A stretch of 49,056 bases of DNA. It comes from Trueperaceae bacterium. GTDB lineage: Bacteria > Deinococcota > Deinococci > Deinococcales > Trueperaceae. The translations under genes and the position numbers were made by a program. The number at the start of each line of letters is the position of its first letter. Position 1 is the stretch's first letter. The stretch spans positions 1 through 49,056 of the forward strand of contig REEJ01000298.1 in assembly GCA_007695125.1 (NCBI GenBank). Reading direction: 5' to 3'. This document shows, in pieces, positions 1 to 49,056 of this stretch. The notes under the pieces are model-generated. The model saw only the letters and a program-made list of their open reading frames with translations. It was not told where the DNA came from and did no database searches.

Positions 1-847
1 GCAGCGTGGGCGCGAACACGTACCGCAACGTCGCGACGGGGCCCGCGTACTCGGCACCGCCGAGCTGAGCCCAGCGCGCGAAGTTGTCGAACACCTCGAC
101 CGCGAACGACGACGGCCCGCTGGAGCTGCCGCCGGAGCCGTTGACGGGCGTCCCCTCGGGCCGCAACTCGCTCAGGTCGAGGAGCAGGTCTTCGCCGCTC
201 AGCAAGGTGGTGACGACGTCCGAGGCGTGCTGCCAGATGCTCTCGACCGAGTCGCCCACCTGCTTGACGGAGACGCCTGCGGGCGCAGCGTGGTAGTCGA
301 CGAAGCGACCGGCGCGGTAGCCGCGGGTCACGTACGTGCCGTGCACCAAGTCCATGAACGTGCCGTCGCGCACCTTGTCGAAGTCGGCGTGACCGGGCGC
401 GATCGTCAGGTAGAGCTGCCCGACGTGGCCCGGGTACGGCCGCTTGGGCGGGATCGGATCGAGGCACAGGCCGTTGCCGCCGCCGACCTTGGTGACCACC
501 GCAAGCTTGGTGGCCAGGCGCAGCACCCACGTGTCGCTGCCCTCGGTCTCGGGGCGACCGTCTTGCACGAAGCAGTTCAGGACGTTGCCGTGGTTGGTGG
601 CGGCACCGGCCAGCACGCGTCCGCCGGGGCAGAAGCGCTTGGAGATCATGAGGTCGAAGAAGCGCTGGGCGTGCTCGCTCCGCGCGTCGGCCGGCTCCGG
701 GTTGGCCACCCATCTGGCCACCCGTTGGAACATGCCGATCAGGTCGTCGTCGCCGGGCTGGAAGTACTGCCGCTTGGCGATGGCGACCGCGTGGTCGTCG
801 AAGGCGGCGAGCGCCTGGCTGTCGGGCAGTGGAGCGAAGTGTGCCAC
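1..847 (-). CDS. nrdJ: Adenosylcobalamin-dependent (class II) ribonucleotide reductase, N-terminal part
   Basis: Reduces ribonucleotides to deoxyribonucleotides using a radical generated from adenosylcobalamin. Only the first 282 codons are present; the gene leaves the window at its left edge. The GTG at 847 is preceded by AAAGGGG about 10 nt upstream. The translation has the class II N-terminal pattern: RQYFQPGDDDLIGMFQRVA near residues 26-44, the segment RFCPGGRVLAGA at 71-82, and NCFVQDG with Cys92 as the likely redox-active substrate-site cysteine. A glycine-rich GGGNGLCLDP follows at 122-131. Catalytic cysteines further downstream are outside the window. Class II rather than class I or III is a family-level call from sequence resemblance, since no nrdB or nrdG partner is visible here. 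B12 dependence would link it to the B12 photoreceptor encoded at 26389-27294. Confidence 0.85.
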   Translation of the reverse strand, partial: MAHFAPLPDSQALAAFDDHAVAIAKRQYFQPGDDDLIGMFQRVARWVANPEPADARSEHAQRFFDLMISKRFCPGGRVLAGAATNHGNVLNCFVQDGRPETEGSDTWVLRLATKLAVVTKVGGGNGLCLDPIPPKRPYPGHVGQLYLTIAPGHADFDKVRDGTFMDLVHGTYVTRGYRAGRFVDYHAAPAGVSVKQVGDSVESIWQHASDVVTTLLSGEDLLLDLSELRPEGTPVNGSGGSSSGPSSFAVEVFDNFARWAQLGGAEYAGPVATLRYVFAPTL

Positions 848-916
848 GGTGGTGGACCCCTTTCGGTCGGCCGAGCCTCGGGCGATCGCTGTCGCCGAAG
901 GCTCATGGGAGTGTGG

Positions 917-954
917 GTACTAGCCCTTGTACGTCCTGACTTCGAACGTACTAG
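917..954 (-). promoter_or_regulatory. Candidate operator: two GTACTAG direct repeats upstream of nrdJ
   Basis: GTACTAG occurs at 917-923 and again at 948-954, a period of 31 bp or about three helical turns. Between them GTACGT (929-934) and ACGTAC (946-951) form an inverted repeat with an 11-nt gap. NrdR binds paired boxes about 31 bp apart upstream of ribonucleotide reductase genes, so the geometry fits. The sequence does not clearly match the published NrdR-box consensus, so the assignment is inference. Confidence 0.4.
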
Positions 955-1086
955 ATGTCCGGGTGAGTGCGGCGTGATGTTGCTCTCACGTGCGCTCGGG
1001 CGGAGAAGGCGAATCTATCACGCCGGGACCGGGTGGGTACCATATCTGGCCCGACACGCTGCACCGCGCACCACCACTGGTGCCGA

Positions 1087-1102
1087 GCGCTCCAGGGAGC
1101 GC
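1087..1102 (-). terminator. Hairpin downstream of purH, possible terminator
   Basis: GCGCTC (1087-1092) pairs with GAGCGC (1097-1102) across a 4-nt loop, 47 bp past the purH stop codon. There is no T-tract, so it is only a weak candidate for ending purH transcription. Confidence 0.3.
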
Positions 1103-1148
1103 CGTGCATGACGCGCGAACGCGACGACGGAGCGCCCGCTGCGTGCGA

Positions 1149-2669
1149 TCAGTGCTTGAAGTGTCGTTCGCCGGTGAACACCATCGCCAGGCCGTGCTCG
1201 TCGGCCGCGGCGATGACCTCCGGGTCGCGCATCGATCCGCCCGGCTGGATCACCGCGGCGACCCCGGCCGCCGCAGCCGCATCGAGCCCGTCGCGGAACG
1301 GGTAGAACGCGTCGGAGGCGCACGCGCCTCCCGCGGCGCGGCCGGCCGCCTTGCGCGCGGCGAGCTCGGCAGCATCGACACGGCTCTGCTGACCGGCGCC
1401 GATGCCGACGGCTACGCCGTCCTTGACCAAGACGATGGCGTTCGACGACGTCGCGGCGCACACCTGCCACGCCAACGTCAGGTCGCTCCACTGCGCCTCG
1501 GTCGGTCGTCGCTCGGTGACCACCTGCCAGCCGTCCCGATCCAACGACACGACGTCGGGCCCCTGCGCGAGGAAGCCGCCATCGATCCGCCGGAGCTGGT
1601 CGCCGGCCGGCCCGGGCGGGGCCGCGCGCAGCGCCCGCATGTTCTTGCGCCGCGCCGCGAAGCGCTGCAGCGCCTCGGGCGCGAAGCCGTGCGCCACCAG
1701 CACGTCGGCCTTGGCGTTGGCCGTGATCAGGTGTGCGAGCTGCTCGTCGACGTGCCCGTTCAGCGCGACCACGCCGCCGAACGCAGACTTCGGATCGGCC
1801 GCGAAGGCGAGCTCGTAGGCCTCGGCCAGCGTCGCGCCGATCGCGACGCCGCAGGGGTTGGCGTGCTTCACGATCACCGCGGCTGGCGCGTCGCCGAGCG
1901 CGTGCACCAACTGCCAGGCGGCGTCGGCGTCGAACACGTTGAGGTATGAGAGCGCCACGCCGCCGTGCTGCACGGCCTCGTCCCAGACCCCAGGCGCACC
2001 CTCCTCGCGGTAGCGCGCCCCGACCTGGTGGGGGTTCTCACCGTAGCGCAGGACCTCTGCGAGCTGCAGGGTCAGGTGCCGCGTCGGCGGGAAGGCCTCG
2101 TCGGCGTCGAGGTAGCGCACGATGGCCGCGTCGTAGGCGGCCGTGTGCGCGAACGCGGCACGGGCCAACGCGCGGCGGCGCTCCGCCCCCACGCCACCGG
2201 CCCGAAGCTCGCTCAGGACGTCGTCGTAGGCGCCCGGATCGACGACGACCGTGATCGCCGCATGGTTCTTGGCAGCGGCCCGGACCATCGCCGGGCCGCC
2301 GATGTCGACCTGCTCCATCGCCTCCGCCACGCCCACACCGGGTCGCGCCACGGTCTCGCGGAACGGGTACAGGTTCACGGCCAGCAGATCGAAGCGCTCG
2401 ATCTCGTGGGCCTCGAGCTCGGCCTGGTGAGCGGCCTCGGGACGGGCCAACAGACCCGCGTGGACACGCGGGTGGAGCGTCTTCACGCGCCCGCCCAGGA
2501 TCTCGGGCGAGCCCGTGACCACGTCGACGGCCGTGACCGGCACGCCGGCCGCGCGCAGCTCGGCAGCGGTGCCGCCGGTGGACACGATCTCGAAGCCCAA
2601 CTCGACCAGTCCGGCGGCGAAGGCCACCAGACCGCGCTTGTCGGAGACCGACAGGAGGGCGCGCGGCAC
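1149..2669 (-). CDS. purH: Bifunctional AICAR formyltransferase / IMP cyclohydrolase
   Basis: Catalyses the last two steps of de novo purine synthesis: formylation of AICAR by 10-formyltetrahydrofolate, then ring closure to IMP. The 506-residue product has the usual family length. The N-terminal MGS-like cyclohydrolase domain starts [15 protein letters not shown] and contains STGGTA (30-35) and the signature [18 protein letters not shown] near 58-75. The C-terminal transformylase domain carries KHANPCGVA and [10 protein letters not shown], and the protein ends in RHFKH. The start codon is GTG at 2669, 5 bp after the stop of the foldase gene upstream, so the two are probably co-transcribed. 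No other purine gene is nearby. Confidence 0.97.
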
Positions 2670-2674
2670 CGCGG

Positions 2675-4693
2675 TCAGTCCTGCGCCGCGGCGTCGTCCG
2701 CGTCGGCGTCGTCGCCGTCGGGCGCAGCGCCGTCGTCATCGGTCTCGTCGTCGTCGACGACCACGTCGAGCGCCTCGTCGATCGCCTCGTCCAGCGCGCC
2801 GTCCAGCGCCTCCTCGAGGCCCTCGTCGAGCGGCTCGTCGAAGGTGAAGCCGTCGAGGCCGAACAGGTCGTCGCCATCGACCTCGGCCAGGTGGTTCGTC
2901 ACGGCGATCTCGGCGCGCAGCTCGGCGAGCCACGCCTGACGCGCCGCAGAGCGGCGCTCGGCCAGGATCGACGACTCGACCTGGGCGCGCACCTCGTCGA
3001 GCGGCCGGACGCGCTCCGGCGTGCGATCGGCGACGAGCACGACGATGCGCTCCTCGACCTCGACCGCGTTCTCCTCACCCTCGTCTTCGAGGGTCTCGGG
3101 CAGCGCTTCGGGCTGCACCACCAGCACCAGCACGTCGCTCACCTCGCCACCGGCGGGAAGCGCGTCGAAGGCGTCGGTCGCGAACAGCGCCGTATCGATG
3201 TCGGGTTCGGCCTGCCCAGGCCGGACGGTCCCCAAGGACGTCAAGACACCGTCGTGCGCAAGGGCGGCCTCGTCGACCGGCTCTCCATCGAGGAGCGCGT
3301 CGCGGAAGGCCTCGGCGTCCTCGACCCGCTCGAAGTCGACGCGCGACGCGGCCGCGCTCGCCGCCACGGTGTAGGCGCTGAGGTTCGTCTGGTAGAACGC
3401 CTCGACGGCCTCGTCATCGACCTCGACGTCGCGCGCCACGTACTCCAGCGCGCTCTGCGCCACGAAGCGGCGCGGGCCGACGAACGGCACACCGAGCGTA
3501 TCGGCGCCCTGGTAGGCCAGTTCCTGGTCGATGAGCTGGTCGAGGATCGCGGGCTTGAAGAACGCCGTGATCAAGAAGGCCGTGTCGGGCGACAGCGCCT
3601 GCTGGATCTGCGGGTTGGTGTAGGTGGCGCGCACGAGCTCGGAGCGCTTGATGTCGACCTCGCCGACCGTCGCGACGACGCCATCGTCATAGCGCAGGTC
3701 CAACGTGCTGCGTTGGGGGATCTCGACTCGCGCATCGGCCAGCAGGCGCCGCACCGCTTGGTCGAGCGCCTGTGCCTGCTTCGCCTGGAGCGCGTCCTCG
3801 CGCACTCGGTCGGCGACCTCGTCGAACGGCCGCGTCGCCGCAGGCAGGAACGACTCCACCACCACCACGTGGAACAGGCCGGCGGCCTCCACCACGTCGG
3901 TGACGCCGGGACCACGGATGGCGAAGGCGGCCGTGGCGACCGCGGTGGGGAGGGCAGGCCGGCCGACCGCCCGAGGCTCGGTTTCGCCGGCGCCGGCACC
4001 GAGCGCGCCGTCACGATCGGCACGCTCGAGCGACACCTCGCGGGCGAGCGTGGCCGCGTCCGCTCCGGCCGTGAGCTGGGCACGGACCGCCTCGGCCTCG
4101 TCGCGCGTCTCGAGCACGATCTGCCGAGCGAGGATCCGCTCCTCGGTCTGGTACATCTCCTCGTTCGCGAGGTAGTACGCCTCGACCTCGGCGTCGGTGA
4201 CGTCGACGCCATCGATCAGCTCGGCCTCCCACTTCTCCTGGCGCAACTGCTGTCCGAGGTAGATCCTGAAGGTCTCGTCGGTGAAGCCGCTGCCGGCGAT
4301 GATCGCCAGGTACTGCGAGTCGTTCGCGCGCCCTGCGACGCCGCGGCTCACCCTGAACTCCTCCACCGCATCGCGGATCTCGGCGGTGCTGACGCGTTGA
4401 CGCGAGGCCTCCTGGCGGATCAGCTCTTGGCGCACCAGTTCGTCGACGAGGAGCAGCTCGAGGTCGGCGCCCACCTCGCCTTCGGTCACCAGGTTGAAGA
4501 GCGGGTTCGAGCGGGCACGCACCACGGCGAGCTCACTGATCGGTTCGCCGTTGACGACGATGGCCGGGACGCTGGCGTCGCGTCCGCCGCCGCCGAAGCC
4601 CATGGTCGGCGTGAACGTGATGACCATGCCGAGCACGAGTGCGGCCGCGAGGATCCAAAGGATGATGAGGTTCGTACGACGGTTGAGTTTCAT
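2675..4693 (-). CDS. Membrane-anchored parvulin-type peptidyl-prolyl isomerase / chaperone (PpiD/SurA-like)
   Basis: Predicted periplasmic folding factor for exported proteins. The 672-residue product has a positively charged N-terminus (MKLNRR) and one membrane segment at about 8-29, followed by SurA_N-type sequence (VVNGEPISELAVVRARSN near 45-62). A parvulin-like stretch lies around 170-290 (LARQIVLETRDEAEAVRAQL). A second SurA-like half starts near residue 350. The last 50 residues are almost entirely acidic (repeated DD, DE and EE). ATG 4693 is preceded by GGAGGACG at a spacing of about 9 nt. The anchor plus parvulin layout resembles PpiD, but isomerase activity cannot be confirmed because canonical parvulin residues are not all obvious. 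purH follows after 5 bp. Confidence 0.8.
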   Translation of the reverse strand: MKLNRRTNLIILWILAAALVLGMVITFTPTMGFGGGGRDASVPAIVVNGEPISELAVVRARSNPLFNLVTEGEVGADLELLLVDELVRQELIRQEASRQRVSTAEIRDAVEEFRVSRGVAGRANDSQYLAIIAGSGFTDETFRIYLGQQLRQEKWEAELIDGVDVTDAEVEAYYLANEEMYQTEERILARQIVLETRDEAEAVRAQLTAGADAATLAREVSLERADRDGALGAGAGETEPRAVGRPALPTAVATAAFAIRGPGVTDVVEAAGLFHVVVVESFLPAATRPFDEVADRVREDALQAKQAQALDQAVRRLLADARVEIPQRSTLDLRYDDGVVATVGEVDIKRSELVRATYTNPQIQQALSPDTAFLITAFFKPAILDQLIDQELAYQGADTLGVPFVGPRRFVAQSALEYVARDVEVDDEAVEAFYQTNLSAYTVAASAAASRVDFERVEDAEAFRDALLDGEPVDEAALAHDGVLTSLGTVRPGQAEPDIDTALFATDAFDALPAGGEVSDVLVLVVQPEALPETLEDEGEENAVEVEERIVVLVADRTPERVRPLDEVRAQVESSILAERRSAARQAWLAELRAEIAVTNHLAEVDGDDLFGLDGFTFDEPLDEGLEEALDGALDEAIDEALDVVVDDDETDDDGAAPDGDDADADDAAAQD

Positions 4694-4698
4694 GTGGC

Positions 4699-4727
4699 TT
4701 GACGTCCTCCAGGGCCGGTGCTAGGTT
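4699..4727 (+). promoter_or_regulatory. Sigma-70-type promoter of tRNA-Arg
   Basis: TTGACG at 4699-4704 and TAGGTT at 4722-4727 are separated by exactly 17 bp, and the tRNA begins 13 bp after the -10 box. It lies just upstream of, and overlaps the leader of, the divergently read foldase gene. Confidence 0.7.
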
Positions 4728-4740
4728 GGCGGTTGCTCGG

Positions 4741-4817
4741 GCGCCCGTAGCTCAGCCGGATAGAGCGTTCGCCTCCGGAGCGAAAGGCCACAGGTTCGAA
4801 TCCTGTCGGGCGCACCA
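4741..4817 (+). tRNA. tRNA-Arg (anticodon CCG)
   Basis: This 77-nt sequence folds as a complete cloverleaf. The acceptor stem is GCGCCCG/CGGGCGC, the D-arm is GCTC...GAGC, and the anticodon stem TTCGC/GCGAA encloses the loop CTCCGGA with anticodon CCG, reading CGG arginine codons. The T-arm is ACAGG/CCTGT with the TTCGAAT loop. The 3' CCA is encoded. Confidence 0.95.
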
Positions 4818-4822
4818 GCGTC

Positions 4823-4860
4823 CAGCGGCGCGGCGAGGGCGATGCCCGGTCGCGCCGCTG
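4823..4860 (+). terminator. Hairpin after tRNA-Arg
   Basis: CAGCGGCGCG (4823-4832) is perfectly complementary to CGCGCCGCTG (4851-4860), giving a 10-bp stem 6 nt past the tRNA. No run of T follows, so termination may be hairpin-dependent only. It also lies beyond the 3' end of the convergent S41 protease gene. Confidence 0.5.
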
Positions 4861-4923
4861 TCGTTGCAGCGACGGGGAGTCTATCACGGTGCCCGGATGA
4901 GGGTGCTGAGCCTAGGCACCTCA

Positions 4924-6297
4924 TCAGAAGCGCCGATCCGGCGTGAACGGCAGCCCGCCGAGCAGCCGCCTGGCCTCGTTGACGGGCGCGTCGAGACCCC
5001 GCGCCAGGTCGCCCGGTTCGGCCCGCGAGACCACGTCGGGCACGACACCTGCCGCGAACGCGAGCCCGTTCGGCCCGCGCAGGTCGGCCACCGCCAGCAG
5101 CAGCCTGCTCCCGTCCGGCAGCGTGAAGCCCTGCACGGCCTCGACGTTGCCCGCGGTCGGCTCGCCGACGACCTGCGCTCGACCGCCGTCCTGCAGGGCC
5201 AGCGCGACGAGTTCTCCGGCCGACACCGTCTCCGCCCCGACCACCACGACCAGCGGCCCGCGCCACACGGCCGCGCCCGGGACGACGGACTGGGCCATCA
5301 CCGTGCCGTCCTCCGAGACCAGGCGCGAGAGGAGCGCATCGCCCTCGCGCACGACCTGCGCCGTCCACGCCGGCGCACCGCGCGCCACGGCGTCGGCCCA
5401 CGTCCCGTCCAGGAACGCGCCGAGCAGCGCGCCCGCCTCGAGCAGCCTGCCACCGAGGTTCCCGCGCACGTCCAGCACCAGCGTCACGGCACCGGCCTCG
5501 ATGAGCCCGGCGAGTGCCGCGTGCGCCGAGGCCGCCACCCCCGCGCCGTTGAAGCTCGGCACCGCCAGGTAGCCGGTTCGCTCGTCAAGCATGTGGCCAT
5601 GAGGCGCGCCTGCGATCGCCGCGAACGGCACGCTCGCGGCCACCACCTCCACCTCCAGACGCACCCTGCGGCGCTCCACGGTGAGGGTCGCGGGGCCGGC
5701 CTCGAGCGCCCTGCGCAGCGCCCCGTCGGCCTCGAACACGCTGCCGAAGCCACCGAGCGGTGCGCCGCCCACGGCCACGACCACGTCGGCGCGCCGCAGA
5801 CCGGCCGCGGCGGCGGGCGACGACGGGTACACGCGCTCCACCACCAGCCCGCGGCCCGGTGCGAAGCCGAACTGCACGCCGAGCCGCGGCGGCCCGGGCC
5901 CCACGTCGGTCGGCGCGCTCCCCTCGGTGCGGGCGCTCACGCCGAGCCACGTCGAGTGGTCGTCGTCCAGCTCCCGCAGCAACCGCCGCATCACGGCGTC
6001 GAACGCCGCCCGGTCGGGCGCGGCCGCCGCCGCCTCGCGGTGCTCGGCCGCCCAGGCGTCCCACGCCAGGTGGTCGGCGTCCCAATAGTGTTCACGGACG
6101 ATCGCGACGGCGGCCTCGAAGGTGCGCTCGAAGGCGCGTTCGACGCCGCCGCCGGGCACCGCCTCTCCCGCCGCCGACTGTGCCCACGCGCCGCCGAGCA
6201 GTGCAGCTGCGAGCAGGGCAGCGAGGAGCGGAGCGAGCAGCGCACGACCCGCGCTGCGCCAGGCGAGCGCGCAGCCTGCCGAGCGGACGCTCACCAT
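4924..6297 (-). CDS. Exported S41-family (C-terminal processing type) protease with PDZ domain
   Basis: Secreted or periplasmic serine protease. I prefer ATG 6297, which gives 457 residues, over the ATG 30 bp upstream, because 6297 overlaps the preceding stop codon as ATGGTGA, as expected for translational coupling. A signal peptide ends at ...LLGGAWA near residue 40. A PDZ-like segment lies around 140-220 (GLVVERVYPSSPAAAAGLRRADVVVAVGG). The S41 core has GYLAVPSFNGAG, LVLDVRGNLGG and ETVSAGELVALALQDGGRA. The Ser in SAGE is the likely nucleophile. The position that holds the catalytic Lys in CtpA (G..T.GK) is Asn here (GEPTAGN), so it may belong to an S41B-like branch with a different catalytic set. 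Third gene of a TPR-GerMN-S41 operon. Confidence 0.85.
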   Translation of the reverse strand: MVSVRSAGCALAWRSAGRALLAPLLAALLAAALLGGAWAQSAAGEAVPGGGVERAFERTFEAAVAIVREHYWDADHLAWDAWAAEHREAAAAAPDRAAFDAVMRRLLRELDDDHSTWLGVSARTEGSAPTDVGPGPPRLGVQFGFAPGRGLVVERVYPSSPAAAAGLRRADVVVAVGGAPLGGFGSVFEADGALRRALEAGPATLTVERRRVRLEVEVVAASVPFAAIAGAPHGHMLDERTGYLAVPSFNGAGVAASAHAALAGLIEAGAVTLVLDVRGNLGGRLLEAGALLGAFLDGTWADAVARGAPAWTAQVVREGDALLSRLVSEDGTVMAQSVVPGAAVWRGPLVVVVGAETVSAGELVALALQDGGRAQVVGEPTAGNVEAVQGFTLPDGSRLLLAVADLRGPNGLAFAAGVVPDVVSRAEPGDLARGLDAPVNEARRLLGGLPFTPDRRF

Positions 6298-6842
6298 CGC
6301 GGAAGGCCCGCTGCGGGCGCGCTCCACGGCTGCTCGACCATGATCCCCTCGCCACCGAGCACCTCGAGCGGCCGGCCCTCGACCAAGATCCGCACCGCCT
6401 CGACCGCGCCCGGTCGCACCGCCGTGTGGCGCACCTGGTGCAGGCGCCCGAGCATCGATGCGGTGCCGCCACCGTGCGTGAACTCGCTGCTCAGGTCGAT
6501 CGTCACGACCCCGTCGGCGAAGCGCACGCCCAAGACGCGCGTGTCGGGCGGCACCTCGCTGCCGAGTCCGCGCGCAGCCTCATCGGTGCTCGGGCCGGCC
6601 GCGAGGGCCGCGATCGCGACCCGCACCGTGCTCTCGCTCGGATGCGCGGCGCCGGCCGCGTCGTGCGCGTCGGCGCGCATGCGCCGGTACACGGGCTCGA
6701 GTGCGAAGCCCGCGCCGTCTTCGCGAACCAGGTAGACGGTCACGTCCGGCAGTTGGCCGAGGGTGCGCACCGTGAGCGCCGCCACGAGCGCCAGCAGGAG
6801 GAGCAGGGCCAGCGCCACCACACGCAGGACGACGGTCCTCAC
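6291..6842 (-). CDS. GerMN-domain membrane-anchored protein
   Basis: The 183-residue product has an N-terminal transmembrane segment (VVLRVVALALLLLLALVAALTV, about 4-25) and one extracytoplasmic GerMN/sporulation-lipoprotein-type domain. Its typical elements are the residue string VTVYLV, SESTVRVAIAALAAGPS, and PPDTRVLGVRFADGVVTIDLSSEFTHG (split at about 95-121). GTG 6842 was chosen because it overlaps the TGA of the upstream TPR gene as GTGA; an open frame extends further upstream but is antisense noise over that gene. GerMN domains occur outside spore formers as envelope or peptidoglycan-associated modules, and no sporulation role is implied. The exact function is unknown. It is the middle gene of the three-gene envelope operon. 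Confidence 0.8.
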   Translation of the reverse strand: MRTVVLRVVALALLLLLALVAALTVRTLGQLPDVTVYLVREDGAGFALEPVYRRMRADAHDAAGAAHPSESTVRVAIAALAAGPSTDEAARGLGSEVPPDTRVLGVRFADGVVTIDLSSEFTHGGGTASMLGRLHQVRHTAVRPGAVEAVRILVEGRPLEVLGGEGIMVEQPWSAPAAGLPRW

Positions 6843-8431
6843 GGCAGGGTGTCCGGATCGTCCTCGGGCGCCTCGTCGCTGGCCTCGTCTTGGGCCTCGT
6901 CGGGGGCCTCGTCGCGAACCTCCTCCGGCTCGAGCGTGGCGTCCGGTTCTTCCGCCGCGAGCGCCTCGCGCGCGAGCGCGGCGGACTCGGCAGCGAAGAA
7001 CGCCAGGTCGTCGTCGCTGGGGTCGAGCTCGGCGGCGCGGCCGTAGGCGAACGCGGCGTCGTCGTAGCGGCGCTCGCCGAAGGCCACGCGCCCCAGCCAA
7101 CCCCAGGCGGTGGCCGAGTCGGGGTCGATCGCGACGACGTTCTCGAACAGGTCGCGGGCGAGCGCGAGATCGGCCATCTCGTAGGCCGCCACCGCGGCTG
7201 CGAACGCTGCTCCCGCCTCGGGCCGCACGCCCTGCTGTTGCCGTGCCAGCGATGCGAAGTAGCGCGCCCGGTCGTCGTCGGGGTCGAGCGCGATCACGCG
7301 ATCCCACGCCCGCACCGCGGCCTCGTAGCGGCCGGTCTCCTGACGCGTCCTCGCGACCCACACCCAGGCCTGCGTGAAGGCGTCGTTGGCGGCGACCGCC
7401 ACCTCGAAGGCGTCCAGCGCGGCGTCGAGTGCACCACCGTCGTACGCCGCCAGACCGTCGTAGAACGCCCGCCCGGCGGCGACGCCGTACGTGACCTGGT
7501 CCTGTGCCACACGCCGGAAGTAGGCCGCGCCGCCGTCGTCGGGTCGCGCCTCGCTCACCAACGTCCAGTAGCGCAACGCCGTCTCGGGACGCTCGAGTTC
7601 GAGTGCGCTCCGGCCGGCCCACACGGCCGCGTCGACGTACTCGGGGTTGGCACCGTGCGCCGCCGCGAACGCCTGGAACGCGCCCTCGAGGTCGCCGAGT
7701 TCGTAGGCCTGGATCCCGTCGCGGAAGGCCGCGGCGGCGGCCGGGCCCACGGCCACCTCGCGCTGCGCCTCGCGCAGCGAGAACGCGGCGGACTCGTCGT
7801 CCGGCGCCAGGGCCACCAGCCGCTCCCAGTACGGCAGCGCCGCCTCCGGATCGCCGCGCTCGCCGGCCAGGCGGCCGAGCCAGCGCAGCGGCTCGGTCGC
7901 CTCCGGGTCGAGCGCCGCCCAGCGCGCGAAGGTCCGCTCGGCCCCCTCGGCATCGCCCGCCTGGTAGCGCGCGAAGGCCTGCTCGGCCGCGACACGCGCG
8001 TACAGCGTGGACGACGCCAGGTCGGGGACGAGGCGTTCGTCGGCCACGTCGAGCGGGTGGCCGGCCGCGACGAGCTCGTCGAAGGCCCGCAGGGCGCGCA
8101 CCGACCAGCCGGTGAGCGCGTAGGCGCGCGCCAGGTAGCGCTGCGTGACGGCGTGGTCGACGATCTCGACCGCCTCACGCCCGGCCTGGAGCACCAGGCG
8201 CCACACGGGGTGATCGGGGTGCGGCGGCGTCGGGTCGGCGAGCCCCGTGACGGCGGCCTCGCTGCCACGGGCCATCGCGGCCTCGGCCGCGGCCGGCAGC
8301 GGCGCATCGTCGGGCAACGTCTGCGCCAGCGCCGTCGCCAGGCACGCGACGATCACCAGAGCGGCGCGCCGCCGCCACCGGTCGACGGCGGCTGCGCGAC
8401 GGCCCGCGACTGTGCGAGGCCACGCATGCAT
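6839..8431 (-). CDS. Exported tetratricopeptide-repeat protein
   Basis: The 530-residue product starts with a basic N-terminus and a hydrophobic segment (AALVIVACLATALAQ, about 24-38) that looks like a signal peptide. It then consists almost wholly of TPR-like helix pairs of about 34 residues, for example FARYQAGDAEGAERTFARWAALDPEATEPL and GDPEAALPYWERLVALAPDDESAAF. The last 45 residues are acidic (EEPDATLEPEEVRDEAPDEAQDEA). ATG 8431 is the only methionine in frame near the start of the hydrophobic stretch. The same frame stays open across the antisense of ffh, but that part is meaningless. Probably a scaffold for envelope protein complexes. First gene of the operon with GerMN and the S41 protease, and divergent from ffh. 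Confidence 0.75.
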   Translation of the reverse strand: MHAWPRTVAGRRAAAVDRWRRRAALVIVACLATALAQTLPDDAPLPAAAEAAMARGSEAAVTGLADPTPPHPDHPVWRLVLQAGREAVEIVDHAVTQRYLARAYALTGWSVRALRAFDELVAAGHPLDVADERLVPDLASSTLYARVAAEQAFARYQAGDAEGAERTFARWAALDPEATEPLRWLGRLAGERGDPEAALPYWERLVALAPDDESAAFSLREAQREVAVGPAAAAAFRDGIQAYELGDLEGAFQAFAAAHGANPEYVDAAVWAGRSALELERPETALRYWTLVSEARPDDGGAAYFRRVAQDQVTYGVAAGRAFYDGLAAYDGGALDAALDAFEVAVAANDAFTQAWVWVARTRQETGRYEAAVRAWDRVIALDPDDDRARYFASLARQQQGVRPEAGAAFAAAVAAYEMADLALARDLFENVVAIDPDSATAWGWLGRVAFGERRYDDAAFAYGRAAELDPSDDDLAFFAAESAALAREALAAEEPDATLEPEEVRDEAPDEAQDEASDEAPEDDPDTLP

Positions 8432-8483
8432 GCCATGACGGTACCAATCGCCGGCCTCGCGCGGCGCCGGCCACGAGACGCGG

Positions 8484-8512
8484 TTGATTCGTGGGCGGGC
8501 CAGCGGTAGCCT
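8484..8512 (+). promoter_or_regulatory. Promoter upstream of ffh
   Basis: TTGATT (8484-8489) and TAGCCT (8507-8512) are 17 bp apart, leaving a leader of about 57 nt before the ffh start codon. It lies in the divergent gap with the TPR gene. Confidence 0.55.
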
Positions 8513-8575
8513 GAGTGCTCGAGCGCCCGCCGGGCCGGCACGCCGCCGGCCCGCCGCGGTGCCACGGGAGACCCC

Positions 8576-9901
8576 ATGTTCCAGAGCCTCGGCGATCGAC
8601 TCCAATCCGTCTTCGACGGGCTGCGCGGACGCGGCAAGCTGTCCGAGAACGACGTCAAGGCGGCGCTGCGCGAGGTGCGGGTCGCCCTGCTCGAGGCCGA
8701 CGTCAACCTCGAGGTCGCCAAGGCCTTCACGGCGCGCGTGCTGGAACGGGCCGTCGGCTCCGAGACGCTGCTGTCGTTGAACCCCGACCAACGCGTGATC
8801 GCCATCGTCCACGAGGAGATGAAGGCCACGCTCGGTGGGGCCAGCGTCCAACCGAACCTGCGCAACGACGGCAACGTCTGGCTGCTGATGGGCCTGCAGG
8901 GGGCCGGCAAGACGACCACCGCCGGCAAGCTCGCCTACCGGTACAAGGCCCAGGGCCGCCGGCCGCTCCTCGTCGCCGCCGACACGCAACGACCCGCGGC
9001 GCGTGAGCAGCTCAGGGTGCTCGGGCGGCAGATCGGCGTGCCCGTCGTGGAGGTGGCCGACGGCGAGAGCGTCGCCACCACCAGGGCGCGGCTCGACGCC
9101 GCCCTCAAGCAGGACTTCCGCGACCTGGTGATCGTCGACACGGCCGGCCGCCTCCAGATCGACGAGGCGCTGATGGATGATCTCGCGGCCCTCTCCGACG
9201 CCGTCGCGCCGACCGAGAAGATCCTCGTGGTCGACGCCATGACCGGCCAGCAGTCGCTCCCCGTGGCGCGCACCTTCGACGAGCGCGTGGGCGTCACCGG
9301 CCTGATCCTGTCGAAGCTCGACGGCGACGCCCGCGGCGGCGCCGCGCTCTCGGCCAAGCACGTGACCGGGAAGCCGATCTACTTCGCCGGCATGAGCGAG
9401 AAGATCGATGGCCTCGAGGCGTTCCACCCCGACCGCGTGGCCGGCCGCATCCTCGGCATGGGCGACGTCCTCACGCTGATCGAGAAGGCCAAGGCGCTCG
9501 AGGGCGACGACGACGCCTCCGCCGGGCCGCGCAAGCTCTCGGACTTCTCGCTGCAGGACATGCTCACGCAGATGCGCCGCATCAAGCAGATGGGGAGCGT
9601 CTCCGACGTCTTGAAGATGATCCCGGGCGCCGGCAAGATGCTCCCGCCCGGCGCCGACATCGACGAGCGCGAACTCGGGCGCGTCGAGGCGATCATCTCG
9701 AGCATGACCGAACGCGAGCGGCGCGAACCGAAGCTGCTCAACGCCAGCCGCCGCAAGCGCATCGCCCGCGGCAGCGGCACCACGGTGCAGGACGTCAACC
9801 GGCTCATGCGGACCTACGACGACATGAAGCAGATGATGAAGCGCATGGGCAAGCGACCGCCCGGCCGCGGCGGCGGCATGGGAGCGCTCGGGCGGCGCTG
9901 A
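8576..9901 (+). CDS. ffh: Signal recognition particle protein Ffh (SRP54)
   Basis: GTPase subunit of the signal recognition particle. With 4.5S RNA it delivers signal-sequence-bearing nascent chains to the receptor FtsY at the membrane. The 441-residue product has the N domain (1-95), then the G domain with P-loop [15 protein letters not shown] (106-120), [18 protein letters not shown] and [14 protein letters not shown] methionine-rich M domain (about 300-430) follows, with [20 protein letters not shown] and [15 protein letters not shown], which bind signal peptides and SRP RNA. ATG 8576 has GGGAG 9 nt upstream. It heads the conserved ffh-rpsP-khpA-rimM-trmD cluster. No 4.5S RNA gene was recognised in the window. 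Confidence 0.98.
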
Positions 9902-9920
9902 GCGGACCACGGCAGCGCGG

Positions 9921-9950
9921 TTGGACAGGAACGCCCCGGGCGTGTACGAT
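9921..9950 (+). promoter_or_regulatory. Promoter upstream of rpsP
   Basis: TTGGAC (9921-9926) and TACGAT (9945-9950) are separated by 18 bp in the ffh-rpsP gap. This suggests rpsP and the genes after it have their own promoter in addition to read-through from ffh. Confidence 0.55.
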
Positions 9951-10022
9951 GGGCAGTCGACTGCGAGGACGGTGCCGTCTGGTGCCGCCATGTCCCACGA
10001 ACTCCGGAGGAACGAAGTCCCT

Positions 10023-10325
10023 ATGGTGAAGATCCGTCTGATGCGCCTCGGCGCGAAGAAGAACCCGCACTACCGCGTCGTCGTCGTCGACGCGCGCACC
10101 AAGCGCTCGGGCGACTACATCGAGTCGCTCGGCTACTACGATCCACGCGAAACGACACCCGAGCCGCTCAAGGTCGACGTCGAGCGCGCCGCGTACTGGC
10201 TCGAACAGGGCGCCCAGCCCACCGACACCGCTCTGCGCCTGCTGCAGAAGGTCGGCGTCGAGGTCCCCGGCGTGTTGGCGAAGCGCCGCGCCGGCTTCAC
10301 CCAGCGTCCCGCACCGAGCGCCTGA
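10023..10325 (+). CDS. rpsP: 30S ribosomal protein S16
   Basis: Small basic component of the 30S ribosomal subunit. The start codon is ATG 10023, giving 100 residues beginning [21 protein letters not shown]. It contains the S16 signature [19 protein letters not shown] near 26-44 and [19 protein letters not shown] lies about 12 nt upstream. The open frame extends 102 bp further upstream, but that part covers the promoter and is not coding. It is followed after 30 bp by the KH-domain gene, the usual order in the rpsP-khpA-rimM-trmD operon. Confidence 0.97.
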
Positions 10326-10355
10326 GCTCGGTCGACACCCCAAGCGAGGCCACGC

Positions 10356-10586
10356 ATGCCGGTCGAACTCGTCACCTACGTGGTCCAGAACCTCGTCGCC
10401 GAACCCGGCGCCCTCGAGGTACGGGCCGAGCATGACGATCGTGGCGTGCGCATCGACATCCGCTGCGCCGAAGCCGACGCCGGTCGCGTGATCGGTCGCG
10501 GCGGGCGCGTCATCAACAGCCTCCGGACCCTGGCCCGCGCGGCGGCCGATGGCCGTCAACGGGTCGAGGTCAACCTGATCGAGTGA
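10356..10586 (+). CDS. khpA: KH-domain RNA-binding protein KhpA
   Basis: The 76-residue, single type II KH-domain RNA-binding protein contains the GXXG loop as [20 protein letters not shown] near residues 46-65. Family members bind many RNAs and in several bacteria act with KhpB (Jag). No khpB is visible here. Its position between rpsP and rimM is the conserved one. The stop codon overlaps the GTG start of rimM (GTGA), indicating translational coupling. Confidence 0.93.
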
Positions 10587-11122
10587 CTCCCCCAGCGGCG
10601 GCCATCGATCGCGACGACGAGCGCGGTGGTCCCATCCTCGGTCGCCTCGGGCGCACGTACCAGCTCGAGGGTGCGTTGCATTGTCGCGTCGAGGGCGAGC
10701 AGGAGGCGGCCGCTCTACGGCGCGCCGAGCGGTTGCTGGTCGACGGCCACGGGGCGCTGCGGGTTCGCTACGTCCGCACTCACGGCTCGGGCCACGTGGT
10801 CGCGTTCCAGGGCTTCCGCAGCCCGGAGCGCGCGCAGGTGCTCGTGAACGCGACCGTCCGGCTCGACCCCAGCGACGCTGCGGCGACGGCGCTGCTCACG
10901 GCAGCGCGGCCAGCGCTCGTCGGTCTGCCCGTCAGCCTGGACGGCGCACCGTTCGGCCATGTCGACGCCGTGCTCGAGGGCCCGCAGACCCTGATACGCG
11001 TACGCGGGCCGAACGCGCTGCACTTGGTGCCGGCGGCAGCGCCTTACGTCAGCGTGCGCACCGACGAGGTCGCCTTGCACGACCCACCCCCCGGGCTGCT
11101 CGACGACCCGGACGGTGCCTGA
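10583..11122 (+). CDS. rimM: 16S rRNA processing / 30S maturation factor RimM
   Basis: Assists late assembly of the 30S head by binding S19 and 16S rRNA. The 179-residue product has the N-terminal RimM barrel ([19 protein letters not shown], 13-31; [21 protein letters not shown]) and a C-terminal PRC-type barrel ([46 protein letters not shown]). GTG 10583 is chosen because it overlaps the khpA stop, placing the barrel motif at the expected distance. The sequence is more divergent than the neighbouring genes, as is usual for RimM. Confidence 0.9.
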
Positions 11123-11142
11123 ACGGGCGGGCGGTCGCGCGC

Positions 11143-11895
11143 ATGCGGATCACCTTCGAGACCCTCTTCCCCGACCTGGTGCTGCCCTGGACGCGCGAGG
11201 CGCTCGTCGGTCGGGCCGTGGCTGCCGGCCTGCTCGACCTGCGCGTCCACGACCTCCGGCGCTTCGCGGGCAACCGCACGAACCGCGTCGACGACGCCCC
11301 GTACGGCGGCGGTGCCGGCATGGTCATCCGTGCCGATGTGGCGGCGCGGGCGATCGACGAGGCCCGCGCCGCCGAACCGCCTGCGGACGAGGTCGTGCTG
11401 CTCTCGCCCGCTGGCGAGCCGCTCACGCAGCGTCTCGTGGAGCGCTTCGCAACGTATCGACACCTGACCCTGCTGTGCGGCCGCTACGAGGGCTTCGACG
11501 CTCGCGTCGAGCGCCTCGTCGACCGCGAGGTGTCGCTCGCCGACGTGGTGCTGATGGGCGGCGAGCTCGCTGCGCTGTCCGTGGCCGAAGCGACCGTGCG
11601 GCTCCTGCCGGGCGTGCTCGGCGACGCCGAGAGCCACCGTCAGGACTCGTTCAGCTCGGGTCTGCTCGACTACCCGGAGTACACCCGGCCCGCGCTCTAC
11701 CGCGGCCTGCGCGTGCCCGACGTGCTGCGCTCCGGCGACCATGCCCGAGTCGCCGCATGGCGCCGCGAGCAGGCGTTGCGCCGCACCGTGCGCCGCCGGC
11801 CCGACCTGCTGGGCGCGGCACCCCTCGACGAAGCGGAGCGCCGCGAGGCCGCGGCGCTCCTGGCTGAGCCGGACGGGGTCGACGCCGACGCGTAG
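11143..11895 (+). CDS. trmD: tRNA (guanine-N1-)-methyltransferase
   Basis: Methylates G37 next to the anticodon of tRNAs reading CNN codons, which prevents +1 frameshifts. The start is ATG 11143, giving 250 residues beginning [12 protein letters not shown]. Family signatures of this trefoil-knot SPOUT enzyme are visible: [16 protein letters not shown] (about 48-63), [27 protein letters not shown], and [17 protein letters not shown] followed by [15 protein letters not shown]. It ends the ffh-to-trmD cluster. rplS, which often follows trmD, is not present here. Confidence 0.97.
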
Positions 11896-11896
11896 G

Positions 11897-11911
11897 GCGC
11901 GCCCAGCGCGC
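11897..11911. terminator. Short hairpin after trmD
   Basis: GCGCGC (11897-11902) and GCGCGC (11906-11911) pair across a 3-nt loop between the convergent trmD and ompH-like genes. There is no T-tract. This is a weak terminator candidate. Confidence 0.3.
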
Positions 11912-11920
11912 GCTGCAGGC

Positions 11921-12412
11921 TCAGCGCAAGCGCGACAAGACGACGTCGGTGATGTCGAGCCCGTCGATGGCGTAGACCACCAGGCCGCTCTCGGCGGCGG
12001 CGGCGATGTCCATGACGATGGTGTACTCGCGCTCGACGGCGACGTCGCGGATGGCGTCGTTGACCGCCTCGATCGCGGGCTCCGCGGCCGCGGCGATGTC
12101 GGCCTGGTAGCGCGACTGCACGGCGTCGAGGGTGGTCAACAGGATGTTGAAGCGCTCTTGATCGTCGGTGCTCAACGCCTCGCCGGCGCGGGCGCGGGCC
12201 TGCAGACCGTCGAGTTGGTTGCGGATGTCGCCGACCTCCTCGCTGGCCTGAGCGCGCAGCGCGTTGGCGGCCTGGCCACCGGGATGGGCGGCGATGAGGG
12301 CCTGGGCGTCGACGAACACGACCCGAGTCGGTTGGTCTTGGGCGCCGATGGTGGCGGATGCCACCACCATCAGAGCGACGGCGGCGAGCAGTGCGAGGGT
12401 GAGTCTCTTCAT
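11921..12412 (-). CDS. OmpH/Skp-family periplasmic chaperone-like protein
   Basis: The 163-residue product has a clear signal peptide (MKRLTLALLAAVALMVVASATIGAQ, cleavage near 23) followed by RVVFVDAQALIAAHPGGQAANAL. This is the start motif of the Skp/OmpH fold, with a helical stalk to about 115 and the closing strand EYTIVMDIAAAAESGLVVYAIDGLDITDVVL. Skp-like proteins hold outer-membrane proteins in the periplasm as trimers. Its presence supports a two-membrane envelope. The gene stands alone between trmD (convergent) and the prepilin peptidase gene (divergent). Confidence 0.85.
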   Translation of the reverse strand: MKRLTLALLAAVALMVVASATIGAQDQPTRVVFVDAQALIAAHPGGQAANALRAQASEEVGDIRNQLDGLQARARAGEALSTDDQERFNILLTTLDAVQSRYQADIAAAAEPAIEAVNDAIRDVAVEREYTIVMDIAAAAESGLVVYAIDGLDITDVVLSRLR

Positions 12413-12421
12413 AGCGTGGGC

Positions 12422-12427
12422 AGTCTA
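12422..12427 (-). promoter_or_regulatory. -10 box of the ompH-like gene (near-leaderless)
   Basis: TAGACT on the minus strand ends 9 bp before ATG 12412, so transcription should begin at or next to the start codon. No Shine-Dalgarno sequence fits between them. Confidence 0.55.
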
Positions 12428-12533
12428 GCACCGCCATCATGAGAACGAAGGATTCCCTCCCAAACGTGCAAAGCGTCCTCACCCCCACCACCACCCGCAG
12501 CGGCGGACCAGCCCGCGTCAGCGCCCGGCGCCC

Positions 12534-13718
12534 GTGAGCGAAGCCACCGCGCACGCCGCGTGGGTCGTCCTGTGGGCCGTCGTCGGGTCGCTGATCGGCT
12601 CGTTCGGCAACGTCGTGGTGTACCGCTGGCCGCGCGGCGAGTCGGTGGTGCGCCCCCGTTCGCGCTGCCCGCGCTGCGAACGCGTGCTCTCGCCGCTCGA
12701 CCTGGTGCCGGTGCTGTCGTGGCTCGTGCTGCGCGGCCGCTGCCGCACCTGCGGCTCGACCATCTCGCCCCGCTACCCCCTGGTGGAGGCCGCGATGGCG
12801 CTCGGGTTCGGCCTCCTCGCATGGTCGTTCCCGATCATCGACGCCGGGGCCTCCGCCGTGCCCCTCATGGCGCTCTTCGCGATGCTGCTCATGGCGGCCC
12901 TGATCGACCTCGACACCTACTTGCTCCCTGACGGGCTGACGCTGGGCGCCGCCGCCGTCGGCCTGCTCGGCGCGTTCCTCTACGCGCCCGGCTTCGGTCT
13001 GCCGACGCCAGGCGAGGCGCTCGTCGGCGCGGCGGTCGGCGTCGGCGTCCTGGTGCTGATCAACCGCATCGGCGGCCTGGCGCTCCGGCGCTTCACCGAC
13101 ACCAAGGAGCGACTGTGGCCGGTCTCGCTCGACACGGTCAACGCCGCTGCCCTGGCCGGCGTGGTCGGCGGCGTGTGGGTCGCGCTGGCGGTGGGCGCGC
13201 TCCAGATCGTGGCCTCGAGCGTCGCGCGCCGCCCGCTGCGGCTCCCGGAGCCGCTCGTGTACGGTCTGTGGCTGGTCGCCCTCGTGTTCACGGTCAGCGG
13301 CGCCGGTGCGGCTTGGGGCGTGGACGCCGCTGCGAGCATCGCCGGCAGCGTGATCGGCGCAGGCGCGTTCGCGTTCCTCGGCGCCGTGTGGTGGTGGGTG
13401 GCCGATTGGCGCAGCAGCGAGCAGCGCGCGCCGCTCGAGGAGGCCGGCCCACCCGGGGACGACGATGGCGAACCCGTCGCCATGGGCTTCGGCGACGTCA
13501 AGCTGGCCGCCCCGCTCGGCGCCATGCTGGGCTGGGAGGCCTTCCTGGTGGGGCTGCTGCTGGCGGTGCTGCTCGGCGCCGTGATCGGCGTGGCGCAGCG
13601 GCTCGCGGGCGGCTCGCGCTTCGTGCCCTTCGGTCCCTTCATGGTGGTGGGCGCCTTCCTCGCCCTGGCGGTCGCCGAGCCGTTGCTGGGCTGGTACCTC
13701 GGCCTGCTCGGCGTCTGA
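12534..13718 (+). CDS. pilD: Type IV prepilin peptidase / N-methyltransferase, enlarged
   Basis: Integral membrane aspartic protease that cleaves and N-methylates type IV pilin-like prepilins. GTG 12534 gives 394 residues. The N-terminal GSFGNVVVYRWPRGES and the zinc-type pairs CPRC (45-48) and CRTC (70-73) mark the methylase region. Catalytic aspartates are Asp125 (LIDLDTYLLPD) and Asp321 (GFGDVKLAAPLGAMLG). About 195 residues separate them, against roughly 60 in classical enzymes. The extra region contains additional hydrophobic segments and a hydrophilic acidic stretch near 295-315 (EEAGPPGDDDGEP). C-terminal membrane helices follow. No pilin genes are adjacent. Natural competence and twitching in Deinococcota would use such an enzyme. 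Confidence 0.92.
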   Translation: MSEATAHAAWVVLWAVVGSLIGSFGNVVVYRWPRGESVVRPRSRCPRCERVLSPLDLVPVLSWLVLRGRCRTCGSTISPRYPLVEAAMALGFGLLAWSFPIIDAGASAVPLMALFAMLLMAALIDLDTYLLPDGLTLGAAAVGLLGAFLYAPGFGLPTPGEALVGAAVGVGVLVLINRIGGLALRRFTDTKERLWPVSLDTVNAAALAGVVGGVWVALAVGALQIVASSVARRPLRLPEPLVYGLWLVALVFTVSGAGAAWGVDAAASIAGSVIGAGAFAFLGAVWWWVADWRSSEQRAPLEEAGPPGDDDGEPVAMGFGDVKLAAPLGAMLGWEAFLVGLLLAVLLGAVIGVAQRLAGGSRFVPFGPFMVVGAFLALAVAEPLLGWYLGLLGV

Positions 13719-13724
13719 TACCAT
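13719..13724 (+). promoter_or_regulatory. -10 box of argF (extended, near-leaderless)
   Basis: TACCAT preceded by TGA (TGN extended -10 form) lies 9 bp before ATG 13734. It overlaps the last codon of the prepilin peptidase gene. Confidence 0.55.
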
Positions 13725-13733
13725 TCGGGCCTC

Positions 13734-14684
13734 ATGAACGTGCCCCTGACTCCCAGCCTGCGCGGCCGCGACCTCCTGTCGCTGAGCGACCTCACCGCGG
13801 ACGAGTTCCACGCCTTGATCGACACCTCCCTCGAGCTCAAGCGACGCTGGCGAGCCGGTGATCGGCCCCGCCTGCTGGAGCACAACACCATCGCGATGAT
13901 CTTCGAGAAGCAGTCGCTGCGCACACGCTCGACCTTCGACATCGCCATGTACCAGCTCGGCGGGCACTCCGTCCTGCTGTCGCAGAACTACATCGGTTGG
14001 GGCGTGCGCGAGACCATCCGCGACGTGGCGCACAACCTGGAACGCTGGGTCGACGGCATCATGGCGCGCACCTACGGGCACGCCACGCTCGTCGAGCTCG
14101 CGGAGCACGCGGACGTGCCCGTCATCAACGGCCTCTCCGACCTCCTCCACCCCTGCCAGCTGCTGGCGGACTACCTGACCATGCGGGAGACCTTCGGCGC
14201 GCTCGAGGGCCTGACGGTGGCGTACGTCGGAGACGGCAACAACGTCTCCAACTCGCACATCAACGCGGCCATGCACGCCGGGACGACGTTGCGCATCGCC
14301 TGCCCGGATGGCTTCGACCCCGACCAAGGGGTCCTCGAGGCGGCCCGCGCCCGCGGCGCGGACGTGTCGATCGTGCGCGATCCACGCGAGGCGGTCCAGG
14401 GCGCCGACGTGCTCTACACCGACGTGTGGATCTCGATGGGGCACGAGGAAGAGGCGGAGCGTCGGCGCAACGCCTTCGCTGGCTACACGGTGACGCCTTC
14501 GTGGTTTGCCGACCTCTCGTCGCGCGGCGTGTTCATGCACGACCTGCCCGCGCACTACGGCGAGGAGTGCACCGAGGACGCCGTGTACCACGAGCGTTCG
14601 GTCGTGTTCGACCAGGCCGAGAACCGCCTGCACGCCCAGAAGGGCGTGCTGGTGCAGCTGCTGGCCGACCGTTCGGACGCCTGA
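13734..14684 (+). CDS. argF: Ornithine carbamoyltransferase
   Basis: Transfers the carbamoyl group of carbamoyl phosphate to ornithine, forming citrulline. The 316-residue product has the carbamoyl-phosphate loop EKQSLRTRSTF with SLRTR at 61-65, HPCQ at 139-142, YVGDGNNVSNS, and DVWISMG for the ornithine side. The usual C-terminal HCLP motif, whose Cys contacts ornithine in characterised enzymes, reads HDLP at 269-272 (Asp270). The following AHYGEECTEDAVY and DQAENRLHAQK are normal. HPCQ favours ornithine over aspartate carbamoyltransferase. It is followed by argC after one base, making an argFCJ operon, with carbamoyl phosphate supplied through carB at 37148. Confidence 0.9.
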   Translation: MNVPLTPSLRGRDLLSLSDLTADEFHALIDTSLELKRRWRAGDRPRLLEHNTIAMIFEKQSLRTRSTFDIAMYQLGGHSVLLSQNYIGWGVRETIRDVAHNLERWVDGIMARTYGHATLVELAEHADVPVINGLSDLLHPCQLLADYLTMRETFGALEGLTVAYVGDGNNVSNSHINAAMHAGTTLRIACPDGFDPDQGVLEAARARGADVSIVRDPREAVQGADVLYTDVWISMGHEEEAERRRNAFAGYTVTPSWFADLSSRGVFMHDLPAHYGEECTEDAVYHERSVVFDQAENRLHAQKGVLVQLLADRSDA

Positions 14685-14685
14685 G

Positions 14686-15747
14686 GTGGCGCTGCGCGTC
14701 GCGGTCCTGGGCGCCAGCGGTTACGGCGGCGCAGGGTTGATCGAGCGGCTCCGCAGCCATCCCGACGTGACGCTGGCGGCGCTGGCGTCGCGGCAGTTCC
14801 TCGGTCAGCCGATCGACGCCGCCTGGCCCCACGTGGCGGGCCTGGTACCCCTGCGCTTCGTCGACAGCGACGACGCCATCGCCGCCGCCGACCTCGTGTT
14901 CTGCGCGACGCCGCACGGCGCCACCGCGCCGCTCGTCGAGGCCGCGCGCACGGCCGGCAAACGCGTGGTCGACCTGTCGGCCGACTTCCGGCTCGATGCC
15001 GACACGTACGCGACCTGGTACGGGCCACACCCGCACCCCGAGCGCATCGGGGAGGCCGTCTACGGTCTACCGGAACTGCACCGCTCCGAACTGCCCGGGG
15101 CGACCATCGTGGCGAGCCCCGGCTGCAACGCCACCGCCGCGACGCTCGCCCTGGCGCCCCTCGCCGCCGCCGGGCTGCTGGGCGACGTCCCGGTGGTCAC
15201 GATCGTCACCGGTGCGTCGGGTGCCGGCCGCGCCACCGACCTCGGCCTGCACTACCCCGAGCTCAACGAGAACGCCCGACCCTACAAGGTCGCCGGCACG
15301 CACCGCCACACCGGCGAGATCGAGGTCGCGCTCGGGCGCGTCGCCGCGCAGGGCAAGGACGGCCGCAGCCGCGGCCCGAGCGAACGCGTCCGCATCGCCT
15401 TCAACCCCGTCCTGGTGCCGATGAACCGCGGCATCCTCGCGACCGCCGTGGCGTGCCCGCAGGGCGTCTCGCTGAACGACCGCGACCTGCTCGAGCGCTA
15501 CCGGGACTTCTTCGACGGCGACCCGTGCATCGTCGTGCAGGCCGACCTGCCCCAGACCAAGGCCGTGGCGGGATCGGACCGCGCGGTCGTGTCGGTGCGC
15601 TGGGACGAGCGCAGCGACGCCATCGTCGCCATGTGCGCCATCGACAACCTCGGCAAGGGCGCCGCCGGCCAGGCGGTACAGGGCATGAACCTCGCGCTCG
15701 GCGTCAAGGAGACGACCGGGTTGCGCATGGAAGGACAGTGGCCATGA
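14686..15747 (+). CDS. argC: N-acetyl-gamma-glutamyl-phosphate reductase
   Basis: NADPH-dependent reduction of N-acetyl-glutamyl phosphate to the semialdehyde, the third step of arginine synthesis. The start is GTG 14686, one base after the argF stop, giving 353 residues beginning MALRVAVLGASGYGGAGLI with the nucleotide-binding GASGYGG at 9-15. The catalytic cysteine is Cys147 in ASPGCNATAATLAL. ELNENARPYKVAGTHRHTGEI and PVLVPMNRGIL are further family blocks. The stop overlaps the argJ start (ATGA). Confidence 0.97.
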   Translation: MALRVAVLGASGYGGAGLIERLRSHPDVTLAALASRQFLGQPIDAAWPHVAGLVPLRFVDSDDAIAAADLVFCATPHGATAPLVEAARTAGKRVVDLSADFRLDADTYATWYGPHPHPERIGEAVYGLPELHRSELPGATIVASPGCNATAATLALAPLAAAGLLGDVPVVTIVTGASGAGRATDLGLHYPELNENARPYKVAGTHRHTGEIEVALGRVAAQGKDGRSRGPSERVRIAFNPVLVPMNRGILATAVACPQGVSLNDRDLLERYRDFFDGDPCIVVQADLPQTKAVAGSDRAVVSVRWDERSDAIVAMCAIDNLGKGAAGQAVQGMNLALGVKETTGLRMEGQWP

Positions 15748-16895
15748 AACTGCCGCTCGGGTTCCGCACCGCCGGTGTCGCTGCCGGCATCAAGCGCTCC
15801 GGTCGACCGGACCTGGGACTCATCGTCGGCGACGAGCCGCTCGCGTGGGCGCTGGTCGGCACCGAGAACCTGGTGAAGGCGCCGTGCGTGACGCGCAACC
15901 GGGCGCGCCACGCGGCCCTCCACCCCGTCCGCGCCCTGGTCGTCAACGCCGGCAACGCCAACTGCGCCAACGGCGACACCGGCGTGTGGGACAACGAGGA
16001 CCTGGCCGCCATCGGCGCCGGTGCGCTCGGCCTCGAGCGCGTCCAGGACGTGCTCACAGCCTCGACCGGCGTGATCGGCAAGCCGCTGCCGATGGACCGC
16101 GTGCGCGCCGGTATGCCGCTCGCCGTGGCCGCCCTGCAAGGCGACGACGCCGACGACCTCGCAGGCGCCATCCTCACCACCGACCTCGTGACGAAGCAGG
16201 TCGAGGCCACCCTCCCGGGTGGCGCACGCGTGCTGGGCATCGCCAAGGGCTCGGGGATGATCCACCCGAACATGGCGACGATGTTCGCCTTCGTCCTCAC
16301 CGACGCCGTCGTCGATCAGCGCCAGCTCCGTCGAGCCTGGCGCGAGATCACGGACGCCACCTTCAACCAGGTGACCGTCGACGGCGACACCAGCACCAAC
16401 GACATGGCCATCGTCCTCGCCAGCAACCGCACCCGCTGCGACCCCGACGACCTCGTCGCCGCGCTCACGCAGGTGTGCGAGGGCTTGGCGCGCGCGATCG
16501 CCGCCGACGGTGAGGGCGCCACCACGCTGATCACGGTCGAGGTCCGCGGCGGCCGCACGCCTGCGGACGCCCGCACGGCCGCCAAGGCGGTCGCCTCGAG
16601 CAGCCTGGTGAAGACGGCGATCCACGGGCGCGACCCGAACTGGGGCCGCATCGTCTCGGCGATCGGCCAGAGCGGCGTGGTCGCCGACATCGACAACCTC
16701 ACCGTTCGGTTGCAGGGGGTGGAGGTGTTCCACGGCACCTCGAAGCCGTTCGATGAGCCGTCGGTCTCGGCCGCGATGCACGAGGCCGAGGTCGTGATCG
16801 AGATCGACCTCGCCGCCGGCGAGGGCAGCGCCCGCGCCTGGGGCTGCGACCTGACGGCCGACTACGTCCGCATCAACGCCGAGTACCGCACCTGA
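15744..16895 (+). CDS. argJ: Glutamate N-acetyltransferase / amino-acid acetyltransferase (ornithine acetyltransferase)
   Basis: Recycles the acetyl group from N-acetylornithine to glutamate, giving the cyclic arginine pathway. The 383-residue precursor should cleave itself before Thr179 in KGSGMIHPNMAT, which separates alpha and beta chains and exposes the nucleophile. Other family motifs are NAGNANCANGDTG, ASTGVIGKPLPM, DGDTSTNDM and GRDPNWGRI. ATG 15744 overlaps the argC stop. Whether it can also use acetyl-CoA (bifunctional form) cannot be judged from sequence. argB, argD, argG and argH are not in the window. Confidence 0.97.
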   Translation: MKLPLGFRTAGVAAGIKRSGRPDLGLIVGDEPLAWALVGTENLVKAPCVTRNRARHAALHPVRALVVNAGNANCANGDTGVWDNEDLAAIGAGALGLERVQDVLTASTGVIGKPLPMDRVRAGMPLAVAALQGDDADDLAGAILTTDLVTKQVEATLPGGARVLGIAKGSGMIHPNMATMFAFVLTDAVVDQRQLRRAWREITDATFNQVTVDGDTSTNDMAIVLASNRTRCDPDDLVAALTQVCEGLARAIAADGEGATTLITVEVRGGRTPADARTAAKAVASSSLVKTAIHGRDPNWGRIVSAIGQSGVVADIDNLTVRLQGVEVFHGTSKPFDEPSVSAAMHEAEVVIEIDLAAGEGSARAWGCDLTADYVRINAEYRT

Positions 16896-16996
16896 CGGCC
16901 CTCAACGCTTGCGCTGCATGACGTGTATCGCGGGCGATCCCGCACCGTCCCCCGCGCCGCCGGCCGTCAACGCTTGCGCTGCATGACGTGGATCGC
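16896..16996. repeat. 36-bp direct duplication of the 3' end of lpd
   Basis: The segment 16961-16996 contains the last codons and stop of lpd. It is repeated at 16896-16931 with two mismatches, including a 24-bp perfect core at 16902-16925 and 16967-16990. The copies are 65 bp apart. The outer copy lies in the gap between argJ and lpd, out of frame with lpd, so it does not extend the protein. Confidence 0.9.
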
Positions 16997-18355
16997 CTTG
17001 CCGTGCGCCACCTCGGCGGCCTCCATGACCGCCTCCGCGATCGTGGGGTGGGCGTGCTGCGTGAGCGCCAGGTCCTCGATGGTCGCTCCCATCTCGAGCG
17101 CCAGGGCGGCCTCCGAGACGATGTCGCCGGCGCCCGGGCCGACCATGTGGAAGCCGAGCAGCAGGTCGGTCTCGGCGTCGCCGACGAGCTTGACCAACCC
17201 CTCCTTGACGCCCAGCGTCATGGCGCGGCCCAGGGCGGGGAGCTTGAAGACCCCGACGCGCACCTCGAAGCCGGCAGCCTTCGCCTCGGCCTCGGTCATC
17301 CCGACGCTGGCCAGCTCGGGGCTGGTGTAGATCACGTTCGGCACGAGGGTGTCGTACGCGCTCGGCTTGCCGGCCGCGTGCTCGGCCGCCACCAGACCCT
17401 CCTTCATCGCCTTGTGCGCGAGCAGCGGTGCGCGGGCCACGTCGCCGATCGCGTAGACGTGCGGCACGTTCGTCTGGAGGTGGTCGTTCACGGGGACGAA
17501 GCCGCGCTCGTCGACGGTGACGCCGATGCCCTCGAGGCCCAGGCCGGCGCCGTTCGGTCGACGCCCGACGGCCACGAGCACCTTGTCGACGGTGACCGTC
17601 TCGTGCTCGCCGCCCTTCAGCTCGAGGGTGACCTCCACGCCATCGTCGGTGGTGCGCTGCGAGACCGCCTTGGTGCCGGTCCTGATCGTCACGCCGCGCT
17701 TCTCGAAGCTGCGCCGCAGCTCCTTGGCGACGTCCGGATCCGCGGTCGGGACGATCTCGTCCATCAGCTCCACGACCGTCACGTCGCTCCCGAGCGCCGC
17801 GTAGACGTCGGCGAACTCCAGGCCGATGGCGCTGCCGCCGAGCGTCATGAAGCGCTTCGGCACCTCGGCCACGAGCAGCGCGCCGGTCGAGTCGACCACG
17901 CGCTCGCCGCCCGTGTCGAAGCCGGGGATCTCGATCGGGCGCGAGCCGGTGGCGACGATCAGCTTCTCGAAGGTGATCCGCTGGCCGTCGACCTCCAGGG
18001 TATGTGCGTCGGTCACGGTCGCGGTGCCCTCGAGGGTGGTCACCCCGTTGCCCTTGAGGAGCTGCTTCACGCCGCCCGAGAGCTTCGCGACGATGCCCGA
18101 CTTCCAGCGCTCGACCTGCTTCAGGTCGACGCTCGGTTCGCCGAACGAGACGCCGAAGTCGCTCGCGTGCGCTCCCTCGCGCAGCGCAGCGGCGACGTGC
18201 AGGAGCGCCTTCGTGGGGATGCAGCCGACGTTGAGGCAGACCCCGCCGATCGGTCCCTGCTCTACGACGGCGACCGTGAGGCCGAGCTGCGCGGCCCGGA
18301 TGGCGGCGTGGTACCCGCCCGGGCCGGAACCGATGACGACGAGGCCGTAGTCCAT
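16967..18355 (-). CDS. lpd: Dihydrolipoamide dehydrogenase (E3)
   Basis: FAD flavoprotein that reoxidises dihydrolipoyl groups of 2-oxo-acid dehydrogenase or glycine-cleavage complexes with NAD. ATG 18355 is preceded by GGAGGACCTCAGC, an excellent ribosome binding site, giving 462 residues. FAD-binding [20 protein letters not shown] (6-25) is followed by the redox pair Cys40/Cys45 ([16 protein letters not shown]). The second nucleotide fold contains [22 protein letters not shown], then [20 protein letters not shown]. The active-site His is in [17 protein letters not shown]. Longer in-frame starts would add an arginine-rich leader and are less likely. No E1 or E2 genes are nearby. Confidence 0.96.
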
Positions 18356-18453
18356 GCTGAGGTCCTCCTGCGTGGCCGCGGCCGGGGCCCTGATCGCCCA
18401 CGGGGCCGGGCCCGGTGTCGCGGCAGTGTACCGCGCGCCCCCGGCGTTCGCCG

Positions 18454-18459
18454 TACGAT
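18454..18459 (+). promoter_or_regulatory. -10 box 6 bp before the GTG of the 120-residue gene
   Basis: TACGAT is followed by 6 bp and then GTG 18466, with no Shine-Dalgarno sequence, so a leaderless message is expected. Confidence 0.5.
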
Positions 18460-18465
18460 GCCGGC

Positions 18466-18828
18466 GTGCCACAGGCCGTCACCAGCGTCCCACACCACGC
18501 CCTCACCCGCGCCGACGTGCCGTCGCCCCGGGCCGAGTTCGACGACATCATCGTCTTCGCCTACACCTTCGACGCCTACGCGCACTTCGGTCTCGAGGCG
18601 TGCGGCGCCTTGGCGAACGCCACGCAGGCGCGCTTCGTCGACACGCGGGAGCTGCCGGGCGATCTCGACACGCTGCGGGCGTGCTTGTTCTTCGAGGCGC
18701 GCCGCTGGATCGTGCTCGAGCGCGAACCCGACACGCGCGCGCGGCTGTACGTGGGGGCGCTCCTGGTGGCGATCGAGGACGCGCTCGACGAGCTGCACGA
18801 CGGCTCCGAGGCGCTGCCGCTGGCCTGA
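18466..18828 (+). CDS. Uncharacterised 120-residue protein
   Basis: I do not recognise this protein. The start is taken as GTG 18466 from the -10 box 6 bp upstream, giving [19 protein letters not shown]. The core has alternating hydrophobic and charged segments ([50 protein letters not shown]), consistent with a small soluble alpha/beta domain. It has no membrane segment, signal or cysteine motif. Codon usage is like that of its neighbours. It stands between lpd (divergent) and leuS (same strand, 43 bp downstream with its own promoter), so context gives no function. Confidence 0.65.
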
Positions 18829-18856
18829 GCGCGTGGGCCGCGCGGCCGCGAGACGC

Positions 18857-18862
18857 TACACT
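18857..18862 (+). promoter_or_regulatory. -10 box of leuS
   Basis: TACACT lies 9 bp before ATG 18872, with no ribosome binding site between. Confidence 0.55.
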
Positions 18863-18871
18863 GTCGGTCTC

Positions 18872-21415
<2,544 letters not shown>

Positions 21416-21421
21416 GCCCGC

Positions 21422-22204
21422 TCATTGCGGCGTGAACAGCACGACGTCGGTCAGCGTCGCCAGGTCGACCATCGGTTGCACCAGGAAGCTGCGCCGGAGT
21501 TCGTTCGGGTCCTGCGGCAGCACCTCGGCGACGCGGCCGACGGGGATGCCGCGCGGGAACAGGCCGCCGAAGCTGGTGGTCTCGACCAGGTCACCCGCGA
21601 CGACGCTCTGCTCCGGGATGAAGCGGTCGACGCGAACGAGGCCACCCACCTCCCCGACGGCCACGCCCTGCCCGCCCTTGTCGCGGACCGCGACGCCGAC
21701 GCGCGACTGCGGGTCGAGCACCGTGCGGACCACCGAACGCGCCTCGCCGACCTCGACCACGATGCCGACGAGTCCCTCGGGCGCCGACACGGGCATGCCG
21801 CGCGTCACGCCGTCGCGACGGCCCGCGCCGATCGTCAGGGTGTCGACGGCGGGCGTCCGGCTCCAGCCCACGACCGGTGCGACGAGCACGGCGCCGGGCG
21901 AGTGGTTGCGGCGTACGTCGAGCAGCACCTCGAGCTCTTGGAGCCGCAGCTCCAGTTGGCGCGACGCCGCCTCGCTCTGCGCGAGCGCCGCGCGCAGCAC
22001 CTCGTTCTCGCTCCGCAGGTCGGCGCGTTCGGTGAGCGACAGCGCGCTCGCGCGCAGGTTGCGGCCGGCGTTGCCGACGAGGTCGTGGGGGAGCGCGATG
22101 GCGCTCGACACGTCGACCGGGACCACACCGACGAACGCCGTGAACACGAACGTGAGCAGCCCGAGCCCGACGAACACGTACCACGCGCGGAAGAAGCTAG
22201 CCAA
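21422..22204 (-). CDS. mreC: Rod shape-determining protein MreC
   Basis: Bitopic envelope protein of the elongasome that links cytoskeletal MreB to peptidoglycan synthases. The 260-residue product has a membrane anchor (about 8-28) and a coiled-coil around 60-95 (LRSENEVLRAALAQSEAASRQLELRLQELEVLL). The beta domain follows with VVGWSRTPAVDTLTIGAGRRDGV, GMPVSAPEGLVGIV and FPRGIPVGRVAEV. The start appears to be TTG 22204, overlapping the last bases of maf; a later GTG (about codon 10) is possible but would truncate the anchor. mreB and mreD, the usual partners, are absent from the window. maf upstream is the common neighbour. Confidence 0.92.
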   Translation of the reverse strand: MASFFRAWYVFVGLGLLTFVFTAFVGVVPVDVSSAIALPHDLVGNAGRNLRASALSLTERADLRSENEVLRAALAQSEAASRQLELRLQELEVLLDVRRNHSPGAVLVAPVVGWSRTPAVDTLTIGAGRRDGVTRGMPVSAPEGLVGIVVEVGEARSVVRTVLDPQSRVGVAVRDKGGQGVAVGEVGGLVRVDRFIPEQSVVAGDLVETTSFGGLFPRGIPVGRVAEVLPQDPNELRRSFLVQPMVDLATLTDVVLFTPQ

Positions 22205-22814
22205 GGCGGACCCCGAGGGCGCGGGCCAGGGTGATGACGGTCGGCAGCGACAGGCCGACGACGTTGCTGTAGCAGCCCTCGATGCGCTCCACCAGACCCG
22301 CGCCGCGGCCCTGGATGGCGTACGCGCCGGCCTTGTCGTCGCCCTCGCCGCTGGCGACGTAGGCCGCTACGTCGCGCTCGTCGAGCGACCGGAAGGTGAC
22401 GACCGTGCGCTCGACGTGGGCGCGCGTGTCCTGTCCGCGCCACAAGCAGTGGCCGCTCAACACGACGTGCGAGCGGCCGGCGAGGCGCTCGATGAAGGCG
22501 CGTCGCTCGGCCGCATCGGCGGGCTTGCCGAGCACCTCGCCGTCGACGACGACCACCGTGTCGGCCGCGATCACGAGCGGATCTGCACCGTCAGGGCCGT
22601 CCGCGGCGGCGCCGCGGAGCGCCGCGAGGCGAGCCTGGACCGCGCCCGCCTTGGCGGCTGCGAGCCTGGCGACCAGCGCGGGCGGGGGTTCGCCCGGCAG
22701 CGCCCGCTCGTCGACGTCGGCCGCCATCACCGTGACCGCGACGCCGAGCGCCGCGAGCAGGTCGCGGCGGCGCGGCGAGGCGCTGGCGAGGACGACGTCG
22801 GCGGCGGTGCTCAT
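22197..22814 (-). CDS. maf: Maf/YhdE-family nucleoside triphosphate pyrophosphatase
   Basis: Hydrolyses non-canonical or modified nucleoside triphosphates (dTTP/UTP-type in YhdE relatives) and is linked to septum control. The 205-residue product begins with the family signature VVLASASPRRRDLLAALGV (7-25). It continues with PPALVARLAAAKAGAVQARL, VIAADTVVVVDGEVLGKPADAAE, GRSHVVLSGHCLW, and the C-terminal DKAGAYAIQGRGAGLVERIEGCYSNVVGLSL. It forms a two-gene unit with mreC, whose start overlaps the maf stop. Confidence 0.95.
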   Translation of the reverse strand: MSTAADVVLASASPRRRDLLAALGVAVTVMAADVDERALPGEPPPALVARLAAAKAGAVQARLAALRGAAADGPDGADPLVIAADTVVVVDGEVLGKPADAAERRAFIERLAGRSHVVLSGHCLWRGQDTRAHVERTVVTFRSLDERDVAAYVASGEGDDKAGAYAIQGRGAGLVERIEGCYSNVVGLSLPTVITLARALGVRLG

Positions 22815-22821
22815 CGGCGCC

Positions 22822-22827
22822 AGTCTA
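22822..22827 (-). promoter_or_regulatory. -10 box of maf
   Basis: TAGACT on the minus strand, 7 bp before ATG 22814, with no Shine-Dalgarno sequence. It faces away from the rpiA -10 box 37 bp further on. Confidence 0.55.
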
Positions 22828-22863
22828 CCCAGGCGGGCCGCGGTGGGCCCGTCCGGCCGGGGG

Positions 22864-22869
22864 TAGACT
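22864..22869 (+). promoter_or_regulatory. -10 box upstream of rpiA
   Basis: TAGACT lies 56 bp before the rpiA ATG. Unlike maf, this transcript would carry a leader, and a GGAGG ribosome binding site is present. Confidence 0.45.
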
Positions 22870-22925
22870 CTGCGGGGACGCGCGCGGGCGACGTGTTGAG
22901 CGCGACGGCGCGCCGTGGAGGCGGC

Positions 22926-23624
22926 ATGGACGACATCGAGACCCTGAAGCGGCGCGCCGGCGAGGCGGCCGCGGGCCTGGTGCGGAGCGGCACGGTGGTC
23001 GGGCTCGGGACCGGCAGCACGGCGCGCTACGTGATCGCGGCGATCGGCCGCGCCCTGGCGGACGGCACCCTGACGGACGTCTCAGGCGTGCCGACCTCCG
23101 CGGCATGCGAGCGCATGGCGCGTGAGGCCGGCATCCCGCTGGTGGAGCTCGGGGCCGCAGGCGTCGACATCGCGATCGACGGCGCGGACGAGATCGACCC
23201 CGCGCTCGAGGCGATCAAGGGGCTCGGCGGCGCCATGACGCGCGAGAAGATCGTCGCGGCAGCGGCGCGCCGCTTCGTGCTGGTGGCGGACGCGACCAAG
23301 CGCGTCGAGCGCCTCGGCGAGCGCGCCCCGGTGCCGGTCGAGGTGCTGCGCTTCGGCTGGCGTCGCACCGCCGCGGCGCTCGCGTCGCTGGGTTGCACCC
23401 CACGGCTGCGCGGTGGCGAGGCCGCACCGGCGTTGACCGACAACGGTCATCCGGTGCTGGACTGCGCGGTGCCGGCGGGGTTCGACGCGGCCGCCTTCGC
23501 TGCGGCCGTCGACACGCTTCCCGGCGTGGTCGGGACCGGCCTCTTCCTGGGCCTCGCGCGCACCGCCTTCATCGCGGGCGATGGCGACGTGGTGCGCCTC
23601 GAGCGCGGCGGGGCGGCGTCGTGA
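22926..23624 (+). CDS. rpiA: Ribose-5-phosphate isomerase A
   Basis: Interconverts ribose 5-phosphate and ribulose 5-phosphate in the pentose phosphate pathway. ATG 22926, preceded by GTGGAGGCGGC, gives 232 residues. Motifs are GLGTGSTARYVI (24-35), GVPTSAACERMAREAGIPL, the catalytic DIAIDGADEIDP block (about 79-90), KGLGGAMTREKIVA, DNGHPVLDCAV, and LPGVVGTGLF near the C-terminus. The same frame is open far upstream across maf and mreC antisense, which is noise. The stop overlaps the acpS start as GTGA. Confidence 0.97.
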   Translation: MDDIETLKRRAGEAAAGLVRSGTVVGLGTGSTARYVIAAIGRALADGTLTDVSGVPTSAACERMAREAGIPLVELGAAGVDIAIDGADEIDPALEAIKGLGGAMTREKIVAAAARRFVLVADATKRVERLGERAPVPVEVLRFGWRRTAAALASLGCTPRLRGGEAAPALTDNGHPVLDCAVPAGFDAAAFAAAVDTLPGVVGTGLFLGLARTAFIAGDGDVVRLERGGAAS

Positions 23625-23983
23625 TCGTTGCCGTGGGGCTCGACATGATCGAGTTGGTACGGATCAAGAAGGTGTGGCAGAACCACCCGCACCGCTTCCT
23701 GTACCGCCACTTCACCGCCGAGGAGATCACGTTCTGTCGGGCGCAGGCCGATCCGCTCCCCTCGATCGCGGCGCGCTTCGCGGCGAAGGAGGCGTTCCAG
23801 AAGTGTTGGCACGAGGCGCACGGCTGGCAGGACGTCTGGGTGGTGCGCGACGGCCTGAAGCCGCGCTTGGCGTTCTCGCCGCACATCCAGCGGCAGATCG
23901 ACGAGCGCGCCATCGTGGTGCACCTGTCCATGACGCACAGCCGCGATCACGCGGCGGCGGTGGTGGTGCTGGAGCGCCCGTGA
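23621..23983 (+). CDS. acpS: Holo-[acyl-carrier-protein] synthase
   Basis: Transfers the phosphopantetheine arm from CoA to a serine of acyl carrier protein, activating fatty acid synthesis. GTG 23621 overlaps the rpiA stop, giving 120 residues. The Mg-binding Asp8 lies in VGLDMIELVRI, and Glu57 in IAARFAAKEAFQKC. SMTHSRDHAAAVVVLE is the C-terminal family motif. The length is typical. Confidence 0.94.
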   Translation: MIVAVGLDMIELVRIKKVWQNHPHRFLYRHFTAEEITFCRAQADPLPSIAARFAAKEAFQKCWHEAHGWQDVWVVRDGLKPRLAFSPHIQRQIDERAIVVHLSMTHSRDHAAAVVVLERP

Positions 23984-24041
23984 CGGCACCCTGCCGGCAC
24001 ACTGCCGGAGCAGGGCGGACGATCGGTGGGCATGGCCACGA

Positions 24042-24076
24042 GATGACGGCCGCGGCGTAGCGCCGCGGCCGTCATC
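24042..24076. terminator. Perfect 16-bp hairpin between convergent genes
   Basis: GATGACGGCCGCGGCG (24042-24057) and its exact complement (24061-24076) flank a 3-nt TAG loop. It sits 58 bp past acpS and 35 bp past the end of the CRP-like gene, so it probably serves as a bidirectional terminator despite lacking a clear T-tract. Confidence 0.7.
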
Positions 24077-24110
24077 GTCGGAGTCGGGGAACGAGCTCGG
24101 TTCGGTCGGC

Positions 24111-24800
24111 TCAGAAGCCTTCGGAGACGCCCTCGAGCTCCTCGCGGTCGATGATCGTGATGCTGCGGTAGCCCGACTCGATGAGGCCCTCGGCCCGCAG
24201 TTCGGTGATGATCTTCGACACGCTCTCACGCGTGGAGGCGGTGCCTTCGGCCACGAGCTCGTGGGTGGCGGAGATCATCGGGCGGCCAGCCGGGTCGCGC
24301 CGCGCGAGCGGCGTGTCGGACAGCTTGAGCAGGTAGCGGGCGACGCGCTGGCGCAGGTCGCCGGTCTGCAGGTGGTAGCCGTAGTCCATCTGGCGCTGCA
24401 TCTGGTGCGAGAGCGAACGCGTGATGGTCATCAGGTCGGCGTGGTTGATCATGGCGGGGTCGATGGCCTCGATCTGGGCCGACGTGAGGGCCTCCGCGAT
24501 CTCCGCGCGCTCGCCGTCCATGAACGCCTCCTCGCCGAAGTAGTCGCCCGGGAGGACGTGCCGCACGGTCAAGACGCGCCCCTCGGGGGTCATGCGGGCG
24601 ATGCGCACCAGGCCGTCACGCACCCGGAACACGGACTGGGCCGGGTCGCCGCTGTGGTACAGCGTCTGCCTGCGCTGGAAGGTGAGCGTCTGGTGCGGCG
24701 CGGTCATGGTGGCCTCCGGAGTGGTCGCGATGTCGTCTCGGGCTGCGCGAGGAACGGCGGGGATGCTGGCGATGCGGTCGTTCCGGTAGCTGACGGTCAT
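24111..24800 (-). CDS. CRP/FNR-family transcriptional regulator (LdrP-like) of the litR operon
   Basis: The 229-residue regulator has an N-terminal cyclic-nucleotide-binding-type beta barrel (TLYHSGDPAQSVFRVRDGLVRIARMTPEGRVLTVRHVLPGDYFGEEAF, split at about 44-91), a dimerisation helix, and a winged helix with STRESVSKIITELRAEGLIES as recognition region. ATG 24800 has AGGAGG 8 nt upstream and overlaps the crtI-like stop as ATGA. An internal ATG at 24706 also has a good GGAGG site and would give 197 residues closer to the barrel, so the start is uncertain. In Thermus thermophilus a CRP/FNR protein (LdrP) works under LitR to switch on carotenoid and light genes. The same gene grouping here supports that role by inference. 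It ends before the strong hairpin at 24042-24076. Confidence 0.85.
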   Translation of the reverse strand: MTVSYRNDRIASIPAVPRAARDDIATTPEATMTAPHQTLTFQRRQTLYHSGDPAQSVFRVRDGLVRIARMTPEGRVLTVRHVLPGDYFGEEAFMDGERAEIAEALTSAQIEAIDPAMINHADLMTITRSLSHQMQRQMDYGYHLQTGDLRQRVARYLLKLSDTPLARRDPAGRPMISATHELVAEGTASTRESVSKIITELRAEGLIESGYRSITIIDREELEGVSEGF

Positions 24801-26392
24801 GCTGCGACCTCCTGGGTCTCCACGAACCGGTGATGGCCGCGGGCGAGAACGGTGGAAGAGCGGAGTCGGCGCTCGGCGCTGCGCGCCGCGATGAAACCCG
24901 AGCTGGTGGCGCCGAGGGCGCCCTGTCCCGGGAAGACGGTGTCGCCGGCGAGGAAGAGCCCCGGCACGTCGGTGCGATGCGATGGCGCCGCGAAGTTGGC
25001 GTGACCGATGGTCTGGGGGAAGCCGCCGACGGTGCCGTCCGCCCGGCGGGTGTAGCGCTTGAACGTGCGGGGCGTGCCGCTGCGCAGGTAGCCGAGGCCG
25101 TCGCGGAAACCGGGCAGGACCCGCTCGACCTGCTCGAGCAGGCGGCCTTCGAGGGCGTGCTTGGCGGCCTCGTACGCCACGCTGTCGTCGGCGAGCGACA
25201 TCCAGCGCTCGGCGTCGACGTGCGTGGACACGGTGACCGCGTGATGCCCAGCGGGCGCACGGCTGCGGTCGGCAGCCGGGCTGACCGACACCAGCAGGTT
25301 GGCGGGTGGTGCGTCGCTGGCGTGCGCCTCGGGATTCGAGACCGTCAGGTCGGTGACCTGTTGGAACGGCCGAGGCGCCTCGCGCAGCGCTGCAGCCGCC
25401 ACGCCGGCGTACAGCGTGAAGGCGCCCCACATGCGCGGCTGGTCGGCGTCGCGCCGCTGGAGGCGCTCCGTGGCGGCCTCACCGAGCAGGGCGACGGTGT
25501 TGCGCAGCGGCACGGCGCTGACGACCACCGGGGCACGCACGACACCGTGGCGCGTGGTGACGCCGGCGATCCGGCCGTGGTCGTCGCGCACGATGGCGCG
25601 GGCGGCGGTGCCGAGGCGCACGGTGCCGCCGCGCGCGCTCACGACGTCGAGCAGCTCCTCGGCCAGGCTGCCGAGGCCGCCGAGCACGTACTGAGCGCCG
25701 GAACGGTAGACGTCGAGGGCGAGCGCTCCGTTGGGCGCCACGCAGGCGTCGGCCCGGCACTGCATCGCGTCGAGCAGCTGGCCGTCGATGAACGCGCGCA
25801 CGTGCGGGTCGTCGATGCCGTACGCGTTCAGGCGATCGCCGACGCTGCGACCGAGGTTGGCGACCACGGCGAGCAGGCTGGGATGAGCGGCGCGCGCGCT
25901 GTCGATCACGTCGGCGGGATGGCGCAGGGGCAACACGGGGAAGCGACCGGCGGCCCGGCGCATCGCCGTGGCAAGGCGCTCGACCTCGCCCCAGAAGCGC
26001 CCCACGGCGTCGGCCTGGGCCGGGAAGGTCGCGGCCAGGGCACTGCGCCAGGCGTGGCGATCGCGGTGGAGGTCGATCACACGGTCGTCGACGAGCACGC
26101 GAATGGCAGGGTCGACGTCGAGGTAGCGAGGCACGCGGCCGACGCGTTCGAACACGCCGCGGACCAGGCCACCCGGTTCGAGGCCCATGCCGACCGTGGC
26201 TCCGACGGCGAAGCGGTAACCGTCCTCTTCGAAGCTCGCGGCGCAGCCACCGGGGTGCACGTCGCGCTCGAGCACGAGCACGCGGCGTCCGGCGTTCGCG
26301 AGCAGCGCACCGGCGGTCGCACCTGCCAGGCCTGCCCCGATGACGACGGCGTCGTAGACCTGAGCGGCGGCGCTGCGACGCTCGGCGCTCAT
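24797..26392 (-). CDS. Phytoene desaturase-family FAD oxidoreductase (CrtI/CrtD/CrtISO-like)
   Basis: The 531-residue product has an N-terminal dinucleotide fold VVIGAGLAGATAGALLANAG (16-35) with LVLERDVHPGGCAASFEEDGYRF. The C-terminal FAD motif is PGLFLAGDTVFPGQGALGATSSG (split near 487-509). TFKRYTRRADGTVGGFPQT (about 453-471) is typical of carotene desaturases and isomerases of the CrtI superfamily. Whether it desaturates phytoene, acts at C-3',4' or isomerises prolycopene cannot be told from sequence. ATG 26392 overlaps the litR stop (ATGA), and its own stop overlaps the CRP-like start. It sits between two light-pathway regulators, so carotenoid synthesis is the best-supported role. No crtB is present in the window. 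Confidence 0.85.
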   Translation of the reverse strand: MSAERRSAAAQVYDAVVIGAGLAGATAGALLANAGRRVLVLERDVHPGGCAASFEEDGYRFAVGATVGMGLEPGGLVRGVFERVGRVPRYLDVDPAIRVLVDDRVIDLHRDRHAWRSALAATFPAQADAVGRFWGEVERLATAMRRAAGRFPVLPLRHPADVIDSARAAHPSLLAVVANLGRSVGDRLNAYGIDDPHVRAFIDGQLLDAMQCRADACVAPNGALALDVYRSGAQYVLGGLGSLAEELLDVVSARGGTVRLGTAARAIVRDDHGRIAGVTTRHGVVRAPVVVSAVPLRNTVALLGEAATERLQRRDADQPRMWGAFTLYAGVAAAALREAPRPFQQVTDLTVSNPEAHASDAPPANLLVSVSPAADRSRAPAGHHAVTVSTHVDAERWMSLADDSVAYEAAKHALEGRLLEQVERVLPGFRDGLGYLRSGTPRTFKRYTRRADGTVGGFPQTIGHANFAAPSHRTDVPGLFLAGDTVFPGQGALGATSSGFIAARSAERRLRSSTVLARGHHRFVETQEVAA

Positions 26393-27294
26393 CGGCGCAC
26401 CGCTGCCTCGGTACCGATGGTCTCGCGGACGAGGTCGTGGAAGCGCTCGACGGCGTCGGCGCCGCTCGCGGCGAGGTAGCGACCGCCGACGAGTTCGGCG
26501 CGGCGGGGATCGGTGTTGAAGCCGTTGCCGCCGAGCACCAACAGGGGCGCGATGCCCTGCAGGTGGTTGCGCTTGTTCATCAGGTGGTGCACGGAGTCGA
26601 TCGACGACGCCGAGATCATGACCGCGACCGGCCGCACGGTGCGCGCCATGTCGGCGAGGTCCTCGACGGGCGTGTTGGCGCCGATGAAGTAGACCTGGTA
26701 GCCGGAGCGACGCAGCAGCACCGCGAGCACCAGCGCGCCGAGTTCGTGCTGGTCATGCGGTGCGCAGGCGACGATGACGCCGTGACCACTGCGGTTGCTG
26801 CCCGAGAGGCTCATGAGTTGGCGCAGCCGGCCGTTGATGTAAGAGCTCGCGAAGTGCTCGGTGGTCGTGTTGACGACGCCGTCGTGCCAGAGCGTGCCGA
26901 GTTCGACCATCACCGGCTGGAACAGGTCGATCACGACGTCTTCGACCGGGTAGAGCGTGTGCGCCTCGGCGACGACGCGATCGGCGTGGCCGTCGTCGAG
27001 GTCGACGAGCGCCGCCACGAGTTCACCCTTCAGGTCGCACAAGGGGCGCGGGCCGCGTTGATCGGATGGGTTGCGACCGACGATCTGCGCTGCGCGCGAC
27101 GCCGGGACGCCGTCGTCGACGTGTGCCTTGATGGCCTTGATGTCGGTGACGTCGTCGTCCGAGTACAGGCGGTAACCGGACTCGGAACGCTCGGGCTTCG
27201 GCACACCGTAGCGGCGCTCCCATTGGCGCAGCGTGGTGGCCGGAACGCCTGTGCGCTCTTCGACCTCGTTGACCGTGTACTTGCCTCGCGCCAT
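26389..27294 (-). CDS. litR: Adenosylcobalamin-dependent MerR-family photoreceptor repressor (LitR/CarH)
   Basis: Light-sensitive repressor. In the dark, AdoCbl-bound tetramers block transcription; light breaks the Co-C bond and releases DNA. The 301-residue product has a MerR winged helix (YTVNEVEERTGVPATTLRQWERRYG, split near 6-30; YRLYSDDDV), a helical cap (about 90-165) and a Rossmann B12 domain (171-300). Every residue known to handle cobalamin in Thermus CarH has a counterpart at matching spacing: Trp136-His137 (LWHDG), Glu146-His147 (TTTEHFAS) and lower-ligand His183 (APHDQHELG). GGNGF closes the domain. ATG 27294 has GAGGAG 11 nt upstream and lies 64 bp after a consensus promoter. It heads the operon with the crtI-like and CRP genes. 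Confidence 0.93.
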   Translation of the reverse strand: MARGKYTVNEVEERTGVPATTLRQWERRYGVPKPERSESGYRLYSDDDVTDIKAIKAHVDDGVPASRAAQIVGRNPSDQRGPRPLCDLKGELVAALVDLDDGHADRVVAEAHTLYPVEDVVIDLFQPVMVELGTLWHDGVVNTTTEHFASSYINGRLRQLMSLSGSNRSGHGVIVACAPHDQHELGALVLAVLLRRSGYQVYFIGANTPVEDLADMARTVRPVAVMISASSIDSVHHLMNKRNHLQGIAPLLVLGGNGFNTDPRRAELVGGRYLAASGADAVERFHDLVRETIGTEAAVRR

Positions 27295-27358
27295 TGCGCT
27301 CGTGGCTCCTCTCGCGTCCGCACCCCGATTCGTCGAGGCCTTGTCGAACGTTGGACGA

Positions 27359-27387
27359 AGCATAGCGCTAAGGTTAGACAAAGTCAA
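27359..27387 (-). promoter_or_regulatory. Sigma-70 promoter of the litR operon with possible CarH-type repeats
   Basis: On the minus strand TTGACT (27387-27382) and TATGCT (27364-27359) are 17 bp apart, the nearest to consensus in this window. On the plus strand ACA triplets at 27378-27380 and 27389-27391 lie in two adjacent 11-bp units (GTTAGACAAAG, TCAATACATCC) that overlap the -35 box. CarH operators are described as 11-bp direct repeats over the -35 region, so autorepression is plausible but inferred. Confidence 0.75.
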
Positions 27388-27450
27388 TACATCCCCCTTG
27401 GTAGCGGGGTGCCAATCTGGTGCAGCGCACGTTCTACACTGCGTTTCTAG

Positions 27451-27469
27451 CTGTACAACCCTTGTTCAG
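27451..27469. promoter_or_regulatory. Imperfect palindrome in the litR-rnhA gap
   Basis: CTGTACAA (27451-27458) and TTGTTCAG (27462-27469) form an inverted repeat with one mismatch around CCC. It lies about 64 bp upstream of the litR -35 box and 62 bp before rnhA. It could be the site for the CRP/FNR protein or LitR. Confidence 0.45.
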
Positions 27470-27517
27470 CCCAGACCGCCACGGGCGCCGCCGGCGGACG
27501 CCACGACCTCCCTGCGG

Positions 27518-27523
27518 TAGCAT
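27518..27523 (+). promoter_or_regulatory. -10 box of rnhA
   Basis: TAGCAT lies 7 bp before ATG 27531. An earlier in-frame ATG at 27522 overlaps the box itself and is therefore rejected as the start. Confidence 0.55.
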
Positions 27524-27530
27524 GCCGCCG

Positions 27531-27995
27531 ATGCCGAAGCCCCGCAAGCACGTCACCGTCCACACCGACGGAAGCTGCGAGACCCAGACCGGCGACGGTG
27601 GCTGGGCCTACCTCCTCGAGTACAAGGGCAAGGAGCGCAGCGCCAGCGGCTTCGAGGAGAACACCACCAACAACCGCATGGAGCTCACGGCCGCGGTCCG
27701 CGCCCTCGAGGCGCTGACCGAGCCCTGCTCGGTCGAGATCGTCACCGACAGCCAGTACCTCAAGAAGGCCTTCACCGACGGTTGGCTCGTCAGCTGGCAA
27801 CGCAACGGCTGGCGCACGACGAGTCGCCAGAGCGTGAAGAACCGCGACCTGTGGGAACGCCTCCTCGAGCTGACCGGTACGCACGAAGTGACCTGGAGCT
27901 GGACACGCGGCCACGCAGGGCACGACGCCAACGAACGCGTCGATGGCCTCGCGCTCCGCGCACGCCGCGAACGCAGCGGCAGCGTCGACGCCTGA
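27531..27995 (+). CDS. rnhA: Ribonuclease HI
   Basis: Degrades the RNA strand of RNA-DNA hybrids (R-loops, primers). The 154-residue product has the usual RNase HI length and all catalytic carboxylates: Asp13 (VHTDGSC), Glu51 (NNRMELTAAV), Asp73 (IVTDSQY) and Asp138 (GHDANERVDGLA), with His128 in RGHAG. The basic protrusion SWQRNGWRTTSRQSVKNRDLW (split near 88-108) is present. Convergent with the M20 peptidase gene 23 bp downstream. Confidence 0.97.
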   Translation: MPKPRKHVTVHTDGSCETQTGDGGWAYLLEYKGKERSASGFEENTTNNRMELTAAVRALEALTEPCSVEIVTDSQYLKKAFTDGWLVSWQRNGWRTTSRQSVKNRDLWERLLELTGTHEVTWSWTRGHAGHDANERVDGLALRARRERSGSVDA

Positions 27996-28017
27996 AGCCG
28001 CGCCACTCGACCACGCC

Positions 28018-29121
28018 TCAGGGCTGCGCCAGCACCGCCAGCAGTTCGCGCAACGCGAGCATCCCTTCGTCGAGCGACGCGGGCTCGATCCACTCGCCCG
28101 CGCGGTGCGCGTCGCCGCCGCGGTACACGCCGAAGCACAGCGCCGGCAGACCGGCCGCCATGGCGGCGTTCGCGTCGGTGCTGCTCGCCGAGCGCTGCGG
28201 CTCGACACCGACCGAACGGAGGGCCTGCTCGGCCAGCACGACCAGCGCCTCGTTCCCACCCGACGCGGCCGGACGGTCCCCCACGCGCCTGACCTCGACA
28301 GCCACCCCGTGGCGCCGCGCGACGGAGCGCATGCGCCGTTCGGCGTCGGCGGCGAGCCGCTTCAGCGCCTCGGCATCGACGCTGCGTAGGTCGACGGTGC
28401 ACGTGGCCTCCTCGGCGATGGCGTTCACCGTCGTGCCGCCGCGCGCCACACCGACGTTCACGCTGGAGCGGGGTAGCCGCGGCACCTCCATGCGCGTCAA
28501 CGCATGGATCACGTCACCGAGAGCGTGCAGCGCCGACGGCGTTCCGTAGTCGCCCCACGAGTGGCCACCCGGCCCCGACAAGCGCGCCTCGAAACGCACC
28601 GACCCCACACCCTGGTGCACCACGCCGCCCAGGTGCCCATCGACGGCGATGAAGGCGTCCACCTCCCCGCGCAGGTCGGCGACGAGCGCCTTGGCGCCCC
28701 TGAGGTCGCCCAGGCCCTCCTCACCGACCGTGGCGGCCAGCAGCAAGCGCGGCCGCTGCGAGAGCGCGCCTGCGTCGATCGCCTCGGCGGTCGCCGTCAG
28801 GACGCCCAGGCTCGAGCTGTTGTCGCCGAGGCCAGGCGCGTACCAGCGACCACCCTTCTCGCGCACCGTCACGTCGGTGCCCGCCTCGAAGACCGTGTCG
28901 AGGTGGGCCGCCAGCACCACGCGCGGCCCCCGCCCACCGGGCACGTCGGCCAGGACGTTGCCGATGGCGTCGATGCGCGGTTCCAGACCGGCGGCGCGCC
29001 ACAACTCGGCGACGAACGAGGCACGCCGACCCTCGTCGAACGGCGGCGCAGGGACCTCGCAGATCGAGCGTGCCAGCGCCGCGGCACGCCCCGGGGGCGT
29101 GCCGGGACGCGCTGCGCTCAC
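28018..29121 (-). CDS. M20-family metallopeptidase (peptidase T-like)
   Basis: The 367-residue zinc-dependent amino- or carboxypeptidase-like hydrolase has metal ligands in AAHLDTVF (about 70-77), the Asp of GLGDNSSS, Glu-Glu in [12 protein letters not shown] and Asp in IAVDGHLG. The dimerisation domain begins [15 protein letters not shown], and the C-terminal ligand region is in the [18 protein letters not shown] stretch. GTG 29121 overlaps the stop of the upstream response regulator gene (GTGA), so both are translated from one message. The substrate is unknown; relatives cleave peptides or acyl-amino acids in the cytoplasm. Confidence 0.85.
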
Positions 29122-29789
29122 CTTCCGTCGCCGCCAGGGTCGAGCGTCGCGATGCCCTCTCGCAGCGCGTAGAGGGCGGCCTGCGTGCGGTTGTTCAGGC
29201 GCAGCTTCGAGAAGATCTCGGAGAGACGGTTGCGCACGGTCTTCTCCGAGACGCCGAGCGCGAGCGCGATCTCTTGGTTCGACGAGCCCTGCGCCAGCAG
29301 GCGCAGGATGTCCTCTTCGCGTTCGGTCAGCTCACTGATGGCGTGCTCAGGGTGCCTCGGCAACTCCCCATAACGGCGGAACTCGTCGAGGATCGACGCG
29401 GCCATCTCGGCCGACAGCAGCGTCTCCCCAGCCGCGACCCGATGGATCGCGTCGAGCAGGTCCTCGGCGCTGGCGTCCTTGAGCAGGTAGCCGCGCGCGC
29501 CGGCCTTCACCGCCTCGAACACGTAGCGGTCCTGGCGGTACATCGTGAGGATGATCACCCGCGCCTCGGGGTGCTCGGCGAGGATGGCCTTGGTGGCGGC
29601 CACGCCGTCGAGCTCCGGCATCTGGATGTCCATCAAGATCACGTCGGGTTTGGTGTCGAGCGCGTGCCTGATCGCCTCTCGGCCGTTGGCCGCCTCACCG
29701 ATCACCCTGAAGCCTTCCTCGCTCTCGAGGATGCTCCGAAGGCCCTGGCGGAACATCGCGTGGTCGTCACAGAGCAGCAGCCTCGTCAT
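29118..29789 (-). CDS. NarL/FixJ-family response regulator
   Basis: Two-component DNA-binding regulator of 223 residues. The receiver domain has Asp8/Asp9, phospho-acceptor Asp54 ([13 protein letters not shown]), Thr82 and Lys104 (YLLKDAS). A LuxR-type helix-turn-helix follows at about 152-205 ([40 protein letters not shown], split). ATG 29789 is preferred over the ATG 9 bp earlier, because the earlier one lies inside the TAGCAT -10 box. No histidine kinase gene is in the window. It is translationally coupled to the M20 peptidase. Confidence 0.93.
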
Positions 29790-29796
29790 AGCGCCC

Positions 29797-29802
29797 ATGC
29801 TA
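29797..29802 (-). promoter_or_regulatory. -10 box of the response regulator gene
   Basis: TAGCAT on the minus strand, 7 bp before ATG 29789. It decides the start codon of this gene. Confidence 0.55.
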
Positions 29803-29820
29803 CCCGACCCCCGCAGGTGC

Positions 29821-29826
29821 TACCGT
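29821..29826 (+). promoter_or_regulatory. Candidate -10 box before the long hairpin
   Basis: TACCGT fits the TANNNT form seen at many starts here. Transcription 6-7 bp downstream would begin at about 29832-29833, the first paired G of the hairpin. No good -35 element is visible. Confidence 0.4.
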
Positions 29827-29831
29827 GCGTT

Positions 29832-29941
29832 GGAGGGACGCCCGCGGGGCCAACGCGAACGACGGCCCGCGCTCCGTACCGCGCCCTCGGGTGTGCCGGA
29901 GCGCGGGCGGTCGCGCGCTGGCCGACCGCGGGCGTCCTTCC
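29832..29941 (+). ncRNA. Long, nearly perfect RNA hairpin in the leader of the dsRBD gene
   Basis: Three nested helices form one 110-nt stem-loop. The outer 16 bp are 29832-29847 with 29926-29941 (one G-U). The middle ones are 29848-29852 with 29919-29923 and 29854-29858 with 29911-29915. The inner 12 bp are 29865-29876 with 29897-29908 (GCCCGCGCTCCG / CGGAGCGCGGGC). A 20-nt loop at 29877-29896 closes it. A second small hairpin (GCGCTTC/GGAGCGC, 29948-29964) follows. About 38 base pairs in total make it a plausible substrate for dsRNA-binding proteins or RNase III. It lies 89 nt before the start of a dsRBD protein. Leader element or independent RNA cannot be decided from sequence. Confidence 0.6.
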
Positions 29942-30030
29942 ATGCAGCGCTTCCACGGAGCGCAGCGCGTCGATCGCACCATGCGTGCCGGCGACGAGCC
30001 ACCCTCCGTGTCCGCGCCAGGAGGAGTCCC

Positions 30031-30486
30031 ATGCGTCATCCCAAAGCCGCGCTCGTCGAGCGCGCCCAGGCCGAAGGTCGTGGCAAGCCCGTGTTCGAGA
30101 CCACCAGGAGCGGCCCCGAGCATGAGCCGGTCTTCCAGGCGGAGGCGAGCCTGGACGGTGTCGTCCTCGGCCACGGCGAGGGGGGCAACAAGCGCGAGGC
30201 CGAGCGCCGCGCAGCGGAGTCGGCGCTCGTCGCCCTCGATCGCGTCGCGCTCACCAGCGCCAGCGTGAGCACCGACGACACACCGTTCGACGGTCCCTGG
30301 CCGATGTTCGAGACCGTGCTCGCCGCCGCGCTGCAGGTGGCGAACGCCCGCGTCCCGGCCGAGTTGCGCGGCGACGCCGCTCGCGAGGCCGTCCAGGCCT
30401 TCACGCTCACCCTCTACAAAGGCATGTTGGAGTCGCTCGGCGACGTGGTCGAGGACGACGAAGACGACGAAGACGACGAGGGCTAG
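30031..30486 (+). CDS. Stand-alone double-stranded RNA-binding domain protein
   Basis: The 151-residue product consists of a canonical dsRBD at the N-terminus and an unknown C-terminal half. The dsRBD runs over residues 1-70: HPKAALVERAQAEGRGKPVFE, then PVFQAEASLDGVVLGHGEG, then NKREAERRAAESALVAL, whose KR(E) helix contacts RNA phosphates. Residues 85-135 (WPMFETVLAAALQVANARVP, AVQAFTLTLYKGMLESLG) are helical. The last 14 residues are purely acidic (DDEDDEDDEG), encoded by a GACGACGAA repeat. There is no RNase III catalytic domain. ATG 30031 has GGAGGA 6 nt upstream. Bacterial dsRBDs usually occur fused to RNase III, so a separate one is uncommon. The long hairpin in its leader suggests autoregulation. 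Its stop shares CTAG with the convergent gene. Confidence 0.85.
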   Translation: MRHPKAALVERAQAEGRGKPVFETTRSGPEHEPVFQAEASLDGVVLGHGEGGNKREAERRAAESALVALDRVALTSASVSTDDTPFDGPWPMFETVLAAALQVANARVPAELRGDAAREAVQAFTLTLYKGMLESLGDVVEDDEDDEDDEG

Positions 30487-30812
30487 GCTGGCTCGTCGTC
30501 GGCGCTGGCGAGCCGCCGGGCGGCCCGCTCGATGCGCTTGAGGTCCTCGGAGGCCTTCTCCTTGACGAGCATGTCGAGCAACCCAGGGCTCACCTCGAGG
30601 TCGCCGCTGCCGCGGGCCTGCACGATGTCGACCATCTTGGCCGCGAACGCTCGCAGCGGTGTCTCCATCGTGATGGCGCTCAGGTCCTCGCCCTGCGGCG
30701 CGCGCACGTCGATCAGGTCGCCGTCGAGGCCGCTGCGATCACCGCGTACGCGCACCACGACGCGCCCGTGCTCGGTCACGACCAGGAACAGCTCATCGGG
30801 CCGGTCGCTCAC
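30483..30812 (-). CDS. Uncharacterised 109-residue protein coupled to a CRP-family gene
   Basis: I do not recognise the family. GTG 30812 overlaps the stop of the CRP-like gene (GTGA), giving MSDRPDELFLVVTEHGRVVVRVRGDRSGLDGDLIDVRAPQG (first 41 residues, split here). A beta-rich N-terminal half is followed by a helical half rich in charged residues (MVDIVQARGSGDLEVSPGLL, KEKASEDLKRIERAARRLA). No membrane segment. Translational coupling to the regulator suggests a partner or effector of it, which is inference. The stop TAG shares four bases with the stop of the dsRBD gene. Confidence 0.7.
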   Translation of the reverse strand: MSDRPDELFLVVTEHGRVVVRVRGDRSGLDGDLIDVRAPQGEDLSAITMETPLRAFAAKMVDIVQARGSGDLEVSPGLLDMLVKEKASEDLKRIERAARRLASADDEPA

Positions 30813-31510
30813 TCGCTGGCCTCGTCGAGGAAGCGCTGCAGCGCCTCGACGTTGACCGTGATGGGCGCGCGGCGACGGCGCACCGCGCCGTACTCGAGCA
30901 GACGCGCCAGGCAATGGCTCACCGTCTCGCGCGTGGCGCCGATCATCTTGGCCAGGTCCTGCTGGGTGAGGTTGAGGTCGATCACGGTGCCCCGCTCGCC
31001 GGGAGCGCCGAAGTCCTTCGCGAGCCGCAGCAACAGGTTGGCCAGGCGGCCGGGCGCGTCGAACGCGCCGACCTCGGCCTGCCACTGCTGCGCCTGCCAG
31101 AGCCGCGTCGACATCACCTGGATGAACTTCATCGCGATGCGCGGCTGCTGCTGGAGCAGGCGCTGGAAGTCGCCCTCGGGCATGACGATGAGCGTCGTGT
31201 CGATCACGGCCTCGGCCTGGTTCGGCCGACGCTCGCTCTCGAGCAGCAGCAGTTCACCGAAGATGTCGTACTGCCCGAGCAGGCCCAGGATCATCTCCTT
31301 CCCGTTGGGGAAGTACATCGAGATCTTGACCATGCCTTCGCGGATGAAGTACAGCGCGTCGGCCGGATCCTCCATGTGGTAGATGATCTCGCCCTGTGCG
31401 AAGCGCTTGTAGGGCGTGATCCTGGAGAGTTCCTCGAGCTCGGCCGCCGACAGGTCCTCGAAGAGCTTCGTGTTCTTCAGATGCCAGACCAGACTCGGAT
31501 ATTCCTGCAC
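30809..31510 (-). CDS. CRP/FNR-family transcriptional regulator
   Basis: The 233-residue protein has the cNMP-binding-type barrel near 15-120 (LFEDLSAAELEELSR, QGEIIYHMEDPADALYFIREG, YDIFGELLLLESERR) and a winged helix with LTQQDLAKMIGATRETVSHCLARLLEYGAV as the HTH (about 178-207). GTG 31510 is chosen because a TACACT box ends 6 bp upstream. The longer open frame upstream begins inside or before that promoter. The GE..L...RR pattern of cAMP-binding CRPs is only partly kept, so the ligand is unclear, and there are no FNR-type N-terminal cysteines. It heads a two-gene operon with the 109-residue protein. Confidence 0.9.
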   Translation of the reverse strand: MQEYPSLVWHLKNTKLFEDLSAAELEELSRITPYKRFAQGEIIYHMEDPADALYFIREGMVKISMYFPNGKEMILGLLGQYDIFGELLLLESERRPNQAEAVIDTTLIVMPEGDFQRLLQQQPRIAMKFIQVMSTRLWQAQQWQAEVGAFDAPGRLANLLLRLAKDFGAPGERGTVIDLNLTQQDLAKMIGATRETVSHCLARLLEYGAVRRRRAPITVNVEALQRFLDEASE

Positions 31511-31516
31511 GTCGTC

Positions 31517-31522
31517 AGTGTA
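31517..31522 (-). promoter_or_regulatory. -10 box of the CRP/FNR gene at 30809
   Basis: TACACT on the minus strand, 6 bp before GTG 31510. No ribosome binding site, so leaderless. Confidence 0.55.
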
Positions 31523-31579
31523 GCCCAACCGGCGCCCCGGAGCGCTGGGCACCGTGCTTGCACCCACACGCCTGCACGG

Positions 31580-32635
31580 TCAATCTGCGACGACGTCGAC
31601 CACGCCGAAGGCCTCGAGGTAGCCGATCGCGCGATCGTACGCGCCCAGGTCGACGAAGTTCTCGAGCTGGTAGCCGCCGACGAACACCGTCGGCGTGCCG
31701 CGCAACTGCAACGCCGTCGCGACATCGAACGCGCGCTCGATGGTCGCGACGTGGCGACCCTCGGCGAGGCAAGCGTCGACCCCGTCGGTCGCGACGCCTG
31801 CAGCGTCGGCGATGTCGAACAGGGCCTCGTCGGCGTCGGGGAGCCCGCTCCACTCGGGCTGCCGCTCGAAGAGCGCGTCGTGGAAGTCCCAGAACGCCTC
31901 GTCGTCGCCCGGGTTGGCGTCGGCCACGCACTCCGACATCTCGGCAGCGCGGAACGAGTTCGGGAACGAGCCGATCAGAGGGAAGTGGTGGTACTCGATG
32001 CGCACGTCGCCTCGTGGCAGCAGTTCCGCCTCGATCCTGGGGAGGACGTCCGCGACGAAGCGACGGCACGCGGGGCAGGAGAAGTCGCTGAAGTCACGGA
32101 TCACGATCGGAGCGTCGGCCGGCCCCTTCACGTGCCGGGCGACGGGGAACGCGTCGTCCTGGACCTCGGCGAGCGCCAACGCGAAGGTGAGCGCGTAGGG
32201 CGCCTCACCGTCCTGGACGTCGAGCGTCAGCCGGAAGCGCTCGATCCCGACCACCGACGGACCAGCTCCGGCCAGATCGGGCAGTGCGCGCTCCAGGAAC
32301 TCGAGGACGGGCTGCTCGATCCCCGCGCCGAAACCGGTCGCCGCGCCGACGAGCGCGGCCACGTCCCGCGCCGCGACGTCGCTGAGCGCGCTGGACTGCC
32401 CACGCACCGCGTACAGCGCGCCGTTGCGCACCACCGGCTCGACCACCAGCCCGCTTGCGGTGCTGAAGACGCCGTCCTCGGCCGGTTCGGACTCGACCTC
32501 TACCGCCGACAGGGCGGCCAAGCCGTCCGGTTCGGCGCCGATCTGGGCCGACACCGAGCCGATCAGGGTCGATGCGATCACGAGCAGGAACAGCGCCATG
32601 CGGCGCGCGAGGATCGGGTGCTGGCAGTCGGTCAT
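31580..32635 (-). CDS. Exported DsbA-like thioredoxin-fold protein
   Basis: The 351-residue product has a signal peptide or membrane anchor (MALFLLVIASTLIGSVSAQ, about 13-31), a 130-residue N-terminal domain of unknown type, and a C-terminal DsbA/thioredoxin_4 domain from about 170. The active-site pair is Cys187-Pro-Ala-Cys190 (FSDFSCPACRRFV). The cis-proline loop is LRGTPTVFVGG near 320. Two further cysteines (SECVAD, DACLAEG) may form a structural disulphide. It probably catalyses disulphide formation or isomerisation outside the cytoplasm. ATG 32635 is preceded by GGAGGAG and overlaps the stop of the YbaK-like gene (ATGA). The upstream antisense extension of this frame is not coding. Confidence 0.88.
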   Translation of the reverse strand: MTDCQHPILARRMALFLLVIASTLIGSVSAQIGAEPDGLAALSAVEVESEPAEDGVFSTASGLVVEPVVRNGALYAVRGQSSALSDVAARDVAALVGAATGFGAGIEQPVLEFLERALPDLAGAGPSVVGIERFRLTLDVQDGEAPYALTFALALAEVQDDAFPVARHVKGPADAPIVIRDFSDFSCPACRRFVADVLPRIEAELLPRGDVRIEYHHFPLIGSFPNSFRAAEMSECVADANPGDDEAFWDFHDALFERQPEWSGLPDADEALFDIADAAGVATDGVDACLAEGRHVATIERAFDVATALQLRGTPTVFVGGYQLENFVDLGAYDRAIGYLEAFGVVDVVAD

Positions 32636-33159
32636 GCGGGGTCTCCTCCATCGGGGTCGTCCGTGAGTGGTTCGCTGCGGGCGCCCGTCACGCGCAGCAG
32701 CTCGTCGGTCTCGAGCTCGAGCAATGCAGAGCGCGTGCCGCCGCCGGCGTACACGCGCAGTCCCGACACGATCCTGCGGGCGTCGACGAGCGTCTGGAGC
32801 GGCTCGCGATGGCCGAAGGGCGGCATGCCACCCACCGCGTAGCCACTGAGCGCCTGCGCTTCTTCCGGCGTCGCCATGCGCAGCTGCCTGCGACCGACGC
32901 CCCACGCAGCCGCGAGCGCAGGGTAGCGCACGCGGTCCTCGCCCGCCGCGATCACCAACCGCGGCTCGCCGGCGACGAGGAACACCAGACTCTTGAGCAC
33001 CTGCTCCGGTCGCACGCCGAGCGCGGCCGCCGCCTCCGGCACGGTCGGGGTCGGCACCCCCGGCGCGACCAGCCGTGCGGCGACGCCGTGCCGGGTCACC
33101 CACGCCATCAGGTCGTCGTCGTCGAGATCGGGGAGCCTGACCTGGCCCGTAGCGGTCAT
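32632..33159 (-). CDS. YbaK/ProX-type aminoacyl-tRNA deacylase family protein
   Basis: The 175-residue protein has the YbaK fold: VPEAAAALGVRPEQVLKSLVFLVAGEPRLVIAAG (split near 40-73), with the invariant Lys in QVLKSLVF. It continues with MATPEEAQALSGYAVGGMPPFGHREPL, whose GG(M)PPFG is a family hallmark, and ends with VYAGGGTRSALLELETDELLRVTG. Members hydrolyse mischarged tRNAs such as Cys- or Ala-tRNA-Pro; which substrate applies here is unknown. It is co-transcribed with the thioredoxin-fold protein, an unusual pairing without obvious functional link. Confidence 0.92.
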   Translation of the reverse strand: MTATGQVRLPDLDDDDLMAWVTRHGVAARLVAPGVPTPTVPEAAAALGVRPEQVLKSLVFLVAGEPRLVIAAGEDRVRYPALAAAWGVGRRQLRMATPEEAQALSGYAVGGMPPFGHREPLQTLVDARRIVSGLRVYAGGGTRSALLELETDELLRVTGARSEPLTDDPDGGDPA

Positions 33160-33166
33160 GCGGACC

Positions 33167-33172
33167 AGTGTA
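33167..33172 (-). promoter_or_regulatory. -10 box of the YbaK-like gene
   Basis: TACACT on the minus strand, 7 bp before ATG 33159. Confidence 0.55.
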
Positions 33173-33296
33173 GCCACGGCGGCACGAGGACAGCGTTCGA
33201 CCCACGGACACACCGTTGCCCCGGTCGCCGGCGCGGCCCTCGCCGAGCGCGGCGAGCGAGCCGCGCACACGCACGGGAACGCCGATGAGGACGTGC

Positions 33297-33302
33297 TATC
33301 TT
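33297..33302 (+). promoter_or_regulatory. -10 box of the dynamin-like gene
   Basis: TATCTT lies 7 bp before ATG 33310. This supports 33310 over an in-frame TTG at 33301 that overlaps the box. Confidence 0.55.
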
Positions 33303-33309
33303 GCATCCG

Positions 33310-35175
33310 ATGAAGCCCCGCGACGACCTCGACGAGCGCACGGACGACGCTCGACCCACACACACGGATGCCGGCGCGGACGCGTCCGCGCCGAACCCCG
33401 ACGGCGCCACGTCGGACCGGGCAGCCTCGGACCCCGTCACGCCGGACCCCGTGGCACTCGCCACCGCCGACGCTCGCGCCGCGCTGAACGCCGAGCGCGC
33501 GCTGCTGCGCGACCTGCAGGCGCTGCTGCTGCGCGCAGACGTGCGTGGCGACGCCGGCGACGCGCTGCTCCACGCGGCCGAGGATCTCGACGGCCTGTTC
33601 CTGCTGGTGCTGGTGGGCGAGTTCAACGCCGGGAAGTCGAGCCTGATCAACGCGCTGCTGGGGGCGGACGTGATGCGCGAGGGCGTGACGCCGACCACCG
33701 ATCGGGTCACGCTGGTGCAGCACGGCGAGGAGGCGCGCTTCGAGGAGCGCTCCGGCGACCTCGCCACCGCGACGCACCCGACGGAGCGCCTTCAGGACCT
33801 CGTGCTGGTCGATACGCCCGGCACCAACGCCGTGGTCGCGCGGCACCAGGAGCTCACCGAGCGCTTCGTACCGCGCGCCGACCTGGTGCTCTTCGTCACG
33901 AGCGCGGATCGCCCCTTCACGCAGTCCGAGCGGGCGTTCCTCGCGATGATCGAGGGCTGGGGCAAGCCGGTGACGGTCATCGTGAACAAGGCGGACCTGC
34001 TGCGCGGTAGCGAGGACCTCGACGAAGTGGTCGGATACGTTCGCCGCAACGCCCGCGAGACGCTCGGCACGACGCCCCCCGTGTTCGCGCTGAGCGCTCG
34101 TGGCGCGCGGGCGGCCCAGACCTCGGGCGACGCCGACGGACTGGCGGCCAGTGGCCTCCCGGCGCTCGAAGCGCACCTCGCCCGCACGCTCGACACGGGC
34201 CGCCTGCGGCTCAAACTGGGCAACCCGCTCGGCGTCGCCCGGCACGTGGCGGGCGACATCGGCGCAGCCCTCGACCAGCAGCGCAACCTGCTGCTCGACG
34301 ACCGCCGCACGCTCGACGAGGTCGACCGGCAGCAGGCGCAGTGGCGCAAGGACGTCCGGCGCGAAGGGCAGGGCTACGTCGATCGCGTGACCACCGTGCT
34401 GCTCGAGGTCGAACGGCGCGGCGAGGTGTTCTTCGACGAGACGGTGCGGCTCTCGCGCGTGATGATGCTGCTGCGCCCCGAACACGTCAAGGCGGCCTTC
34501 GAGGAGCGCGTGCTGCGCGACGCCGAGCGCCGCATCGACGAGGCGGTCGCCGAGATGGTCGACTGGCTCATGGAACGCACCGTCCAGCAGTGGGAGGACG
34601 TCGTCACCTTCGTCAACGAGCGCCGCAGGGCCGGCGAGGAGCGCGTGATCGGCGAGATCGGCGGACGTTTCCAGTACGACCGCCAGGCGCTGATCCGCTC
34701 ACTGCGCGACCGCGCTGAGAGCGTCCTCGAGGGTTTCGACCGCGAGGCCGAGGGGCGGCGGCTGGGCGAGGCGCTCAAGACGTCGGTGGTCCAGACCGGC
34801 CTGATGCAAGTCGGCGGCGTGGGCCTTGGCGCGGCCGCCGTGGCCATCGTCACGAGTACCGCCTGGGACGTCACCGGCGTGGCCGCCGGCCTGGCCGTGA
34901 TGGGCCTCGGCCTGCTGGTGCTGCCGCGCCGCAGGGCGCAGGCGAAGCGGCGCCTGCATCAACAGATGGCAGCACTGCGCGAGGGGCTCGAGTCGGGGTT
35001 GGGGTCTCAACTCGACGACGAGGGCACGCGCGCCTCGGAACGGCTCGTGCGGGCGATCGAACCCTACACGCGCTTCGTCCGGACCGAACTCGAACGACTC
35101 GAGGGGCTGCAGGCCGAGCTCGAGGCCTGGCGCGAGCGCGAGGCCGAGATCCGCGCGAGCGTCGAGCGGCTCTAG
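33310..35175 (+). CDS. Bacterial dynamin-like GTPase
   Basis: The 621-residue membrane-remodelling GTPase has a disordered, acidic N-terminal 50 residues. The GTPase domain follows: P-loop GEFNAGKSS (103-111), switch threonines in VTPTTDRVTLV, DTPGTNAVV (G3) and NKAD (G4). A long helical stalk (about 300-480) comes next, rich in R/E heptads (QQRNLLLDDRRTLDEVDRQQAQWRKD, split). A hydrophobic double segment at about 500-540 (VGGVGLGAAAVAIVTSTAWD, VAAGLAVMGLGLLVLP) probably inserts into the membrane, and a coiled C-terminus ends it. The GEFNAGKSS P-loop is the signature of bacterial dynamin-like proteins. The gene is single rather than in the tandem pair seen in many bacteria. Confidence 0.9.
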   Translation: MKPRDDLDERTDDARPTHTDAGADASAPNPDGATSDRAASDPVTPDPVALATADARAALNAERALLRDLQALLLRADVRGDAGDALLHAAEDLDGLFLLVLVGEFNAGKSSLINALLGADVMREGVTPTTDRVTLVQHGEEARFEERSGDLATATHPTERLQDLVLVDTPGTNAVVARHQELTERFVPRADLVLFVTSADRPFTQSERAFLAMIEGWGKPVTVIVNKADLLRGSEDLDEVVGYVRRNARETLGTTPPVFALSARGARAAQTSGDADGLAASGLPALEAHLARTLDTGRLRLKLGNPLGVARHVAGDIGAALDQQRNLLLDDRRTLDEVDRQQAQWRKDVRREGQGYVDRVTTVLLEVERRGEVFFDETVRLSRVMMLLRPEHVKAAFEERVLRDAERRIDEAVAEMVDWLMERTVQQWEDVVTFVNERRRAGEERVIGEIGGRFQYDRQALIRSLRDRAESVLEGFDREAEGRRLGEALKTSVVQTGLMQVGGVGLGAAAVAIVTSTAWDVTGVAAGLAVMGLGLLVLPRRRAQAKRRLHQQMAALREGLESGLGSQLDDEGTRASERLVRAIEPYTRFVRTELERLEGLQAELEAWREREAEIRASVERL

Positions 35176-35234
35176 ACGCCCGGCCGACGCCGGGACGCCC
35201 GTGACGCCGCGCGCCCCGCCCCGGGTGCCGGTGA

Positions 35235-35240
35235 TACATT
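35235..35240 (+). promoter_or_regulatory. -10 box of pheA
   Basis: TACATT preceded by TGA (extended -10 form), 8 bp before ATG 35249. It decides this start against upstream in-frame codons. Confidence 0.55.
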
Positions 35241-35248
35241 GCACCGAT

Positions 35249-36103
35249 ATGCCCGACGTCATCGCCACACCGCAGCGCGTCGCCTTCCAGGGCGTCGCTG
35301 GCGCGTTCTCCGAGCAAGCCGCGCTCCAGTTCGCCCCCACCGGCGAAGCGGTCGGGTTCCCGACCTTCGAACAGGCGTTCGACGCCGCGCTCAAGGGCGT
35401 CTGTAGCCACGCCTGCCTGCCCGTCGAGAACAGCCTGGCCGGGTCGATCAACCAGACCTACGACCTGCTCACCGACTCCGTGCTGCACGTGGTCGGGGAG
35501 CAGGTGGTGCGCGTCCACCACAACCTCCTGGCACGGCCCGGGACACGGCTCGAGGACGTGCGGCGCGTGTACAGCCACACCCAGGGCCTGCAGCAGTGCC
35601 AGGCCTTCTTGCGCAAGCACGGCTTCGAGGCGGTGACCGAGTTCGACACGGCCGGCGCGGCGAAGCTGCTGTCCGAGAACGGCGGCGAGGGCAAGGCAGC
35701 CATCGCCAGCAAGCGGGCCGCCGAGGTCTACGACCTCGTCGTGCTGGCCGAGAACATCGAGGATCTGGCGTTCAACTACACCCGCTTCTTCGTGCTGGCG
35801 CCCGACGCGGCCCCCCTCAGCGACGGCCCCCACAAGACCAGCCTGGTGCTGGCAACGCGCCACCGCCCCGGCGACCTCGTGGAGTGCCTGCTCGAGTTCC
35901 ACCGGCGCGACATCAACATGACGAAGCTGGAGTCGCGCCCCAGGCGCGACAAGCCGTGGAGCTACCTGTTCTACATCGACATCGATGGCCACATCGAGGA
36001 GCCCCACGTCGCCGCGGCGCTCACCGGCCTGATGCGCAAAGCGGCCTTCGTCAAGTTCCTCGGCTCCTACCCCGCCGCCCCGGCGATCGTGGACCTCGAC
36101 TAG
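35249..36103 (+). CDS. pheA: Prephenate dehydratase
   Basis: Converts prephenate to phenylpyruvate in phenylalanine synthesis. The 284-residue monofunctional enzyme has no chorismate mutase domain. The catalytic domain starts RVAFQGVAGAFSEQAAL (10-26) and contains CLPVENSLAGSINQTYDLL, VYSHTQGLQQCQAFL, AAIASKRAAEVYDL and the active-site NYTRFFVLA. A C-terminal ACT domain (about 193-270) carries KTSLVLATRHRPGDLVECLLEF and the Phe-binding LESRPRRDKPWSYLFYID, so feedback inhibition by phenylalanine is likely. Confidence 0.96.
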   Translation: MPDVIATPQRVAFQGVAGAFSEQAALQFAPTGEAVGFPTFEQAFDAALKGVCSHACLPVENSLAGSINQTYDLLTDSVLHVVGEQVVRVHHNLLARPGTRLEDVRRVYSHTQGLQQCQAFLRKHGFEAVTEFDTAGAAKLLSENGGEGKAAIASKRAAEVYDLVVLAENIEDLAFNYTRFFVLAPDAAPLSDGPHKTSLVLATRHRPGDLVECLLEFHRRDINMTKLESRPRRDKPWSYLFYIDIDGHIEEPHVAAALTGLMRKAAFVKFLGSYPAAPAIVDLD

Positions 36104-36107
36104 CGCC

Positions 36108-36338
36108 GTGGCCGCCGACCGCTCCAACGACGGCGATGCAGGCGAGGGCCTGCGCTTGGGCGACGCGCTCAAGCTCGCCGGGCTCGTGGACACGGGCGGA
36201 GCGGCCAAACAGCGCATCCAGGCGGGCGAGGTGCGCGTCAACGGTCAGGTCGAGACACGCCGCAAGCGCCGGCTGGTGCCTGGAGACGTGATCGAGGTCG
36301 ACGGCGAGTCGTTCGAGATCGAGCTCGACGACGGCTGA
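36108..36338 (+). CDS. S4-domain RNA-binding protein (YaaA/YbcJ-like)
   Basis: The 76-residue protein is essentially one S4 RNA-binding domain: [50 protein letters not shown] (split near 16-64). GTG 36108 starts 4 bp after the pheA stop, so it is probably in the pheA transcript. YbcJ/YaaA-like proteins bind structured RNA; the target is unknown. Its last 94 bases are overlapped on the other strand by the open frame of the Uma2-like gene. Confidence 0.88.
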   Translation: MAADRSNDGDAGEGLRLGDALKLAGLVDTGGAAKQRIQAGEVRVNGQVETRRKRRLVPGDVIEVDGESFEIELDDG

Positions 36339-36892
36339 TCCGGCGCCGTGACCACACGAGTGCGCGGAACGGGCACCACGTGCAGCCAGGGCACGTCGTC
36401 GGGGGCGCAGGGCTCGCCCGGCAGCAGGAGTTCGCGGCGCGTGTAGCGCACGCCGTGCGGCGCCGCGTAGCGCGTCCCGGTCGCGGCCGTCGCCTCCAAC
36501 ACCCACACCTCGCGAACGCCGGCGAACGCATACCGTCGCAGCCGCGCGGCGACGTCGTCCTCGTCGTCGACGACGAGGACGGCGAGCGCCAGCGCGTGCG
36601 CCGGCGGCGCGGGCCAGCGCGCGTAGGACGCCATCGGTCGCGCCACGCCGACCTCCGGCCGCAGCAGGTCGCTCGGAGGCGCCGCGACCGCGTCGCGCAC
36701 GCCGACACGGAGGCCGGTGGCGCGTTCGTCGAGGGCGCTCGCGAGCCGCACGACGGCGGCGACCACGGCGGCGGACGGCAGGGGTTGGCGCACCATGCGT
36801 CCGTCGAGCAGCTCCACCGCCGGTGAGCGGAACTGCGCGGCGAGGTCGTCGCTGGCGGCGAGGTCGTCGAAGGTGATGCGCGCTGCGGGCAT
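36245..36892 (-). CDS. Uma2-family (PD-(D/E)XK nuclease-like) protein, probably degenerate
   Basis: ATG 36892 gives 215 residues. The layout matches the Uma2/DUF820 family: [31 protein letters not shown] in place of the usual PDV strand, [34 protein letters not shown], and a final [21 protein letters not shown]. The residues expected at the active site appear lost: PDV is PEV, the Glu of the VVEVL strand is Ala (ALAVL), and the following catalytic Lys is Arg (ARLRRYA). The last 35 residues (serine-rich, [13 protein letters not shown]) are read antisense through the S4 gene, suggesting the original stop was lost. Possibly a decaying remnant. Confidence 0.6.
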
Positions 36893-37022
36893 GGAGACGA
36901 GGATGGCGCGCGCGGTCGTTGGACCCGGCGCCGAGCCAGGCCGTCGCCGCGGGCATCTAGGCTCGTACCGGCCACGACGCGGCGGCCGCCCAGGCCGACG
37001 CGGTCGCCTCGGGCGGCGGTGG

Positions 37023-37028
37023 TACACT
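37023..37028 (+). promoter_or_regulatory. Candidate -10 box upstream of carB
   Basis: TACACT lies 119 bp before the carB ATG, implying a leader of about 110 nt (roughly 37035-37147). This contrasts with the leaderless genes around it. No known riboswitch or PyrR-type site was recognised in the leader. Confidence 0.4.
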
Positions 37029-37147
37029 TCGCCGGATACGACCTGGGCGGTCACGGCGACGTGCCACGCCGATGCCGCGGGCTCCGCTACCGAGGACCCT
37101 CACGGCGCGCAACCCAGGCGCGAGCCCCCCACCCAGCAGGAGCTGCG

Positions 37148-40100
37148 ATGCCGCGACGCGACGACCTCCACACCATCTTGATCCTGGGCTCCGGACCGAT
37201 CGTCATCGGTCAGGCGGCCGAGTTCGACTACTCTGGCACGCAGGCCTGCAAGGCCCTGCGCGCCGCCGGCTTCCGCGTGGTGCTGGTCAACGCCAACCCG
37301 GCGACGATCATGACCGACCCCGAGGTGGCCGACCGCACCTACATCGAACCGCTCACACCCGAGACCGTCGAGCGCATCATCATCAAAGAGCGACCCGACG
37401 CGCTCCTCCCCACGCTCGGGGGCCAGACGGCCCTGAACCTCGCCAAGGCGCTGTACGAGTCGGGTGTTCTCGAGCGCCACGGCGTCGAGTTGATCGGTGC
37501 GAACTACGAAGCGATCCAGAAGGGCGAGGACCGGCAGCGCTTCCAACAGGCGATGACCAGCATCGGGATCGCGACCCCGGCGGGGCGCATGATCGCCACG
37601 CTCGACGAGGCGCTGGCCTTCGTCGACGAGATCGGCTACCCCGCCATCATCCGGCCCAGCTTCACGCTCGGCGGCACCGGAGGCGGCATCGCCTTTGATG
37701 AGGCCGGCTTCCGCCGCATCGTCCGCCAGGGCCTGCACGACTCCCCCGTCCATACCGTGCTGGTCGAGCAGTCGGTGCTGGGCTGGAAGGAGTACGAGCT
37801 CGAGGTGATGCGCGACACGAACGACACCGTCGTCATCATCTGCTCGATCGAGAACCTCGATCCGATGGGCGTGCACACCGGCGACAGCATCACCGTCGCT
37901 CCCGCGCAGACGCTCTCCGACAAGGAGTACCAGCGCCTGCGCGACTACTCCATCGCGATCATCCGCGAGATCGGCGTCGACACCGGGGGATCGAACATCC
38001 AGTTCGCCGTGAACCCCGAGAACGGCGACGTGATCGTGATCGAGATGAACCCGCGCGTCTCGCGCAGCTCGGCGCTGGCCTCGAAGGCGACGGGCTACCC
38101 GATCGCCAAGATCGCGGCGCTGCTGGCGGTGGGCTACCACCTCGACGAGCTCCCCAACGACATCACCAAGGAGACGAAGGCCGCCTTCGAACCCTCGATC
38201 GACTACGTCGTGACCAAGATCCCGCGCTTCGCGTTCGAGAAGTTCCCGGCCGCGCTCGACGAGCTCGGTACGCAGATGCGCTCCGTCGGCGAGGTCATGG
38301 CGATCGGACGCACCTTCAAGGAGTCGCTCCAGAAGGCGCTGCGCTCGCTCGAGCTCGACGTGCGCAGCGCCACGCGCGACCTGACGATCGAGCAGCTCGA
38401 GGCGCGGCTCTACCCCAACCCACGCAGGCTCCCCGCCCTCCTTGAACTCCTACGGCGGGGCACCTCACCCCAGGTGCTGTTCGAGCGCACGGCCATCGAC
38501 CCGTGGTTCCTGGCGCAACTCGAGGAGATCGTCGACGCCGAAGCGGAGATCCGCGATCTGGGGGCACCCGACACGTGGGATTGGGAGCTGTGGCGTGAGA
38601 TCAAGCGCCTGGGCTTCTCGGACGCCGACGTCGGCCAGCTCACCGACACCGCCACGGCCACCGTGCGCGAGCTCCGCATCGGCAAGGGGCAGCGCCCGGT
38701 CTACAAGACGGTCGACACGTGCGCCGCCGAGTTCGAGGCCTACACCCCGTACCACTACTCCACCTACGAGTGGGAGGACGAGGTGCGGCCGTCCGATCGC
38801 GACAAGGTCGTGATCCTCGGTTCTGGGCCGAACCGCATCGGGCAGGGCGTCGAGTTCGACTACGCCACGGTCCACGCCGTCTGGGCGTTGCGCGACGCCG
38901 GCTTCGAGACGATCATGGTGAACTCCAACCCCGAGACGGTCTCGACCGACTACGACACGGCCGACCGCCTCTACTTCGAACCGCTCACGCTCGAGGACGT
39001 GCTCAACATCATCGATCACGAGCAGCCCAAGGGTGTGATCGTCCAGCTCGGCGGGCAGACGCCGCTCAAGCTCGCGCAAGGACTCGAGGACGCCGGCGCG
39101 CCGGTGTGGGGCACGTCCGCGGCGGCGATCCACGCGGCCGAGGACCGCGACGCGTTCCACGCGCTGTGCGAGTCGTTGGGCATCGCGCAACCGGCCGGCG
39201 GCGTCGCGAGGGACGCGGCCGACGCCGAGCGGCTCGCCGGGGACATCGGCTACCCGGTGATGGTGCGTCCGTCGTACGTCCTCGGCGGTCGCGCCATGCA
39301 GGTGGTCCACGACGTCGGCGAACTGCGCGCCTACCTGGAGGTCGTCTACGCGGAACTCGAGGGCGCGCCCAGCATCCTGGTCGACGACTTCGTGGAGGGC
39401 GCCACCGAGGTCGACGTCGACGCCATCAGCGACGGCGAGACGACGGTGGTCGCGGGCATCATGGAGCACATCGAGCGCGCCGGCATCCACTCGGGCGATT
39501 CAGCCTGCATCGTGCCTCCGGTGACGCTCAGCGACGAGGTCCAGGCGCAGATCCGGGCCTCCACCATCCGGCTGGCCGAGGCGATCGGCGTGCGCGGCCT
39601 GATCAACGTGCAGTTCGTGATCAAGGGCGAAGAGGTGCTGGTGATCGAGGCGAACCCGCGCGCGAGCCGCACCATCCCGTACCTGTCGAAGGCGATCGGC
39701 CATCCGCTCGCCAAGTACGCCGCGCTCGTGAGCGCGGGGCGCAGCCTGCGCGACATCGGCTTCACCGAGACGCCGCAGCCGACGTTCTACAGCGCCAAGG
39801 AGGTGGTGCTGCCGTTCCTGAAGTTCGCCGACGTGCTGCCGGTGCTGGGTCCCGAGATGCGCTCGACAGGCGAGTCGATGGGCATCGACCCCGATCCCTA
39901 CCTCGCGTACGGCAAGGCTCTCGCCGGGGCGAACCTGCACCTGCCGAGCAGCGGGCGGGTGCGCTGCATCGGCCTGGCGGACGACGACCCTGTGATCGCC
40001 GGCTTCCTCGAGCTGGGCTTCGAGGTCGTCGCCGGCCAGAGCGCCGAAGGGGACGAGGTCGCCGACGACGCGCTGCTGATCGACGTCACGCATACGCGCG

Positions 40101-40264
40101 CCCTACGCCTGGCCCTCGAGGAGGGGGTGCCGTTCTTGAGCACGCGCGAGGCGGCCGTCTGGTCGTTGGAGGCCCTGCGACGCGGGCACGCCCGCACGGC
40201 ACCGAGCGTGCACGCCCTGCAGGACCTGCACCGCGTCGCGCCACCGATCGACGCTCCGGCCTGA
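37148..40264 (+). CDS. carB: Carbamoyl-phosphate synthase, large subunit
   Basis: Makes carbamoyl phosphate from bicarbonate, ammonia (from CarA) and two ATP, feeding arginine (ArgF) and pyrimidine synthesis. The 1038-residue product has two homologous ATP-grasp halves. The first begins [22 protein letters not shown] (9-30, split) and contains [11 protein letters not shown] and [22 protein letters not shown]. The second begins [20 protein letters not shown] near 555 and contains [24 protein letters not shown]. The C-terminal MGS-like allosteric region (from about 935) is compact and diverged. ATG 37148 has CAGGAG 7 nt upstream; longer in-frame starts overlap the promoter. carA is not adjacent. 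Confidence 0.97.
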
Positions 40265-40276
40265 TCCCACGAGACG

Positions 40277-40313
40277 TGTCTGCGCCGCCCCCCAACGGGC
40301 GGCGGCGGCGACA
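40277..40313. terminator. Bidirectional hairpin between carB and the convergent large gene
   Basis: CGCCGCCC (40283-40290) pairs with GGGCGGCG (40297-40304) around a 6-nt loop. Outside an internal loop, TGTC (40277-40280) and GACA (40309-40312) extend the stem. No clear T-tract in either direction. Confidence 0.55.
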
Positions 40314-40342
40314 CCTCGCTACGTTCGGTCAGGCTGATGCGC

Positions 40343-42541
40343 TCAGCGGCGCTTGCGGCCGCTGGGCTTGCGGTCGATCACCTGGGACACGTCGATCTCG
40401 TCGTCAGGATCCTCGCCGAAACCGGTGGCGAAGCCGCCGCCGAACAGCGCGTCCTGGCCACCACGCTTCTGGGCGGGCGTGGGCTCCGGTTCGGGAGCGG
40501 CATGCGTGCGTTGCGGTACGGACGCCGACGCCGGTACGGACACGGCCTCGCGCGCCTCGGACACACCGCTGCGACCCTTCGCAGGCGGCTGGACCCGCGG
40601 CTCGGGCCGCGGCGCCGGGCGCCGCTCCTCGACGCGTGGTTCCGCTGCCGCCGCGCTCGCCTCGACGCGCGCGAAATCGACGTCGTCGGCCCCGATCGGG
40701 TCGAGCGGCGACGTCACCTCTTCGTCCGAGAAGCCCCGCACGCGGGGCCGCTGCCGCTCGGGCAAGCGAGCGCGCAACGAGGTGGCGTACTCGGCCACCT
40801 GGTCCAGGGCGTCGTGGACGCGGTACCGCAGACAGAACTCACCGTTGTCGACCTTGCTGATCAGGTGGAACGGGGCCTCGGAGAGACGCTCGAGCACGCG
40901 CACGATCTGGTCGCGCGACACGTCCGTGTCGCCGGTGAGGTCCTCGATCACGAAGACCGCGGGGGCACGCAGGCCCGCGAGGCGGGTGAGCACCGTCGAC
41001 ACGACGCCCTTCTCCTGCACGCGCTTCGCGACGCTGCGCTCGAAGCGCTCGAGACCGTATTCGAACATGCCGTCGCGCTCGAAGTGCGGCTCGAGGTCGA
41101 CGGGGCCCAGCATGACCGTGCCGACCAGGTCGAGCACGCGCTCGACGCCCGCCCACGACCAGAGCGTGGCCCGGGCGAGATCGGCAGGTGCGGTCAAGCG
41201 GTGCAGGTCGCGGTGGTCGCCGACGACTGCGAGGTACGTCGCGCCCGACTCGCGCCGGCGCGCCAACAGCGCCGCCCAGTCGAGGCGCTGCTCGTCCGGG
41301 AGCACGTGGAGCAGCACCTTGTGCTGGCGTCGACCGAGGTCGGCATGCAGCATCAACTGGCCGTGGGCCAGGCCCTCGACGCGATAGCCAACACTGGCGA
41401 AGGCCTCACGGGCGCGCTTGGTCTTGACCGGATCGCCGGGCGGCAACGAGGCGCTGTTGAGCGCGGTGTCGCTCGGGAACAGCGTGGCGCGCGGGGTCGG
41501 CACGACGGTCGGCCGCGTGGCCGAAGGGCGAGCCTCACCCAACCGGTCGAGCCGGAACGGGTCCTTGGTGGGAGCGCTCGGCTCAGGTCCGCTCTTGATC
41601 GTCTTGGCCTTCGCCCGCTGCCACGGGAACCTGAACCCGCGGCCGACGGGCTCGTTCCAATCGAAACGCTCCGCCCCGTCACCGGACTCGGCCTCACCGG
41701 CGACCTCGCGCTCGGCGGCGCGGGCGTCGGCGCGAGCGTCCCGCTCGCGCCGCGCATGCGCGCGCGTGTCTTCCTCGGCGCGCTCGTTCAACGAGGCACG
41801 GCTGATTCGCTCGGCTTCGGCGCGATCGTCCTGGACGTCTGGATGGGCCGGGCTCGGTTCCTCGGCCCGGGCGGCGTCGCGGTCGGCCTCGCGTTCGGCC
41901 GCCGCTCTGGCCGCCGCCTCGGCGCGGCGCTCGGCCTCGCGCTGTTCGGCGACCTTCGCGGCCGCATCGGCGCGGCGCTCGGCCTCCGCTGCGGCCTCGG
42001 CGCGGCGCGCCGCCTCTGCCTGCTTGCGCTCCGCCGCCGCCCGCTCGACGGCACGGCGCTCCTCTTCGAGCGCCAGGCTCGATTGCCAGCGCCCTTGGTG
42101 GAGCGTCAGACGCTCATCGGCTTCGAGCGCCTGCCTGAGCGGGAAGCCAGTCGGCACGTCCGGGTGGAGCGCGCGGATCTCGCCTTCCGTCATGGGCACG
42201 CCGGCCTCGGCCACCTCGTCGATCAGTCGACCGAGGACCTCGGGGCGGTGGTAATCGGGCTTCCTGACGCGCTTCACCGCGGTGAGGCCGAGGCCACCGT
42301 CGTCGAGGGCCTTCACGACGATCTCGTCGTTGACCTCGAGCGCGTGCTCGACGAAGAACTCGTCCAGGCCGCTCACCTGCCGGCCCTCGACGTGCAACAG
42401 CACCTCGCCTCCACGCAGGGTGTCCTGCGCGGCGACTTCGCCATCGTCCGGGAAGACCTGCAGCATCCCCAACGGAAGGGTGAGGGTGCCGCTCCGCAGG
42501 CAGATGCGCGTGAGTGGATACCGGAACTCCTGGGCCATCAT
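40343..42541 (-). CDS. Large uncharacterised protein: wHTH-like, coiled-coil and possible restriction-fold regions
   Basis: I do not recognise this 732-residue protein. ATG 42541 has GGGAG 8 nt upstream. Regions in order: residues 1-90, a beta-rich domain (RICLRSGTLTLPLGMLQVFP, GGEVLLHVEGRQVSGLDEFF); 95-152, winged-helix-like (RPEVLGRLIDEVAEAG, ALEADERLTLHQGRW); 155-285, an uninterrupted Ala/Glu/Arg helix, probably a coiled coil. Residues 373-475 form an alpha/beta domain containing D401 and Q406-H-K408 (LMLHADLGRRQHKVLL) then TYLAVVGDHRDLHRL, loosely like the D...QxK core of Mrr-type nucleases. Residues 485-595 are helical, with ISKVDNGEFCLRYRVHDALD resembling a second wing. A Pro/Arg-rich tail ends SGRKRR. 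No signal peptide. A DNA- or RNA-associated cytoplasmic role is inferred only. Confidence 0.75.
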   Translation of the reverse strand: MMAQEFRYPLTRICLRSGTLTLPLGMLQVFPDDGEVAAQDTLRGGEVLLHVEGRQVSGLDEFFVEHALEVNDEIVVKALDDGGLGLTAVKRVRKPDYHRPEVLGRLIDEVAEAGVPMTEGEIRALHPDVPTGFPLRQALEADERLTLHQGRWQSSLALEEERRAVERAAAERKQAEAARRAEAAAEAERRADAAAKVAEQREAERRAEAAARAAAEREADRDAARAEEPSPAHPDVQDDRAEAERISRASLNERAEEDTRAHARRERDARADARAAEREVAGEAESGDGAERFDWNEPVGRGFRFPWQRAKAKTIKSGPEPSAPTKDPFRLDRLGEARPSATRPTVVPTPRATLFPSDTALNSASLPPGDPVKTKRAREAFASVGYRVEGLAHGQLMLHADLGRRQHKVLLHVLPDEQRLDWAALLARRRESGATYLAVVGDHRDLHRLTAPADLARATLWSWAGVERVLDLVGTVMLGPVDLEPHFERDGMFEYGLERFERSVAKRVQEKGVVSTVLTRLAGLRAPAVFVIEDLTGDTDVSRDQIVRVLERLSEAPFHLISKVDNGEFCLRYRVHDALDQVAEYATSLRARLPERQRPRVRGFSDEEVTSPLDPIGADDVDFARVEASAAAAEPRVEERRPAPRPEPRVQPPAKGRSGVSEAREAVSVPASASVPQRTHAAPEPEPTPAQKRGGQDALFGGGFATGFGEDPDDEIDVSQVIDRKPSGRKRR

Positions 42542-42608
42542 GTCCCTCGCTCCCTGTTCGCGCCGCTCAGGGCCACACCCGCCGCGTAGTGAGCGCTGGG
42601 TACCAGAT

Positions 42609-42636
42609 GATGTACCGCGGGCATTGGCGTTGACAA
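42609..42636 (-). promoter_or_regulatory. Candidate promoter of the 732-residue gene
   Basis: On the minus strand TTGTCA (42636-42631) and TACATC (42614-42609) are 16 bp apart, about 68 bp before the start codon. The gap 42542-42724 holds nothing else that I can identify. Confidence 0.4.
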
Positions 42637-42724
42637 CATTCGTGACATGGTAGCAGACCACGGCAACCGATGTGGCAGGCGCGCGCCTGCCGCCGGACTC
42701 AGCGGCACACGCGCGCCACCGGCA

Positions 42725-45397
42725 TCAGCCGAACACCAACTTGCGGCGCTTGCGGGGTCGCCCGGCAGCGCTCGCGGGTACGGTCGCGGGAGCCTGCTTC
42801 GCGGGTGGTGGCGGCGCGACGGCGGGCTTCGCGTCGCCGCGCTTGGCATCGCTGCGCGTGGCGGGCGGCGCCTTCGCTGCCAGCGCGGAACGGTCGTCGG
42901 CGGCCTTGCGCCGACGCTTGCCGCTCGACGGCGCAGGCTCTGGCTGCGCGGCTGCCTTCGCTGCTTTCGCGGCCTTCGCAGACCCGCGCGTGGCCGCCTG
43001 CGTGGCAGCAGCCTCGGCTGCGTCCGCTTGGGCACCCTTCTTGGGCCCCCTGCCTGACGCTTTGCCTGACGCCTTGCCTGATGCCTTCCCTGACGGCTTC
43101 TCGGCCGGCTGCGCGGTCGCCTTCGCCGGCTTCCTGGTACCCCGCTTGGGCGCGGACACGCCAGGGGTGGCGGCGCCAGCCTCGAGCGGCGACTTGAGAG
43201 GGGTCTTGGGCGGACGTCCAGGCCGCGCGGCCTGCGCCTCGCGTTCGGCCACCTCGTCGGGATCGACCTCCGGCAGCTCCATGTGGGCCGGCAGCAGGTC
43301 GATCTGCCGGTTCACCGGGTTGCTCGCCAGGATCTTGACCTCGACGCGATCGCCCATCCGGTAGCGCTTGCGCGTCGACTTGCCCATCAGCATCAGCTGG
43401 TCCTCGAGGAACAAGTAGTAGTCGTCCTCGAGCTGCGACACGTGCATCAGCCCCTCGACGCCGTTCGGCAAGGCCAGGAACACGCCGAAGTTGGTGACGC
43501 CGGAGATGGTCGCCGTGAAGCTCTCGCCCACGTGATCGCGCGCCCAGACGGCGTGGAAGTACTTGGTGAGATCGCGCTCGGCGTCCTCGGCCACGCGCTC
43601 GCGGGTGCTGACGTGCTCCGCGAGCTTCGGGAAGTCGTGGCGCAGACGCTCCTTCAGGGTCGGCGCCAAGCGGTGCTGCAACATCGCACGCAGCACCCTG
43701 TGGACCACCAGGTCGGGGTAGCGCCGGATGGGGCTGGTGAAGTGGAGGTAGTTCTCGAACGCCAGGCCGTAGTGCCCCAGGTTCTCGCTCGAGTAGCGAG
43801 CCTGCTTGAGGCTGCGCAGCAGCAACGTGCTCACGAGCTGCGACTCGGGCTTCCCGGCCGCCTGCTTGAGCACCGCCTGCAGGTCCTGCGGCTTCGGGTC
43901 GGCCAGATCGACCTGGTAACCGAGCCGCTGCAACGCCTTCTGGAGGATCTGGATCTTCTCGGCGCTCGGGTCCTCGTGCACGCGGTAGAGGGCCGGCAGG
44001 TCGCGCTTGCGCATCTCTTGCGCCACCAGGCGGTTGGCGAGGAGCATCATCTCCTCCACCAGCTGCCGCGCGGCGTTGCTCGAGACCGGCGTGAGGTGCA
44101 GGTCGCCTCGCTCGTCGACGTCGACCTTCGCCTCGGTGAAGTCGAAGTCGAGCGCGCCCGCGCCGATGCGCAGGGCACGGAGGGTCTTCGACACGTCGAG
44201 GAGGACCTTGACGTCGCGCTCGAGCTTGAGCTTGCCGGCCGGGAGGCGGCCGCCCTCGGCGAACGCCTGCACCTGCTCGTAGGTGAGGCGGGCATCGGAG
44301 CGGATCACGGTCTCCTTGAACGCGACCTTCTTGACCTCGCCCTCGCGCGTGAGGTCGACGAAGCACGACAGCGCAAGCCGCGCCTCGCCCTCGACGAGCG
44401 AGCAGATGCCGTTCGACAGCTGCTCCGGAAGCATGGGCAGGACCTTGCCGGGGAGGTACACGCTGGTCGCGCGCTCCACGGCCTCCCGGTCCAGGCTCGT
44501 GCCCTCTGCCACGTAGTAGCTGACGTCGGCGATGTGGACACCGATGCGCAGCTGCTGGGCCTTGCCGCGACCGCCGACACGCTCGACCGAGAGCGCGTCG
44601 TCGAAGTCCTTGGCGTCGCTGCCGTCGATCGTGAAGGTGGGTACGTCACGGATGTCGGTGCGCCCGGCGAGCATCTCGGCGTCGACGTCCGGCGGCACCG
44701 CCGCGGCCTCGGCCAGGGTCTCGGGATCGAAGGCGTCCTTGAGGCCGTACTTGACGATCACCGCGCGCGTCTCGACGGCCGGGTCGTCGCCATCGCCGAG
44801 CACCTCGTCGACCTCGGCGAAGGGCTCGCGCTCGCCGGAGGACTCGGGCCAGATCATCGTGCCTACGATGCGCATGCCGGCCTCGAGCGTGCCGACCGAG
44901 TCGGGCAGGAGCAGGATGCGCTCGCGCAAGCGCACCGAGTCGGGGCGCAAGATCGCATAGCCCTGGGCGTACTCGAGCGTGCCGACCACGAGGGCGTGGC
45001 CGCGCTCGAGGATGCGCACGACCTCACCCGAGGCGCGCCCGTTGTCGCTGCGCAGCGGCATCGGCCGCGCCAGGACGGTGTCGCCGTCCCACGCCCCGCC
45101 GAGTCGCTCGGCCGGGATGAAGAGGTCCTTGATGCTGCGGTCCTCGTTGAGTACGAAGCCGTAACCGCCGGCCGTGACCTGGAGCCGCCCACGAACGAGG
45201 TTCATCTCCTCGGGGAGCCCGTAGGTACGGCGCCTGGTACGCACCAAGCGGCCGTCGTCGACGAGATCGGAGAGGACCTGGCGCAACGCCGTGCGGTCCT
45301 CGACCTCGAGTCGCTTCTGCACGTCTTGCACGTGCCACGGCCGTTCGGGGTGCTGGTGGAAGAACTGGAATACCTGCTCGCGATCGATCTCGCTCAT
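42725..45397 (-). CDS. rnr: Ribonuclease R (RNB-family 3'-5' exoribonuclease)
   Basis: Processive exonuclease for structured RNA, used in mRNA decay and rRNA quality control. The 890-residue protein has a winged-helix N-terminus (FHQHPERPWHVQDVQKRLEV) and cold-shock domains (LQVTAGGYGFVLNEDRSIKDLFIP). The RNB core has metal-binding acidic residues in IDGSDAKDFDDAL (Asp258, 264, 266, 267), and HVGESFTATISGVTNFGVFLALPNGVEGLMHVSQL (split) is the S1 domain. A 185-residue low-complexity tail follows S1, rich in Lys, Ala and Pro with three GKAS repeats, ending RKRRKLVFG. ATG 45397 fits the TACACT box 8 bp upstream. Confidence 0.96.
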   Translation of the reverse strand: MSEIDREQVFQFFHQHPERPWHVQDVQKRLEVEDRTALRQVLSDLVDDGRLVRTRRRTYGLPEEMNLVRGRLQVTAGGYGFVLNEDRSIKDLFIPAERLGGAWDGDTVLARPMPLRSDNGRASGEVVRILERGHALVVGTLEYAQGYAILRPDSVRLRERILLLPDSVGTLEAGMRIVGTMIWPESSGEREPFAEVDEVLGDGDDPAVETRAVIVKYGLKDAFDPETLAEAAAVPPDVDAEMLAGRTDIRDVPTFTIDGSDAKDFDDALSVERVGGRGKAQQLRIGVHIADVSYYVAEGTSLDREAVERATSVYLPGKVLPMLPEQLSNGICSLVEGEARLALSCFVDLTREGEVKKVAFKETVIRSDARLTYEQVQAFAEGGRLPAGKLKLERDVKVLLDVSKTLRALRIGAGALDFDFTEAKVDVDERGDLHLTPVSSNAARQLVEEMMLLANRLVAQEMRKRDLPALYRVHEDPSAEKIQILQKALQRLGYQVDLADPKPQDLQAVLKQAAGKPESQLVSTLLLRSLKQARYSSENLGHYGLAFENYLHFTSPIRRYPDLVVHRVLRAMLQHRLAPTLKERLRHDFPKLAEHVSTRERVAEDAERDLTKYFHAVWARDHVGESFTATISGVTNFGVFLALPNGVEGLMHVSQLEDDYYLFLEDQLMLMGKSTRKRYRMGDRVEVKILASNPVNRQIDLLPAHMELPEVDPDEVAEREAQAARPGRPPKTPLKSPLEAGAATPGVSAPKRGTRKPAKATAQPAEKPSGKASGKASGKASGRGPKKGAQADAAEAAATQAATRGSAKAAKAAKAAAQPEPAPSSGKRRRKAADDRSALAAKAPPATRSDAKRGDAKPAVAPPPPAKQAPATVPASAAGRPRKRRKLVFG
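43051..43098 (-). repeat. Four 12-bp tandem repeats in the rnr tail
   Basis: Units TGCCTGACGCTT, TGCCTGACGCCT, TGCCTGATGCCT and TCCCTGACGGCT (plus strand) encode repeated Ser-Gly-Lys-Ala blocks of the basic C-terminal tail. The number of copies may vary between strains. Confidence 0.85.
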
Positions 45398-45405
45398 CGG
45401 GGGAC

Positions 45406-45411
45406 AGTGTA
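45406..45411 (-). promoter_or_regulatory. -10 box of rnr
   Basis: TACACT on the minus strand, 8 bp before ATG 45397. Confidence 0.55.
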
Positions 45412-45440
45412 GCCCGCCCAGGCACGTCGTTCGGGTCACG

Positions 45441-45446
45441 TAGACT
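45441..45446 (+). promoter_or_regulatory. -10 box of cutA
   Basis: TAGACT lies 7 bp before ATG 45454. It is divergent from the rnr box 30 bp away. The GGAGG between it and the ATG is too close to serve as a normal ribosome binding site. Confidence 0.55.
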
Positions 45447-45453
45447 CGGAGGC

Positions 45454-45834
45454 ATGGAAGAACACGTGGTGGCGGTGTACCTGACCTTCCCCGACGAGGC
45501 CTCGGCCGACCACGTGGCGCGCGTGCTGGTAGAGGCCCGTCACGTCGCCTGCGTGAACGTGCTGCCCGGAGCCCGGTCCGTATATCGCTGGGAGGGCTCG
45601 GTCCACGTCGAGGCCGAGGTGGTGGCGATCGCCAAGACGACGGCCGAACGCGTGCCGGCCCTGGCCGAAGCGGTCCGGGTGGCGCATCCGTTCGACGTAC
45701 CGTGCGTGGTCGCCTACCCGGCCGTCGGCGGCCTCGAGGCCTACCTCGAATGGGTGCGCGACGAGACGCGGCGCGACGAGGCCCCGTCCGACGCGACCGG
45801 CGATGAGGAACCGGCCAGCGACGCCGCGCCGTGA
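45454..45834 (+). CDS. cutA: CutA1-family divalent-cation-related protein
   Basis: Small trimeric protein first linked to copper tolerance in E. coli; the true role is unsettled. The 126-residue product shows the complete signature: VYLTFPDEASADHVARVLVEARHVACVNVLPGARSVYRWEGSVHVEAEVVAIAKTT (split near 8-63), then VRVAHPFDVPCVVAYPAVGGLEAYLEWVRDET. The last 20 residues form an acidic extension beyond the usual family end. The stop overlaps the GTG of the following membrane protein gene (GTGA). Confidence 0.93.
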   Translation: MEEHVVAVYLTFPDEASADHVARVLVEARHVACVNVLPGARSVYRWEGSVHVEAEVVAIAKTTAERVPALAEAVRVAHPFDVPCVVAYPAVGGLEAYLEWVRDETRRDEAPSDATGDEEPASDAAP

Positions 45835-46325
45835 GCGAGGCCGCCCCGCACCCCGACCCGTGGAACCACGCGCGCATCGTCGGCGTGCAGCTCGGCGCCT
45901 GGTCGGCGCTCAGCGTCGCGGTCGGCACGGCGGGCCTCGCCAGCCACGCCGCGGGGGCGTGGCCGTCGGCCTGGGCACCGGTCGTGCTCGGGTTCTCGAT
46001 CCAGTGTCTGGTGTGGGGCGCCATCGACGGCGTGATCGCCGCTCTGGGTGCGCGCGACCGTCGCCGCAGACTGGCCGCGGCCGGGCCGTCCGACACCCGC
46101 GTCGGCGCGGCGTTCGGAGCGCGGCTGCTGCGCCTGCTGCGCTTGAACGCTGGCCTCGACGTCCTCTACGTGCTCGCAGGGATCGCGGTGCTCACACTGT
46201 GGCGCACGCCCGAAGGGTTGGGGCACGGCCTCGGCGTGATCGTGCAAGGCGGGTTCCTGCTGGTCTTCGACGCATGGCACGGCTGGGCCTGGGTGCCGCG
46301 GCGCGCCGGCGCCGCGCACTCCTAA
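45831..46325 (+). CDS. Small membrane protein of unknown function
   Basis: GTG 45831 overlaps the cutA stop, giving 164 residues with about four hydrophobic segments: near 17-40 (VGVQLGAWSALSVAVGTAGL), 45-73 (WAPVVLGFSIQCLVWGAIDG), 106-123 (LDVLYVLAGIAVLTLW) and 130-150 (GHGLGVIVQGGFLLVFDAWH). A basic loop RDRRRRLAAAGP lies between the second and third and should be cytoplasmic. I do not recognise the family. Coupling to cutA suggests shared expression but not a defined function. Confidence 0.75.
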   Translation: MSEAAPHPDPWNHARIVGVQLGAWSALSVAVGTAGLASHAAGAWPSAWAPVVLGFSIQCLVWGAIDGVIAALGARDRRRRLAAAGPSDTRVGAAFGARLLRLLRLNAGLDVLYVLAGIAVLTLWRTPEGLGHGLGVIVQGGFLLVFDAWHGWAWVPRRAGAAHS

Positions 46326-47269
46326 CGGATCCGCTCGAGCTCGGCCTCCGGTAGGGCCATCAGGGCGTCGCGCTCCGGGCCTGCCGGCAGCGTCGCCAGT
46401 GCGGCCTGAGCGCGCACCACCTCGTGGGCGATGGCGCGCTGCGTGTCGCGGTCGCCGCCGTGCTCCCGCACCAGCTCGATCATGCGCTCGACGTCACCCG
46501 CATCGCCAGCGTGCCGTCGCACGATCGCCAATGCCTCGTCGTGACCGCCGGTGATCAGCCCCAGGACGGGGAGCGTGACCTTCCCCTCGCGCAGGTCGCC
46601 ACCGACGGGTTTCCCCAGGCGCTCCGGGTCGCCGAGGAGGTCGAGGTAGTCGTCTCGGAGCTGGAACGCGCGGCCGTAGGCCATGCCGTAGTCGCGGAGC
46701 GCCGCGCTCGAGGCTGGGTCCGCGCCGGACACGAGCGCGGGGCCCTCGGCTGCGGTGGCGACCAGGACGGCCGTCTTGCCCTCGATCACGGCCTCGTAGG
46801 TGGGCAGGTCCCAGGTCTCCAGCGTCGCCATCTGGAACTGGAGGACCTCTCCTTCACAGATGCGGGCCGCGGTCTCCGACATGCGTTGCGTGAACGCGTC
46901 CGAGCCGAGCTGGGCGAGGATGCCCAGGACGCGCGCCAGCATGTAATCGCCCGACATGACGCTGACCACGTTGCCGTAGCGGCGAAACGCGGCCTTGGCA
47001 CCCCGTCGGGTGTCGGCGTCGTCGATGAGGTCGTCGTGGAGCAGCGAGGCCGAATGCAGCAGCTCGACCGCGAGGGCGACCTGCATGCTCGCCTCGTCGT
47101 CGGCACCGACGAGTGCACCGGCAAGGAAACTGATGCTCGGCCGCAGGCGCTTGCCACCGGCACCGACCAAGTCGCCACCGATCGCCTCGATGAAGGCGAC
47201 CTCGGACCGCAGCTCGGCCTGGATCCGGGATTCGAACGCTTCGAGTCGATCGGCGATCAGCGGCATCAT
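46322..47269 (-). CDS. Trans-isoprenyl (polyprenyl) diphosphate synthase
   Basis: Chain-elongating prenyltransferase adding isopentenyl units to allylic diphosphates, likely for the menaquinone side chain or carotenoid precursors. The 315-residue product has GGKRLRPSISFLAG (about 38-51), the first aspartate-rich motif LLHDDLIDDADTRRG (about 80-94), CEGEVLQFQMA, KTAVLVATAAEG, and the second motif FQLRDDYLDLLGD (about 203-215). Small residues (Ser, Ala) upstream of the first DDxxD favour a medium or long chain, such as geranylgeranyl or longer; this is inference. The ATG at 47269 is chosen from the -10 box 8 bp upstream. Its 3' end nearly abuts the membrane protein gene. Confidence 0.92.
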   Translation of the reverse strand: MMPLIADRLEAFESRIQAELRSEVAFIEAIGGDLVGAGGKRLRPSISFLAGALVGADDEASMQVALAVELLHSASLLHDDLIDDADTRRGAKAAFRRYGNVVSVMSGDYMLARVLGILAQLGSDAFTQRMSETAARICEGEVLQFQMATLETWDLPTYEAVIEGKTAVLVATAAEGPALVSGADPASSAALRDYGMAYGRAFQLRDDYLDLLGDPERLGKPVGGDLREGKVTLPVLGLITGGHDEALAIVRRHAGDAGDVERMIELVREHGGDRDTQRAIAHEVVRAQAALATLPAGPERDALMALPEAELERIR

Positions 47270-47277
47270 GACGCGGC

Positions 47278-47283
47278 ACCATA
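47278..47283 (-). promoter_or_regulatory. -10 box of the polyprenyl synthase gene
   Basis: TATGGT on the minus strand, 8 bp before ATG 47269, without a Shine-Dalgarno sequence. Confidence 0.5.
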
Positions 47284-47339
47284 TCGCACCGCGCCGCTCG
47301 GTCGAGCGGGGTGCCGCCGCGTCTGCGACCCGGCGCGGA

Positions 47340-47987
47340 TCAGGCCTCCACGTCGACGCTCGCGGCCGGCAGTCCACCGAGCGCGTACGAGAGTCGCTGC
47401 AGGCCCGCGAGGAAGTCGACGCTCTCGACCCGGACGCCGTCTGGCACGTGGATCACGCTCGGTGCGAAGTTGAGGATCCCGCGCACGCCGGCAGCGACGA
47501 GCGTGTCGGCCGCCGCCTGGGCGGCGGCGCCGGGCACCGTCAGGAAGGCCATGCCGATGCCCTCGTCGCGCACGACCTGCGGCAGCTCGGACAGGTGCTG
47601 CACCGTGAGGCGGCCCGCCGCCATGCCGACCTTGTCGGGATCGACGTCGAAGGCCCCGCGGAGCACGAAGTCGTACGCACCGAAGTTCGGATAGTCGGCG
47701 AGGGCCTGACCGAGACGCCCCATGCCGACGATGGCGACGGGCCACTCGCGCGTGAGGCCGAGGACACGCCGGAGCTCGCGCTCCAGCGTTGCGACCGTGT
47801 AGCCCGAGCCGCGCGTGCCGAAGCGTCCGCACGTGGCGAGGTCCTTACGGACCTGGAATGCGCTCGAACCAGCGCGCTCGCCCAACTCGTCGGACGATAC
47901 GCGCTCGACGCCGGTGGCGGCGAGGGACGTGAGCACGCGCAGGTAGGTCACGAGGCGACCCACCGTCGCCGTCGGGATGTTCGCCAT
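47340..47987 (-). CDS. rex: Redox-sensing transcriptional repressor Rex
   Basis: Senses the NADH/NAD+ ratio and represses fermentative and respiratory genes when NAD+ is high. The 215-residue protein has an N-terminal winged helix (PTATVGRLVTYLRVLTSLAATG; SSDELGERAGSSAFQVRKDLATCGRFGTRGSGY, split), typical of Rex in the Q-x-RKDL-x(2)-G-FG block. A Rossmann domain begins with PVAIVGMGRLGQALADYPNF (about 82-101). The domain-swap helix is in LAGLQRLSYALGG. ATG 47987 shares one base with the stop of the upstream SPOR gene (TGATG), so both are on one message. Targets were not searched beyond the window. Confidence 0.95.
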   Translation of the reverse strand: MANIPTATVGRLVTYLRVLTSLAATGVERVSSDELGERAGSSAFQVRKDLATCGRFGTRGSGYTVATLERELRRVLGLTREWPVAIVGMGRLGQALADYPNFGAYDFVLRGAFDVDPDKVGMAAGRLTVQHLSELPQVVRDEGIGMAFLTVPGAAAQAAADTLVAAGVRGILNFAPSVIHVPDGVRVESVDFLAGLQRLSYALGGLPAASVDVEA

Positions 47988-49056
47988 CAGCGTGGGAAGT
48001 TCTGGATGCCTTGAGCGTCGAGCCGCTGCCGGGCTGCAGCGAGCGCGGCGTCGTCGAAGGGGCCGACGAGCAGCTTCACGAGGCCGTCCTCCTGGACCTC
48101 GCGCGTGGCGAACCCGAGACCGGCGAGGCGCTCGCGCAGCGGCTCCGCGCTCGCAGCCGTCGCAAACGCGCCGACTTGCACGTAGCGCTCCCCGGACGCG
48201 GCCGGCGCAGGTGCCGGGGTTGGCGCCGGGGTTGGCGCCGGGGCAGGCGTCGCGGCAGGTGCCGGAGCGGCGGGCGGGGTCGGAGCCGCGGCAGGGCCGG
48301 CCGGGTCCGAGGGCGCAGGCGTCGCACCTGCTGCCGACGTGGCGTCGGGCTGGAAGCGGTACACCACCGGGTCGATCCCGAAGTCGCCTCCGCGGATCCG
48401 CATGGCCACCGCCACGGCGTCCGCCTCCGACTCGTACGGTCCGACCAGCACGATGGTGAGGTTGCCTTGCGTGCCGGTGAACACGGGGAACCCGGCGGCG
48501 CGGAAGGTCGCGGCCTGACGCTCGGCGTTCTCGGCGCTTCCGAACGCGCCCACCGAGACGCGGTATGGCGCCTCGGGATCGGATGACGCGTCCGGTGCCG
48601 CCGTCGGCTGGGCCGGCGCCGCCGGCATCGGTTCGGCGACGGGCTGCTCGGGGTCGGGCACGGCGACGGGCTGCTCAGGCGTGGGTGCGGGGTCGGCGAC
48701 CGCCGCTGGCGGAGCCGCAGGTTCGGGATCGGTCGGCGGCGCCGGGTCGGGGGCGACCGCTGCGGGGGGCGTGTCGGCCGGAGTGCCGTCCGGAGCGAGC
48801 ACCTCGACGCCAGGCTGCGGTATCGGCGGCGGCTCCTCGGCGGGCGGCGCGGCAGCCTCGTCCGGAACCACGGGCTCGAGCGGCAGGGTCGGCTCCGGAT
48901 CGGGCGCCGGTGTGGCGACCGCCGGGGGCGATGGCGTCTCGGCAGGCGTGCTCGGGCCGAGCGGGAAGAACGACCCGCCGGTCAGCAGCGTCGCGATGAT
49001 GCCCGCGATGACCGCGACGAGGGCGATGCCGATGGCGAGGTCGGGCCAATTGCGTC
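47987..49056 (-). CDS. Membrane-anchored protein with two SPOR domains, 5' end missing
   Basis: The open frame continues to the right edge, so the gene is incomplete at its N-terminus. At least 356 residues are present. Near the edge is a transmembrane helix (WPDLAIGIALVAVIAGIIATLL), then a long Pro/Ala/Glu/Asp-rich linker. Two SPOR domains follow: APYRVSVGAFGSAENAERQA...IVLVGPYESEADAVAV and ERYVQVGAFATAASAEPLRERL...KLLVGPFDDAALAAA. SPOR domains bind denuded glycan strands of peptidoglycan, usually at the division septum. The GTG at 48871 would leave out the membrane helix and is not the real start. The stop overlaps the rex start. Confidence 0.88.
   Translation of the reverse strand, partial: RNWPDLAIGIALVAVIAGIIATLLTGGSFFPLGPSTPAETPSPPAVATPAPDPEPTLPLEPVVPDEAAAPPAEEPPPIPQPGVEVLAPDGTPADTPPAAVAPDPAPPTDPEPAAPPAAVADPAPTPEQPVAVPDPEQPVAEPMPAAPAQPTAAPDASSDPEAPYRVSVGAFGSAENAERQAATFRAAGFPVFTGTQGNLTIVLVGPYESEADAVAVAMRIRGGDFGIDPVVYRFQPDATSAAGATPAPSDPAGPAAAPTPPAAPAPAATPAPAPTPAPTPAPAPAASGERYVQVGAFATAASAEPLRERLAGLGFATREVQEDGLVKLLVGPFDDAALAAARQRLDAQGIQNFPR
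48210..48246 (-). repeat. 12-bp tandem repeats in the linker between SPOR domains
   Basis: The unit GTTGGCGCCGGG is repeated with small changes and encodes an Ala-Pro-Thr-Pro run that separates the two SPOR domains. Low-complexity coding repeat. Confidence 0.7.

Follow-up and report, generated by a model that had tools for sequence, protein, structure and literature searches.

A single-copy protein family of the Deinococcota joins a probable B3-like domain to predicted winged helices

The window analysed here is the whole 49,056 nt stretch of contig REEJ01000298.1 from a Trueperaceae bacterium. On its minus strand a gene of 732 codons runs from position 42541 to 40343, convergent with carB. 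The gene for RNase R, rnr (42725-45397, minus strand), is located upstream on the same strand, in keeping with the original remark that the two lie side by side, and is separated from our gene by a gap of 183 nt. The features of the gene and of this gap are listed below, with the evidence on which each assignment is based.

42607..42636, minus strand: hexamers TTGTCA-18-CATCAT resembling a promoter, between rnr and the gene (consensus match only)
42599..42616, minus strand: inverted repeat GGTAC-ATCATCTG-GTACC with an N8 spacer, candidate operator (located upstream of the start codon, between rnr and the gene)
40343..42541, minus strand: whole coding sequence, 732 aa plus stop, Deinococcota-specific protein with predicted B3-like and winged helix-turn-helix (wHTH) domains
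42266..42529, minus strand: residues 5-92, probable B3-like pseudobarrel domain (A1 alignment, Pfam B3, hhalign with shuffles, Foldseek)
42077..42250, minus strand: residues 98-155, predicted winged-helix domain, Trueperaceae only (AlphaFold2, Foldseek)
41666..42073, minus strand: residues 157-292, Ala/Glu/Arg-rich segment (composition and heptad test)
41465..41515, minus strand: residues 343-359, short conserved linker motif, here TVVPTPRATLFP (alignments)
41120..41428, minus strand: residues 372-474, alpha/beta domain with a conserved LGRR (A2 alignment, model, Foldseek, hhalign)
40814..40999, minus strand: residues 515-576, putative C-terminal winged-helix-like domain (hhalign to paralogue C-termini, weak Pfam WHD_MCM8)

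The plus strand of 40343-42541 is also open, in an unrelated frame. Homologues with a matching reading frame are present in 58 of 61 related genomes, and the 732-aa frame is therefore a real gene; a protein of 732 residues and unknown function had indeed been predicted here. No entry matching it was found in the Pfam, NCBIfam and PDB sequence libraries, direct searches of the PDB with profiles of the protein returned nothing relevant, and a search of the literature for a named homologue found none. The earlier statement that the protein matches no family thus holds for these libraries, although the protein belongs to an unnamed family that is conserved throughout a phylum. This family, its distribution, its domain relationships, the absence of a conserved D/Q/K set and the gene order were all obtained by computation.

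The distribution was determined with a profile of the C-terminal core (A2; residues 372-602, alignment of 50 sequences). The core was detected in 101 of 111 Deinococcota genomes, representing 31 of 31 genera, and in 83 of the 85 genomes of good quality, almost always as one copy per genome; the genomes that lacked a match were mostly incomplete assemblies. Searched with the same profile, 279 non-Deinococcota bacterial genomes gave no match. Thus, rather than a lineage orphan, the protein is a phylum-wide, single-copy family, and it is vertically inherited within the Deinococcota. In the Thermus-like families the protein is only ~350-450 aa long and consists, in this order, of the B3-like domain, a short proline-rich linker, the alpha/beta domain and a winged helix. 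Judged by sequence, the Trueperaceae have added to this core the long tether and the winged helix that precedes it. The AlphaFold2 models indicate that the domain order originally proposed (beta-rich domain, winged helix, Ala/Glu/Arg-rich segment, alpha/beta domain, helical domain) is broadly right.

B3 domains are seven-stranded pseudobarrels that read DNA in plant transcription factors and in restriction enzymes. Several lines of evidence suggest that the beta-rich N-terminus is most likely B3-like. In an alignment of 47 homologous N-domains (A1), C14, G18, G58 and N71 are invariant. Pfam B3 (PF02362) was the family matched by most A1 members (12 of 47, best E 0.0015), all of these matches being under the curated Pfam cut-off; weak matches to MazE/AbrB-type folds were obtained for 5 of the 47. 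The 732-aa protein by itself gave no PF02362 match, and a PF02362 search of the 61 related genomes found nothing. Comparison of A1 with six plant B3 domains using hhalign resulted in a probability of 76% (E 2e-5) and a score of 32; the reversed profile gave 0.4% and 100 column shuffles a maximum score of 18.5, so that the similarity to bona fide B3 domains exceeds that expected at random. Residues 5-92 share with B3 domains (PF02362; RAV1/ARF/VAL1; the C-terminus of BfiI, the N-terminus of EcoRII and the NgoAVII R-protein) a succession of motifs, as seen with Pfam, profile-profile and fold searches: LPxx..., a strand pair with acidic-G, a helix with G-x-x-x-F/Y and a strand with L-x-x-N/G-D. 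The AlphaFold2 model of this part, built from only three close sequences, has a pLDDT of 31-62 and is poor over residues 14-58. Top PDB matches of this low-confidence model in Foldseek, all with E values of at least 0.3, included the B3 domains of ARF5, ARF1, VRN1 and RAV1 and the B3-like N-domain of the restriction enzyme LlaJI. The separate lines of evidence point the same way, though no single one is conclusive, and we therefore use the label B3-like instead of assigning the domain to the B3 family, the cut-off of which it does not reach. Bacterial B3 domains are known from the restriction enzymes BfiI, CglI and NgoAVII (PMC4267653, PMC4081073), and the similarity of EcoRII to B3 has been noted (PMC2688026). 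Unlike these enzymes, the Deinococcota protein is encoded by a single-copy gene of the phylum core and lacks a recognisable nuclease active site.

A winged-helix-like segment had been predicted to follow the beta-rich domain, and the model agrees with this. Residues 98-155 are modelled with a pLDDT of about 90 as three helices (100-112, 119-125 and 135-141) followed by a beta wing (strands 145-148 and 151-154), and Foldseek returned wHTH matches for them. This predicted winged helix is missing from the Thermaceae homologues, in which a linker of 35-50 aa is present. Two candidate relatives were rejected: the HARE-HTH family (PF05066) matches elsewhere in Thermus-like genomes but never on this gene, and comparison with the winged-helix-like N-terminus of the exonuclease described below scored 15.0, less than the reversed control (17.7; hhalign).

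The segment that follows, residues 157-292, had been taken for a coiled coil of 130 residues. It is indeed rich in Ala, Glu and Arg, yet contains only 3 large hydrophobic residues in 72 positions and 3 in 56, and heptad enrichment is absent (P 0.14-1.0). It is probably a charged single helix or a flexible tether rather than a heptad coiled coil. Nor is a long rod a defining feature of the family, since the length of the linker is not conserved and varies from 35 to 345 aa. The related idea of a DNA-bridging protein with globular ends fares better, in that sequence comparisons and models support predicted DNA-binding ends around the tether. What is widespread in the linker is the motif near its end, V(T/V)P(Y/T)P...(L/I)(Y/F)P in its general form and VTPYPKEVLYP in other members, in which all 49 aligned sequences have P348.

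At the other end, the conserved core appears to finish, with low confidence, in a second winged-helix-like domain (residues 515-576). The model of this region is of low confidence and the matches to Pfam WHD_MCM8 are weak; hhalign aligned the region to the C-terminal domain found in paralogues from the Trueperaceae, with a probability of 78.6% and a score of 33.5 (shuffle maximum 21.7). These paralogues are extra proteins, present in several Trueperaceae genera, in which a long disordered stretch separates the N-domain from a winged-helix-like domain at the C-terminus. Both their ends are homologous to those of the 732-aa protein, but they lack the alpha/beta domain (loci L104-L122; L123, from the same set, has this domain and seems to be a diverged main-family copy). 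As the paralogues keep the ends alone and their C-termini are homologous, the B3-like and wHTH ends are likely to be shared functional units and the middle to be replaceable.

The gap between rnr and the gene contains one sigma-70-like site where 0.0 were expected. This consensus match makes a promoter of its own, as originally claimed, possible. The inverted repeat GGTAC-N8-GTACC is conserved in the Trueperaceae genera g1 and g16, with a near-match in g14, and its copy here is the only exact one in the genome assembly. We rejected a regulon for it: other sites appear only at two mismatches, without excess over a backward control. The repeat is a candidate operator, but it could instead be an RNA hairpin or part of the promoter. 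A short frame of about 33 codons (ATGTTG...; about 42541-42642, minus strand) begins just after an extended -10-like sequence, TGCTACCAT, and ends at a TGATG that overlaps the start codon; its position is kept in several relatives and its peptide partly.

In 16 genomes of Trueperaceae, rnr is the gene that precedes the main gene. Outside the Trueperaceae, a DEDDh exonuclease gene (Pfam RNase_T, E down to 1e-35) is located directly upstream, abutting or overlapping, in 17 of 20 loci, and is often itself preceded by gatA. The DEDDh exonuclease (L028:3837-4718, plus strand, and equivalents) carries an uncharacterised winged-helix-like N-terminal segment, LLDGRF...GLWEW...FP. Five of the Trueperaceae paralogue genes (L106, L109, L112, L119 and L121, genus g7) also lie directly downstream of DEDDh exonuclease genes, an arrangement that mirrors that in Thermaceae. 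Family f2 forms an exception, with a purine phosphorylase (PNP) gene downstream and cdaA divergent: in loci L043 and L041 the gene diverges from cdaA-ybbR, involved in c-di-AMP synthesis, and in L043 it overlaps the purine phosphorylase-family gene by 4 nt. We infer that the D. radiodurans counterpart lies beside CdaA (DR0007); this counterpart is absent from the text of PMC4401554. An apparent fusion of RNase R with a B3-like domain in L050 proved to be only an out-of-frame overlap.

The neighbourhood hints at a role in nucleic acid ends or turnover. An alternative to the reading preferred below is that the protein serves the neighbouring 3'-5' exonuclease, mostly the DEDDh enzyme and in Trueperaceae RNase R, as an accessory or targeting subunit, delivering it to DNA or RNA. 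The 17 loci, the 16 rnr neighbours and the independent recurrence of the arrangement upstream of the five paralogues argue for it. Nevertheless, the exonuclease neighbour is absent in f2 and in several Trueperaceae genera, RNase R and the DEDDh enzymes are unrelated to each other, no functional connection is obvious for gatA, which also belongs to the operon, and here the gene is set apart by the 183-nt gap and a possible promoter. Because neighbours vary by family (gatA-exonuclease, rnr or PNP/CdaA), the evidence from gene order is suggestive only, and we consider such a partnership unlikely.

Relatives of the N-domain were also sought outside the phylum. The A1 profile gave weak matches in two of the 279 non-Deinococcota genomes (E 1e-4 per genome), and searches for viral, phage and plasmid homologues, as far as the alignments were searchable, gave no match. 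In a 278-aa protein (L175:2091-2894, minus strand) a B3-like domain is followed by a PD-(D/E)XK endonuclease domain. Its N-domain corresponds to that of the Deinococcota family (92%, score 38, shuffle maximum 19; hhalign), and its second domain keeps GID...QVK and matches PDDEXK_5 (E 0.004) and the endonuclease of PDB entry 2ost (E 0.005). The gene adjoins a QueC-like gene and a gene of 520 aa with a weak Csm3-type match, in what is possibly a defence locus. A protein of 742 aa (L176:1447-3672, plus strand) combines an HTH resembling sigma-70 region 4 with a stretch that is possibly a winged helix and, at its C-terminus, one that is B3-like; its gene is directly 3' of that of an HSP90-like ATPase, with which it possibly forms a defence pair.

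The alpha/beta domain had been suggested as a possible degenerate nuclease fold that vaguely recalls Mrr, with D401, Q406 and K408 in the place of an active site. The three residues do occur in this protein. In a conservation check set beforehand to refute or retain this proposal, however, just 21 of the 50 homologues had D401, 11 had Q406 and 6 had K408; the proposed active site is thus refuted as judged by sequence. What stays conserved is L-G-R-R (G403 and R404, each in 47 of 50), and no other conserved set of acids and lysine was found in this region among the 50 sequences. The low-confidence model of residues 370-442 (pLDDT 50-63 over the first 72 residues) has the order alpha-beta-beta-beta-alpha-beta (H-E-E-E-H-E). 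Foldseek ranked tRNA-splicing endonucleases of archaea first among its PDB matches (E 0.007) and placed FokI and MspJI further down the list; sequence profiles gave no match to the tRNA-splicing enzymes. With hhalign, the score against Mrr_cat (PF04471) was 14.1, no better than column shuffles, 100 of which reached up to 17.5, and UPF0102, used as a generic restriction-endonuclease-like profile, gave a marginal 17.5 (shuffle maximum 15.0), which is a hint only. The domain could not be aligned with the nuclease domain of the L175 protein, and kinship with it was rejected. Profile-profile comparison supported a B3-like N-domain but not the likeness to Mrr. With no profile similarity above shuffles and no catalytic residues, the alpha/beta domain would share with Mrr_cat the same broad fold class at most. 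Of the degenerate nuclease, the fold retains weak support from the strand order and the tRNA-endonuclease match of the low-confidence model, whereas the proposed catalytic residues are not conserved, and an inactive restriction-endonuclease-like fold is possible.

The match to tRNA-splicing endonucleases, together with the neighbours rnr and gatA, might also point to a factor that binds or processes RNA, with the B3-like, restriction-endonuclease-like and wHTH domains all acting on RNA. To our knowledge, B3-type domains with a known function are DNA binders, and the match comes from a model with a pLDDT of about 55 without support from sequence profiles; we regard an RNA factor as improbable. 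An active PD-(D/E)XK or Mrr-type nuclease is largely refuted and very improbable, because neither the site, nor another acid/lysine set, nor a match to Mrr_cat or the L175 nuclease was found, for all that the modelled strand order, FokI and MspJI among the fold matches, the marginal UPF0102 score and the joining of the N-domain to a nuclease in L175 would speak for it.

The reading we prefer, with a probability of about 0.5, is that this Deinococcota family binds DNA in a multivalent and non-catalytic manner. Its constant core would comprise four parts: the B3-like domain; a linker that is flexible, contains proline and carries V(T/V)P(Y/T)P; an alpha/beta domain lacking catalytic residues, which perhaps has an inactive restriction-endonuclease-like fold; and the C-terminal winged helix. 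In the Trueperaceae version a further winged helix and the long charged tether would be added. DNA binding would be bivalent, one contact being made by the B3-like head and the other by one or more winged-helix heads, on separate DNA segments or on two half-sites, and the protein would act without catalysis as a regulator or as an architectural component of the chromosome. Autoregulation through the upstream inverted repeat is probable in this scheme, and a link to the 3'-5' exonuclease of the usually preceding gene may consist in a shared nucleic-acid context.

The presence of the N-domain together with a nuclease in L175 is the basis of a further hypothesis, which we put forward only tentatively as it is rather unlikely: an ancestor of the Deinococcota may have domesticated a B3 plus PD-(D/E)XK restriction or defence nuclease, which lost catalysis, gained a winged helix and became an obligatory chromosomal DNA-binding factor. 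If true, this would be a B3-domain housekeeping protein in bacteria.

Radiation resistance and thermophily have their model organisms among the Deinococcota. Compared with the original prediction, the distribution has become the more interesting aspect and the nuclease the less interesting one: the gene is present in every sampled genus of the phylum, apparently nowhere else, and is unnamed in the family libraries. Should it encode a B3-like DNA binder, the B3 fold would extend beyond plants and restriction enzymes, and the protein would be a concrete candidate for a role specific to the phylum, whether as a regulator, as a nucleoid factor or as the partner of an exonuclease.
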